Shown piece after piece: positions 1 to 64,000 of a stretch of DNA of 64,000 nucleotides; the first letter of the stretch is position 1, and each line of letters begins with the position of its first letter. The stretch is from Alviniconcha marisindica (Eukaryota; Mollusca; Gastropoda; Provannidae). The stretch is taken from positions 951,501-1,015,500 of the forward strand of contig JABMCL010000191.1 in NCBI GenBank assembly GCA_018857735.1, given 5' to 3'. The notes below the pieces were generated by a model. That model saw only the letters and a list, made by a program, of their open reading frames with translations. It was not told the origin of the DNA and did no database searches. Position numbers and translations under genes: made by a program.

Positions 1-1960
1 GTCAGGACTGCAGATTCATAAACAGATTTTCCATGCCATTAACAAACTCATTAACAGTATCATACATCAGGCTGAAATTTTGTTTTATAGCACTAAGATT
101 CTGACCAGTACATCTTCCAAACAACTGTTCAGCATTACTGTCTCCATGGTACAACAAAATCCACACCTCTGATCGATCTCGTCTATTCCTTTCTGAGAAC
201 TTCCTCAATGATTTTCCAATTTCTTTCACAGCAAAATTGCCACCATTCACCAGTCTTTAGATTCTGTTACTGTTCTGCCACCCTATGTACCTGACCTTCC
301 TTTCTCTGGCAGAGACTGGTCTGAGTTCCACGCTATGTTTGAAGAAGACATCCAAAAAGATACTGAAACATATTACTGTAAAATCATGCCTCTCTTCTTG
401 CTGGCTGTTTCAAAGATCTCCCCCATTGACTCCTTCAGCTCTGGTTCTTTTCAAGCTCTTTTCAAAACTGTCATCATGAAATCAGTCTTGAAACAAACAA
501 CTCTCAATCCCAAAATTCTAAAGAACTATAGACCTGTCTCCAGTCTCTCATTTCTTTCCAAAGTACTAAAAAGAATTGTTCTCCTTCAACATGATCTCTT
601 GTTCAATGTTAGTGAGACCATCTTCAGGCAAACGATCTACTCTACCCTAATCAGTCAGCTTATCGGGCATCACAGCACTGAAACAGCACTCCACAAAATT
701 GTTAACAACCTTTTATCTGCTCAAGATGATAGCAGACCTTTGCAGTCTCTTCTTGATCTGTCTGCTGCTTTTGACACCATTGATCATTCCGTTCTTTTGT
801 CAAGTCTCAACACTTCTTTTGGTCTCTCCAGTTCTGTTCTTTCCTGGTTCCATTCCTACCTCTCCAACCACATCCAAACAGTTTCCGTCAGTGGTTCTAA
901 ATCCCTTCCAACTGTTCTCCAGTTTGGTGTCCCTCAAGGGTCAGTTCTTGCACCAATCATCTTCATTCTGTACATTCAACCTCTTTCTGCTAATTTCAAC
1001 CACCATTCTCTCTTTCATCACAGCTTCTCTGACGACTATCAGCTTTATGTCTCAGCCCATCTCAGTGAGCTCCATGAGATAATTTCTTCCTCCCAGGCTT
1101 GCATTTCCAGTGTCCAGGTTTGGATGCATCACAACAAACTGCAGTAAATGCACACAAGATGGAAGTGATTCTATTCACTCCAAAACATATTTTTAATAAA
1201 AGTTTTTTTTACCTTCTTCCATCCAGCTGAATGGTTATGACATACCTTTGTCTACCTCTGTCCAGAATGTAGGTGTCTCAAGCTCTGTTGAATCAGTTCT
1301 ATCAGTATCTTACCCATGATGCTCTCAAAACTCTCATCTGCACTTTCATTCTGTCTTGCATTGATTACTGTAATTCACTTCTCACTGGGCGCCCCCCCAA
1401 ATCTGATCTGTAAGCTTCAAAAAGTTCAAAATGCTGCCGCCTGCCTGATCTGTCATTGTGCCAGGTCTGACCACGTATTTCCAATCCCATCCAATCCCAC
1501 ATTCAGTACAAAATTATTATTCTTACCTTTAAATCATTGAACAATCAAGCCCCTTCTTACCTCTCTGAACTCATCCAGCTGTATGTTCTGTCTTGCCAAC
1601 TCCTTCGTCTTCCATCTGCTGCCTCAGGGCAAAGTGCCTTCTTCCTTCAAGCACCATTACTCTGGAACAGTCTACCTGACTCTCTCCGACACTCTTCTTC
1701 CACAGCATCATTTAAATCTGCCCTCAAAACCCATCTTTTCTCCTCTGAACTCTGAATGCCTTGCCTGTGTATGTGCGGCTGTGTGCAACTGGTTTCATGT
1801 GTGTGTGTGTGTGTTGGAAGTAATGAGAAAGCTGTTGAATGAGGTGTTGTAGTGTGTTTATGTAATTGGTAGGGTTCATTGTGCTTATTGTTTTTGTATT
1901 GTGCACGTCAGGCTCATGTTAGGTGTAAATGCCTTACAAATAATTTACATTACAAATACT
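1..1960 (+). mobile_element. L2-like non-LTR retrotransposon (LINE), degraded, runs off left edge
   Basis: Frame-shifted pieces of one reverse transcriptase can be followed across the region. At 335-1147 there is an LDLSAAFDTIDHSVLL block, then VSWF-like and YLSN segments, GVPQGSVLAPIIFILY, and a catalytic box eroded to FSDDYQLY where family members usually have FADD. At 1316-1540 lies the QKVQNAA segment, and at 1537-1755 the C-terminal end LWNSLPDSLRHSS...FKSALKTHLFSSEL followed by a stop. Stops and frameshifts show it is dead. The 3' untranslated tail (1800-1960) is shared with the relic at 41190-41535. It lies upstream of the first exon seen for the coiled-coil gene, so it is probably in an intron or 5' flank of that gene. 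Confidence 0.88.
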
Positions 1961-2535
1961 CTCAAGCAGGTCTGGTGTGCCAAATGCCCATGTTGTTTGT
2001 CCACAAATTTTAACATTAGATAATTACGTGATGTTTACCATGTTCCCATGAGCAGGGGCATGTTTAAACATGACATTATTACAGTTGCTTTTATAATTTC
2101 TTTTATTTGTTCTACCAAGAGACATGACAAGAAAATAAGCTAAAATGTCTTATATTTTCGGCCAGTTGAAGACAAATTGGGCACTAACTGGTTTTAGTTT
2201 TTCTGTAATGAGTGGTCAGTCAGTTGAAACAGTCTAGCTACACAGTAGCTATAGTGATTTGTTTGATTTCCTTTTTTATTTGTTTGCCAAATGAGGGAGA
2301 TTTTAATAAGACTGATGTGTACTTTTACATCTTTTGTAAGTTTGAGTTGATTGATCTTTCACTTTTTTATAAATACACATCAATGGTTTTAAGTAAAAAC
2401 AATTGCTGTTTTGTATTAGAAAAAAAGAAGAAGAAGACAAAATGTAAAAAGAAAACCAGAATGATGTGTAATTAGAAATAAACTAGTTGAGCAGTTGACA
2501 TAAGTTAGTGGGTTCTGCATGTGTGTTGTTCCCAG

Positions 2536-3528
2536 AATGGAGTGGTGCCCCCACCGTCACCCATCCCCACTGGAAAGAGCTTCAACTTGTTCCCAACCAC
2601 AGACATGCCAACAGAACAAGAACAGAACAGTGCGCATAAAAACATCTACATTAACCTAGCCAAGCTGCAGGCAGGGACACTGCAGACCCTGCAGGATGAA
2701 GCAGAAACAATGGAGCCCAGCTACCGAGCCACAGCCCGCAGTGCCGCAGGACTCACTTCACGAGAGCGCAGGAAAAAGAAGAAGGAGAAACAAGAGAAAC
2801 AGAAACCCAAGCGCATCAAAAGTGTGAAGCAGTTTTTTGGTCCTGTTGTACAAACAGAGCCTGAAGAGGAAGCAAAAGACATGGAAGATGAGGATGAATT
2901 GCCAGTGACACAGTATCGTCTGAGAGGACGCCAGCCCACTGTAGTCCTTGCAGATGCCACAACTGACATGATCCTTTCTCGTATGGAAGCTGGTAAGCAT
3001 GTCCGTGAAGCTGAGGCAGAGAGAGTGCAGAAAATGCATGCTGAGATGCCACCTGTAGTTGCACCCCACAACTTTCTCACTAATGACCAGCGTCTGTTTG
3101 CTCGGGTGCACGGCACCATGGGTCTCTCATGTTTGTTTGCTGTACAGAAAGCATACCGAGATCGAGAAAAGGCCGAAAAGGCCACAGCCAAAATGGAATA
3201 CATTATGGCCATGCGGGAGGAGCGTCAGCGAGCCAAGGAGAGGATTCATCTGTACCAGGATGAGAAGCGGAACCAGGTGATCCGTAAAAGGGATCAGGAT
3301 CGTGCCAGGATTCTTGACCAGATGGAGAAAAGAGAGCTGATGCGCCTCAACTATCTGGACAAGCAGCAAGAGATAAAAGGGAGAGCCAATGAGCTATCCA
3401 AAACTCTACATGCTGACAACACATTCGTGACAGAGTTCAACTCTCAGCATACCTCTGTGTCAAAGGCACTTCTGCGTCATGACAGACAAGCCAGATTTGA
3501 GGAAAAGGTCACCACTCGCAAAGACAAG
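2536..3528 (+). CDS. Coiled-coil protein, first visible exon
   Basis: This 993-bp exon contributes 331 codons in phase 0. It holds the basic cluster, the acidic linker and the start of the charged helical region. It is preceded by a pyrimidine-rich tract and CAG, and followed by GTAAGA. An in-frame stop occurs 21 bases into the intron. Confidence 0.8.
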
Positions 3529-3994
3529 GTAAGACTGATGGTTGGGGAGTAGGGCTGGTAACCTTTGGCTGGTTCACTGCAGGTGCACAGCCTCTGACCC
3601 TCGAAAGCATGATGTTGATACTGTTTCGATTTACTACTGAACAGGCACAGTGGATAGTGAAGTGATACACCATTTACTTGCTATAGACACTGCAAACTGT
3701 AGTATGTTAAGTCACACGTTTTTTTGACTTCCAACAGTGTCAACTGTAGTATCTTATGTTGCACACTTTGTGACTTGCTATATAATAGATGGTGTGTCAA
3801 CTGTAGTATCTTATGTTGCACATTTTGTAACTTGCTATATAGATGGTGTGTCAACTGTAGCATCTCATGTTGCATACTTTGCAACTTGCTATATAGATGA
3901 TGTGTCAACTGTAGCATCTCATGTTGCACACTTTGCGACTTGCAATACAGGCAGTGTGTACTGTGGTATGTTCAAGTGCACACTTTGGGACTTG

Positions 3995-4073
<79 letters not shown>

Positions 4074-5460
4074 CAGATAGTATGTTCTGTTGCACACTTT
4101 GCGACTTGTTACAGGTACAAACACTGTGAACTGTAGTGTGTTAAGGTGCACACTTTGTGGCTCACTGCAGTGTGAACTGTGGCATGTGAAGCTGCACACT
4201 TTGTGACTTTCTACAAACACTGCAAGCTGTGGTATGTTCAGCTGCATGATTTGGCACTTGCTACAGATAGAAACAATGCAAACTGTGGTATGTTAAGTTG
4301 CACACTTTATGGCAAACTACAAACTGTGCTTCATTAAGCTGCTCTTTGTGGCTTGCTACAGGTACAGTGTGATCTATATCAGGCCGTACCTGCTGTGGTT
4401 TGCCATAGCTTTCGGTGGTATTATATATGGGATGATAGTGGCAATGTTGTGATGCTACAGGTGCAGACACTGCGAACCGTGGAGGTAGAACAACAGGAGA
4501 CAGTGAAAAAATACATGGAGCACAGACAACTGATGCGGCAGACAGAGACAGCCATGGCACGCGCTGCCCTAGACACACGAATGCTACAGGTCAGTGGAGA
4601 ATGGGGATGAGGGCCTTCTCAAAGGTTTTAAATCGCATATTACTTTCATATATTACTTCCACCAGCTTTTCAGCCCTTAAGGCCAATCCCAAATTAATTA
4701 TGCTTTGATGTTCCCTGGAATTATACAGAAACTCTTGTCAATTTCATGGCAGTTCTCTTTATTTCTGAATGATTCATTTATATACAGAAACAATTTTGAA
4801 GTAACTGTTACTACTTTAAAAGCATTATCATTTCTAATGATAAAATTACAAGTCCCTCTAGTTTGTTGCAAGAGTTGGCCCTTCCTTTGACTTTGTTTTC
4901 AATGCTCATGGATCCCAAATGTACAGACTTTGTTTTTTGACCACTGAAATGGAACTGAAAACAAAACTTACTTGAAACTGCCTGATTCTTGTTACCATTT
5001 CAAGTTTGAATGCAAGTAAGTAAACATAGTGCTTAACGTCCACAGAAACCATAAGGCTTATTAGGGATGGGGAGAAGGGGGTATGGAGGTGGGGGAAGAG
5101 GGAGATTATATACCTGTCGCTATGCTGTCACCACCAGAATGATTCCTGCATTAAGATGGGCAGCAATGAGAGCCATTTTAATGTTTCAGTAGGAAGTGAC
5201 GAACAAAGCCACAAGACCATGTGTCAGGTTGATTAAATGCCTGAACTGCCTTTCAGGAGACGACAGAGAGACTGATGGAGGCTCGGCAACGTGTGGCTCA
5301 CAACAAGGCCAAGCAGGCCTCTGTGCAGGCCTTCTACCCTCTCCCACCCTCCAACGTACCACCTGCTGTGGCCACAGCACCAGCTGGCATGTCACGCTGG
5401 GAGGCGGGGGTGGTGTCACAACAGGGCAGGGTGGGCAGACACAACACTCTTCTCACATAG
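2536..5460 (+). CDS. Unrecognised charged coiled-coil protein, last three exons (5' end not seen)
   Basis: Three exons join in phase 0: 2536-3528, 4461-4589 and 5257-5460, encoding 441 residues ending in TAG. Splice sites are canonical: TTGTTCCCAG before exon 1, AAG/GTAAGA after it, GATGCTACAG before exon 2, CAG/GTCAGT after it, and CTTTCAG before exon 3. The protein starts with a low-complexity stretch (PPPSPIPTGKSFNLFP). A very basic cluster (RERRKKKKEKQEKQKPKR) and an acidic patch follow, then long charged helices rich in R, E, K and Q over about the last 250 residues. The tail is proline- and glycine-rich (FYPLPPSNVPPAVA). No catalytic motif is visible. The helix composition resembles cytoskeletal or ciliary coiled-coil proteins, but this is only an impression. 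Upstream exons should lie left of the LINE at 1-1960, unless an internal Met near 2605 is the start. Confidence 0.75.
3737..4360. repeat. Minisatellite (54-57 bp unit) with embedded TA and GA microsatellites
   Basis: Units begin GTGTCAACTGTAGTATC and recur at 3737, 3794, 3848 and 3902. Increasingly diverged copies containing CACACTTTGTGACTTGCTA continue to about 4360. A (TA)n run at about 3995-4018 followed by a (GA)n run to about 4071 interrupts the array. Units near 4110-4260 carry TTACAGGTACAAACACTG, which resembles the 3' splice site and start of the exon at 4461. Confidence 0.85.
4461..4589 (+). CDS. Coiled-coil protein, penultimate exon
   Basis: This 129-bp exon (43 codons, phase 0) starts VQTLRTVEVEQQETVKK and ends ALDTRMLQ. 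Its first bases closely resemble units of the minisatellite that fills the intron just upstream. Confidence 0.75.
5010..5110 (+). repeat. Dispersed repeat, copy 1 (TGCTTAACGTCCAC family)
   Basis: The stretch from AAGTAAGTAAACATAGTGCT through GCTTAACGTCCACAGAAACC and a following AAGGCTTATTAGGGA has a near-identical inverse copy at 16615-16680. It is probably the end of a SINE or other short interspersed element. Confidence 0.6.
5257..5460 (+). CDS. Coiled-coil protein, terminal exon
   Basis: This exon gives 67 codons plus TAG and continues the helix (ETTERLMEARQRVAHNKAKQ). It then changes to a proline-rich tail ending GRVGRHNTLLT. A possible polyadenylation signal AATAAA lies near 5942. Confidence 0.75.
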   Translation, partial: ETTERLMEARQRVAHNKAKQASVQAFYPLPPSNVPPAVATAPAGMSRWEAGVVSQQGRVGRHNTLLT

Positions 5461-7436
5461 ACACAGCTGCAGTGCTGGCAGGCTTGTCCATCATAGGCAT
5501 CACTTTGGGAAGGAGCCATGTTGCATCATGGGTAGTGGGCTCTGTGTCTATCTAAGCTTTGTCCAACTTAATACATTCAAAGTAAGCAAACAGTAGCATT
5601 TATGTGAGATATAGCAATCACAGTTTCTTTGTGAAATCAGTAGATCAGTTTATATGGTATTGGAAGGGTGGATCTGACAAAGTTGGTTCCTTCTCAAATG
5701 TTGCACTTATGGACAATGCTGATGTGTGGTGTTCCTTGCCATGTATCTTTCTCACATATTCAGCAGGCTGCATGTATCCGTTTTCAACAGCAGTTTATGA
5801 CTTCCTTGCCTGAAGGTCTGAATGGTGGTGTCACTGTGTGTGCATATGTAACAGTCTTGTGGGGCACATTAACACACACACAAACACAAAACAAAACAAA
5901 ACAAAAACCAGCCTGAACCAGAGCAGATTTGGCCAGCTGAAAATAAAATCTCAGTAAAATACTGTACATGCACGTCATCAGTACTCTAAATGGAACATTC
6001 AGGCAGTTGTTTGCAGTAATCTCAATGTAAGTTTACATAGGACCAGCATAATAATCTGAAATGTTCTGTGCAGTTTTCAAATGTTGCTTTAACTGCCCTG
6101 TTGGCCTTGGTTAATACTGAAAAATTATGTTTGTTTCCATTATGTGAAAACTTTGAAAATGAAAGTTTCAAATTCAGGTGTGTCTTCATTTTTGTTTTTG
6201 AAAAGCCCAGTTGCTGTGACTGTGGGTTTTCCTGTTAAAAGTTCCAAACAGCTTAGTTTTTACAGAAGACAGCAGCCATGTTGCTAGCACTCATCTCCAT
6301 GCCAACCTCCAGGCTATGCCCACTCATTACAGGGGGGTTCAAAGACGTGAGGGTGCCAGTCTAATGCTAGCCATAGCACTAACATCACAGGTGGCCATTT
6401 GAGTGGAAAGGAGGTGCAAATGGTACTTAAAGTACTGGCTGAATGACCACTGCTATCTATTAAGAATTAAAGTGGTAATACATTTTATGGAAAGTCACTG
6501 ATACTTCAATTTCCATGCATTTTGTTTTCTGCATATCAGCTTCTTTTCCTTAATTCCCAATACTGGCTATGCCTGTTTATGTACCTGTGACCATAGTGAA
6601 CCAATACTCCAGTGGCAAATGGCTTTCGACCATCTCAGTGATCACTAGAACTCTTGATTTTACCTTTTTCATTTCCAGTGGAGCACATGCATGTATTCAT
6701 GACAGATTTGTAAAAAAGTAAATTTTAAATCAAGCTGAATACCAGGTACACAAATTCACATAATAATCAGCCACTCTTCAGTAATATTACTTCATACATC
6801 AAATGCCTTAAAAGCATTAATACATGTTAATAATTTTATGCCAAAAAAGGAGAATGTAACTGTAAACCATGACAGTGAGGAAAATGTCTCAGTAGTGTAC
6901 CAGAAACATTTTCACTAGTTTCAGTCAGTTTACTTTAAAAGAATACATTTTTTTGTGGTGCATGTAGCTACTGTCAGAATTAATGTCCACTGCCATCCTA
7001 AAAGATTGTACAGCATTACTGTGTGCATTAAAACTGCAGTCGGCAAAAAATTGGTTCACTCAAGTGTGTAAAAAAGCCTATATCAGTATATGGCCATTAC
7101 TTTGCATGTTATATTTTGTGAATGTTAACAAACCATGCTTTTGTACTGATTGATTATTGATTTGCAATGTTTAATTAAAAGTAGATTTGCTCAAAACCGA
7201 TTGCAACAGCATGTCATGTACTGGGCACTTGCGTAACATCCAATTTATGGCTTATGCTTTTGCATCATGTGTTATTACTTTTAAGCTTTTTTCTGTTGAG
7301 AATATTTTGTTAAATTGGAATATATATATATATATTATATACAGCAGTTTACACACTTCTTGTGCTGGGTGCATGAAATGTGAAGAAAAAAAAATCAATT
7401 TATAAGCATTTCAAGGGGGGCATACATCCAAGTAAA

Positions 7437-7437
<1 letters not shown>

Positions 7438-7499
<62 letters not shown>
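7438..7499. repeat. (GT)n microsatellite
   Basis: An uninterrupted GT dinucleotide run of about 60 bases, read directly from the sequence. Confidence 0.98.
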
Positions 7500-7503
<4 letters not shown>

Positions 7504-7854
7504 ACCAAGCAACATATAGTTGCACTTGTAGTAGGCACACATGTACTGTTACAGATCTCTTTGAGTTATTAAATGCACTGAACATGATTACATTGTAAAC
7601 TTTATGAATCTTAAAGTGATTGGTAATGGTACTGTTCACAGACTTTACAGTTACCACTGGAAGTGATTAGTACTGTTCAGACTTTACAGTTACAATTTAT
7701 CTGTTCCCTTTCAGTAGTTGCTTATGTAATACTAACTGTGAGTGTTTGAATACATTTTCTGCTTGTATGTATCTGTGTGGCCACCATATGTGTATCGCAT
7801 GTCAACCTCATCATAAAGTTAAACAAAACTAAAAAACAAGACTGTAATGCAAGG

Positions 7855-8110
7855 AGCAGGGATAGCTCAGTGATAAGAGCATTGGACTCTTGATTGAAAT
7901 GCCACATGGGTGGCAGGCGACTTTTCTTCTCCAGTGTCAGCTTTCTGTGCTGACTCTTATTTGGGCATGTACAAGATCCTGGTCATTCCTGGTCATTCTG
8001 CCAAAAGTGCCAGTGGCAGGTAACAGCTAATCACATGTACACTACACACTTGGCTTCAAACTGGGGTATGGCACATGCAGAACATGTGCCAAAACAGCAG
8101 CAGTTTCACA
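7855..8110 (+). mobile_element. tRNA-derived SINE
   Basis: The 5' part GGGATAGCTCAGTGATAAGA followed by GCATTGGACTC resembles a tRNA D-arm/A-box and anticodon region. The B-box region (TTGATTGAAATGCC) is weak. A non-tRNA body follows, with CTGTGCTGACTCTTATTTGG and GCATGTACAAGATCCTGGT. The lack of a tRNA acceptor stem makes this a SINE head, not a working tRNA gene. Confidence 0.65.
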
Positions 8111-10891
8111 TGGTACCAGCCATGTAACAACCAAACAGCGTTGTAAGTACACTGTTTCAGTGGATATTCAAAAATGCACAGTGTAAAGCTACATTTACTC
8201 ATTCAGAGTTGCATACGACTAGAGCACAGTGGGTCAGCTAGGAAGCAGAGAACAGCACTATAAAGTTGCCACCACGAAGAACTTACAGACTGAATGCTTT
8301 TTAAAGAGATAAAGCAACATGCAAATTTTGGAGGATCTTAATCTTGCACTGGTTATGCTTTATACAAAAATGAAGAAAAGTTAAGTGTAACAAAAAAAGG
8401 AGGGGATTGGGGGGAGGAGGGGGGAGGGGCGGCAAATTACCTGCATGGAAATGCAGCATATAGGCATGTATTTGGTCAATCACACAAAGATGACCATCTT
8501 CTTGAGATAAGCCCAATGCATACACTGACTTGCCTCCCCCCCACCCCCACCCTGCCCATGTGTGGAAGACAAGCTTGGAAGACAAGCTCTGTTAAAACTT
8601 TTATTTGCTCTGTCTGCCATTGACCTTCTTCAGCTTCTTTCTTCTTGTACCAGTCATAGCTTTTCTTCATCCATTTTTGGTATTAAGAAGTACTTGAGCA
8701 AAACTGCAGCAAAATAAAAAAATGAGTGGCTAGAAAAGAAGAAGAAAACAGAACATCTTTCAATTTGACAAGTATAGAGAAACTGGGCTAGCTGCTCCTG
8801 TCATTGACGAAGACTAAGTTCTACCAGACGCTGTATTCAAATCCAGATAACTCACTGGAAAATGTGTCTGTAGTGAAGGGGTTAAATGGCAGGTGTAGCC
8901 AGTCACAGCAAAAGGGACATACTGTTAGTGTTACCAGTGCATTTTGATGGCACTGATGATTGCCACTGAAAGACAGCCATTAAATACTCTGTCTCTAACA
9001 ATAACATTTATATATTTTTAGCAATAATACAAAACTTGAAATGTATGACCCTTAAGTATGATTTTTATAATTTCAAACAACACAATGAGCACAACTGGGG
9101 ACTTCCAGTCCTAGGTGATTTTGTCCTGACTGAGGTGTAAAATGTGCTAAATATGTCCACATGCTCATAAATGTATAGTGACACGCACAAAACGTGCACT
9201 GAATAACAACAATTTGTGACAATATTTTGAAGAGTTTAAGGACATACCTTTTCAATATCCATCAATCCGCTTTCTTTTCCAACCAAATTCAGTTGCACAT
9301 AAATTTCAGTGCACGTTTATGCATCATGTACTGAGCTCAGCACATCATTACAATGAATTATTATATCAAAAGGCTGGATTGCAATGACATATTAATGTAA
9401 TATTTTGACCAGTCTACACACAACAGTTTTGTGACAAGGTATATGTCAAGTGTTGTACTGTGTCCACAGTGAACCTCAGGACCAGCACAGCGCCGTACCT
9501 GAGACTGCTAGAGCCAGCATGGACTGAAGGACTGTACTTTGTACACTTTTGTGCTCAGTAGTTATGTGTACAACTGAACGGAGTTTTGGCCTTAAACACT
9601 GACACACTCATTTAAAATACATTGTGCTTAAGCTCAAATAAACTATGTTTATCTGATTCATCATTGTTTAAAGTGGAAATGGTGATTGCTGTCCATTATG
9701 TAACTGGGCATGCTCACATAATTCTGATGACAATGCAAGTAGTCCTGCTAATAACTGAACAAACATGAAATTTCAGTGTTCCCAAACACAATATATCTCT
9801 GACACATAACACTTAAGCATACAGTGATACACCACATCTGCACATAACCCATACAGACTGATCCAACTTTTGCAGTGAATTTAATCAACATTTAGCCATG
9901 GGCATTTTACTACAAGCAACCTGTGATTTATTGAAATGTCATTATTTTGGACCTTGTAATCAGCATTATGTCTTGTGCTCAGCATTATGTCTTGGCCCCC
10001 CAAAAAACATGAACTCATGTTCATTTGTATCATGTCTTTCGAATTAAATTGGAGCCAAAAGTAAACCAACTGAAGGCTAAATGATTTCTTTTAAGATTTG
10101 TTCAAAAATTAATTGTCTATTGCCAGAAGATGGGGTTTACCCTGAAAAGTTGCACATTTTGAATTGTCTCATGTTTTGTGTTTTGATCTTTTATATTAGA
10201 TGTTTTACTTCTAAATTATAAAGCTACTGATGATGCTTAAAATAAACATGCTAAATTTCACAAGTGGTGTCATTTTGTGACCTCTCATTTTTTCTCAATC
10301 TTGCTTAGTTGGGTGATTAAGTTCAGTTCATGAACTCTATTTTAAAGTCTTGCTCTCACTTCACTAACCCATAAAGACATGCTTCAAATAATAAACATCC
10401 AGGGGTTAGCTTCACCATTTATACTGCTGAGCAGCTTTAGCACCGGTACAGTGTGTGTGTGCTTGAAGTAGCAGCAGTAATGGTATCACCTGCAATCTGC
10501 ATAACTGCCAGCTGACCACCAAGGAAAGGACCACCTTCAAAATAAACTACCATAAGATTTAGATTTATCCTAACAATCAGTCTTTGATTATTCTTAATAA
10601 TGGTCAGCTCTTACACTTTTTTTTTGCGAATAAATACTCAATATGCTGCCACAAGTACCACACACCACTCATGCACAAATACATATGTAGATGTACACAT
10701 TACCTATGCACGCAGCAGTTTGTTTCATAATAAACACACTGATCCCCGCAGAAGCATATCATCACACACATACATGTCGATAATCAATTATGAATAACAT
10801 GCAAGCATCATGCAAGTATCTCAGAAAACTGATTCAAGTCACAGTCTTTCCAAATGATCCCTTGCATCTCATTTAGTAAACTTCCTCAAAT

Positions 10892-11559
10892 TTACAGTGT
10901 TTCCGAACCGTCCTCCTTTCTCTTTGCCTTGCCCTTCAAAATGGCTTCCTTGAAGAGGCGACAGTACAAAGTGATGGCAGAGGGAGAGTCATCATTGCCA
11001 GGAACTGGGTATGTCGTCAGTCGTGGATCACAATTGGTGTCCACAATGCCGACAATAGGGATCAGCAGCTTGGTGGCCTCTGTCATGGCACGATGGCTTA
11101 GGAAGGCATTGTTGAGCGTGCTGAGGAAGATGCACAGGTCAGGCAGTCGCGTTTCTGACTGGAACTGAATTGTCGAGTTGGTGAAAGTGCCACCCTTCCA
11201 ATAGCGACAGTGAGAGAACTCCCCACAGTCTGCTGCTGTCTTCTCAATGACTGGCAGCATCTGGTTGTGCCGACTCAAGAACAAAATGATGCCACCACGG
11301 TATGCTATGTGGGCTGTGAAGTTCATAGCATCTTGCAATCGCACTAGTGTCTGTTCAAGGTCAATGATATCCACACCTTGTCGACAGCCAAAGATGTACG
11401 GTGACATGTAGATGTTCCTGGAACCTGCTTTGTGGCCCAAGTGGACCCGTGCCGAGAAGAGATCCTTGAGGGTCACCAGTGACTTTACATCAAAGTAATC
11501 TTCGTGCTGCAGAGACTCCTGCTCTGGGTTGTGCACTGCTACCTCTGCTGCCGCGCCTG
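10892..11559 (-). CDS. MRPS2: MRPS2 terminal exon
   Basis: This exon carries almost the whole uS2 domain. The 3' splice site is TTGCCACAG followed by CAGGCGCGG. The split codon G+CA gives Ala and keeps the frame. The ORF stays open some 18 codons beyond the splice site, so the intron boundary rests on the AG and phase match. Confidence 0.95.
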
Positions 11560-14500
11560 CTGTGGCAACAATCAATGAAAATACATCAACCAGATAACGC
11601 AACAAATCAGCCAACTTTGTAATACTTTACTCTGCCAGTCCCATGACTTCCAAACTGGGGCAAGGTCACAAAAACCAGCCAGAACATGAAAACTCCCAAC
11701 AGAAGTTACTGAGCAATGTTTGAAAGCTGTTGCTTACAGAACTACACAATGAAATTAATTTGCATCAATTCATGTTTCTGTCAGCCGTGGGAGACCTCAA
11801 TGGAGGCTGTAATCAATGGCAGTGCTATACAAAGATTAAATGACCTTGCTTTGATCAACATATCCAGAGCTGCCAATTGCTATGGTTTTACTGTCAGACG
11901 GAAAATGCTGGGGATGAAATAAAACCATGAAGTGCAATATTGCACACTCCATCTGAATGAACATTGTATGTTTCATAATTTCCCACATGCACATATTTTT
12001 CTAAAGATTACTATGCAAGCAGACATGCACTAGTTCACTCCAGTTGTACACTGATACTACCCAGCCAGGCTGAGACCTTGTCATCAGTGAGTAAGGTCTG
12101 ATCAGAAAAATGTTGGCATGACAATTCTTCCAAGCACTGGACATGAAAACAGTCCAACATAGTTCAACCAAAAACAGGTAAGTGTAGCTCTCCATCTCAT
12201 TCTTCGTTGTTTTTCACCATTTAACTGTTGTTTCAGTGTCATTTTGTAGCTTGATAAAGGGGATTACCCTCAAAATTTGCATGTTGTGTTTTGTCTGAAT
12301 AAATAGCATTCTTTTGAACCTTTTGTGTGTTTCGATCTTGTTTCAGAATGCTAGCACTTGCAGCAGTCATTCCTGTTTCAGATTTTTATGAGATCATGAA
12401 ATAGTCTCTCACTCTCAGTCTCACCATAAAATGATAAAGTTATAAAAATTAATAATGAAACAGTCTCTCAAAACCAGAATGACAGTACTGTGCTTGCAGA
12501 ACTACCAAGACCTGATTTCATAAATGACTCATATGTTACACTTGCATACAGCTCTGTTAAAACACAAAAATGGTTAAAAAGAACATATATCAGTAGTTGG
12601 ACAGTGCAATTACTAAAGCATTCTGTTAAAGAATTTAACCTTTTGTAGGTTTTGAACACTGGTTCGACAATGGCAGCCAAGCACATTTCAATCTGTCAAC
12701 AGTATGTAGTTACAAGCAACTTGACTAAACATGTTACTACTCACAAAATGTCACAAGTTGCATGGTTCTCCAAAACAACAAATCCTATTCTAATCATTTG
12801 TTTATATTTAACACAACTCCATTCTGCAAACAGTATCAAACAGATTTTGAAACCACCCCCAGAACCAAACATTTTGTTTAACCCCTGCAGCACTGACGCT
12901 ATCTAAACAAGATTTTCCAAGCTGCTCTGGAAATTCAATATTCTACCAAGCCCTTTTCTATTCTTATAACAGTTTTTATTACAAAAGCTACCATCATTTG
13001 AGCAGTATTTGTTGAGTTTGATAAGCCACATCAAAATCTTCACACTGTACTGCTCCAGTCATGTAAAAGTGTTAGAGGCCTATTACCATATTACAGAAGT
13101 TAATGCACAGTGCACACACAGAAGCAACGTTCAAAGACTATTGGGTTCACTGAGACCACACGCTTACTGAGACCACAAACTCCTGGTCATTCCAAGACTA
13201 AAACTAGAAGACAAACATTTTTACTTTTAAGCCTTGGGGTGTGCTGGATATATCTTGGGGTGCGCAGTGAACTTAACATCAATGGGCATACAAATCCAAT
13301 GCCTAAGCATGTACAACTAAGCTGTACAACTCACTGTCTGGTCTGACACTCACCAATCACCATGTGTTATTATTATTATTACATGACCTGAGTTGAACTT
13401 CACTCGTGTTCAGTTCCATTCATAAATGACTCAGGTCTTAATCATGACCTCTGGTAATATTTCATACCTTTCTGAAGGCTTGGTGTAATGGCAGAAGAGT
13501 GCAGGAAGTTCTGGTGACGACTCAACACAAAACTGCTGTTAACACCTGTGCTGGTGACACATCGCCATCGGTGTATGCGAAGAAGTCCTGTCAGAGTCAA
13601 GGGGCAGGGAGAAAAACAAAAGTACAGTTTGCATAAAATTAACATTTCTCAACTTCTTTATTAACACTAATTAGTAATACATAAACAGTATAACTGAAAG
13701 TTGAATAACATATATACTGTGAGTGTGATTCAGTGACTGTGTACAAAACTGTTTGTGATCCCCAGCATTCTTCAGTATCTGTTCACTGAGAAAGGTTAAC
13801 AAGAGAGTTTTAAACACAACAGGATGTTTTATTTACTCTAGATAAGTAGATAATGTGTAAACTATGAGATTACTTCTTTATTTGCTTCTTTCACTGGCAT
13901 GTTTTTCATTGGAACAGCCATGGACAGGGTTCACATTAACCTGTAATTTCCAGTATTTTACCAGTCAAGATCAGCATATATATATACTGAAAATACAATC
14001 AGCAATCAGTCAGATGCTGCAACAGTTTGACAGATATTTTGTTTGATCAGTTAAAAAAATAAAAAAATAATGCAGCACACAAGGGGAAGAGTGTGTGTGT
14101 GCATGTGTGTGTGTGTGTTTTAGACTACAGGGAAGGGAGTAGGTTGTTTGCAGGTAGAGCTCTACAATAGTTAGTACTATATTGGGTGATTCAGCAAAGC
14201 TGGTTTGCTAGAGTGAATGCGCTTTGTAATCTTTCGCGCAAGAAGTCGCCAATTTCTGAGTAGGCATTGCTTCATGCTGTGTATAACAGTGGAAGTTCAA
14301 CCTAGAATTGCGAAGCAGTACAAATGCCAATACTGTTGCAGTTGCAAAAATTACTGTGGCAAGGGGATGGAGGATAGAAAAAAAGCGTCTTTGCGTCATT
14401 TTTTGGCTGACCAGAAGATCACGAGTTCGTAGAAAAAATGCGTTTTGGGGCATCCTATAGCATGAGCAACAAGTTACTGCTTATTGCCACACATTATGAC

Positions 14501-16517
14501 TACGGGCCTCCAAAAATGCCTTTAAAGTTGGCAGTATAAAATTCGCAAAATTCACTGTCACCGCCTTCCATTGCAAAGAAAGCATGCACCGGAAGTAAAA
14601 GCAGCTAAGGGACTTAAGCGATGCCGGGCAAAAGTCAAGGGAGTTAACAGCCCCGCCTGAATCGCCCAATAGTACTAGTAGCAGTACAGATGGCCATGTA
14701 TCTGACTGGCTGCAGTGATTGTCTGACTGGTTTCCTTGAACCACTTTTGCCACCTTATACTGTTACAGATGTTACACTGGCTTAAAAAATGTCTGGCACA
14801 ATCACTGCATGGAGCAGCCTCAGTTTCATTCATGGCTCTTCCAATGGAAAACAACTAATCAGAGAGGGAAGCAAGTTCAGAGTTAAGTAACCATTGCAAA
14901 AACACTTATTAAAATCTGTTATTTGGCCACCAGATTACTGTGGATTTGTGAGATCTTTTTATGACTGAGCAGCAAAAATGAGTGGGATCATGATCTCAAC
15001 CTTTGCTGAGGGAAGACTGACATCCATACAGGGTTCTCCTGTAAGACCAAACTGCTGACAAGCATCCACAACTTCCTCATCTCCTTCAACAGCTGCAAAC
15101 AAATTGATGTTGCCATCCTAGACTTTTCAAAAGCCTTCAATACCATCCCCCACGACCGTGTGCTCTATTATCTATCATTATCAAGTAGACAACTATGAAA
15201 TTGTTGGCCCCCTCCACCAGTGGATGAACAGTTTCCTGACCCAGTGGTTGGTGAGGGTGGTGCTTGAAGGCACATCCTCTGAAAGCACATCAGTTGAGTC
15301 TGGGCTTCCACATGGGACAATCCTCGACCTGCTCCTATTCCTTTACCACATCAATGATCTCCCCTGAAATCAACACCACCCAGGATCACCACACCCTACA
15401 AGAGGCAGCTGGAGGCATGGACAGACACCTGGGGCATGCACTTCAATGCCAGCAAATGCTACATCCTCAGCCTTCAACACACTTCCTCCTTCTTCTATCA
15501 GCTAAACAGTACCATCCCACAACAAGTCACCTCCATCCTGGTGATCCAGATCTCTGAAGATCTCAAATGGGGTCCACACATCAGTGGCGTCTACTAAAAT
15601 GCTAACAGCACCCCTGGCTTCATTCACAAAAACCTACATCGATGCCCACCAGCCTGCCGAAACACCACCTACCAGGCCCTTGTCCAACTCCTTCTGGAGT
15701 ATGGCACTGCTGTATGGGACCACTACCTGAAAAAGGACATCAACTTGATGGAGTGCACCCAGCGCAATGCAGCACACATCATCACTGGCAACTACAGGTC
15801 CACAGCCCCTGGCAGTGTCACCAGACTCCTCAAGAAGACCAAGCGACAACCCCTGCAAGAGTGCCGTCACCCACTCTGCGTGACTCTGCCTGCCTGGCTG
15901 GTAGTACTAGTAGTGGTACCGGCACAACCTCCTGATCAATTTCTCACCACACGAAACCCTGGTAGACTCATTCGAGCCTGACAACAACATGACTCCGTCT
16001 CAACTAACACTACTGGAGACTATATAAGAAACAACAATAGGGCCAACATAATCCCACGCTGCCGCACAGACCAAGTTCTGCGAAACTCATTCTTTGTCAA
16101 GTCTGCGACCGACTGGTCACTGGAAATGGAATCACCTGGACAACGTCACCGTCCACACCGCCTCTGTTCAGTGTATCAGCCACACAACACCAGTAGGCCG
16201 CCAATGCGCAGTCCCTACTCCGTTCCGCTGCACTACGCCAGACTACTGCCACGACCACTAGTGCCAGTACTGGATGAAGCAGTGTACAAACTACAAATGT
16301 CAAATCAAGAAGACTAGGTACGTCATCATCGAGGAACAGACTCTACGGTGCCATAGGATTAAAATAATAATTATTCTAAGAACACTAGGAACAAATAACT
16401 GTAAAGTTCAAGATTACAAAACAGTAATTCAGAAACGCAACGCAAACCCTTATGGTTACTCGAGAAAGGTGACTTTGAAAACGCTGCCACAAGGTTTTCC
16501 CCGATGACCGCCGCCAT
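10892..16517 (-). CDS. MRPS2: Mitochondrial small-subunit ribosomal protein uS2m (MRPS2)
   Basis: uS2m is a structural protein of the mitochondrial ribosome small subunit, needed for translation of mtDNA-encoded proteins. The exons on the minus strand are 16460-16517, 13468-13587 and 10892-11559. They join as phases 1 and 1 to give 281 residues and TAA, close to the length of animal MRPS2. Family signatures are [62 protein letters not shown] and [20 protein letters not shown]. The N-terminus is basic and hydroxyl-rich ([12 protein letters not shown]), as expected for a mitochondrial presequence. Exons 2 and 3 are secure. Exon 1 is the best-fitting start, but it has a modest GTAACC donor. Intron 1 contains a dead LINE in the opposite orientation. 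The gene is divergent from the aminotransferase. Confidence 0.93.
12085..12400 (+). repeat. Dispersed CTTGATAAAGG-family repeat
   Basis: Contains GTAGCTTGATAAAGGGGATT, ATTTGCATGTTGTGTTTTGT and TTTGAACCTTTTGTGTGTTT, with an upstream part (TCTTCCAAGCACTG) shared with the copy at 18225-18545. It lies in the last intron of MRPS2 on the antisense strand. Confidence 0.8.
13468..13587 (-). CDS. MRPS2: MRPS2 second exon
   Basis: A 120-bp exon encoding [19 protein letters not shown] and the following residues to SLQK. It is bounded by CCCTTGACTCTGACAG and AAAG/GTATGA. It is the likely presequence and mature N-terminus and is poorly conserved, as is usual in this family. Confidence 0.8.
15000..16320 (+). 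mobile_element. Degraded LINE reverse transcriptase in MRPS2 intron 1
   Basis: Frame-broken pieces include [56 protein letters not shown] and [10 protein letters not shown]. Further on are [20 protein letters not shown] and [15 protein letters not shown]. These are the palm, thumb and C-terminal segments of a jockey/CR1-type non-LTR element. Multiple stops and frameshifts make it a fossil. It is antisense to MRPS2. Confidence 0.85.
16460..16517 (-). CDS. MRPS2: MRPS2 putative first coding exon
   Basis: The start context is CAACAAAAATGGCGGCGG. The exon encodes [19 protein letters not shown] plus one base, and the split codon A+GA gives Arg in frame with exon 2. It was chosen for phase, Kozak-like context and presequence character. 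The donor is weak, so an alternative start is possible. Confidence 0.55.
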
Positions 16518-16614
16518 TTTTGTTGAAGGATAACTCTCATGAATAGGCTGATTGGCGGATGTTTCGTTTCTTACCGGCCTTTGGTGCCTAATATAAGAAA
16601 TATATATTATAAAG

Positions 16615-16680
16615 TTGTATCCCGTCCCTAATTAGGCTTATGGTTTTTGTGGACGTTAAGCACCATGCTTACTTACTTAG
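16615..16680 (-). repeat. Dispersed repeat, copy 2 (TGCTTAACGTCCAC family)
   Basis: The sequence CCTAATTAGGCTTATGGTTT followed by TTGTGGACGTTAAGCACCAT and GCTTACTTACTTA is the inverse of the stretch at 5010-5060. Confidence 0.6.
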
Positions 16681-17019
16681 ATATAATGATCAGATATTCG
16701 TGATAGCTGGACAGTCTGTTTTTTAAAAATCCATTAAGGGAAGCAGTCAATCACCAAGCCGCGATTTCGGGTTTGCGATGGACCAGCATACGTCCGCCCA
16801 ACGCCTTCGTCACGACTTGGACATGTTGGGGAAGAACGGACGTGTACGGGATGGATCAAACCGTCGATTTATTTTTATTTTATTTTTTTAAATGATTTTT
16901 TCCCAAGCATTTTTTAATGTAAGCTTCCTGTACTTTTGTTGTTGTCGTTTTTTTGTTTTTTTCAAGTTTCAACTTCAAAAGTTCGGCCAAAGAACGCCAT
17001 CTAGTTTTACTAGGACAAA

Positions 17020-17200
17020 AACACAAGTTGACACGGCGAATTTCGGGGTAATCCCCTTTATCAAGCTACAAAACGGCACTTAGACAACAGTTAAGCTGTG
17101 AAAAATGAGACGTAGAACTAAAACACTTATCTGCTTTTAGTTGAGCTGTGTTGTTTTCATGTCCAGACTGGACTTATCATCTCTGGTTGAGCTATGTTGT
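17020..17200 (-). repeat. Dispersed CTTGATAAAGG-family repeat (minus orientation)
   Basis: Contains GGGGTAATCCCCTTTATCAA, GCTACAAAACGGCACTTAGA and a GAAAAATGAGACG segment. It is the reverse complement of the copy at 17860-18015, so the two form an inverted pair about 0.7 kb apart. Confidence 0.8.
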
Positions 17201-17859
17201 TTCATTTGTGTTTTGACTGGAGACGAAAACAACATAGCACAAACGGCAAAAGCGGCAGATATTGAAGTGTCTCAGTTCTGCATCTCATTTTCCGCCGTTT
17301 ATGTGGTGTTTAGAGAGGAGAATAACTGATAAACTCAGTTTAAACTGCAGTGGCACCGAGAGGAAGGAAGCGGGGTGGATGGGGGTGGGGGTGGGGGTGG
17401 GGGGGTCTGCAGAAAAGGAGGGGGTATGTAATTGTTAGTGATGGACAAAAGGGCGGGAGAGTGTGGGCAATTCCAGAGCAGAGTGAATGGTATGGTGAGG
17501 GGAGGGAGGAGTGCATGTGTGATAACAAGGGAAGACCGTGGCAATGGACTGTCAGTCTGCAAGCAGCGAGCAGCATATATATATATAGAGAGAGAGAGAT
17601 GCGGCAGCAACTGAGCAAGCAGTGACTTTTTGTTTGTATTCTACTTGGGCCCTGTTTTGTGGAGTGCCTGGAGAAATACAGGGGGATTGGCGTCATAAAT
17701 GGTGTCAATGGTACTGGAATGTCAGTGTGACTGCGAGATATGGACAGAATGCGCGAAAGAGCGAGTGGTAGCGGGAGGGTCAGAGACTGCATGTGAGGGT
17801 CCGTGCGCGGAAGGTGATAGATGAAGGGGGGGGGGAGGGGGAGCGAGTTTCGGAAAGTT

Positions 17860-18015
17860 TAAATGTTGTAGCTTGATAAAGGGAAATACCCCAAAATTCG
17901 CAAGTTGTGTTTTGTCCTAATAAACAGTGTGCTTTTGAACTTTTTCATGTGTTTGGATCTTGTTTAAAATGTGGTGGCTAGCCATGAATCACTGAGTCAT
18001 TCTTGTTTCAGGTTG
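17860..18015 (+). repeat. Dispersed CTTGATAAAGG-family repeat
   Basis: Contains TGTAGCTTGATAAAGGGAAA, CGCAAGTTGTGTTTTGTCCT and a TTTGAACTTTTTCATGTGTTT segment, ending near a CATTCTTGTTTCAG motif shared with other copies. Confidence 0.8.
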
Positions 18016-18224
18016 TTGTTGTTTTCTCTCCAAGTTTGTTTTTTTATCATTATTAGCAATAGCATTATTATTGTTGTTGTTGCATAGCCCGGCCTCTTCA
18101 GTTTCAGTTGCCCGGGAAGGACCAGGATAAAGAAGCAATGGATCGGCCCGCGATCTCCTCACCTTTCTCTGTCACTCTTCTGTTCCATTTCAGTTTTACG
18201 TCAGATAGTATTCATTACATCACA

Positions 18225-18545
18225 CCGATTACATGTCATTGTCATGCCAACAATCTTCCAAGCACCGAACTAGCTGTAAAAACACAACCAAAACAAGATA
18301 AATCTTTTTCTTTCCGACATTTTTCATCGTTTTCAACCATTTATCTTTTGTTTAAGTGTCGTTTTGGGGCTTGATAAAGGGGATTTCCCTGAAAATTTGC
18401 ATACTGTGTGTCCGTGTTAAAATAATTAAGCGTTCGTTTAAATAATAATAATAATAATAATGTACATTTATCAATATCATGCGCTCGTCAACGCCCTGAG
18501 CGCTCACACATTACATTATTAAACCTTTTTGTGTTTGAACATGAT
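18225..18545 (+). repeat. Dispersed CTTGATAAAGG-family repeat, longer copy
   Basis: Aligns by eye with the copy at 12085-12400 over a CATGCCAACAATCTTCCAAG-like 5' part, a CATTTTTCATCGTTTTCAACC middle and the GGGGCTTGATAAAGGGGATT core. An (AAT)n run lies near 18441-18460. Confidence 0.75.
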
Positions 18546-18814
18546 CAGCATTAAAAGTTTTGTGATTGAACGTGCCGTTGATTTTATGACTTTCCCAGAC
18601 AGCATTACTAACACTGTTTTCATGAGCTCTTTCCCACGTTTCAGTATGACATCATTAATAGGATACTGGCCCTCTCAGTTTTGCGTGCATGTCAAGTATA
18701 AATTATTTTTGTCAATGTTTATTTTTTTAATCTGGACAGTCTGTGTGAAACAGTTTCATTTTTCTCATGTTTTCTTGGGGAACAGCACAAAAAAACTCAG
18801 AAATAAATTGATAG

Positions 18815-19075
18815 TTTGAAATTGACCATCAGGGACTGGAACTCTCTCTCCAAGGATGCAGTAGAGGCGATGACTGTTGACACTTTTGTATCACGCACCT
18901 CCCACTGACCAGTCAACTAGTTTTGTTAGTTGTTTTTTTATAGTTTTTTTAGAAGGAAGTTGAGACAGTGTAACAATTTAATGATTTTTTTGTTTTTGTT
19001 TTGTTTTGCGAACACCCCCTAAAGTGCCGGAATAAGCATCAACATGATTGTGGGCATCTAAGGAAAGAAGAAGAA
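18815..19075 (+). mobile_element. LINE 3' end fragment
   Basis: Encodes TIRDWNSLSKDAVEAMTVDT followed by FVSR and a stop, the usual C-terminus of jockey/CR1-like ORF2 proteins. The 3' tail includes GTGCCGGAATAAGCATCAAC and ends in an AGAAGAAGAA run. It is heavily 5'-truncated. Confidence 0.7.
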
Positions 19076-19129
19076 ATTGCAATGAAATGATGTCTAGCGT
19101 TCTTTTGAACATTGGGTTGAAATTAACTT

Positions 19130-19810
19130 ATTAAGTATTGTGTACTGTAGAAGCTAAGTTGTATTCATAGACTACTTGGTATCACTATCAGCGCTGCTGC
19201 AACTAAAATAACGCGCCCCAGGCGAAAGTTCGCACCGATTGTTTTAGTGCTAGTCTTTGAGTGTGTCTTGCTTTTCTTACAGAGCGTTGTATTGTAATTG
19301 TTATGTACCATTTTAACTGTGGGAGCGTGTTCTTTATTCTGATGTAAGTTTTAGTGACAGTTATATTTTGTACATTGTGTTAGTTGTGATTTAGTTGTAC
19401 GAATCTGCTTAGAGATAGGTGCAAGCCACGCTTCCCACTCTTGTTGTAAATTAAATAAGTCATGTGTGTACATTTTGTTTATACGGTTTAAAAGGTTGTA
19501 ACTGTAGCTTTTATTTGATGTATTTCATGTTTTAATTAGTTTAGTTATTGTTGAGGAAACTGTATTTGTGTGGGCCAAGGAAACACAATAGTCAGCCATT
19601 TTGTGGTCCAGAGGGCCGATTGTAGCGATAGCGTGTGTTCTTTGCGGCCCGCGCAGTTCTCTTATCTATGCGTGCGCGTGAGGATTTTGGGTGTGCTGAG
19701 AAAGTTGTCTGCTGCTGTAGAATAAAGCCTGTTTGCCGTCGCCGCCTTCTGTGATCTCCATTTTGACTGACTCCGCTGCCTGTGTCCTGTCCTTCTACCA
19801 CTCCGCTCCA
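19130..19810 (+). mobile_element. Possible solo LTR
   Basis: The region has the architecture of a retroviral-type LTR: an AT-rich 5' part, a GC-rich segment with GGCCCGCGCAGTTCTC, an AATAAA signal at about 19721, and a pyrimidine-rich R/U5-like tail ending near CCGCTCCATTACA. I could not define the 5' end or a target-site duplication, so this is tentative. Confidence 0.35.
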
Positions 19811-22281
19811 TTACATTACGTTGTTTTTTGTTGTTATTTTCTCTTTTTTCTCCATCTTATTCAAGTGTACCGGCTGTGCACTTAATTACTACAGTATATA
19901 CCACTGTTGTTAGAATGAGTGAATGTCAGTGTGCGTGAGGGAGGCGGGGGGGAGTAACAGCGGCATTAACTGACTGGATTAGGCTGTTTTGCCGGCAGGA
20001 CGTGTCACTAGTGTTGTGTGCATGTGAGGGTGAGGGTGTTGCTGTGTTGAGACCTTTAATTTCTGGTCTCTTACCTTCCATTTTACTATAATTATGTACA
20101 ATCATTTAGGCTAATTCCACTCTGTCTGTCTCTCTCGCTCTGTAACAGTTTTCACTAATTTCATGCCGATTTTCATCCTATTTTAGGAATAATTTATGAG
20201 GCTACCCGGCTTGGTCCGGCGTTATTTGTGAGCGTGTATGCGCGCGCGCCCGCGCGTGTGTGTCAGTCTATAAGAGAAAGAGAGAGAGACTGAGATGAGG
20301 GTGGGTGTATGTATGTGTGCGTGTGGACGTGTGGGAGGCGGTGATATGGTGTATGGGTGTGGGTGTGAAGGCGGACAGGATGAGAATAGTGATTATACTT
20401 GTGCCTCGTATATAGCATATTAATCATATTTGAATGTGTGAGCTACTATTTTACAGCGCGTTTCTGTAACTAATATTATGCTATCTAATAATGTTTATGA
20501 TATCAGTATTTTCTGTCTGTTGTTGCGCTCTCTTAAATTTTGATTCATTTATACATGGTCATTTAAAAATGTTTTTATTTATTTAATATGTTCTTGTTGT
20601 TGTTTTTTGTGTGTGTGTGTGTGGTTTTTTTGTTTTGCTTTGTTTGGGGGGGTGGGGAAGGGGGGGGGTTGGTTTCCTTGTTCCTTTAAATGGAATAACT
20701 GAAGAAGTACTTAGCTTGACCTGACAAAATTAATAGAAACGGCGGCCGACTACCGACAAACCTAATAGTAGTGACACTGACACCACCAAACCACAACAGT
20801 CAAAAGACTACAGCCTGCAGCAAATAAATAATGGGTGCGAGTTGAGCGCATCAAAGAGCTTTGTCATTTAATTAAAGTATGGAATGCATAAGTACTCACA
20901 CACAAAAGCAATAGCATAATAATACATCACTACACATACTTAGTCATACACTAAACAAAGTGAAACTGACGCACACTGCGACACAAACACCCCGCACTCA
21001 TAGAGTCGCCTACACGCGCGCGGACACACACACACACACTCACACACACGTGTTCACAGGTTTCCGTGCAAGCGCCCACACACACACATACACGCACACA
21101 CACCAACCCCCACACACACACCTAGGCGGATCGCGCGCATTTGTGCTGGCGTACACTAAACGCCCCCCACCCCTCTACCGGCTCACCCCGAAGGTCGGAT
21201 TAAAAAAAAAAAATAATAACAACAACGGCCAGACAGGTGCGGAGCTTCTTTGTCAGTCAACGGACTGAATTAACTGGAAATTTTACGAAGTCTGTGGGCA
21301 TCTAAAATGATTTTGTCCTGTCAAATCTCAGTACGCTCTAAGTCAATGTCAGTACGTTCCCCCCTACATCCGCTTTGAAGGAGTTGTAGAACATTGTAGC
21401 CGTCTCTGATTGGTTGTCGCTGTGCGACAGCGAGAGAAACGAAAGGGGTCTATCGTGTCTCGAAGCGTGCATGTAACTCGTCAGGCCAGCCCAAAAATGT
21501 TCGAAAGAATGCTAGACATCATTTCATTGTTCGTCTTGGCAATTTCAAACACTATCAATTTATCATCCGAGTTTTTTGTGCTGTTCCGCGCTCCATGAAA
21601 ACGGAAAATGAAAGTATTTCACACAGACTGTGCAGATTTAAAAAATAAACATTAACAAAAATAACTTATACATGACATGTACACAACTTGAAACTGAGAA
21701 GTTCCGGTATCCTAACAATGAGGTCATACTGAATCACGGGAAAGAGGTCGTGAAAACAGTAACTGCCGTCTGGGAAAGTCCTCTTCTAAAATCGTTATAA
21801 AATCAACGGCACGTTCAATCACAAAACTTTTAACGCTGATCATGTTCGTTCAACCTCCTCTAAGCACACAAGAAGTTAAGCCGCCGAAGGAGAGTTCTTT
21901 TAAACTGACATCGGAGTTTCAATGACGGCAAGGGTAAACTGACAGTGTTTAAATATCCGTTGAACTACCCGCGGGAACCACTGACAATGGGATGTGCATT
22001 ACGGTATTCCCAAAGCCCGTCTATTAAAATAGACACGTACACCCATGGACCTATATGTGTAATATAGGTCCCAAACTCCAAGCACTGGTTTACAATATCC
22101 TTCTTGTGTGCCGGAAAGCGATGCTCGGAGTCCGCACATCTTGGGTTATCAGCCCGCAGAGCTTGAATGGGCCGCTCGACCGCTGCGGAGACAACTCGGT
22201 CCGGAAATAGTTTCTGGTCAAGCTTGTCTGTTGACCGCCATTACACGAGTGAAACCGAAAGCTAGATAGGCCTATAAGAAA

Positions 22282-22419
22282 ATGGATTGTGCTAAAATTG
22301 TACGTGCGTATGAAGCAGCAGATTACAAAGATGTAACTTCCTTGATGTTGGGCTCACCTGGACCTGAGACATTAAAAGACTGCAAAGATATTTTAACGAA
22401 AGCAACCCAGACCTTGCTG
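22282..22419 (+). CDS. Aminotransferase exon 1 (start)
   Basis: Encodes [20 protein letters not shown] and continues to TQTLL, phase 0, with donor CTG/GTAAGT. The ATG follows AAGAAA, and stops occur upstream. The region before it is CpG-richer than its surroundings, consistent with a promoter. Confidence 0.9.
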
Positions 22420-22514
22420 GTAAGTAAATAATCTGTGTTACTGGAGGGAGATTTGTGTTCAATGCACTCAGTTCAGTTCAGTTCAAGACGGTATCTATGC
22501 GCTTGGAAAAACCC

Positions 22515-22585
<71 letters not shown>

Positions 22586-25500
22586 TCCACCCGTCTCTCA
22601 GACGTTTCCCCAACTTTGCCTTTGAAACGGTTCCAATGTTCGTCTGATTGACGATGGCCCTCTCATCCTTTCAAGGAAGATCGCATAGCGCTTCCTCTTT
22701 CCACGCATCGCGCCTCCAGGCGATCGATAGTGTGGTGCCCTTGGCTCTGTGCCCGCAGGTAGTTACTCAAGCTCCGCAACACTTCAAGCCACTTGTGAGG
22801 GTTGCTTTGCCCGTCAGTCTATCTGCTCGGTCAGTCATTTCCCTTCTGGTATGTCCAGGGTAGTACACCCACATTAATTTTCGAAGGTGGATGTCAACCA
22901 TTGACATGCCAGTCAGGACTTCCCATTCCACTTTTCACTTTTTGTTATAGAACTGAGCTGACTGAATCTGTGAGGAGCCGGATGGCATGTGTGGTCTGAC
23001 TATCAGTTCTTGAGGGAATCCTGGAGGGCATGGGTCAGACTGCGCCCACAGGTCTCCACTGTCAAGCTGGAGGTGGAGATTATATAGGCTGCAGTCTTTA
23101 GGGATGGTGTTTGCACCTTTTGCTTGATAGTGTAGCCACACCCTGATTGGCCTTTGGTGACTGAGCCATCAGTGTATACTTCAAGGTCTTGCAGTTTGGC
23201 ATTTTCAGTAACAATATTTTACAATAGAAATGTCTAAAGCACCTTCCCTCTCTCTGTAATATCATTGCACATTGTGCGTGAGGGTGGAGGAGGTATTTTT
23301 GAGCATATAAAAATTATAATGCACATGTATGCCTCTATGTCTGAAAATGTCTGCACATGGTTTGTGTCATACTATCATTTTGCTTTTGAAAGTAACATAA
23401 TTTCAATTTTCATCCACAAGGATCAAGAAGCAGAGACAACTCTCACATTTGGCTATGGAGAGGATATGGGTGATGTGGACTTTCGCAAAGAACTGGCCCA
23501 GTTTCTGACACAACAATATGGTGATACTGTTGAGAGGTACTAGAAGCATACTTTCTGTGTCTTCAAATTAAAATTATTTAAACATTTAAAAATAATTTTA
23601 TTGCAATGAAACAATTTTAAAATGTTTAAATCTTTATTTCCAATACATGTCCCTTGCTTTGTTTTTATATTATATTGATAACTCCACCAGGCACATGCTT
23701 TAATGGTCATGGGTTACATGTTGGTCATGCATGTTTCTGCATATGTATGACTTCTTAAAAGTTCTTTATTTAAGTTCTGTTGAAATGAAGCTTCACATCT
23801 TGTAAACTTTAAGAAAAATAGGTTTATGGCTTCTCAGTTGTGACAGTTTCACCCGCAAATTCAATTTTCAAGTAAAAGCGCTAAAGCTTTTCCAGTTACA
23901 TTGGTATGATGGTGTAACATCATGAGCTGGGGGGTTGTGTGAAAAGTCTGGTCTGCTGTCTTCAGTCGTAGTGGGTTTAAATCCTTGATATTGCATGTGT
24001 GGAGTGTGTGGGGGTTGGGGTGGGGGTGGAAGCCAGGTGTCTGTTTCTAGTAAGTAGTATCAGTGGTGATGGTAGTGATTAATGAAGGCCTGCTGTATGT
24101 ATTTTGTAGGGACAAAAGTGTTTCTGGCATGGGTGGAGGGGTAGAGGTTGTTTTGTGTTTTTTAAGTGGTGATCTGATAAAAAAAAAAATCATGTGAGTT
24201 GTGTTTTTTCATGGGAAAGGGGTGGCACACAACAGGGGGTATGCTGTACAAGATGTCAGAACTTGTTTTAATTGTGGATGCTATCATTGCATGTTTACTA
24301 CTATATACAATTTTCTTTCCTGTTTTTGCTCTGCATGTGTGTGTTGTTATTTTTTTCTTTTTGTTTGTTCTTTGCTTAGTTTGCTAAAACAAGTACAATA
24401 CATGTGGGCCTAGAAGGCACAACTTTGTTCCTCAGCTTTGACCCCTGAGTCATATGCTGTGTGTGCCTCTCAGTTGCAATACATCAGCTCTGCTTTTGTT
24501 AGTTAGACCATTAGCAGCAATAGTACAATGAAATACAACTAGTTCTTTTGTTGAACACCCTGTACATTGTGAATGTTTTTCAGCTCCAGGCTGATGGTGA
24601 CAGCAGGAGCAACACAGGCACTGCACGTGATAGCCACAATTCTGTTCAGCAAGGACAGTGTGGTCTTTGTAGAGGATCCCACTTACTTTGCCGCCTGCAG
24701 AATCATGAGAGATGACTTTCAGATGAAAGTGGTTCCAGGTGAGAAGGTAGCATGGTGATATTAAATTTCCTTGTCTGTGTTCATGTGCTGTTCTCCTGTG
24801 TTCTGATATACTACAGGTTGAAAGTGTTAATGTCTCAATATATTATTGTTTCCTTGTTGTTTTGTTATTATTGCTGTTGTTACAGTGGTGGCTGAGGCTA
24901 CTGATGCTTTTCCATCAGTAAAGGATAGCATGGTCTGATATGGCTACCCCCAGTGACACTCTTTGTTTACATCTCATCTTCCACACCTTGATGCAGCTTG
25001 TGGTCAACAGAGAAGACAACTGTCATGATCATTTTCTGTCACAACAGTTATACCCAATCAAGCTAATGCCTGTGGCTAAGGTCTAGGGGGCAGGGGCAGT
25101 GGGTGCTTCTGTGGTGGGGGTTATGTGTATATATATATATTACAGGTGTGTTTGTGCCTGCTTGTTTGGTATGTGTTCTCAGATTTCTTTTTCACCTCCT
25201 TTTTCCTCCATATATTGTCCAACTTCAACACTTTTAAGACTGACGCTTTTGGTGCATACTGGGCTATTTTGGTGTTTCCAATACACAAAACTCTGACATT
25301 GACAGCAGGATCTTTAATGTGTGTGTGTGTGTGTGTGTATGTGATATTGTTTTGTATGCGCATACGCAGGAGAACTGTGGTTTACGTTCTCATCTGAAGG
25401 AGTTCTGTAGAGTCCTCACCAAATCTGACTCCAGAGAAATCTTAGGGTGGGTGCAAAGCCTAGCATATTGCAGTCATTTATCTATGTGGTGACCATGCTC

Positions 25501-28500
25501 TGTCATGCTCAACTTTAGCCTTTTGAGAGGGTGTACTCCCTTGCTTTGCATTACTGACTCTCCAACAGTGTGTTTATGTGTATGTGCCACATATGGCCAT
25601 GTATGCAGATGTGTATGTCATTGTGTGTGTCAGTGTCTAATGTTTACATCTCATCTTGCACACCTTGCTACAAGTCGTGGATCAATAGAGACTGACACTT
25701 TGTCTGACTCTGACTCAGACGCATGTGTCTGAGTGTGAGCATCACAGTGGTTGTGATGACAGTTGATTGTGACAGTCTGATGATGGCCTTTCTCCCTCCC
25801 TACTGCTCTCTATATATCTGTTGATTGTGACATGCTGGCAGATGACACAACACTGCACACATCAGGAAAAGATATTCTACAAATCAGAAGCAATATATAT
25901 ATATATATAAAAGATTCAGACTTTGTGCAAAACTTCGCTGAAAACCCCCAGGTATTGCTGTGTAGTGCAAATGCATGGATCGTAACACACACGATGTTTC
26001 TGGTGATTCCAAGGCGATACTGTCATTTTTTGGTTGTTCAAATTTTCAGTTCGAGATTACAACACATCTGACAGGGCAAACATTCGCAATCAATTGATCA
26101 AAAATACAACTGTCATGAGTGTTGATGTTATATTATCTGTATAAAACGATGTTTTCCGCGTACAAATCAGTGATTGTTACTCCATGTGCTTGCGATTTGT
26201 TTGTAAGCAAAGTGACGAAAATCACTTGGTACATGGATGTCCATTTTTTTCAGTGTGTGATGACTGTATCTTGAAATCAACCACAGCCTGGTTGCTGAAG
26301 TTATCTGTACTATATATTCATTCATGCACGTACACAACACAACATTTCAAATAAAAAAAGTTTTCAACAATGTTTTATTTTCACCTGAAGTGCATAACCC
26401 CATGCATGTGCACCTTTTGACACTAGGTCATATATATATGCAAGACAGCTTAGATCAGGTATCAAATTGGTGTGACAATAATTGTATGGTCATCAATCCG
26501 ATCAAGGCCAAGTCTATGACAATCGCTACCAGACATAAACACCAACACCTTTAACGTTCAATCTCATTCTACACAGGGTGAAAACTGGTCAAGTGTTGGA
26601 ACACAGTCTTTTATGGCTTATGCATAACCATAAATGTTGGGATTCACATACTGATAATGTAATGCAAAAAGTTTCAAGACGAGTCTTCCTTCAGTTCAAA
26701 CTAAGGTACATCATTGATGATGATACTAAGAAACTGTTCTTCAGTGCCCACATTAAACTTCACATTGATTATGTGTCAGTCATGTGGGATGGCTGTAGAG
26801 ATGTTCTCAAAAAGGGATTAAATTCCTTGCATAGAAGAACTGTAAAGTTTCCAGATACAACTCTAACTACAGACAAGAAATTAGAAGAGGTGAGGATAAT
26901 GAGCGTACACAAACAACTGGGATACAACAAGGGTCTGTTTGTGTGCAGGGTCCTGAGCAATGATATATATATATAACCTGTACACACACCCTCCCTCATG
27001 CTATTATGACTCTAGGAACTATCACCTTAGTTTGCCTAGGCCAAGGATAGACATATTCAAAACAAGTCTAGACTTTTTTGGTATCTTTTTGTGGAACAGC
27101 CTACCTCTGACAATCAGATCCTGTCATTTACTCAGCTCCTTCAACCCAAACTTTGTGTACACCTTGAAGCAGTTACATAGCCTGGATTATAAGAGAAAAC
27201 TGCTAGAGAGAGAGAAAGAGGTTTTTGAGTGATTGCCATTGGCGGGCATTGGAGTGACTGGTCATTTGAGATGTAGTTTCCACACCCATTGATTTCTGCC
27301 CAGTTCTCCCAACTGTTTGTGTGACTTTTTCCCGCTCCCTTGTTGTTTATACGAGATAAGCACTGATTGCTTCTGTGTTTTTTCTGCCTTATCTGCTGGT
27401 TGTATGCTTGTACATGTATAACTGAGTGATGCATGCATGTATGCACTTTGTGCATCTGGCACTGTGAACACATTAGGTTCTTGTTTGGAAGTTTGTATGC
27501 TCTGTGTATACATTTTTATGTATAAAATTTCACTCACTCATTCATGTGTATAGATGATGCCCTGTAATTTTATTCCTACTCATCACTAGCCTAGTAAGGA
27601 CTAGTTGTTCGATTTTGGCTGATCCTTGTTTACATAAAATAAAGTTTCAAGTTTGAGTATGAATTCAAGTTCCCTTTCCCAACCCCCCTCCCACCCTCTC
27701 TCTCTCACCTGATCCCCTCATGCAGTATAGACTCTCAGTGTGGTTTTCTTGATCACTTAATGACTGTTTTAGTGTTTATATGTACTGTAGCATTGCCTTT
27801 CAGTTTCACTCTTGTTTACTCTAATGAAGAACGTTTGATTTGGAAGCAGAAGCACACAGCTACTGTACATATATCTATATCAAAAGGCAGGGTCACCATC
27901 AGACCACCCCCAGGTTGCAGTTAGACATGGTGACCGAGTTGCTGTTAAACTGATCATTCTTAATATACTGAAATGACTTGCATTAGGCCTATTAATATGC
28001 AATGATCTGCAAACAGACCTTAACCAATCAGAGACATGATAACATTTAGTGGAGAATCCAACTGCAGAAGGTGGAGGTTTGTCACTCAGAAAGGCAGAAG
28101 CCAGAAGATGAACTGACAGAATGGGTCACCACTAGACCATGCTACCCTAGATGAACAGGTGTCCATTTGTAGAACTATACAAAATAACTTTTACTTGAAG
28201 AAAAACAAACACTGTATCTATGTTGTGAGAGAAGAAATGTTGTGAGAGAAGAAATCTCTACACTTCCTGAGAGAGAGAGAGAGAGAGAGAAAGTTTTCAG
28301 ATTCTTTAAAAAAGTTTGAAATGTTCCACTTTTTTATGCATCTGAACAATTTCGGCAGTTTGTTCATTTGATGCAAATAAAGAACTATACAAAGCAGACT
28401 ACTCTTATGTTGTTGTTTTGTGTGTTTTGGGGGTTGTTTTTTGTTCCAAACCTTTGAGCTGTTCAACTTTTTTGTTTCCACACACTAAAAACTGCACTTT

Positions 28501-28618
28501 TTAGACAGACAAGTCAGTTCAAATGGGACAGTACCTTTTCCAAACTCCCTTCATAGAGTAAATTCATGTCTGTTCTCTTGCAAATACAATTTTTTCCACT
28601 CTGCATGCACACACACAC

Positions 28619-28666
<48 letters not shown>

Positions 28667-31600
28667 TGCATATAAAACACACACACACACTCATGAGCGT
28701 ACCACACCACACCACATACACAGGAATTGTACCATATGTAGTTAATATGACAATCACAAACATGATTTTTGCCAGTCTGTAATTTTTCATTGATATTATG
28801 ATTCACGCCTTGCCATGAGCTGAGTTGTTTTCATATTGTAATCTGAAGAAGTAAGAACAATTAAGCAATAAAAAATATAAAAAAACTATCAAGAAAATAG
28901 ATTTTTACTGTTTGCATATTATTAATTTTTATTGTTATTTTTGTTTGCTTTTTTGCTTTCCCTAGTTCCCTCTGATGCTGATGGGATAGATACAGATGTC
29001 CTAGATCATCTTCTATCAGAAAATTGCCCCACAGAGCTGGAAACAAACGAAAGACGACCATTCTGGGGAATAGTGTACACAATTTCTGTCTACAGCAATC
29101 CCACTGGACGTTGCTACAGTCCCAGTAAGTGGCCATCAGCTTTGTGCACCTGTTATATTTAGACCATGAACAAAATTAGTAAAATACTGAAAACCTTGAT
29201 GAAAGTCATTCTGCATCTTTCATTTTTTTCAGCATAGAGTAAAATTACTTTCACAAAGTCTGTGCACTTGATAGAGATGTGTCTAAGGCATGACAGTATT
29301 AACTAACTTTATTAATGACAATTACAATGTTGCATGATATTGACACAGCTCATATTTTTCAGCTACAATAATTATAATTTAGTCCCTGTTCATACAATGG
29401 CACAGGCTTATGTTGAGCAATACAATATATGCTTTGATTGTGATTGTCCACTCCCTGGAGATTTTGCGCATAGCCAGCCCACCATGGTTCACAGCTTGCT
29501 GAATCAGCTCCCTGGTGGGATCACACATAGCCAGCCCACCATGGTTCACTCTTGCTGAGTCAACTCCCTTGTGGGTTCATACATAGCCAGCCCACCATGG
29601 TTCACACTGCACTGAGTCAACTCCCAGGTGGGTTCATACATAACCAACCCACCATGGTTCACACCTGTGAGTCAACTAACTGGTGGGTTCACACACAGCC
29701 AGCCCACCATGGTTCACACCCTGGTGTGTTCACACATAGCCATTCCTCCATGGTTCATAGCTTGCTGAGTCAGCTCCCTGGTGGGTTCACACATAGTCAT
29801 TCCACCATGGTTCACAGCTTGCTGAGTCAGCTCCCTGGTGGGTTCACACATAGCCATTCCACCATGGTTCACAGCTTGCTGAGTCAGCTCCTTGGTGGGT
29901 TCACACCTAGCCATTCCACCATGGTTCACAGCTGGCAGCCAGCCACAGGTTCAAGTTATTGGCAGTGCTGAAAAAGAAGAAGAACAAACCCAAACACTGG
30001 TAGGATCATGGGGTGAATTTCTGTGTGTATGCCTTTGGCTCAGTGCTTAACCAGCCATGAATGAGAAAAGCAGGGGACAGTGTGTATGCTGTTTGGGGGG
30101 AAATGGTGGAGAGGAACTGGTTGCATGTGTACTTGAGTTCTACTGTGTGTGCTTCTGAGTTCATGCAGAGTAACCTTAACACTAGTTTAGTTAAATCAAT
30201 GGCAATAGTAGTAGTAGTACAAGTAGCAACAGCAACAGTAGTTGTAAGAAGAAAAAGTGGACTGCCCTATGCTGAAGGAGATAACATAAGTTCCTTTATC
30301 ATCCTTTATCAAGGGGTGTCACACTTGATATGCCGGTATGGGAAGGACTTTATTAGTACTTGTTTCAATAACATTTGACGGTATGATCATGTGATGGGAT
30401 TCCCTGTGCTACTGGACAAAATGCGCCAATTATTGATGTCAGGGGACAAAGTACAGTCAGGGAAATAAACCATGTGTCACAGTAATGAGTATTTATTGTG
30501 TATAGGTCGCTGTCACAGGCTGGTTGAACTTGCTCGTAAACATGAGGTGTTGCTGCTGGCTGAAGATATCTACAACCTCATTCATTTTGGGTAAGAACTG
30601 AGTTAATCTGACACTGCTTGTGTAAAAAAATAAATGGCATGCATCACCTCTGGCACAGTAATGTTACAGGGAATAAAGCCCTCCTGGTGATACACAATGA
30701 AAAGCAAATGATAAAGGTGCCAATCATTTGACCCTCCACAGTTGACTGTTGGTGGGTCTACTGAGACCTTGCTGTTAATAGTGTGTCTGTGACAGGGACT
30801 CCATGCCCCCAGCACGCCTCCTCTCCTATGACAAACCCTCTGACCCAGACTACCGTGGTCATGTCCTGTCTGTTGGAACATTTTCCAAAATCCTGGCTCC
30901 GGGGCTGCGACTGGGCTGGGTGGAGGCGCCTGGCCGCATTCTGAAGGTGCTGTATGAAAGGTGGGTCTGTCATATACAACACTGCAGGGACGGAGTACTG
31001 GAACCTCAGATTAAAGTGCAATATGTGTGCTTGAGCAGAAAATGTTTTTTTTATTGAGTACAGTCTTGTTGACTATCATTCATGTTTATAAAGCAGAACA
31101 TATAGCAGATGGTAGCCTGGCCACAAGGGATTGAGCTACAGTGAGGTCAGTCCCTTAAAGGACAAGTCCAAGGTTAGGGGTGATTTTTGACACGATTTCT
31201 GTTAAAGCTCACTGAGAACAATGATGTAGGTGAAACTGTGATCTGAGGGTTATAAATGCACCAAAAAAGGCATTTTCTGTCGTACTGAAAGCGTCACCAT
31301 GATGCCCAAATCACATGACCATATGCCTACAACGTCACTCTGGGGAGTTGCTGCTAAATGGCCAACTCGAGCTCCAGAATCTGATACTTTGCCCAAGAGA
31401 TCCACAAGGATACAGCCGTATCAGTTTGAGCCTGTCAGGCAGGATTTTGAAAGAGTACAGGAACATCGTGTCAGCTTCGAAGCAAACCCCATGTGGTATT
31501 GCATGGGGTTTGCAAAACTGCACTCACTGAAGTGCTCGCTACACAAATGGGCGTGATGTGGCACAGCAAGAAAGTCAGCTCGTTTGAATTGTATAAATTT

Positions 31601-34600
31601 AATTGACTTTCGCCTCACTGTGGGTCGTGCATTCTTATACCTGGGGTCGTCTGCGAATTGTTACAGTTCGCGGCAACACAGTAGGCCGGCATAGTTAACT
31701 TTTTTGTCGACCACACGCTTACACAGTTTACTGAAGAATCTAAGATGGCAACCGCACTGACTCCCCAGACTGGCGTCACTTCCAGGAAAGTCACGTGACT
31801 GATGGAGAACCTGAGACTAGTCTCGGCTAACCTACAGAAAATAAAATCGATTAAAAACCCAATTAAACCTTCTTCTTTTTCTTCTTTTTCATTAAATCTG
31901 AAACTAGTGACTCATTTGTCAATCATTTCAATGGTCATTTTGCATACTTAAAAACCTTGGACTTTTACTTTAAAACACTATGTATTCATTGAGGTGCGGG
32001 TCTCTAGTCATTCTGGTATAAGCTACTTGGGTGGCGTGGGCAAGGGAAATTTTAAAGAAGTTAGTAACAATGTAGTATGATGTGTAGTTTGTGGGCAAGA
32101 GCAATTAAAATGCAGGACAGATGTGTGCACCATGAGCATGGAGATCAGAAAAAGTTAATCATTAATCAGAGTGCCTGGTGATGTGTGCATCATGTAAAAT
32201 GGAATTGAAATAGCTGGTCAAATTAATGTGGGCATCATGAACAAGGCAATTAAACACCTGGTCAAAATAATGTGGGCTTCATGAACAAGGCAATTAAACA
32301 GCTGGTCAAAATGATGTGGGCTTCATGAACAAGGCAGTTAAACAGCTGGTCAAAATGATGTGGGCATCATGAACAAGGCAATTAAACAGCTGGTCAGAAT
32401 GATGTGGGCTTCATGAACAAGGCAATTAAACAGCTGGTCAGAATAACGTGGGCTTCACGAACAAGGCAGTTAAACAGCTGGTCAGAGTGACGTGGGCTTC
32501 ATGGACAAGGCAGTTAAACAGCTGGTCACAGTGCTATTACGATGTGTGCATCATGAACAGTGGAATGAAAAAAAGAGCAAGCCGCACCATGCTGTCATGT
32601 GTGGGTTGTGGGCAGAGGGACAGAAAGAGCTAACCACGCTGTCCTATGATGTGTTGGTTTGTTTGCAGCAACATGACCTGGAGTGGAGGTAGTGTCAACC
32701 ACTATGTGTCCAGACTGGTAGGAGTTGTCCTGAAAATGGGCCTGGAAACTGAACATCTGCATAACATTAGACACATTTACAAGGTGGGTGTCTTCTTTGT
32801 GGCTTGAATGTTTTTATCAGCAAAGCCAGACCCATTAGTTTTACACTACTAAAAGTACTTTTGAAGTGGAAGGTGAACAGGGTTACATTTCCACAAATAA
32901 TTACACTGTTGTTTTGGTGAAGTGGGATGTAAATAGCATGCAAGAAGTATTGTTTTTACTTGATTTCAAACCATACATGGAGAAACTGCCAGTTGTTTTC
33001 ACCTGGGGTACATGTGTGTATTTTTAGGCTTAAATGCTTTGGCAAAGTGTCATGATGCTGTGCAAAGTGAACATACAAACACACTGACAACCACAACATT
33101 TAGGCCATGGGAATAAAACAGTATAATGCCCCCCCCCCCCCCCCCCCCCACACACACAAAACAACAACAAAAAACACCTACATGATCACCCCAAAATCCT
33201 TCGTCCTCTCAAACCCAAATTAACAGTGTCCAGCTCTCTACTCCTCATCAGAGCACACATGTAGGATACTGTTTAAAACAGTTTGCCAACAAGAAACTGC
33301 ATTTAGCAAGTTGTCATTGGTGATGTGTTTGCAGACAAGAAGTGATGATGTTAACAAGGTGCTGTTGGTGATGTGTTTGCAGACAAGAAATGATGATGTT
33401 AACAAGGTGTCATCGGTGATGCATTTGCAGGCAAGAAATGATGATGTTAACAAGGTGCCATTGGTGATGTGTTTGCAGACAAGAAGGGATGATGTTAACA
33501 AGGAGCTGTTGGTGATGTGTTTGCAGACGAATGATGCTGTTAACAAGGTGCCATTGGTGATGTGTTTGCAGACAAGAAACGATGCAGATAACAAGTTGCC
33601 ACTAGTCATGCATCACCCTAATGCAAGTTTTATGTATATTTTATGCAGTTGTGACAGGTCGTGGGGAATAGACTCCAGACTCAAAATAGATGTTTCACCA
33701 TTTATTGGTTGTGAAGACAGCACGCTGTGACAAACAATAAACACAATTGCAGGTCCAGCCGAGCATACATTATTTACACATAATAATAATAATATATAAG
33801 CATATAATGTTTTTGAAATCAACATCCAAAATTATAATATAATACTAAGTCATTGTTATGCCTGAAACATTACACTGGAGCCTATGAAACAACCACATAG
33901 TACTCTCAATGAAATGTATAAAATAATAAAATGCACTAACCACAATATGCATGAACTGAAGGAACATTGTAAGTCAAAGTTGACAGAACAACTACTAGTG
34001 ACACCGATTGACACGGAATGGACGCATCACAGAACAACATCCATTAATAACGTCTCGCCATCATTCACATTCAAGCATACTAAGGGATTGAGGGGTAGGT
34101 TGCAGGGAACATCTCATCAGAGTATATGAAACAACTACATAATACTCTCATTGAAATGCATACAACTCTAAGTGACATAAGTACTCATACAACAATTAAT
34201 AAAGCAACATGACATACCATTCTAGAACTTGATAATCAGAAACTAAGCAACTGTAGTACTGACCATGTGTAAGGGGGGAAACATCACAAAACCATTGTTA
34301 TGAACACAGTATGATGGATGTACCATCATGTCACAGCACAATTCTATCAGTCCACAACTATCACTCATCTTGACTCGGGCACACGCTAGGGATACTTTTA
34401 TTTACACAACCAGTCATATCAGGGGTGAGGGGAAGGTTGCATGGAACATTTCATCAAAGTATATGAAACAACTACATAATACTCTCAATGAAATACATTC
34501 ACACCATGCCAGAGGGAGAAGAATTTAAAAGACTACCAACACCATAGGTGTACACATACAAAACAAACAAGTCATCTAAAACAACAAGATTACAGACAGA

Positions 34601-37600
34601 CAGGGGCTGGGTCAATAATTACAACAGTAACTGAACACCAAAATGTAATAATGGGGGTCAGTCATCACTGTGATTTATATACAGGGCATTCTGGCCATAC
34701 TAGAAGCATAATCACTCCTGGGGTGTAAGTGTAAAAACGTAATAATAACCATAATATGACTAAGGCAATAAGTAAATCTGTCATTAACAATAACTGTAAT
34801 ATAACTAAATAAGTAAAACTGTCATGAACATTTATAGACAAGTAACAGATCGTAAGAACTATAATCCAAGTCAGTAAGTGAAAGTTATGAACTTTATAAA
34901 CAAGAAAAAAATAATAACTATGACTAAATCAATAAGTAAATCTGTCATTAACAGTAACTATAATATAACTAAATAAGTAAAACTGTCATGAACATTTATA
35001 GACAAATAATAGATCATCATAAGAACTATAATATACTCCAAGTCACTAAGTGAAACAGTTATGAACTTTATAAACAAGAAAAAACAAACAAACTATAATA
35101 ATTAATATGACTAAGTCAATAAGTAAAACTTATGACCAGTTATGAACAAATACTACAAATACAATACTACATACTATATCTAATGTATATGTATATATAT
35201 TACAATGACTAGATTAACCAGTCAAACCAAAGCAAAATAGAATAAGGACAGGTCACGAATGCTACACTGCCACTGAGTCAGTCAGCCAGGTGTGAATGCA
35301 AAAAACCCACCTATGATTCTGTTTGGCCAGCTTGCATGCTATCTATGGGTATACTGACACTTGACCTTGAAGAGAATACTTTATGAATGAGCAATGGTGC
35401 CCACATCCACAATTATCAACAACCGGCACTCTACTCTTGTAAGATGGCACTTGGGGTGACCAATAATACAAATTGACAGTAGTCTATCACTGTAGCAGAC
35501 AACTTCCACGTATGGCAGCTGATAGTCTAGCCACCTCTCTATAAAGCATTGCAACTTTGCAATATGTTACACTTTACACATGACTGTCTTGCAATTGCAT
35601 ATTACTTATTAGGAATCTATTGACTAGATGTTTCCTTAAATTGCAAGTAACTTCACATACTAGGCCTAGCCTAGTACCACACATCCTACAGTATTGGACT
35701 GAGGTGGACACATCATAGTGTTACTGTAATTCTCCTGCTACTGACCACATCCTAAGTCAAAATACATCACTCAATTTGGCCTTCCACCATGACATTATTC
35801 ATAGCAGCAACATGACTGAATAAACAAAACAACCTGAACCAGTGGCAGTGAGAATCAAACTAATCAACACATACATAGTATCATACATCAAAGCATAAAC
35901 AACACAACAACTGAGCAAATGGCTATCCAACTTACTGGCAACGAGGTGATTCTCCCGAACTTGTGGCTGAAATGCAGTCATGGACCCAGGCCAATGGAAC
36001 ACTAAATCAAGATGGCTTCCACCTGCTGCACTCGCCTCTTATTTATATCAGCTGGGCGGACCACACGGACAGCACTGTCCAGCAAAATCTGTGCAGGCTG
36101 CCCGAGGCACTTCAAACTACTAGCTTGTGTTTCTTCTAACCTTTGATTGGTCCCTAACTCAAAAAGTACTAAACACATTATAACGCGGTTTAAAATGCCA
36201 AAACCTGCGGACCATTATCTTCTTATCTATCAAAAATTATCCTTGTTATCTTGTCTATCAAATGAAGCTAAAATAAGATTAACTCTGTGAGCCCAGCCGT
36301 GGAACCGCATTCGCAGCAATTAACCTCAAATTAATTAACTACAACATGACCTATACCCCTAAAAACTATTACAGGTTCGAACCTAGGGCCCTAAAATACA
36401 CCAAACATTCACTATATACGCACTCCTCCTACTTATTTACCTAAAAATAAAAAAAATAAGCCTGGATAACAAACACACACACCAAATTCGGCGCCAGAAT
36501 CAAAGTTCTGCAACCAATTAAATCTGCAAATCCCAAATCCATCTAATCTAAGCCCTGTTCCTACTTCTATAAAATATTTTGAAAGTCTGCATCATAAATA
36601 CTAGCTATAAATATATAAAATTACAATAAATACCCAATTTCTGAAGTTTTACAAAATTATCAATAAATACGTCATTGCGGCTGTAAAACCGGCAATCAAA
36701 AAACAAAATGGCCGCCAATATCGTCTGCTACTATAATTTCGCCCACAAGCCAGGAATCTTGGTGTTACCAGTAGTTAGAAATAAAATTGGAAAAAAATAC
36801 GCAAACTAGCAGACTGTCACACAGTTATGAATGCCAGCTTTCCTGACTAGCCACTAATATGAATAAATCTAAAAAGGACTACAAAATAGACAGCACAGCC
36901 CGTGTCTTGCTGTGCTTGAACTGTCCTCCCTCCTTGCCATAGTTTTCAGTAGCTAAAAGTAGCAATCTGTCATGATACACAAATAGCAACACTGTTCTAA
37001 TGATTTTACTTTTACAAAAATCTGAAACAGAATATAAGTTTCTTTCTCATTTTTCATCATTTTTAACTGTTTAACTGTTAAGTGTCGTTTTGTGGCTTGA
37101 TGAATGGGATTCCTCAAAAAATTGCATATTGTATGTCCGTGGCATAGTGTATAAGCGTTCTTTTGAACCTTTTTGTGTTTGGATCATCTTTTACTTTCAC
37201 AACACTGTTTGATTGATTTCTCTGTCTGGTGGATTTTTTTCTTTTCCTGATCAAACTGAGAGCTGAGTAAATCTAAAAGCAGCAGCAAGCTGCAATAATT
37301 TCTCTTTTCTTCTCTTCAAAAGTGGCAAAAAGAGGAAGCAGAAAGTTGCTGTTATGACAGACACTAACAGTTGATAGTGCCAGAGCCTATTCTCTCTCTC
37401 TCTCTCTCACTCCTGTGTAAGACTAGCTTTGTGTGGTTACAACAGGGTGTTGGAGATGTCAAATTCCTTCTGTATGTTTTCAAGCAAAGATTGTTAGACG
37501 TGTTCACCCAGGTGCATACTGCTGACATCAGAGACAAAGAAAGATATGAAATGTATTGATCTTTCAAAGATATGTTTGAAGCAGAAATATATTTATCAGA

Positions 37601-38301
37601 TACTGATATGTATTGTTTCAGGGTTGCACTGATGCAACTCAGACTTGATGTACTTCCAATAAATAACATGTATAGATACAGTGACTGCCCCACAAACAAA
37701 AAAATTGTATTTTGCTAAGACCACATTGAAACTGAAGATCACTTCCTTTGGTTTGTCCTCTGTACACAAAAATTGGAAACAAGAATGACTGCTAGCATTT
37801 TAATTTGTAGACTGTGTGGTAATAAATGAGCGTTCTTTTGAACCATTTATGTGTTTGGATCTTCTGTTCACAGATTTAAGAAACAGATTTCTTGAACAAA
37901 AAGGTACTTACAGGACATATCAAGATGGAAACTGAAGGTTGTTGACTGCTATCAGAGTTCATCTTCCATGCTATCAACAGAAGAAAACTATATACAGATT
38001 CATAAGCACCTTAAGTTGATACTATGACTAAAAATGACCCCACTTCATTGGCTGACACATATTATCAAATCATCAATATACAAGGCATAAAAATGAAAGT
38101 TTTCCTTTGACACATGGGCTTAAGAAGGTACATTTAAAATAACAATAAATATAAAATAAATGCGTTTAAAAAAAATCAAAAAAATCTCACTCTGACATTC
38201 TCTCCTCACTTGCCTGCCCCGGCTTCTTCCACTGACACACTCGCAAACACATTTGTAATGTTCAGAACACGTGTGCATCCACGCGCGTGCGCACACGCAT
38301 G

Positions 38302-38338
<37 letters not shown>

Positions 38339-41300
38339 TTCATCACTTGAAACATATTAAAATTCTTGAATTAGTATGTCACATCTAACATTATAAGGTC
38401 TCATTATTTCAGTGTGACTGTTTTGTCTACTTTTGTTGATGTTTTGTTTTATTTGTCTGTTTGTATGTATGTATAATTTAGTTTGTACGCTCACCTGGTT
38501 TGGGGTTTGTATATTGGCCTACGGCCAAAGTACAATAAACCATCTGAAGTCTTGAAGTCTCTCTCTCTCTGCTCAACCCAGATAAAAGTATGGTAGTAGC
38601 CACGCATCAAAAGCATCAGTGTGGTATACCTCCTCTTCATCACATGTTGAATTCACAGGTAATAGAGCAGGATTCAGAACATCATCACCTTGGTTTTATT
38701 CTTGATGACCAACTTAAATGGCAAGCTCATATTAACAGTATTACTAACGATGTTGCTAAAAATGTGTATTTGCTCTCTTGCCTCAGACACTTTTGTAACA
38801 GTGAAGCTCATAATACAATTTTTCACATGCACAATATGTCCAGAATTAATTATGTCTCTAATGTTTGAGATAGCTGCAATGGTGTACATATCAAAAAACT
38901 TCAGTCTGTACACAAACGTGCAGTCAAAGTTTTTTTGTGCTGCTTCGCCAATGCTACCTGGATGAGGGCATATTTCATATGGTCCGTTACCTTTAAAAGA
39001 GCATCTTCAGTATAATAAATGTATCTTAGTGCACAAAGTTATCCATAACAAACCCCAATATTTCAGACAGCTTGTCCACACTGGAGCATGCAGCGATCAT
39101 ACTTCATGGAACAGCATTCTTATTCTGCCCAAAACAAGAATTGACATTTATAAGATGAGTTTTGCTTATTCTGGATCCTTTTGTTGTATTGCGCTACCTA
39201 GAAGTCTTAAAATAGTATGCTCAGTTAGTACATTCAAATCCAAAGCTCTTCAACATTTTCATACTGAATGTAACACATAAGTTTTCAATCTTGAACCATA
39301 CAGTATTTAGTTTCTTAATGTTTGATACACCTGGCATTTTATGTGTTTATGTATAAATGTGTGCAAACACCCAAGCATGTGTGTGCAGTTATATTTTAAG
39401 TGTATGGATATATGTTTTCCTTGGATGCTGAGGTACATTTCTTGTCTTGTATATCAGCTTTGTGCTAAGTATACAAAATATTGATTTAAATGATGTTTTA
39501 TTCCTTTCATCTTCCCAATTTCTGTTCATAGTATTGGTAGTAGCGGTAGTATTTTGCTATCATCGCAATGATAATTAAAACATTCATTGCCTCATCATTG
39601 CCATATGTATACATGTGTGTGTGTGTGTGTGTAATATGTGCATACATGTGTGTGTGTATATATGCACACGTGTGTGTATCTGTATATGTATGTGTGTGTA
39701 TATATATATCTCTTTTATGTATCTTTTACCTGTTAATTTGTTTATATATTTTTTGTTGCTGTTGTTGCTTCTTTTTTGGTATTTAGTATATGTTTCCTTT
39801 TCTTTGTTGTTGTTGGCGGTGGTGTTTTCTTAAGCTGAATTTTTATCCCTCCCCTTTCCTCACTCTCTTTGTAAATTACCCAAAATGTTTTGCATATGCA
39901 TTTTGTTGTTGTTGACTTTTCACCGCCAGTTGTTTCTCACTGTTATCCTTTTTATTTCCATTGCAGTTGCTGTCTCTTTTTACATGTGTTATCATTATTG
40001 ATGCTGTATTTGTCTATATCCTTCTATCATAATATTTCGCTATGAATGTCTTGGTTATTAGTAATACTGTAGCAATGGCAGATATGTGAGTTGGCCTTTG
40101 TGCTAATATCCTTACTGTTGAGAAATAAAGTTTAATCAATCAGTCAATCAAACTCTCTCTCACATGCATGCACACACACACACACACACACACAGAGAAT
40201 CAGCATGTATGAGTTTGCCTACCAGCAAATTTTATATATTTTTTATTCCTTTTACCGTTTGCTTGAAGTTGAATTTTATGCTGTACAAAGGAGCTTCAGT
40301 TGACAGAATTGAGTGAAGACCAGCAGACTGAGTTAGATCTAGACTGCAGGACGAGGACAAAACCACTGATGTCAGATGCTCACTGGAATGGAAGGACCCA
40401 TGCAGGAGACAGCAGCAGGTCATTTGGAGGGCATGCAGGGTTTTTGGGCAGGTCAGATCTCCACTTTGTATGTTTGATATGGATGCAAAAATGATGGACT
40501 CATGTGCATGCTTTTCTACATGTTTGTGTATAATGTATGCAGTTTAAAAAAAACTAGTGCATCTGTGTAATGTCTGCAGACAAGAAATGATGCTGTCTGC
40601 AGGACACTGATGGAGAGCTTGCCAGAACGAGCAACCTTCATCAAACCTGAGGTATAACAACAAAATCAAGAAAAGGCCGGACAGTATGAATGATGTAATG
40701 ATGTATCAAGAAAATTTGAAGCTTACAAAAGCCCTTCAAATGTTTCCAATAGTTTTGTTTTTAACATTGGTACTGTTTGCTTCTAATAAAAACTGTTTGT
40801 AGATTATTATTCTTTTGTGTTTTTACTTGCTTCAGCCAGTTCTGTGACATGTTCATCATCATGGCATGAAATTTATATGGACATTATTATACCTGTTTTC
40901 TTATTTAGGGTGGATTCTTTGTGTGGATTGAGTTTCCTGAAGAGACAGACACACTGGAGATGATGAAGTGGATGGTTGACAAGTACAACATCTTCTATTT
41001 GCCAGGACTTTGGTGAGTGCATGTATTGAGCATTGGAATTTTCGGCTGATTAGTGGCTGTCTGCTACAAAGCTGCTAACTTCCCACTGTGAAAAAGTGTG
41101 CCTGCTTAAAAACAAAGTTTTGCAACGAAAATGTGAAGTGTTCTGTGTCTCTGTCTCCTCACCTCACTCCCACCACCGACTTTTTCTTTCAACATTCTTC
41201 CTTTGAACTTGCTCACCTGTCTGTCAACCTTTGTCAACACTGTCTGCAGCTTGTCTGCCTCTACCGTCTGCCCCCCAACAGGAAGAATAACATACTGAAT

Positions 41301-42142
41301 GAAGTGTCGTAGTGTGTATGTAATTAATATAGTTCACTGCTCTTGGTGTGTGTGTGTGTGCATCTTGCACATAGTTATGCTTGAACCCTTGTTAATGTCC
41401 ATGTTATGTGTTGGATTTTGTTAAATTGCTCATAACATTTTTCATCTCAGTGTACAGTATGTGTGTTATGTCTGTTCAGCACTTTGAGCCTCGGGGTAGA
41501 CACTTTACAAATATCCATTATTCTTATTCTTATTCACTCTGTTAAAAACATGTCAGCAACAAAATTCACTGGATGAGAGAATTATTTCAGCTGATTTATT
41601 TTCTGGAGCCAACCTTTGCCAGCAGCTGTTAAATTTGCAGATAGAGAAAACTTCTGTCCACCATCTTTTGAGTGTACCCTTTGATTTTCATCCTGTTTAC
41701 TAAATCCACAACAACATAATATTCAAACAATATTCTGAAGTCCTACAACCCCCCCCCCCCCCCCCTCCCCCTGTTAATTTCAATGGTGCTGCTGTTTAGC
41801 ACTACTAACTAGCAATTCTCATCAGTCTTTCAGAACTCTGAGGAAAGCCAAAATTAGGCCACACACATGGCCTGTACATGGGTTTCTGTCAAGTATCACT
41901 AGCTAGGAATCTATTCATGCAAAAGGGCATATGTGCAAGAATGAATGCATGTTTGCTGCTGAATCCTAAATTCGGAATGCTGTGTCTGCAGTTGCTCCAT
42001 GGTGGGCAAGTTCCGGAACTGCGCCCGTATCTCCTTCTGCTACTATGAGGAGCAGGTTCTGGTCAAGACTGTCCAAGCACTGTGCAAGGGGGCTGCTGAG
42101 TTCATCAGCCTCCACAACACTGCTGCACAGCCCCAGTCTTAA
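22282..42142 (+). CDS. Fold-type-I PLP-dependent aminotransferase (2-aminoadipate/YER152C-like)
   Basis: The enzyme should transfer an amino group between an amino acid and a 2-oxo acid using pyridoxal phosphate; the substrate cannot be read from sequence. The ten exons are 22282-22419, 23421-23536, 24584-24738, 28966-29124, 30506-30590, 30796-30960, 32669-32783, 40580-40651, 40909-41012 and 41992-42142. Every phase agrees, giving 419 residues, a normal length for the family. Motifs in order are TAGATQAL (phosphate-side loop), [12 protein letters not shown] with Asn181, [12 protein letters not shown] with Asp210 and Tyr212, [17 protein letters not shown] with the Schiff-base Lys249, and CARISF with the carboxylate-binding Arg382. 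The best family match from memory is the animal/fungal group related to yeast YER152C and LysN/AADAT enzymes. No clear targeting peptide is seen. A possible polyadenylation signal is at 42284. Confidence 0.93.
22519..22580. repeat. (TA)n microsatellite
   Basis: Two TA runs separated by a short AATTA break, within intron 1 of the aminotransferase. Confidence 0.95.
23421..23536 (+). CDS. Aminotransferase exon 2
   Basis: Encodes [20 protein letters not shown] to DTVE, phase 0 in and phase 2 out. It contains the YG...[10 protein letters not shown] segment typical of the N-terminal small domain. The donor is GAG AG/GTACTA. Confidence 0.9.
24584..24738 (+). CDS. Aminotransferase exon 3
   Basis: Carries [17 protein letters not shown] and [15 protein letters not shown], the cofactor phosphate loop and the conserved E-x-PTYF strand. 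The acceptor is TGTTTTTCAG and the donor CCAG/GTGAGA. Confidence 0.93.
25830..27655 (+). mobile_element. LINE fragment with nested insertion, aminotransferase intron 3
   Basis: The catalytic box is [20 protein letters not shown]. After an insertion the protein resumes with [20 protein letters not shown], a [21 protein letters not shown] segment and [20 protein letters not shown] followed by WNSLP. The 3' part ends near an ATAAAGTTTCAAGTTTGAGT tail. Frameshifts and stops show it is inactive. The same family appears at 38575-39290. Confidence 0.8.
25895..26440. mobile_element. Unclassified ~0.5-kb insertion inside the LINE, bounded by TA runs
   Basis: Reverse transcriptase residues IRSN and QDSLDQ are contiguous in protein logic but separated by about 530 bp. 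Both junctions are short (TA)n runs. The insert has no coding signal that I can see and ends just after a TTTTGACACTAGGTCAT stretch. Confidence 0.55.
28611..28692. repeat. (CA)n microsatellite
   Basis: Long CA runs with minor interruptions in aminotransferase intron 3. Confidence 0.95.
28966..29124 (+). CDS. Aminotransferase exon 4
   Basis: Encodes [17 protein letters not shown] through [11 protein letters not shown], including the Asn of NPTG that contacts the PLP ring oxygen. The acceptor is TTGCTTTCCCTAG and the donor CCCA/GTAAGT. Confidence 0.93.
29440..29935. repeat. 57-bp minisatellite in aminotransferase intron 4
   Basis: About eight copies contain CACCATGGTTCACAGCTTGC and TGAGTCAGCTCCCTGGTGGG. 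Clean copies are spaced 57 bp apart (for example 29764 and 29821). The 57-bp period is a multiple of three, which keeps reading frames open but does not indicate coding. Confidence 0.9.
30506..30590 (+). CDS. Aminotransferase exon 5
   Basis: Encodes [20 protein letters not shown] and IYNLIHF, holding Asp210 (PLP pyridine nitrogen) and Tyr212. The donor is TTTTGG/GTAAGA. Confidence 0.93.
30796..30960 (+). CDS. Aminotransferase exon 6 (catalytic lysine)
   Basis: Contains [20 protein letters not shown] with the PLP-binding lysine. The acceptor is GTCTGTGACAG and the donor GAAAG/GTGGGT. Phase 2 at both ends. Confidence 0.95.
31155..31973. mobile_element. Non-autonomous DNA transposon with ~20-bp terminal inverted repeats
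   Basis: The left end TTAAAGGACAAGTCCAAGGT is mirrored at the right end by ACCTTGGACTTTTACTTTAA, with mismatches at a few positions. The interior carries broken coding-like sequence ([17 protein letters not shown], about 31410-31470). The GGACAAGTCC-type ends recall ISL2EU/Harbinger-like elements, but that is from memory. It lies in aminotransferase intron 6. The target-site duplication is not clear. Confidence 0.65.
32226..32545. repeat. 44-bp minisatellite in aminotransferase intron 6
   Basis: About seven copies of a unit with TGTGGGCTTCATGAACAAGG and CAATTAAACAGCTGGTCA, spaced 44 bp (32226, 32270 and so on). It ends about 120 bp before exon 7. Confidence 0.92.
32669..32783 (+). CDS. Aminotransferase exon 7
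   Basis: Encodes [20 protein letters not shown] to HIRHIYK-like residues (LHNIRHIYK). SGG-x-x-NHY is a dimer-interface segment of this class. The acceptor is GGTTTGTTTGCAG and the donor AAG/GTGGGT. Confidence 0.9.
33128..33150. repeat. Poly-C tract
   Basis: A run of more than 20 cytosines followed by CA repeats; assembly length is unreliable here. Confidence 0.95.
33322..33605 (+). repeat. 48-bp minisatellite resembling the exon 8 splice acceptor
   Basis: Six units start at 33322, 33370, 33418 and so on, each with GATGTGTTTGCAGACAAGAA and ATGATGATGTTAACAAGGTG. The TTTGCAG-ACAAGAAATGATG part matches the exon 8 acceptor and first bases (TCTGCAG-ACAAGAAATGATG) at 40573-40592 in 19 of 20 positions. 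The 48-bp period keeps an ORF open; it is not thought to be coding. Confidence 0.9.
33650..36821. mobile_element. 3172-bp TG...CA element with CAGT target duplication
   Basis: It begins TGTGACAG and ends CTGTCACA, perfect inverted ends, and CAGT lies immediately outside each end (33646-33649 and 36822-36825). No coding region is visible. The interior has repeated blocks: TATGAAACAACTACATAATA-like segments near 33884, 34127 and 34461, and a pair of about 170-bp blocks around 34750-35100. Read on the minus strand, an AATAAA lies about 50-60 bases before the TG...CA end. It is consistent with a giant solo LTR or a non-coding LTR-type derivative. It lies in aminotransferase intron 7. Confidence 0.65.
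36985..37200 (+). repeat. Dispersed CTTGATAAAGG-family repeat
   Basis: Contains GTTTTGTGGCTTGATGAATG, TTGCATATTGTATGTCCGTG and AAGCGTTCTTTTGAACCTTT, in aminotransferase intron 7. Confidence 0.75.
37775..37880 (+). repeat. Dispersed CTTGATAAAGG-family repeat, 3' part only
   Basis: Shares AACAAGAATGACTGCTAGCA and GAGCGTTCTTTTGAACCATT with other copies; the core itself is missing. Confidence 0.6.
38311..38337. repeat. (CA)n microsatellite
   Basis: CA run preceded by a CG-rich alternating stretch (CACGCGCGTGCGCACACGCA). Confidence 0.95.
38450..38562 (+). mobile_element. LINE 3' tail
   Basis: The sequence TATTGGCCTACGGCCAAAGT followed by ACAATAAACC and a TGAAGTCTTGAAGTC end resembles a LINE 3' terminus. 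It sits directly against another LINE fragment of a different reading register, suggesting nested insertion. Confidence 0.5.
38575..39290 (+). mobile_element. LINE fragment, aminotransferase intron 7
   Basis: Encodes [43 protein letters not shown] and, further on, [17 protein letters not shown]. These are the reverse-transcriptase C-terminal segments of the same family as 25830-27655. It has broken frames. The LINE 3' untranslated region may extend to the AATAAAGTTTAATCAATCAG tail near 40123. Confidence 0.75.
40580..40651 (+). CDS. Aminotransferase exon 8
   Basis: A 72-bp exon encoding [20 protein letters not shown] and IKPE, phase 0 on both sides. The acceptor is TGTCTGCAG. Its start matches the units of the tandem array 7 kb upstream at 33322-33605. 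Confidence 0.85.
40909..41012 (+). CDS. Aminotransferase exon 9
   Basis: Encodes [20 protein letters not shown] to NIFYLPGL. The GGFF/Y-x-W-x-x-x-P motif marks the C-terminal small domain. The acceptor is TTCTTATTTAG and the donor TTTG/GTGAGT. Confidence 0.93.
41190..41535 (+). mobile_element. LINE 3'-end relic, aminotransferase intron 9
   Basis: The stretch TGAATGAAGTGTCGTAGTGT, GTATGTAATTAATATAGTTC and the later CACTTTACAAATATCC tail match the 3' untranslated region of the LINE at 1-1960 (1835-1950). A short piece of eroded ORF precedes it. Confidence 0.7.
41750..41771. repeat. Poly-C tract
   Basis: A run of cytosines with one T interruption, in aminotransferase intron 9. Confidence 0.95.
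41992..42142 (+). CDS. Aminotransferase exon 10 (end)
   Basis: Encodes the final 50 residues, including [16 protein letters not shown] with the substrate-carboxylate arginine, and ends AAQPQS with TAA at 42140-42142. The acceptor is GTGTCTGCAG. Confidence 0.93.
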
Positions 42143-42283
42143 TGCTCACAGGGCCAGCTACACATTCAGCATTGCTCCTAGCAGCTTTGATTATTTTTCA
42201 CTGCATTTGTCTTCTGTATATTACATAAGGGGAAAAAAGCAAGCATATTTATACATATACATTCTCTATAGATATATATACAC

Positions 42284-42289
42284 AATAAA
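42284..42289 (+). terminator. Possible polyadenylation signal of the aminotransferase gene
   Basis: AATAAA lies about 140 bases after the TAA stop and is followed by a T-rich stretch. It is the first such signal downstream, but no transcript evidence is available. Confidence 0.5.
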
Positions 42290-42824
42290 TTTTTTGCATG
42301 CCTCTTAATTTGTTCTGAAATATCTACGTTCTCTGTAGATGTATATACTCAACATTTTTGCATGCATCTTAATCTTTTCTGAATGTATTTAGTTTATACA
42401 TCTGTGCTGCCTGCATAAACTTCTCCTATGATAAATTAGTATTAAAATGTTCTAGGTGGCTAATGGCATTGGATTCATCTTTGGATTTCAGACTGACCAG
42501 CAGAATAGTGGGTAATCAAGTCAAGTCAAAAAACTTTAATCATCCCTCGCAGGGCAATTCAACAGAACTATTAAGAACATGTAAAGGAACGCCAAAACAT
42601 TTGCGTTTACAACATAAACAAGTTATGCTGGACAAAAATCTATAATACAAATATAAACTCACATAAATTATAAATTGTAGCATCAAGGCAACACTACCAG
42701 ACTGAAGATCAAGAGATTGCAGGTTTATTGCTCACTTTATAAGCAGTCCTGGCATATAATGTGATGTACATTTATGGGGTCATGACTCTACAGACAACCC
42801 AGCCATTTCTGTTTGATAGTCTTT

Positions 42825-43150
42825 TGTGAAAAATCTGAAACAAGAATGACTGCTGGCATTCTAAAACAAGATCCAAACACACAAAAGGTTCAAAATAAAG
42901 CTATTTATTAGGATAAAACACAACATGCACATTTTTGGGGTAACCCCCTTTATCAAGCTATGAAATGACAAACAAAAATTAAATGGTGAAAAACAATGAA
43001 AAATGAGATGGAGAGGGGTAGAGCTAATCCATTTATGTGGGGTGGGGGGTGGGTAAGTTATGTCTAGTCCACAATTTGCATGTTGTGTTTCGTCCTAATA
43101 AATAACGTTATTTTTAACCTTTTGTGTGTTTGAGTCCTGTTTGTAGTCCT
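42825..43150. repeat. Inverted pair of CTTGATAAAGG-family repeats
   Basis: The left arm at about 42835-43015 is minus-oriented (CACACAAAAGGTTCAAAATA, TTATTAGGATAAAACACAAC, GGTAACCCCCTTTATCAAGC). The right arm at about 43070-43145 is plus-oriented (AATTTGCATGTTGTGTTTCG, TCCTAATAAATAACG, AACCTTTTGTGTGTTTG). The arms could pair over about 60 bases in a transcript. Confidence 0.75.
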
Positions 43151-43569
43151 GTCAGCACTTTTCATATCTCCAATGAAAATATTTATCCAAGAACCTATAA
43201 CACTATAAAAAGGATTAGTTAATAATAACCTAAGACATCTTATTTTGCATTTCCAAACAAAATTATGTTCCATTGTTTGAAAGTTTGTCATTAGAGTGTG
43301 ATTGTTATTGGGATTCTTGTAAACCATGAATCTTTGTATACATGTGTGGCACCCATGTTTTCCATTAATACTTGATTTGATGTGGAATAATGTTATTCTT
43401 CTGTTTTCTGTAGCCAGACTGGTGTATTGTTTTTTTTTTTTTTTTTTGGGGGGGGGGGGGGCTGCTAAGTGAAGTTTTTAATACCATTTGAATGTTGATG
43501 CATTGTTTGGCCACCTTGATGCAGTGTCATGTAACCATGTTTTTGAACAGTTACAGTATGTAAACAGAG

Positions 43570-44960
43570 GACTACCAGACGAATGAGGGAGGTGACTGCT
43601 ACTAGTGATAGATGAAAGAGAGGACCGTTAGATGAAAGAGAGAGAGGTCTGGCAAATCAGAGAGATGACTGCTAGATGAAAGAGAGGTCTGCCAGATCAG
43701 AGAGAGATGACTGCTAGATGAAAGAGAGGTCTGGCAGATCAGAGAGAGATGACTGCTAGGTGAGAGGTCTGGCAGATCAGAGAGAGATGATTGCTAGGTG
43801 AGAGGTCTGCCAGATCAGAGAGATGACTGCTAGGTGAAAGAGAGGTCTGCCAGATCAGAGAGAGATGACTGCTAGATGAAAGAGAGGTCTGCCAGATTAG
43901 AGAGAGATGACTGCTAGATGAAAGAGAGGTCTGCCAGATCAGAGAGAGATGACTGTTAGGTGAACAAGAGGTGTGGCAGATCAGAGAGAGATGACTGCTA
44001 GGTGAGAGGTCTGCCAGATCAGACAGATGACTGCTAGGTGAAAGAGAGGTCTGCCAGATCAGAGAGAGATGACTGCTAGATGAAAGAGAGGTCTGCCAGA
44101 TTAGAGAGAGATGACTGCTAGATGAAAGAGAGGTCTGCCAGATCAGAGAGAGATGACTGCTAGGTGAAAGAGAGGTGTGGCAGATCAGAGAGAGATGACT
44201 GCTAGGTGAAAGAGAGGTGTGGCAGATCAGAGAGAGATGACTGCTAGGTGAAAGAGAGGAGTGGCAGATCAGAGTGAGGTGACTGCTAGGTGAAAGAGAG
44301 GTGTGGCAGATCAGAGAGAGATGACTGCTAGGTGAAAGAGAGGTGTGGCAGATCAGAGAGATGACTGCTAGGTTGCACAAGAGATAGGGGGGTGTGCAGA
44401 TCAGAGAGAGATGACTGCTAGGTGAAAGAGAGGTGTGGCAGATCAGAGAGAGATGGCTGCTAGGTGAAAGAGAGGTGTGGCAGATCAGAGAGAGATGGCT
44501 GCTAGGTGAAAGAGAGGTGTGGCAGATCAGAGAGAGATGACTGCTAGGTGAAAGAGAGGTGTGGCAGATCAGAGAGAGATGACTGCTAGGTGAAAGAGAG
44601 GTGTGGCAGATCAGAGAGAGATGACTGCTAGGTGAAAGAGAGGTCTGCCAGATCAGAGAGAGATGACTGCTAGGTGAAAGAGAGGTGTGGCAGATCAGTG
44701 AGATGACTGCTAGGTGAAAGAGAGGTCTGCCAGATAAGAGAGAGATGACTGCTAGGTGAAAGAGAGGTGTGGCAGATCAGAGAGAGATGGCTGCTAGGTG
44801 AAAGAGAGGTGTGGCAGATCAGAGAGAGATGGCTGCTAGGTGAGAGGTCTGGCAGATCAGAGAGAGAGATGACTGTTAGAGGAAAGAAAAGTCTGGCAGA
44901 TAAGAGAGAGAGAGATGACTGCTAGATGAAAGAGTGGGAGGACTGCCAGATGAAAGAGAG
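43570..44960. repeat. 40-bp minisatellite, about 34 copies
   Basis: The unit is AGAGAGATGACTGCTAGGTG plus AAAGAGAGGTGTGGCAGATC, with variants GTCTGCCAGATC and GCTAGATG. Variant types are clustered and partly mirrored, suggesting segmental amplification. Long ORFs on both strands are repeat artefacts. Confidence 0.95.
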
Positions 44961-45239
44961 AGGTCTGCCAGGTGAAAGAAAGAGCCTGACAAAAGAGGGG
45001 ACTACCAGATGAGATGCTGAGTGCCACCTGGTTTTGATAGTGGACTGCAACTGAAGAGAAAAAGAAGGAATTTGCATTGTAAGTTGGCCTAACTCGGTAA
45101 TGTGATATTTCACAGCAAAAAAGAACCTGTAGTCATGTCTCTAGTAATGTTTTCTGATCCATGGCCATTAGGGGTGTCCTCACAATCGTTCCTATCCCTA
45201 ATCAGTGCTGCTGAAAAGTTATTTGAAAATATTGTGATA

Positions 45240-45850
45240 CCCCTGACTGTGATGATGATAATAATAGTAATAATAACAAAGGATTTCTAGAGCACTCATC
45301 TACCACACAAGGTGGGAGCACAGGGCACTTTACAATAACAGTTAACAACACACATGCACACACACGCACTCCCACACACACATTGGACGGAGAGGATAGG
45401 CACAGCTGTGAAAAAGACAATTTAGAAATAGTCATTGAATAGGTGTGTCTTAAGGGCGGCTTTAAAAGAGGAGGCAGAATCAGAGTGGTTTGAGGCAAAT
45501 TATTCCAGATAGGTCAGTGTAAGAAAATGATCTTTCACCAAATGTTTCTGGGTTTACATGAGGGGTGACAAAGGTTCATGTATTGGATAGCATGTGGATT
45601 GTAATTGTCTTGCTGGTGTATAAGGTTGAAGGAGATCGGACATAATGAGGGGCTGTTCCACAGATGGAATTGAAGCAGATAGTTGAAATTTTGTATTGAA
45701 TGCGATGTGTTACTGGTAGCCAATGCAGTTTCAAGAATAGGGTGGATGTGATCAGATTTCTTAGCTTTACACACAAGCCTTATTCTGCATTCTGAGGCTT
45801 GTTTAATAAGTACTGAGGGCAACCTGAAAGTAAAGAGTTACAGTTGTCTA
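45240..45850 (-). mobile_element. L2-like LINE 3'-end fragment
   Basis: On the minus strand, LHWLPVTHRIQYKISTICFN (about 45700), a WNNLPQTT segment and SFKAALKTHLFNDYF with a stop are spread over three frames. These correspond to the C-terminal segments of the LINE at 1-1960. Confidence 0.75.
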
Positions 45851-46808
45851 ACCAAGAGAGGACAAGAGACCATACAAGGGTTTGGGTTGCTTGAGCGGTG
45901 AGGTGTCATATGGAACTAATGTGCCTGATTTGTATGTAGGCGGCTTTGCAAGCACTGCTTATGTGTTGAGACATGCTGAGATTTAAATCCAGGGTTACAA
46001 TGAGGTATTTAACAGATGACACAAATGGTACAAATGACAGATGGCAAAGGACTGTAGATAGACATTCTATTTGAAAGTATGATCATGGCTTCAGTTTTGT
46101 TGTTATGTACTTAAATGATGCATTTATGAAACAAAGAAAAGACATCACTCTGGACTGTGCTTTGAAAGAACAGTCTCAATGAAAAGAATGTTTTTCAAGT
46201 TCCTTCTGCTTGACTTCCTTCAGTGTGTCTGATGCCACATTTGGATTCATTATTCTAAGCAAGATCAACAGACCTAAGGCGTAGCAACAAACTTTTCAAG
46301 AACAGCAACGATGAAGGTCTAAAAGAACTCAAAATTTATTGACAAGAACTCTAATGCTAACTGAATGCTAATCCTTATTCATCCAGTCACACTCTCACAC
46401 CAAGAGTTCAAATGTGTGTATATTGGGGGTTTCTGTTACTGCATCTCACCAACATGTTGCTAGCCCAAAAGGCTCACTCACAACTTGACCCTTCAGTGAT
46501 AAGTGTTTGAGAAATGGATGCCTTCGATGGCTGTCAGATATTGAGGAGCAAACTCTGACAGGAGGCTATCAACCTCTGGAGAGTGTGCTGCATAGTGTGT
46601 GTGTGCGCGTGTGTGCATGCGTAGGTGCGCGTGTGTGTGAGCATAGACTGTCAAGAAGTGGAGTGTGCATGTGTGGTTTTTGTAACCATGTGAGAGAGAG
46701 AGACAGTGTACATGCATAGAGCTGTATATAATGTAACTGGAGTGCACCTCATAGTACTTCTAGTAAATGAATAGGACAAAAGAATGCCAGCATACAATAC
46801 CATGTTGA

Positions 46809-46909
46809 ATGAGGCAACAGAGTCTAAAGACAGTTTACTGCTACATTTTTGGATGCAACAACCAGAGTTCCGTTGAGCTGAGGAATTGTAGAGGAATCAT
46901 TTTTCAAAG
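46809..46909 (+). CDS. THAP protein exon 1
   Basis: Encodes the N-terminal half of the THAP finger with Cys-x4-Cys, from ATG to IIFQ plus two bases. The only nearby in-frame ATG lies ten codons before the first zinc cysteine, a normal distance. Confidence 0.6.
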
Positions 46910-47613
46910 GTGGGACAAATGTTTGATTTTAAGTGTGTACTTTGTGGTACTGTGAACTGAAATGCAGTAGGTATTGCTGTCAGAAGAGCTTTGAATCCAA
47001 AGATTAAGCTTCATGCCATGGCCAGCCTTTTGCTCTTCTTCTTAACTCTACTTGAAATTGTCACAGGGATTAGTTAATAATTAGTTAATATCTCTGACAA
47101 AATTTGTTTTCAAATTTCATTGACCAGAAAGGGTAACACTGCTGTCTTTTGCTTAGATCTAGAAGAAGCAGCTCTGATATGGTCATCAGGTAGAGGAGAT
47201 AGCTTTGTATGTGAAGTTTAGAGCCCAATGTTAGAGCTGTTATTCTGGCCATGGATGTATTTACACTTAAAAATATAAAGTAGATTCTAGTAAATGGTAT
47301 TTATGACAAAATATTCTTTTACAGATCAAAGATTAGCTCAGGTAACACTGCTGTTTTCATTAGTTCTAGAAGAAAAACAACTCTCATCAAAGTTGCTAAG
47401 TCTTAATTGTTGCCTTCATTGTCTATCAGATTTCCAGATTCAGCCAGATCTCCAGAAATATACACAAAAATGGACATTCTCAACATCATGTGTGACAGCT
47501 GTTTTTCAAACAAACCAACAAAAATTTGCAGTGACCACTTTTTTGAGGAGCTGATTGAACACACAAAGCTGCACCCATGCAATTCAACTTTTCCTCACAT
47601 CTACAAACCCTGA
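46809..47613 (+). CDS. THAP-type zinc-finger protein (two exons)
   Basis: Exons 46809-46909 and 47430-47613 join in phase 2 to give 94 residues and TGA. THAP domains are C2CH zinc fingers that bind DNA and occur in transcription factors and P-element-related transposases. The spliced protein starts MRQQSLKTVYCYIFGCNNQS, has IIFQRFPDS across the junction, and continues to NKPTKICSDHFFEELIE and NSTFPHIYKP. The zinc ligands are Cys-x4-Cys, then Cys-x2-His about 50 residues later, at the upper limit for the family. The FP, HF and terminal proline positions are present. The usual central tryptophan is not seen. The donor is CAAAG/GTGGGA and the acceptor follows a strong pyrimidine tract. The split domain restored by splicing argues that it is a real gene and not a relic. 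Further exons are not excluded. Confidence 0.62.
47430..47613 (+). CDS. THAP protein exon 2
   Basis: Encodes RFPDSARSPEIYTKMDIL through KICSDHFFEEL to the stop. The acceptor is GCCTTCATTGTCTATCAG. Confidence 0.65.
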
Positions 47614-50600
47614 GTAACAAATCAGGATGAGTCAACTGGCAGAGAGAGAAAACAGATTCAAAAATCTGCAAAAACTTGCATAAGCATGTACTTTGTATTT
47701 GTAATGATCATCTGCAGACTAGATTTAGACCTAATTTCTGGAGTTTAGAAATTTCTAGAATAACATTGTTGAGAGAGTGTTTCACATCATGACTGACTTC
47801 ATTCAGCACAGAAGTGCTTTTGCTGAAGCAGATACATAAAAGAGAAAAAACAAAAAACCCAGCTCATTCGTTATCTAGATTTCATTGCTTCATGACATGG
47901 GAGACAGACATATCTGCTAATCATGTTCTTTTTTGTTAATGGTCTCAGGACAATTATGCTGCTAAAACTACTGTAAAATCTTGTGCTGGGTACCTAATGA
48001 TGAATACAACTGACTGATCTGCATTTTTGTTAGTGGATTTTGTTTTTCACCTAGGTAGGACTGTTTTATGATGATGATTGTGGAAACAGCTCCTGTTATT
48101 GACAGAATGATGTTATTTGTCAGTTTTGTCAGTCATTGGATTGTTGTGATAGCTCTGATCTAGATCACTGTTGTCACTAGTCTTTCTTTCATCCTTACAG
48201 ATCAGATATTTCCATCTTCAGAAAAGCATGCAAAAATAAAAGGTTTTGTTGTGTGCACATATTTAGAGGGGGGGCATGGTGAGGGGGGGGGGGGGGGGTG
48301 TTAGTGGGTTCTTTTTTTCTTGATATTTATTTTTTTAAAGTCATCAAGATCTTTTAATCTGTATGCTTTTTACTGTCCATAGTCTACAGACAAATAATGT
48401 TAAGTAATATACTGGTAGTTTGTTTCCCCCTTCTTGTAATCAGCTATAAATATTGTGCTCCAGTGGAGAAATAACTGATGCATATTATTATTACTTTTGT
48501 TATTATATAGACATTATAGACAGTAGATCTGGTTCTTGATTTGTTTTCTTTTATCTTGGTCCCAAAGAGGAGGACATTCATCAACAAAGTTGCAATCAAC
48601 ATTGTGGCTGTTTGACAAAAAGTGCACAATAAAGACACTTGTATGAGTAAGAACTATTGCAGACAAGCAGGCAATCAAATTTTGGAAAAATTATTTTTCA
48701 AAAATGAGCTTTTACCTGAAGACCTTGAAGAAGAGCTGTGGTGTGTACCATGCAGTGTCAGGCTGAAACAGCACCATAACATGGCAGTGTTTTGGGTCAC
48801 TAGAAACAGTTAAATGCTGTGAGGCACACTCTATTTATAGCTCAGTGGCACAGACTGTGTTTAGCGTGCATATATGTGTAAGAGAGTTTGTGTAGACTGT
48901 GTGTCAAGAGAGGGAGAGAGAGTGTGTGTGTGTGTGAGCAACAAGGCACATAGTCATGCAGTTCTGAAAGAACTTCTTGCGGAAAGCCATTCAGTCAGTG
49001 GTGTTTTATTTGTATAATAAAGACTGTGGCCTGTCACAAAGTGGTACAAACAAGGCATTTTAAGAGAGCCATTTACCACTTGCACTCAACGCAACCTAAC
49101 AATGATGAAATAATCATAAAAATTACAGATTTAATTATTACAAACAAAAGAACAACAACAAGAAGTCTCTGATCTCAAAATTTATCGAACAAATGATATC
49201 CTTTGCTGGCCAGAAGTAAAAAATGTTCCAGCAAATTGGTCGTACTGTCACCAGCCAGAATGTAATGTCCTCTAATGCTTATGTATAACGGGCATTCGTT
49301 CAGAAGTGACAGAAAAATAGAATGAAGCACTATTTACCCATCAAATGCCATGCACAGCTTGGCTTGTTCCTGTGACCATTTACTAAAAATTGGATAATCA
49401 GTTTTGGCTGTTTTTAATGAGAAAAAGTTGTTACTTGGGATGCATCATGAGTTTGGCCTCGCTCAGTTTTTATACAACTTTGGATATGTTGCATTTTAGT
49501 TGATCTGGGGGGAAAAGGAGAGAAAAAAGGAGCCTCTCAGGACCCCCCAAAATGTCACCTAGTCTACTTGCATGTCTTGCTTATCATATAAGATTGGGGA
49601 AACTTAGGGATCTTCACCCCAGGAGACAGTTTTTGCCTTGGTGACACGCTGAATGTTTCAGCTCTAAGAAAGCCGAATCCCAAATACATTCTAATATAAT
49701 AATAATGTATAGCTCTTATTGAGCAAAAATCTTTTTGCAAAACAAAACTTCAGTGTGCTAGCAGTGTAGCACACACCATTCATGCTCACAGTACATGTAG
49801 ACATACACATAATCTGTTGTCACAGGAATGGTCTGTCTAGGTTTGTGAAAAGGCTGGTCTAAAGAGGAAAGTCTTGAGGTGGGTTTTGAACACAGACACA
49901 ATGGGGAGATTTTGCAGGCTGGCAGGCAGCAAATTCCAGACAGATGGAGTGGCAAAGCTGAATGAGCACTCACCAGAAGATTTCAATTTATGTTTTGGAA
50001 TTTTCAAAAGCTTCTTGCTTTTGGGGCTAGGACTAAGGCTAGGTTAATATCCCCTAATATGGTGCCTTTTATTTGTGACTTCTTACAGGTTTCAATCCAT
50101 GGTTTAATAATAAGTACTTAGCACACCTATCCAAAAAGTGGCCCTGAACACAAATTCTTTAAACATGTGTATATTGACAGCACAGACTAAAACACACATA
50201 CACACACACACATCAGGGCACTAGGTTTTCAAAGACAATTGTTGGTTCCAGGTAGCTGGAGCCTGCTAAGAGAAATAAACTGTTTAGAATAAACAATTAT
50301 TTCGGTGAAACAGCCTCATCTCATCAACCAATGTAAACAGCAGTTCCACAAAACCTTCAACTGGTCAAGGTTGAAAATCCCTGGGACAGACAGGCATTGC
50401 AAACTTATTTTTTAGACACAACACTTGCCTTCACTTCACAAAGCACGTGGTAGGGCCCAAAAGGGTAGTCTAAAAGACTACTGAAGTTAGAAGAAGAAGA
50501 AAAAATACTAATTCAAATCCGCTGAAGGTGCTGCCATCAAACGAAAAAGAAATTATTTCATCTATATTGCTAGTTACAACACCATAGATCCTGTTTGCTT

Positions 50601-51301
50601 GAAAAATACTGAGAAAAATCTGATGTTTACAATTTCGAAGTAACTAGTCACAGGAGCAAGCCGTGCCCAGGGGCAAAATACACATGCAAGAAGAACCACC
50701 CCAAACTGCACACCAGCTAAGCTGTGCAGGAATGGCTGGCCTGCATGGCAATCCAGAGCAGTGGAAAATAGGCTGGGTGCCTGACAAGATTTGCACATTA
50801 TACTGCACCAAAGCAGGAGGAAAGCACTCCTATCAGGATTAACCAATGCACTACCATGTCAGCTGGAACAAGTTAACTTTAAACAAGTTAAGGTGGTCTG
50901 ACCTTCAACCTCAACATCTCCATACATTTGATGGACTTTCCCTCGCAAATAAATGTGGAACTATCCAAGCGTAGCAACCAGGATTTGAACATTGAACAGA
51001 TTTCCCGTTTGGGAGGTCTGGCATGTGATAACTAGAACCCAATCAAAAGAATTTATAGAATTTATAAAGCACTCAACTGTATTCAGCATTATTGCTGAAA
51101 GGCCACCCTAAAATCTCCAAAAGGTGGCCTTCACAGAATGGTGGTGTGTGGGGAGGGGTTTGGTCAGACAATATACAGCTGATATTAAAACTCTCCATCT
51201 TACGAGGGGCAGCCTCTTGGGAGGTGGTGCTCCCATCAGGGATTCACTCCACTGTCTCTTCCATTGATTTGTCAACTCCTTTCTCTGTGTGTACATGTGC
51301 A
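47614..51301. other. Intergenic region between THAP gene and XAB2
   Basis: An open stretch at 48652-48813 (ending EEELWCVPCSVRLKQHH before a stop) follows a CTATTGCAG acceptor-like site. It could be a further THAP-gene exon but has no family match. Also present are a poly-G tract at about 48280-48298, a LINE relic at 49750-49980, and otherwise featureless AT-rich DNA. Confidence 0.45.
49750..49980 (-). mobile_element. LINE C-terminal relic
   Basis: The minus strand reads FATPSVWNLLPASLQNLPIV followed by FKTHLKTFLFRPAFSQ and a stop. This is the LINE C-terminal motif (x-WN-x-LP...FK-x-x-LKT-x-LF) seen elsewhere in the window. Confidence 0.65.
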
Positions 51302-51381
51302 CTAGTCATCATCTTGCTGAGCCTCATCAGCCAGTCCACCAAACACCTGAGAGGGGACAGGCTGTTGACGAAGTTCCATCT
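51302..51381 (-). CDS. XAB2: XAB2 terminal exon
   Basis: Encodes [20 protein letters not shown] and AQQDDD with TAG. The family's conserved extreme C-terminus confirms the frame. The acceptor is TTTGTGTGTGCAG. Confidence 0.9.
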
Positions 51382-54300
51382 CTGCACACACAAACATTAC
51401 AGTGATTTATCTTGTCTTTCTATACGCACAAGTTTTGCACTGTTATGAAATACCCCCATTTATACAGACACAAACATGACAAGTTATACAAAAACAAAGG
51501 TTTACTTCTGTGGAGGCAGACCTCACTTAAGTTCCAGCCTTCCTGAGACAAGCCTTACAATAACAAAGCTCCACTTCTTCAGATAATATGGCAACTAAAC
51601 TCCTATGTAAACATAAACATCACACTGCTCGTGTGCACTTGTGTTGCATTTACCCTTCATGAATGTAGATTGTTGTGAATCTTGCTGTCTGTTAGTTTCC
51701 ATTGTGAAGCATATAGGGCTCATCTCGAGATGGGGCACTCGACAAATATTGATGATTATTATTGTCAAATGTGACAAAAACAAACAAACCCAAAACAGAC
51801 CTGAATAGTTAACTACCATGTGTGTCCATTGAATGGTTTCAGTGGATGAAAACATCACTTAATTTCAAACAAATATTTCATCAAATAATATGTTCTCTGA
51901 GTGTGTTAGGTTCTACATACATCACTCTATTGCCTCTGTTAAAAGCATGCCTTTGTCCCCCCAGTTCTCTTCAAATCCAGAGATGCCTGTCTAGGGGTAT
52001 GCTTTGGATGTTGGTACTGCAATTACCCCCTCCGATGACAGTTTGCACACTGATGTACCATAAAATACAAAATATGTGCCTATTATACATACTGTACTTG
52101 CCTTCCACATTTTCATCATCATCACTGTCATCATCAATGTCAATCTCTTCTGGATTGTGAGTCTTGGTCAATTCTCCCAGGTCTTCATCTGTGGTGGTGC
52201 TTCTGTACACACAAATACATTTCCTTAATACATATCATACAGTTCCTCTATACACATCATACATTTCCTCTATGTTTCATGCACACACATATCTCATGCA
52301 CACACATCTACTTTTGCTGCACATACAGCATTCATTTCCTGTACACACATCTCTATGCTCTCATAATGTAGAAGATGGAGCTGCATAAAGCTTGATAAAT
52401 TCATTACTATCGTTATATTTGCTCCTGCACACACATTTCATGTACACACATATACTTCTGTGTACACATCACACATTTCCTGTTTACACAAGAGATATGT
52501 ACACAAAGCATGCATGTAATACACATTCTTTGTACACACAACACAATAATAATAATAAGGCATGTTTTTATGTGCTATTTCTCCAAATTGGAGCACAGCC
52601 TATTTTGGCATTTCAAAGCACCAAAATACAGTCAAAACAAACTTGTGCACACCATGACACGCACCCAATACATGTTTCCTAGCAGAACTGGCCTTATGGA
52701 AGCTTCACAATTGTTTTTGTTTCAATAATCCTGTTATTTGCAATTGCAACCATTTTCTGTTTATTCTAGCTAATGGTATTACCACAATTTCTGTACTACG
52801 CTTATTGATATAATGTGCAACCCCTGAAATTAGGCTCAAAAGTTACAAAATCTAGAGATCAAACGCTCCGGAACATAAGGCACAACTTTGGTGGTGTTAT
52901 AGCTGATGAGCAAAACATGATGGACACATGTCAGATATGAAGGAAAGTGCTGTCATGCCATAATATGGAAAAGTCAAACAGTGAATTTGTTGCCGACAGA
53001 AAGTATGAACCAACTGGAAGAGCACATGCAGCATCATTTTCCAAAGATGAACAGTGCAGCTTCTACCTTAGAGCAAATGCTGTTATATGCTGACAGTATG
53101 ACTAGGCCTACAGGGTCTTTCCAAATCCCATTTCAAAGGGTCATGTCCTCAGTTTGCCAACATATTTGATTCTGGTCTCAGTCTGATGCAGCAACCAATT
53201 TGGGTTCAAAATAGTCATCATCATTCTTAGGAAAAACATGCCTGCTGAAGGCACTACTGACTATAAGGCACAGGGGGAAACTTTAGAATTTTTGTTATCA
53301 CCTTACAGTCCAAAATTATAGTCACTGATCTTTATCGGTACACTGTGTATACCAAACAGGACCAGATCATAATGAACACAAGATAAACCAAAAAATGTCT
53401 TGTACCTGACAAACAGTAGCTTCTTTTCAGCAGCTGCCTTCTCCTGCATGGACTCCTCTGCCAGCTGTCGAGCTCTTGCCTCAAGCTGCTGCATGCCAGA
53501 CTCTGCACCGCCTATCAATCAACATGTCAATGTCTCATAGCTGGATACAAGTATACACCAATTCTCATATTGATCAAATTGAACTTGCCCATCAATGTGA
53601 AACAGCAGATTGGACAGAATAACACTGTAACTGTAAGCTAAAAAAAAAAATCAATACCCAATTCATTTAGTACACACATCAATCAAAATTCACAAAACAA
53701 GAAGAGTGATCAGACATTTAAGATTCCAACCAGTTTCCATTACGTTAACACCCACAATCTTTGAAAAGATTCTGGAGTCACTGCATCAGGAAAGACAGTC
53801 TTCATACTGGCTCAAAGGCCTCCCTTGAAAAACATATAAGAAAATTCCATAAATGTTTCTGTGAAAACGGGAAACACACTTTGGTGATCTCTTGTAAATG
53901 TATTGCAATTACTTTCAGCACTATGTTCCTGACCACATCCGTAAATGTAACACTGTGTTAAACTGGAAAACAAAACAAAAAAACAATGCTTAAAAATCAC
54001 TTCTGTTTTATTTCAAACATTTTTGTGACTTTAGAATCTGATTGTGGATCTTCAAAACAGGTATAAAAATTAATACGAAGTTTAATGAAGGTCATCATCA
54101 CGGAATGGTTGAAATATCTCAGTTACAGTAAAGATCTACCACAGTCTTCAACAAATACAGCAATTATTTCCCTTAATTACACAAACATACATTGCTACAA
54201 AGTTTTATGCATGATCCTGTCTAACATGTAACAAGCACACAAAGTCGGAACTTGATCAGGTAGAAGCTTACAGAAAAATGTGACTAGAAGTTTCAACTTT

Positions 54301-55541
54301 CTGATGCTTCTTTGACCTTGAAACTAGGTTGAGGTCATTGAAAATGGTTGGGGGTACATAGGGGGTACTAAAATGTCTATTAAATCAGCAGGACCCTGAA
54401 CATCCCTCCTTGGTCTGTATTTTGAAAATCATTCTTATGAGCCACCACTAAAACCCACACTTCTTTCAAGCGCACTTGCTGCTTGTTAGGGTGGCCTGCA
54501 AGAGATGGTTGCAAAGTGTAGAACTGTTAGGGTGGTCTTTAGGAGATGGTTGCAAAGTGTAGAATTGTCAGGGTGGTCTTCAAGAGATGGTTGCAAAGTG
54601 TAGAATTGTCAGGGTGGTCTTCAAGAGATGGTTGCAAAGTGTAGAATTGTCAGGATGGTTTTCAAGAGATGGTTGCAAAGTGTAGAATTGTCAGGGTGGT
54701 TTTCAAGAGATGGTTGCAAAGTGTAGAATTGTTAGGGTGGTCTTCAACTTCAAGAGCTGGTTGCAAAGTGTAGAATAGAAAGTTCAGTTTACCGGCTGTG
54801 TCATCTTTCTTGCCTGAGCTTGCAGCAATCATCTGTGCTGACATGAAGTTGACCTGGATCACAAAACCGAAACAATCAGCATGTTTGCTGTCAACACCTA
54901 AATGGTTGAAAACACATGAATACTTCATTGCTAATAAGTAATATGTCTACAAAAATAACTTCAGTCTGATACAACATGAAGCACAATAACAACTATAACT
55001 ACTGCAATCACTGACTTGTTAGTTTAGCCAATGTGGCTTACTGATTAGCTCTCAGACAATGACAGGGAAGGCCATTTGGAATCCTCTGAGTCATGTGTGC
55101 TATGTACACTGCTTATCTCTGTGACTGTCTTCAACTTCACACACCCTCCTGTACTCTCATTCTGCTCCTAACAATTTCAGCCTCAAGATTCCCCCTGAAG
55201 TCTCTGTTTGTTGTCTATTTAAATTCTGGGTAAATTAAGTTTTGTATAAAAGGTTCAAAAGAAAAATATGTATTAGGACAAAACACAACATGTGATTTTT
55301 CTGGGTAATCCCCTTTATCAAGCTACAAAATGACACTTAAACAGCAGTTAAACAGTGAAAAATGAGACAGAGAGCTAAGCCACTTATCTGTTTTTGTTGA
55401 GCCATGTTGTTTTTGTCTATGCAGGAAAGCTGGTAATAGTAAGATGATGATGATGACAATGATGATGATAACAGGAAGGCTGGGAGCACACAGCCCAGTG
55501 TCCTACACTTCAGAGATACATCTCTGTGGGGCTGTGGGAGT

Positions 55542-55572
<31 letters not shown>

Positions 55573-58500
55573 ACTGAGTGCTCAGTGTCCATGAGAAGGG
55601 CATGGTCAAGGCAACAGCTGGATTAAGAACATTCGCACCAAACTCAGGAAGTTTCAGATACATAGTCATTATAATATTCCCTGCAAACATTTACATATTG
55701 TAATTAGTGCACATAAACACATACTTTGCCAGCATATCTTGCACACTGTTATGGAAGAAAAATACCACTAGGTTTTGTAACACTTGTACTTAACTGCCGA
55801 TTTGACTCTGTTGTCATTCAGGAGTTTATATTTGATGCATTTATTGACAAAATGCATTTAATCTTCAAAGCATTACAGGTCCTACAGGAAAGATAGGAGC
55901 ACACAGTACAGTTTCATACACTTGAGAGATACATCTCTGAGGATGGTGCTGCACTTCTGTGGCCTGGCCAAGGCCAGTGTCTATAGTGAATTATATCAGC
56001 AAGCATGGTGAACAGCCCTGCCATGCCTTTAACTCTTTCATCCCTGTTTCGTATTTGGCATTACTTCCCCTTATTCCTATGTTCCTATGTACATAACAAT
56101 CCTTTCATTCCTGGGTTTTCATAAGGAAAAAATGTATGAAAGAGGGTATGTGGGTTTGAGTCATCTGTGTCTGCAAGCTCTTAGTAAAACCATGGCAACC
56201 TATATATCGCTGTGTAGGTAAATGAAGTCAGAAGGCAATGGTCACACTTTTAGAGTCACTGTCACCAGGAGGGTGACACACAGGTGCAAATAAAGGTGAC
56301 ACATACCTTTTTTAAGACAAACAGACGAAACCAACATTTTGCAGGCTCACAGAACATGCCAAGAGAAATGGTACATGCTCCCTACTTACAGTCTAATGTC
56401 CCAGGTAACATCCACATAGAAACTGTCTCCAGATATTCCATTTATCACATTGTCTGTGTCCTTAAAATGGTGATGAAAAGGTGATGGTTTGCACAAGAGT
56501 AGGAAGTATGAGTTCACAGTATGATTGTTTCATTTTAGTCTAATCCATGCGCCGTCTCTATCATATATATACACAATGTTTGCACCATAACTCTGTACAA
56601 CTATATTTACTATGTCTATGTACACATCTGCACTGGATATCAGAGGTATGTCTCGTGTCACAGCAGTGTCCTCACCTGTCCACTCAAAACGTGGCCGAGT
56701 AAAAAACAATGGCAGGTTTTCGTCATCCAATTCATCACCACTCTCACTATCATCTTTAAATGCATTTGCAAGCTCTGCTCTCTCCTCTTCTGTCAGTTCA
56801 AACAGATCAAAATCATTTTCGCCCAGATTGTCATAAACATCATTGTCAGAGAACTGATCACTGTCGTTGTACTCATCTGCCGCCATCTTTCCAACAGTAC
56901 AGAATAACCTAACCCCATCCCTAGAAATGGACAAATTTTGTGCACTGGACACTTTCCCACACTCTGGCAGTGGCCAAGCATGGCTAATCACAGCATTGTG
57001 CGGCTTATCAAAACATTCCTCAGGTCCCGTTACACTGGCCAGGGGGAACTGACGTGCTGACCATGTGACAGGTAGGCGTGGATTTCAAAGGCAGAACTGC
57101 TGCAGCTGCTGGCTGGAAGGAAGGGAGTGTTTATGCCTGCGGTTCTCAGGAATGAAGGGAAAGATTCTCTCAACCGCTGTAGCGGTTTTCAGGGATGAAA
57201 AAGTTAACTAAAGATTCAAAAAGAACTTGACACTGTCATTAGTCCCCATGCTCATCTACACTTGGACATTATTCCAACATTTCTACACCTTTAAGCCTGT
57301 GATAGTACCTAGTTAAAATCAACGAAAAACACCTTTAAGCCTGTGATAGTACCTAATTTTTAAATAAAATCACAAGTGAGCATGAGGAATGTTATAAACT
57401 GACAGACCTCTCTGGGACTAATCTTGGCACATGCACAGGCAGAGAGTTCAGATGGAGGAAAGTTGTGGAGGGCTGATGGCTAAAGTCACATTTCATATTT
57501 CACCTGGTCAGCAACTACAGCCGTCTTCTTCTACCTCTAGACATACAGAATAACAACCTGATAATACCTGTGTGTTGTAAGTGGCTTGCACGCTGCGTTT
57601 GATGCGCAACATCTCACGGACTGTATCCTCATTACCATGGTTGATTTCAAACTCCTTCCATGCTTCCCAGAACTGAGGCGCCACCTGTACAAGATCCAGA
57701 TCATCAGTCATGTGACACACCTTCAATTTCTTCCAGCAACACTTATAAAGATATCTAACAGTTATATGAAAGAGTTATAAGGAAAATTAAGCTTTCTGTG
57801 AATAACTTTCAAATCCTACTGACCTACATCAAACAATATACAAGACGTTTTTTGCTTATAATTGCATCAGTCTATCAGCTGTGAGACAAAGACTATGAAC
57901 TCCCTCTGGAGCAAGCTGGACACCAGAAAGCTCACCCAGTCACCCTATTCACAGCTCACCCAGTCACCCAGGCATCACGAACACCTCACCCAGTCACCCA
58001 GGCATCACGAACACCTGGACAGGCTGGTGTTTCTCTTACCTCCCTCTGTTGTAACTTTAGGTTCATGCAGCAGGTCAAAGTGAGCAGTCTGCATACAAAA
58101 CCATTTTGCTGCCCTCATGCCTGCACTCTTCCCTGCCACTAAGGCAGCTGCCCATTGTCTATTTACACCTGAGTGAACTGTACTCGTTCACAGCTGAGTG
58201 AACAGTACTCATTCACAGCTGAGTGAACTGTGCTTATTTAAAGCCAAGTGAACTGTACACATTCACAACCAATTGATCTGTAATTGTTCAAAGCACAGCT
58301 GAGTGAACTACTTTTTTTCCACAGAAGAGTGAACACTACTAGTTGGTTGAACTGTACTCATTCAAACTCAAAGCCAAGAGAACTTAGTTATTTGAAGGCA
58401 AGTAACTACTCAGTTACACTGAGTGAATTGCACTCATTCACAGTCAAGTGAACTATCTTCATTAAAAGTAGAGTTAGATGTACTCACTCACAGACACACC

Positions 58501-61500
58501 TGAGTGAACCGTAATTATTCATAGCTGAGTGAACTGTACTCATTCACAGGCAAGTAAACTGTACAATACATATTCACAAGTGAGTGAACTGTACTCATTG
58601 AAAGCTGAGTGAACTGTCAGCACAAATGGAGGTAGCTGCATCTGAGTGAACAGTCTTCATCTGCATCTGAAGGAACTGTACTCATTTACATCTGAAGGAA
58701 CTGTACTCATTTACATCTGAAGGAACTGTATTTATTTACATGTGAAGGAACTGTACTCATTTACATCTGAAGGAACAGTCTATCTGCATCTGAAGGAACC
58801 GTACTCATTTACATCTGAAGGAACTGTACTCATTTACATCTGAAGGAACTGTACTCATTTACATCTGAAGGAACTGTACTCATTTACACCTAAGCAAACT
58901 GTACACCTGCACCTGCTGACTCACCCTGGGATCAGCCATCTGGGAACCATGAGCGTAGACAGCACGTGAACGATCAATCTCGCCAAGCTTTCGCTCCAGG
59001 TCAGCAAACCGCACACACATCTCTCTGCAATTTCACACCACAAACATTGCAGGTGTACTAAATGGTAAGACAATATATTACACCACAAGCAGAGAGAGGT
59101 ATAAGAGAAGGACTTCAAGTTCATGTGTTCCAAACTGCCATTCATCTGCAACAATGGTACTCTTGCTTAAAATAATAATAATTAAATAGTGGTGTGGCAC
59201 AACCATAGAACAATTACTGCACTTCTCCATGAGTGCAGAAAATTGGTTAATTTATTGACCACAAACTCCTGCTTGGAGAGACATACACGTAAGTGCGCGC
59301 ACACACACACACACACACACACATGTGCACCCGTGCACATGAGTATGTACACTATACACAATTTGAAATCAAGTTAAACAGTGACTTGCGATGGAGGAAG
59401 ATAGCAGCATGGAACAGGAAAACATGGCAGGTCTACTGTTTTGGAAAAAGAAATGTTAGATTTGAATGAGTCCAGAGAGGGTGTTTTGGAGAGGGAAGGT
59501 CATTCCATGTAGAGGGGTACAGAAAACTCACCTGGCCTGTTCATTTGGCAACACCTCGATGGCCTTTTCATAAATGGACCGTGTGTGTGTGATTCCATAG
59601 ATCTCTGCTGCCCGTTTGATGTAAATATTGTACATCTGAAAACAAAACAGTAAATGATGTAGGTTCACCTTCCAAACTTCATGATACATTAAATCAACAT
59701 CTATACAAAAATAACTCAATAGATCTAAACACATCTTGGCTTACAGATATGGCAATCATTTATACAAATACCTGCATGTGAAAGTACCTCACAAAAAGGT
59801 TACAGCCATAAAAAACAAACAAAAAACAACAACAACAAATGTATGTGTGTTTGTGGATGTGTGGAGCTGCCATTGCCAAACATCAGCAAATGCAACAGAG
59901 ACCTTAACTGGTCTGGTTGTATGCAGGAACTGGGTAGTGCAGCTGCTGCCCTGAGGAAAGCAACCCCTAATTTACAGCAGAGTGAACTGTACTCTAGTTG
60001 GGTGAACTGTACTCACTCAGACTCAAAGCCAAGTGAACTTAATTATTTAAACCAAGTGAACTGTACTCATTTACAATGAGGAACTACACTCATTCAAAGC
60101 CCAGTGAACTCTAGCTGGGTGAGTACAGTACAACCACCTTCAACTTCACCCCTTTCTTGACCTGGGTGGTCCTTAGAGCCCACAGCTCATAATGCACAGT
60201 AGACAGCATGCCATACAAATACATCCTACAGTTGCACACAACCTGCTTGCTTTAGACAGAGAATGCAGAACTTGCTGCAGTAAGAAATAGCACTCACTGA
60301 CCATTCTTAAGAGTGCTTGGTGAACAAACAAGCAAAAAGGTTCACTTGTAGCATTCCAAGCATTATTAAAAATCAGAAGCTGTGAAAGAAAATTGTAGAT
60401 TTTCATATCACAGACTTCCTGGGCAACCATTTCTTGAATATTTTTGACATCCTAACCTATTGTTAAATATACAAAAACCTGTAGACAGCAACTGTTAACA
60501 CTCAATTGTCTTGCAATAGCACACTAAACTGCATCAATAATTTTACCTTCTGGTGGGATAAAATCAGTGACTCTAAAAACGTAGGTGCTCTATTCGCACA
60601 TTATACCAAACCCATATTTATATACAGCATGTACACTTTTTCCATGCTTCCTGTGTGGTGCAGTGTATGTATGAAACTGACAGTTTTGAAAGGAGCTAGA
60701 CCACTGAATATGCCTTCATTTTGTAAACATTTGTGGATGTATTAATTAGACCAGTGAATATGCCTTTATTCTGTACATATTTTGTAAATGCGTTAATTAA
60801 GCCTTGAATGTCTGTACACCATTGTAAAAGCTTGCTCAACCTTTATGATGGAGTTTGTTATATCTACCTCCCTACACATCCCTTCCCCACCGCTCTCTCC
60901 CTCTCAACCGTGTGTGTACATGCATGCATGTGCTGTTAGCAGCAGAATGATCCTGCCTAATGATGAGCAACAGTGTGAGCCATTTCAACGATCCATTAAC
61001 TGTGGTCAGCTAAAGCACAAGGCAATGTCCACACACCACAGGTAGTGAAAAAAAAAAGGAGTGCAGAACTGAACCTGGGTCTGTCTGATTACCAGCTGAG
61101 TGCCTTACTGCTGGGCCACATCAAGCTAACCTCATGCCCAGTTTAAAGGATCTCAGTCACAGTCTCCGGGAGAAAGCCAATGCTTTGTGTGATTTATGCA
61201 GAGAACAGTTTCACAGCAGTACTGACCTGGTACTGTTCTTCAGGTGGCACTGCCTTGGTGGCCCGATCATACACACTCATGGCATGGCGTGCCAAGCCGT
61301 GCTCCTCTTCCAGCTTGGCATACAGCAGGAAAATGGCTGCCACAAAAACACGCATCAACACCCCTCCAAACCACAGCTTTATGCTAAGATATGCTACATA
61401 TTTAGTCATGTTAAGAGATCAGAGACAAAACACACTGTAGTGAAGATACACTGCTGACACAAATACCGCTATATAACACCTGATTGGTCAAGCCTAAGAA

Positions 61501-61629
61501 AAAAATGCATAACTGTTGTTCCACATCAACTATGTTTACAGTTTATGTTTTCTCTATCACACAGTCCAGTTGCCAAAACAGTGCATTCATACTTCTGCTG
61601 TTATCAACACAGAACTAATACTAACACCT

Positions 61630-61694
<65 letters not shown>

Positions 61695-61901
61695 AAAGAG
61701 ATAAATAATGCAATCACATATGAATAAACTCTATGCTTTCAAATATATTGCCTCTACCAAATGTAAGTAGAACAGTACTACAGGCACTGACAGGCAAAGT
61801 ACTACAGGCACTGACAATGGTGTACCTTTGGCAAACTTGGCAGGACACCCATCCAAACATTGTTCAAACAGATCTCTGGCTCTCTCCAGCTTGCTGCCTC
61901 C
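51302..61901 (-). CDS. XAB2: XAB2/SYF1 pre-mRNA-splicing factor, C-terminal nine exons (5' part off right edge)
   Basis: XAB2 (yeast Syf1) is a nuclear HAT/TPR-repeat scaffold of the NineTeen-related spliceosome complex, also linked to transcription-coupled repair in mammals. The visible exons in transcript order are 61826-61901, 61227-61336, 59532-59635, 58925-59024, 57568-57684, 54793-54853, 53406-53511, 52102-52202 and 51302-51381. All phases agree, giving 284 codons and TAG, roughly the last third of the approximately 850-residue family. Signatures are [98 protein letters not shown] and [16 protein letters not shown]. An acidic tail ([18 protein letters not shown]) and the end [17 protein letters not shown] follow. 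The intron after 52102 uses a GC donor. Introns are loaded with minisatellites and host a piggyBac-like element. Confidence 0.95.
52102..52202 (-). CDS. XAB2: XAB2 exon with GC donor
   Basis: Encodes [20 protein letters not shown] and the acidic run to NVE. The donor reads GAAG/GCAAGT, the consensus of a GC-AG intron. No GT donor nearby gives a frame joining the last exon. Confidence 0.88.
53406..53511 (-). CDS. XAB2: XAB2 exon
   Basis: Encodes [20 protein letters not shown] to KKLLFV, the coiled-coil segment. The acceptor TTGATTGATAG is weak but gives the right phase. The donor is GTCAG/GTACAA. Confidence 0.88.
54480..54780. repeat. 41-bp minisatellite in XAB2 intron
   Basis: About seven copies of GAGATGGTTGCAAAGTGTAG plus AATTGTCAGGGTGGTCTTCA, ending about 13 bp from the donor of the exon at 54793. 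Confidence 0.93.
54793..54853 (-). CDS. XAB2: XAB2 exon
   Basis: A 61-bp exon encoding [20 protein letters not shown]. The acceptor is TTTGTGATCCAG and the donor GCCG/GTAAAC. Confidence 0.9.
55235..55425 (-). repeat. Dispersed CTTGATAAAGG-family repeat
   Basis: Contains TATTAGGACAAAACACAACA, GGGTAATCCCCTTTATCAAG, CTACAAAATGACACTTAAAC and GAAAAATGAGACAGAGAGCT in inverse orientation, in an XAB2 intron. Confidence 0.8.
55540..55571. repeat. Poly-G tract
   Basis: A run of about 30 guanines in an XAB2 intron; a possible G-quadruplex and an unreliable assembly length. Confidence 0.95.
56033..57203 (-). mobile_element. Internally deleted piggyBac-like transposon
   Basis: The ends CTCTTTCATCCCTG and CAGGGATGAAAAAG are inverted repeats matching 13 of 14. 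TTAA flanks both sides (56029-56032 and 57204-57207), the target site of piggyBac elements. Subterminal copies of a TTCATTCCTG motif occur near 56103 and, inverted, near 57150. The 1171-bp element carries one ORF (56530-56886) and lacks room for the catalytic DDD domain, so it is non-autonomous. It sits in an XAB2 intron in the same orientation as the gene. Confidence 0.8.
56530..56886 (-). pseudogene. N-terminal remnant of a piggyBac-like transposase
   Basis: An intact ORF of 118 codons from ATG ([20 protein letters not shown]), highly acidic ([20 protein letters not shown]), then [20 protein letters not shown]. Acidic N-termini followed by a short W-containing segment before the catalytic domain are common in piggyBac transposases. 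The catalytic part is missing. The assignment rests mainly on the TTAA-flanked ends around it; by sequence alone I would call it hypothetical. Confidence 0.5.
57568..57684 (-). CDS. XAB2: XAB2 exon
   Basis: Encodes [20 protein letters not shown] to QATYNTQ, phase 0 both sides. The acceptor is GGATCTTGTACAG and the donor CAG/GTATTA. This is the best-conserved segment of the visible protein. Confidence 0.95.
57955..58018. repeat. 30-bp direct duplication
   Basis: Two adjacent copies of CTCACCCAGTCACCCAGGCA followed by TCACGAACAC in an XAB2 intron. Confidence 0.9.
58160..58910. repeat. ~25-bp minisatellite in XAB2 intron
   Basis: Units of AGCTGAGTGAACTGTACTCA type grade into ATCTGAAGGAACTGTACTCA type, the latter spaced 25 bp, up to about 15 bp from the XAB2 donor at 58925. 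A related short array occurs in the neighbouring intron (59970-60125). Confidence 0.92.
58925..59024 (-). CDS. XAB2: XAB2 exon
   Basis: Encodes [20 protein letters not shown] and [14 protein letters not shown]. The donor is CCCAGG/GTGAGT. It immediately follows, in genome order, a 25-bp minisatellite in the downstream intron. Confidence 0.93.
59296..59324. repeat. (CA)n microsatellite
   Basis: Short CA run in an XAB2 intron. Confidence 0.95.
59532..59635 (-). CDS. XAB2: XAB2 exon
   Basis: Encodes [20 protein letters not shown] to NEQA. The acceptor is TGTTTTCAG and the donor GCCAG/GTGAGT, phase 2 out. Confidence 0.95.
59970..60125. repeat. Second GTGAACTGTACTCA-type array
   Basis: Copies such as AGTGAACTGTACTCTAGTTG and CAAGTGAACTGTACTCATTT belong to the same repeat family as 58160-58910 but lie in the adjacent XAB2 intron, with the exons at 58925 and 59532 between them. 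Confidence 0.8.
61045..61135 (-). mobile_element. tRNA-derived SINE head or tRNA relic
   Basis: On the minus strand there is an A-box-like TGGCCCAGCAGTAAGGCACT, a B-box-like CCAGGTTCAGTTCTGCACTC and then a run of ten T (polymerase III terminator). Acceptor-stem ends do not pair, so it is not a functional tRNA gene. Confidence 0.5.
61227..61336 (-). CDS. XAB2: XAB2 exon
   Basis: Encodes [20 protein letters not shown] and [17 protein letters not shown], a complete HAT repeat helix pair. The acceptor is TTTTTGTGGCAG and the donor CAG/GTCAGT. Confidence 0.95.
61630..61690. repeat. (CA)n microsatellite
   Basis: About 60 bases of CA repeat in an XAB2 intron. Confidence 0.97.
61826..61901 (-). CDS. 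XAB2: XAB2 exon (first visible)
   Basis: Encodes [20 protein letters not shown] and AKFAK plus one base. The donor is AAAG/GTACAC. The acceptor GGATTGTGTACAG lies at the edge of a minisatellite and lacks a pyrimidine tract. Confidence 0.93.
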
Positions 61902-61907
61902 CTGTAC

Positions 61908-63475
61908 ACAATCCATTACACTTACACTGTTACAGCAGTGGCATTGTTGACCATCACACAGTCCATTACACTTACACTGTTACAGCAGTGGCATTATTGG
62001 CCATCACACAGTCCACTACACTCTCAGCAGCGCCATTGTAGGCTGTCACACAGTCCATTACACTTACACTTTTACAGCAGTGGCATCATTGGCCATCACA
62101 GTCTACTACACTCACAGCAGTGGCATTGTTGGCTGTCACACAGTCCACTACACTTACACTGTTACAGCAGTGGCATTGTTGGCCATCACACAGTCCATTA
62201 CACTTACACTGTTACAGCAGTGGCATTGTTGGCCATCACACAGTCCATTACGCTGACAGCAGTGGCATTGTTGACAGTCACACAGTCCACTACACTTACA
62301 CTGTTACAGCAGTGGCATTGTTGGCCATCACACAGTCCATTACACTTACACTGTTACAGCAGTGGCATTGTTGGCCATCACACAGTCCATTACACTTACA
62401 GCAGTGGCATTGTTGGCTGTCACAGTCCATTACACTTTTACAGCAGTGGCATTGTTGGCCATCACACAGTCCATTACACTTACAGCAGTGGCATTGTTGG
62501 CTGTCACAGTCCATTATACTTACACTTTTACAGCAGTGGCATTGTTGGCCATCACACAGTCCATTACACTTACAGCAGTGGCATTGTTGGCTGTCACAGT
62601 CCATTACACTTACACTTTTACAGCAGTGGCATTGTTGGCCATCACACAGTCCATTACACTTACAGCAGTGGCATTGTTGGCTGTCACAGTCCATTACACT
62701 TACACTTTTACAGCAGTGGCATTGTTGGCCATCACACAGTCCATTACACTTACAGCAGTGGCATTGTTGGCTGTCACAGTCCATTACACTTTTACAGCAG
62801 TGGCATTGTTGGCCATCACACAGTCCATTACACTTACAGCAGTGGCATTGTTGGCTGTCACAGTCCATTACACTTACACTTTTACAGCAGTGGCATTGTT
62901 GGCCATCACACAGTCCATTACACTTACAGCAGTGGCACTGTTGGCCGTCACAGTCCATTACACTTACATTTTTACAGCAGTGGCACTGTTGGCCATCACA
63001 CTTACATTGTTACAGGAGTGGCATTGTTGGCCGTCACACAGTCCATTACACTTACACTTTTACAGCAGTGGCACTGTTGGCCATCACACAGTCCATTACA
63101 CTGACAGCAGTGGCATTGTTGGCCGTCATACAGTCCACTACACTTATAGCAGTGGCATTGTTGGCTGACACACAGTCCATTACACCTACAGCAGTGGCAT
63201 TGTTGGCCGTCACACAGTCCACTACACTTACAGCAGTGGCATTGATGGCCGTAGCAGTGACATTTTTGACCATCACAAAGTCCACTACACTTACAGCAGT
63301 GGCGTTGTTGGCTGTTGCACAGTCCACTACACTTACAGCAGTGCCATTGTTGGCTGTCACAAACAGTCTATTACACTTTCAGCAGTGCCACTGTTCGGTG
63401 TCACAGTCTATTACACTTACAGCAGTGTGTCACAAACAGTCCATTACACTTACAGCAGTGGCATTGTAATCAAAA
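61908..63475. repeat. Large 50/40-bp minisatellite with 90-bp higher-order unit, XAB2 intron
   Basis: The long unit (50 bp) is CACAGTCCATTACACTTACA, CTGTTACAGCAGTGGCATTG and TTGGCCATCA; the short unit lacks part of the middle. From about 62520 to 62790 long and short units alternate with a 90-bp period (TACACTTTTA at 62521, 62611 and 62701). There are roughly 35 units. The array begins about seven bases from the XAB2 exon at 61901. ORFs of 220-449 codons across it are artefacts of a period divisible by three. Confidence 0.95.
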
Positions 63476-64000
63476 CTGGTATGAATGGAACAATCACAAA
63501 TTCAAACAGTTATTGTGTGGCCAAGTTTGAAAGACCTGGCTTTGACAACAGCATGGAAAAAACACTCCACCTGCAAGCTAAGTTTCACAGTGCTTCCTGA
63601 TGGCGCTTTCTTCTGATGGTTTTACCATGGTTGGCCAACCTGCTGGTCACTGATCATTACACACATCCATGAAATTGGATTTTTATGCCAGTTGAAAAAC
63701 AGTTCATCATTAACAGGACTACAGTAGTAGAAAAAGTAGAGCCTAATGCATATTATGATCACACAAGTTGTAACAGCATGTGACACACACTGAAAGCACA
63801 ACACAAACAGGCAAACAATTTGTATTTTTTGACACAGACAGAAAGGGAAAAAAAAGAAAAAAAAAGCTACCTCTTAAAGAACATGTTAATCATTTAGTAA
63901 TCATTTCAACAAAACAAGCATGCAAATTTTTACTTTGTTTGAACAAAAAACACAAAATACACTTTGATTTAACCATTTTAGTGGCATTGTGATCTTAAAA
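63476..64000. other. Remainder of XAB2 intron to window edge
   Basis: AT-rich sequence with an A-rich stretch near 63846-63866. The preceding XAB2 exon (the segment before GGSKLER) is not present on either strand, so it lies beyond 64000. Confidence 0.7.

Follow-up and report, generated by a model that had tools for sequence, protein, structure and literature searches.

Intragenic minisatellites whose units carry donor sequences have a precedent in human IFI6 (6-16/G1P3), in which two repeat units are reported to serve as donors in the mRNA (Turri et al., 1995, as cited in PMC4526556). Extra intronic donor-like sites are also described in the decoy exons of OGT intron 4, ARGLU1, and SF3B1, the last of which encodes a splicing factor as well, and in the account of PMC12017769 these exons are cassettes with both 3′ and 5′ sites that act in intron retention. 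Tandem-repeat genes of the UBC type are reported to multiply splice signals by repetition in the form of dual-specific AG|GT sites (PMC10809524). At 5′ sites aided by TIA proteins, a downstream pyrimidine tract is described as letting an upstream 5′ site beat a stronger site downstream (PMC2766253).

Like the IFI6 minisatellite, the array in intron 14 of XAB2 in the snail Alviniconcha marisindica is intragenic and its units carry a donor core; however, the IFI6 array, as presented in PMC4526556, follows an exon and its units are used in mRNA, whereas the XAB2 array ends at an acceptor and its donors are predicted only. Intron 14 resembles the introns with decoy exons in its supply of extra donor-like sites, and unlike those cassettes the array offers donors and almost no acceptors. 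No report of an array in XAB2 was found among the literature matches listed. The layout is real, and the evidence favors a chance repeat that is removed normally over a regulatory switch.

The host gene is XAB2/SYF1 on the minus strand of the window, which is the whole 64,000-nt stretch analyzed and which was extended with adjoining sequence to 93.7 kb. Nineteen joined exons yield a spliced reading frame of 720 residues with no stop and with SYF1 matches, in agreement with the gene assignment of the first-pass annotation, and identity of the predicted protein, over the full query length, is 90% with a protein of Pomacea canaliculata and 86% with a SYF1-like protein of Haliotis. Introns and exons are numbered from the first modeled exon. 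The junction table runs from residue 18 to residue 738 of human XAB2, the gene start and the last exons lying outside it, and a further match to residues 795–829 was kept apart from the joined frame. Modeled exon 15 (61826..61901, minus strand; 76 nt), which is in frame in the 19-exon reading frame and is preceded by a phase-0 intron, encodes 25 residues similar to human SYF1 residues 569–593 (PDB chain 5mqf_M; E = 8e-10). Exon 14 ends at extended coordinate 64026, and the intron 14 donor, TAT|GTGAGT, follows at extended coordinate 64025. This donor lies 25 bases beyond the window end, so the intron, of which 61902..64000 falls in the window, is 2124 nt in total. Its acceptor AG is at 61903–61902 and the exon begins at 61901; across the exon 14/15 junction, relatives show 12 residues uninterrupted. 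Scanning the window for Rfam families and tRNAs gave no matches.

Most of intron 14 is filled by the array (61902..63470, minus strand; approximately 1569 nt), and the remainder extends over 63471..64000 and on to extended coordinate 64025. The units of 40, 42, and 50 nt stand head to tail and fall within the size range of roughly 10–100 bp that defines a minisatellite. Periods of 42 and 90 nt were detected, with 29.6 and 14.5 copies, and the middle of the array is built of a 90-nt (40 + 50) higher-order unit. A 22-nt unit core recurs in 34 copies with at most seven substitutions, 31 of them with at most three; 16 of the 34 are exact, mid-array copies being uniform and the ends of the array worn. 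The tandem repetition is certainly beyond chance. The last unit had been said to come within a few bases of the acceptor at 61902, and indeed the last partial unit (61902..61921, minus strand), GTGTAATGGATTGTGTACAG, differs by a single change from the unit start, GTGTAATGGACTGTGTG, before turning into the acceptor AG, thereby forming the 3′ splice site. In a genome search that skipped common words and gave counts as lower bounds, the loci reported for the array unit were confined to intron 14, and a dispersed satellite was rejected on this result. Exon 15 was also considered as the source of the unit, and comparison of the second half of the unit with the exon gave no clear match by eye.

Arrays of this kind are ordinary on the contig and in the gene. 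A control of 20 stretches of the same contig (200 kb, including 25 kb of N) contained 62 tandem arrays, amounting to 9.9% of its length, and arrays are present in five of the 18 modeled XAB2 introns. Intron 11 has a 32-nt array ending 15 nt from its acceptor, and in intron 9 there are three, perhaps four, upstream copies of the intron's own acceptor that include the exon start, two of which read ACAG|GTAAA; the candidate acceptor positions are 86, 172, 240, and 324 nt ahead of the true one. GTAAGT occurs on either strand in 89 of 3883 random 45-mers of the contig (~2.3%). Three or more such hexamers on one strand were found in one of the 62 control arrays and in one of the 13 arrays present in the 93.7-kb extended sequence, namely that of intron 14. 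That an array unit bears GTAAGT is unsurprising and at chance level per array.

The sense strand of the array contains 26 GTAAGT hexamers, the first at 63453 and the last at 61925, and the opposite strand none; elsewhere in the window the hexamer occurs seven times on the minus strand (33 minus 26) and 17 times on the plus strand. Set against 34 core copies, this count upholds the first-pass annotation in placing the hexamer in most units, and shows its figure of about thirty decoy donors to be slightly high. The description of these sites as ideal for U1 holds from +1 to +6 and fails at −1, where T stands in all 26 (GTAAGT being preceded by GCT in 12, AGT in 12, and AAT in two); G at −1 is found in none, and the full consensus CAG|GTAAGT is absent from the array units. 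The sequence AGGTAAGT does not occur in the array and none of the 26 decoys is AG|GTAAGT, which separates them from recursive sites and from the dual-specific sites of the UBC type as described in PMC10809524, whereas the ACAG|GTAAA copies of intron 9 resemble the latter.

Predicted pairing with the U1 5′ end is −7.3 to −8.3 kcal/mol for the 26 decoys versus −5.5 kcal/mol for the true donor, which ties for the weakest among the 19 XAB2 donors; 12 decoys equal or better the −8.0 kcal/mol median for the gene's 19 real donors. The array has 40 GT sites whose U1 pairing matches or exceeds that of the true donor, a density of 25.5 per kb compared with 6.5 per kb in the remaining intron sequence of the gene. 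The donor matrices give different answers: an approximate human matrix places two of the 26 decoys above the true donor, whereas a profile built from the remaining 18 donors of XAB2 places 14 of them above it (donor and acceptor profiles were built on 18 sites each). In the predicted structure, the decoys have an openness of 0.59, compared with 0.39 for the true donor and 0.44 for the array on average. Masking of the decoys by RNA structure was rejected, the sense array folding less stably than its dinucleotide-shuffled versions (z = +2.1 over 12 shuffles) and the decoys being more open than the array average.

The true donor comes 572 nt ahead of the first decoy and is followed from its +6 position by a 24-nt pyrimidine run (extended coordinates 64020–63997, minus strand, of which 63997..64000 lie in the window). 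Pyrimidines make up 25 of the 30 bases after it, the highest rank among the 19 XAB2 donors, versus a mean fraction of 0.43 and a maximum of 0.50 after the decoys, all 26 of which lack a comparable run. As at the TIA-assisted sites described in PMC2766253, a weakly pairing true donor is immediately followed by a tract, here within the ~20 nt considered for such sites, and better-pairing donors lie downstream. The XAB2 donors differ from that system in showing no inverse relation: across the 19, downstream pyrimidine content and U1 pairing are uncorrelated (rho = 0.03, p = 0.90), and the intron 9 donor is equally weak, yet has the lowest downstream pyrimidine content of all. TIA proteins are only candidates for a role here.

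The end of the intron was correctly noted as poor in pyrimidines, the 20 bases before the AG containing eight, the lowest number among the 19 modeled XAB2 acceptors. The conclusion that the acceptor is weak was not borne out, as it ranks first of 19 on leave-one-out profiles derived from the gene's own UG-rich acceptors, despite this lowest pyrimidine count. Of the 74 AGs within the array, a single one has a score of at least 5, corresponding to 0.64 per kb versus 4.04 per kb in other intron sequence, and an array so poor in acceptors would hardly be able to define decoy exons. Overall, the reading proposed in the first-pass annotation finds partial support.

We consider it likely that the array is a commonplace intronic minisatellite, private to its locus, in a snail genome rich in such repeats, and that the intron is probably removed cleanly in splicing. 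The minisatellite would have been born within intron 14 from a founding unit in which GTAAGT was present by chance, to be multiplied along with that unit, and may then have spread to the exon edge, where coding constraint would halt it; because the array extends to this edge, its last unit would act as the 3′ splice site. U1 would encounter the true donor well before the first decoy, the pyrimidine run may favor this weak donor over the decoys, and the decoys would find almost no array acceptor for exon definition. Several observations speak against this explanation: all 26 decoys out-pair the true donor and are more open, 14 of them outscore it on the gene's own profile, tract and U1 pairing are unrelated over the 19 donors with the weak donor of intron 9 the poorest in pyrimidines, and the distances between array edges and splice sites are shorter than under random placement. 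With 26 better-pairing donors in an acceptor-poor array and a tract beside the true donor, intron 14 offers a naturally occurring experiment on how decoys are passed over in splicing. Clean removal would mean that U1 pairing by itself clearly does not determine which donor is used, whereas removal that is not clean would mean that a satellite tunes a splicing-factor gene. The locus would also exemplify a private minisatellite that has become part of a functional 3′ splice site.

The proximity of array edges to splice sites (p = 0.0017 over five introns; p = 0.014 minus the intron 14 array), obtained with array extents set by hand and one gene as background, bears on an alternative that we regard as unlikely, namely a seeding of arrays at splice sites, in which this genome would favor the tandem duplication of intron ends and would have produced both the intron 14 array and the exon-including intron 9 ladder in this way. 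The intron 9 copies of acceptor and exon start and the position of the intron 11 array are consistent with such seeding. However, the terminal 40-mers of 19 acceptors and 19 donors are duplicated nearby no more often than those at 1412 gene positions (p = 0.54 and 0.65, respectively), and an array that expanded until it met a constrained exon border would look identical. As the two placement tests disagree, splice-site targeting is kept as a rival to the ordinary minisatellite.

A decoy-donor switch, in which the array would bind many U1 molecules, delay the pairing of the true splice sites, and thereby cause regulated retention of intron 14 at a level set by array length, appears less probable than seeding. 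The number and density of well-pairing array donors would suit it, a retained intron would meet an in-frame stop at its 16th codon, and XAB2 is itself a splicing factor, depletion of which is reported to cause intron retention in human cells (PMC6735682). Against these points stand the scarcity of acceptors in the array, the strength of the intron 14 acceptor on the gene's own profile, and the chance-level GTAAGT content per array.

Lower still in probability, we place a decoy or poison exon. The top unused acceptor-like site of intron 14 (63790..63809, minus strand; TGTTTGTGTTGTGCTTTCAG, with TTTGTGTTGTGCTTTCAG at 63790) lies upstream of the array donors and scores 9.0; joined to the first four array donors, it would give cassettes of 336, 369, 453, and 495 nt, each with a first in-frame stop at codon 56, that might lead to message decay or to stalled splicing as in OGT and SF3B1, where decoy exons with multiple weak sites are reported to function (PMC12017769). 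Nevertheless, 18 of the 1065 unused intronic AGs of XAB2, this one included, score as high, and the OGT decoy exon forms described in the same source, at ~150 nt, are shorter than those predicted here.

A more elaborate proposal, and one of very low probability, is a length-variable U1 sink, in which a private satellite amplified a donor core opposite a weak, tract-rescued donor; retention would follow U1 and TIA supply together with array length, giving copy-number-tuned feedback, and the acceptor ladder of intron 9 would be a second device. Least probable of all is misassembly of the array or its flush end: long, near-identical 90-nt repeats would be difficult for an assembler, which makes the precise number of copies untrustworthy, but the extended 93.7 kb contains no N, the edge units are worn, a single locus is reported, and the exons on both sides are intact.

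The antisense strand of the array, for its part, folds more stably than shuffled sequences (z = −4.8, 12 shuffles).

XAB2/SYF1 exon pieces lie on the minus strand, where 20 matching stretches were identified from 81362 to 52112 in extended coordinates, i.e., the window (G000:C1611:951501-1015500, in an assembly of 818 Mb and 2806 contigs) continued by adjoining stretches of the contig (L002-L004, identical where they overlap) to 93.7 kb (tblastn with human XAB2 as the query). GT-AG junctions were placed by eye for 19 of the 20 stretches, and the 19 joined exons encode 720 residues in one uninterrupted frame, which shares 94% identity with an 862-residue protein encoded on a 2869-base contig and 90% with a Pomacea canaliculata protein, making a caenogastropod snail a likely source. 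The focal intron, intron 14 counted from the first modelled exon, is 2124 nt long and separates an exon ending at extended 64026 (...DRY, then GTGAGT) from exon 15, which starts at 61901 and matches residues 569-593 of human SYF1. The proteins of two relatives (P0001 and P0002) continue across this junction without a break, which supports the acceptor at 61902. An acidic open stretch of 80 codons with a good coding score, located on the minus strand at 56650-56889 and flanked by an XAB2 exon (57568) and the next XAB2-like stretch (53399-53506), possibly represents another gene or an XAB2 exon.

A tandem array runs along the sense (minus) strand of the intron from 63470 down to 61902, with the unit GTGTAATGGACTGTGTGATGGCCAACAATGCCACTGCTGTAA in 40-, 42-, and 50-nt forms, and in mid-array the 40- and 50-nt forms often alternate to give a 90-nt unit. 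Its 22-nt core is present in 34 copies when up to 7 substitutions are allowed; all 16 exact copies fall within 62903-62183, and those toward both array ends are worn, as expected under unequal exchange. A genome search in which common words were skipped returned at least 20 matches to the unit, all inside the focal intron. The observation made in the first-pass annotation is confirmed, with array, acceptor, and donor hexamers in place, including the last repeat unit reaching the acceptor: the exon truncates the final copy after GTGTAATGGATTGTGTACAG, so that the last unit itself supplies the acceptor in use. CAG is kept at the equivalent place in nine of 25 matchable units. On the plus strand, the array is stop-free for 213 codons at 62359-62997 (AVALLAITQSITLT...), probably as a by-product of the unit lengths, and plus-strand RNA of the array is predicted to fold more stably than shuffles.

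The acceptor, previously described as purine-rich and weak, is indeed poor in pyrimidines (8 in the 20 bases preceding the AG, the fewest of 19 XAB2 acceptors), and the previous AG is 19 nt away, the second-shortest distance of the 19. The standard of its own gene does not support calling it weak, however: it ranks first of 19 at both window sizes on leave-one-out profiles of the other 18 acceptors, because XAB2 acceptors of A. marisindica are UG-rich; a profile built on 18 sites is thin, and this verdict should be read with caution.

The "about thirty" decoy donors number exactly 26 GTAAGT hexamers on the sense strand, with none on the opposite strand. They had been regarded as ideal U1 sites, which is true of positions +1 to +6 only. 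All 26 form a more stable duplex with the 5' end of U1 (-7.3 to -8.3 kcal/mol) than does the true donor, TAT|GTGAGT, whose -5.5 ties for the weakest value among 19 XAB2 donors; 12 decoys reach the median of real XAB2 donors. None has G at -1 (12 GCT|GTAAGT, 12 AGT|GTAAGT, and 2 AAT|GTAAGT). T at this position does not exclude a donor, since two of 19 real donors, including the focal one, carry it. The true donor scores 7.41 on an approximate human donor matrix, above 24 of the 26 decoys; a profile built from the remaining 18 XAB2 donors gives it 5.56, ahead of the 12 GCT decoys (1.60) and behind the AGT (5.69) and AAT (7.36) decoys. The energies and profile scores together indicate that decoys compete by pairing and less by context.

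The decoys are probably silent. The true donor would be met first, 572 nt ahead of the first decoy and with an adjoining pyrimidine tract, and the decoys may find no partner acceptors for exon definition. Only one of 74 AGs in the array scores at least 5 (0.64 per kb vs. 4.04 per kb in the remaining intron sequence), so that this acceptor-poor array would offer its donors almost nothing to pair with in defining a decoy exon. The highest-scoring unused acceptor in the intron, at 63790, lies outside the array (18 of 1065 unused XAB2 AGs, itself included, score as high). From +6 of the true donor there are 24 consecutive pyrimidines, and the 30 bases downstream of the hexamer contain 25 in all, the highest of 19 donors; among 1901 GTs in the gene region, 15 reach this level, the true donor included. 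After the 26 decoys the content averages 0.43 and does not exceed 0.50. Gal-Mark et al. (2009; PMC2766253) report that such a tract lets an upstream 5' site beat a stronger downstream one via TIA proteins, and that across 22 eukaryotes tracts are enriched in the first 20 nt or so downstream of 5' sites. Against rescue by the tract, pyrimidine content after the donor and U1 pairing are uncorrelated across the 19 XAB2 donors (rho 0.03, p 0.90), and the equally weakly pairing donor of intron 9 ranks last in pyrimidine content. Regulation through intron retention or array length is possible but not favoured. For the array itself, the closest precedent is the human IFI6 minisatellite, which bears donors in its repeats (Turri 1995, as cited in PMC4526556). 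Masking of decoys by RNA structure is not supported, as their predicted openness (0.59) exceeds that of the true donor (0.39).

One lucky founding unit suffices to explain the hexamer count. GTAAGT occurs on either strand in 89 of 3883 random 45-mers of the same contig, and at least three on one strand occur in one of 62 control arrays and in one of 13 arrays of the extended 93.7 kb, namely the focal one. The control array (L005:785-1741, another stretch of this contig) is a second GTAAGT-rich array, whose 957 bp contain the hexamer 42 times, often as GTAAGTAAGT.

Arrays of at least 100 bp (62 in 200 kb of the contig, 25 kb of which is N) cover 9.9% of bases, and five of 18 modelled XAB2 introns contain arrays longer than 200 bp. 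Array edges, with extents set by hand, are closer to splice sites than under random placement (p 0.0017; p 0.014 with the focal intron left out). Two readings fit this: arrays may seed at intron ends, or they may spread until selection halts them at the exon edge. Terminal 40-mers showed no excess of nearby duplication relative to 1412 other gene positions (19 acceptors, p 0.54; 19 donors, p 0.65). Outside the window, the intron 11 array (L002:2476-4121, on an adjoining stretch; 32-nt unit, about 42 copies) ends 15 nt from the acceptor, and many of its units contain CACTGAC or CACTAAC, which we take to resemble branch-point motifs. The 25-nt repeat of intron 18 (58161-58904) starts roughly 20 nt downstream of its donor (58924); similar 25-nt units recur at about 59980-60110 in another XAB2 intron.

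Judged on sequence features, the acceptor ladder of intron 9, also outside the window (extended 68626-69121; L002:4726-5221; G000:C1611:1020126-1020621), makes a better candidate for a decoy array than the focal repeat does. The intron's own acceptor, together with the exon 10 start, is repeated three times upstream, at 86, 172, and 240 nt (spacing 86, 86, and 68 nt), and a repeat finder recovers these copies as well; there may be a fourth at 324 nt, which aligns poorly and which that program missed. These sites score 6.3, 12.6, 10.9, and 14.5 on the gene profile, three of the four candidates exceeding the true site (7.8). In the copies at 86 and 172 nt an acceptor runs directly into a donor-like core (ACAG|GTAAA), similar to the AG|GT sites of tandem-repeat genes that, according to PMC10809524, are usable as either acceptor or donor.

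Elsewhere in the window, the minus strand carries a long coding stretch at 10910-11566. By eye, it resembles mitochondrial ribosomal protein S2.
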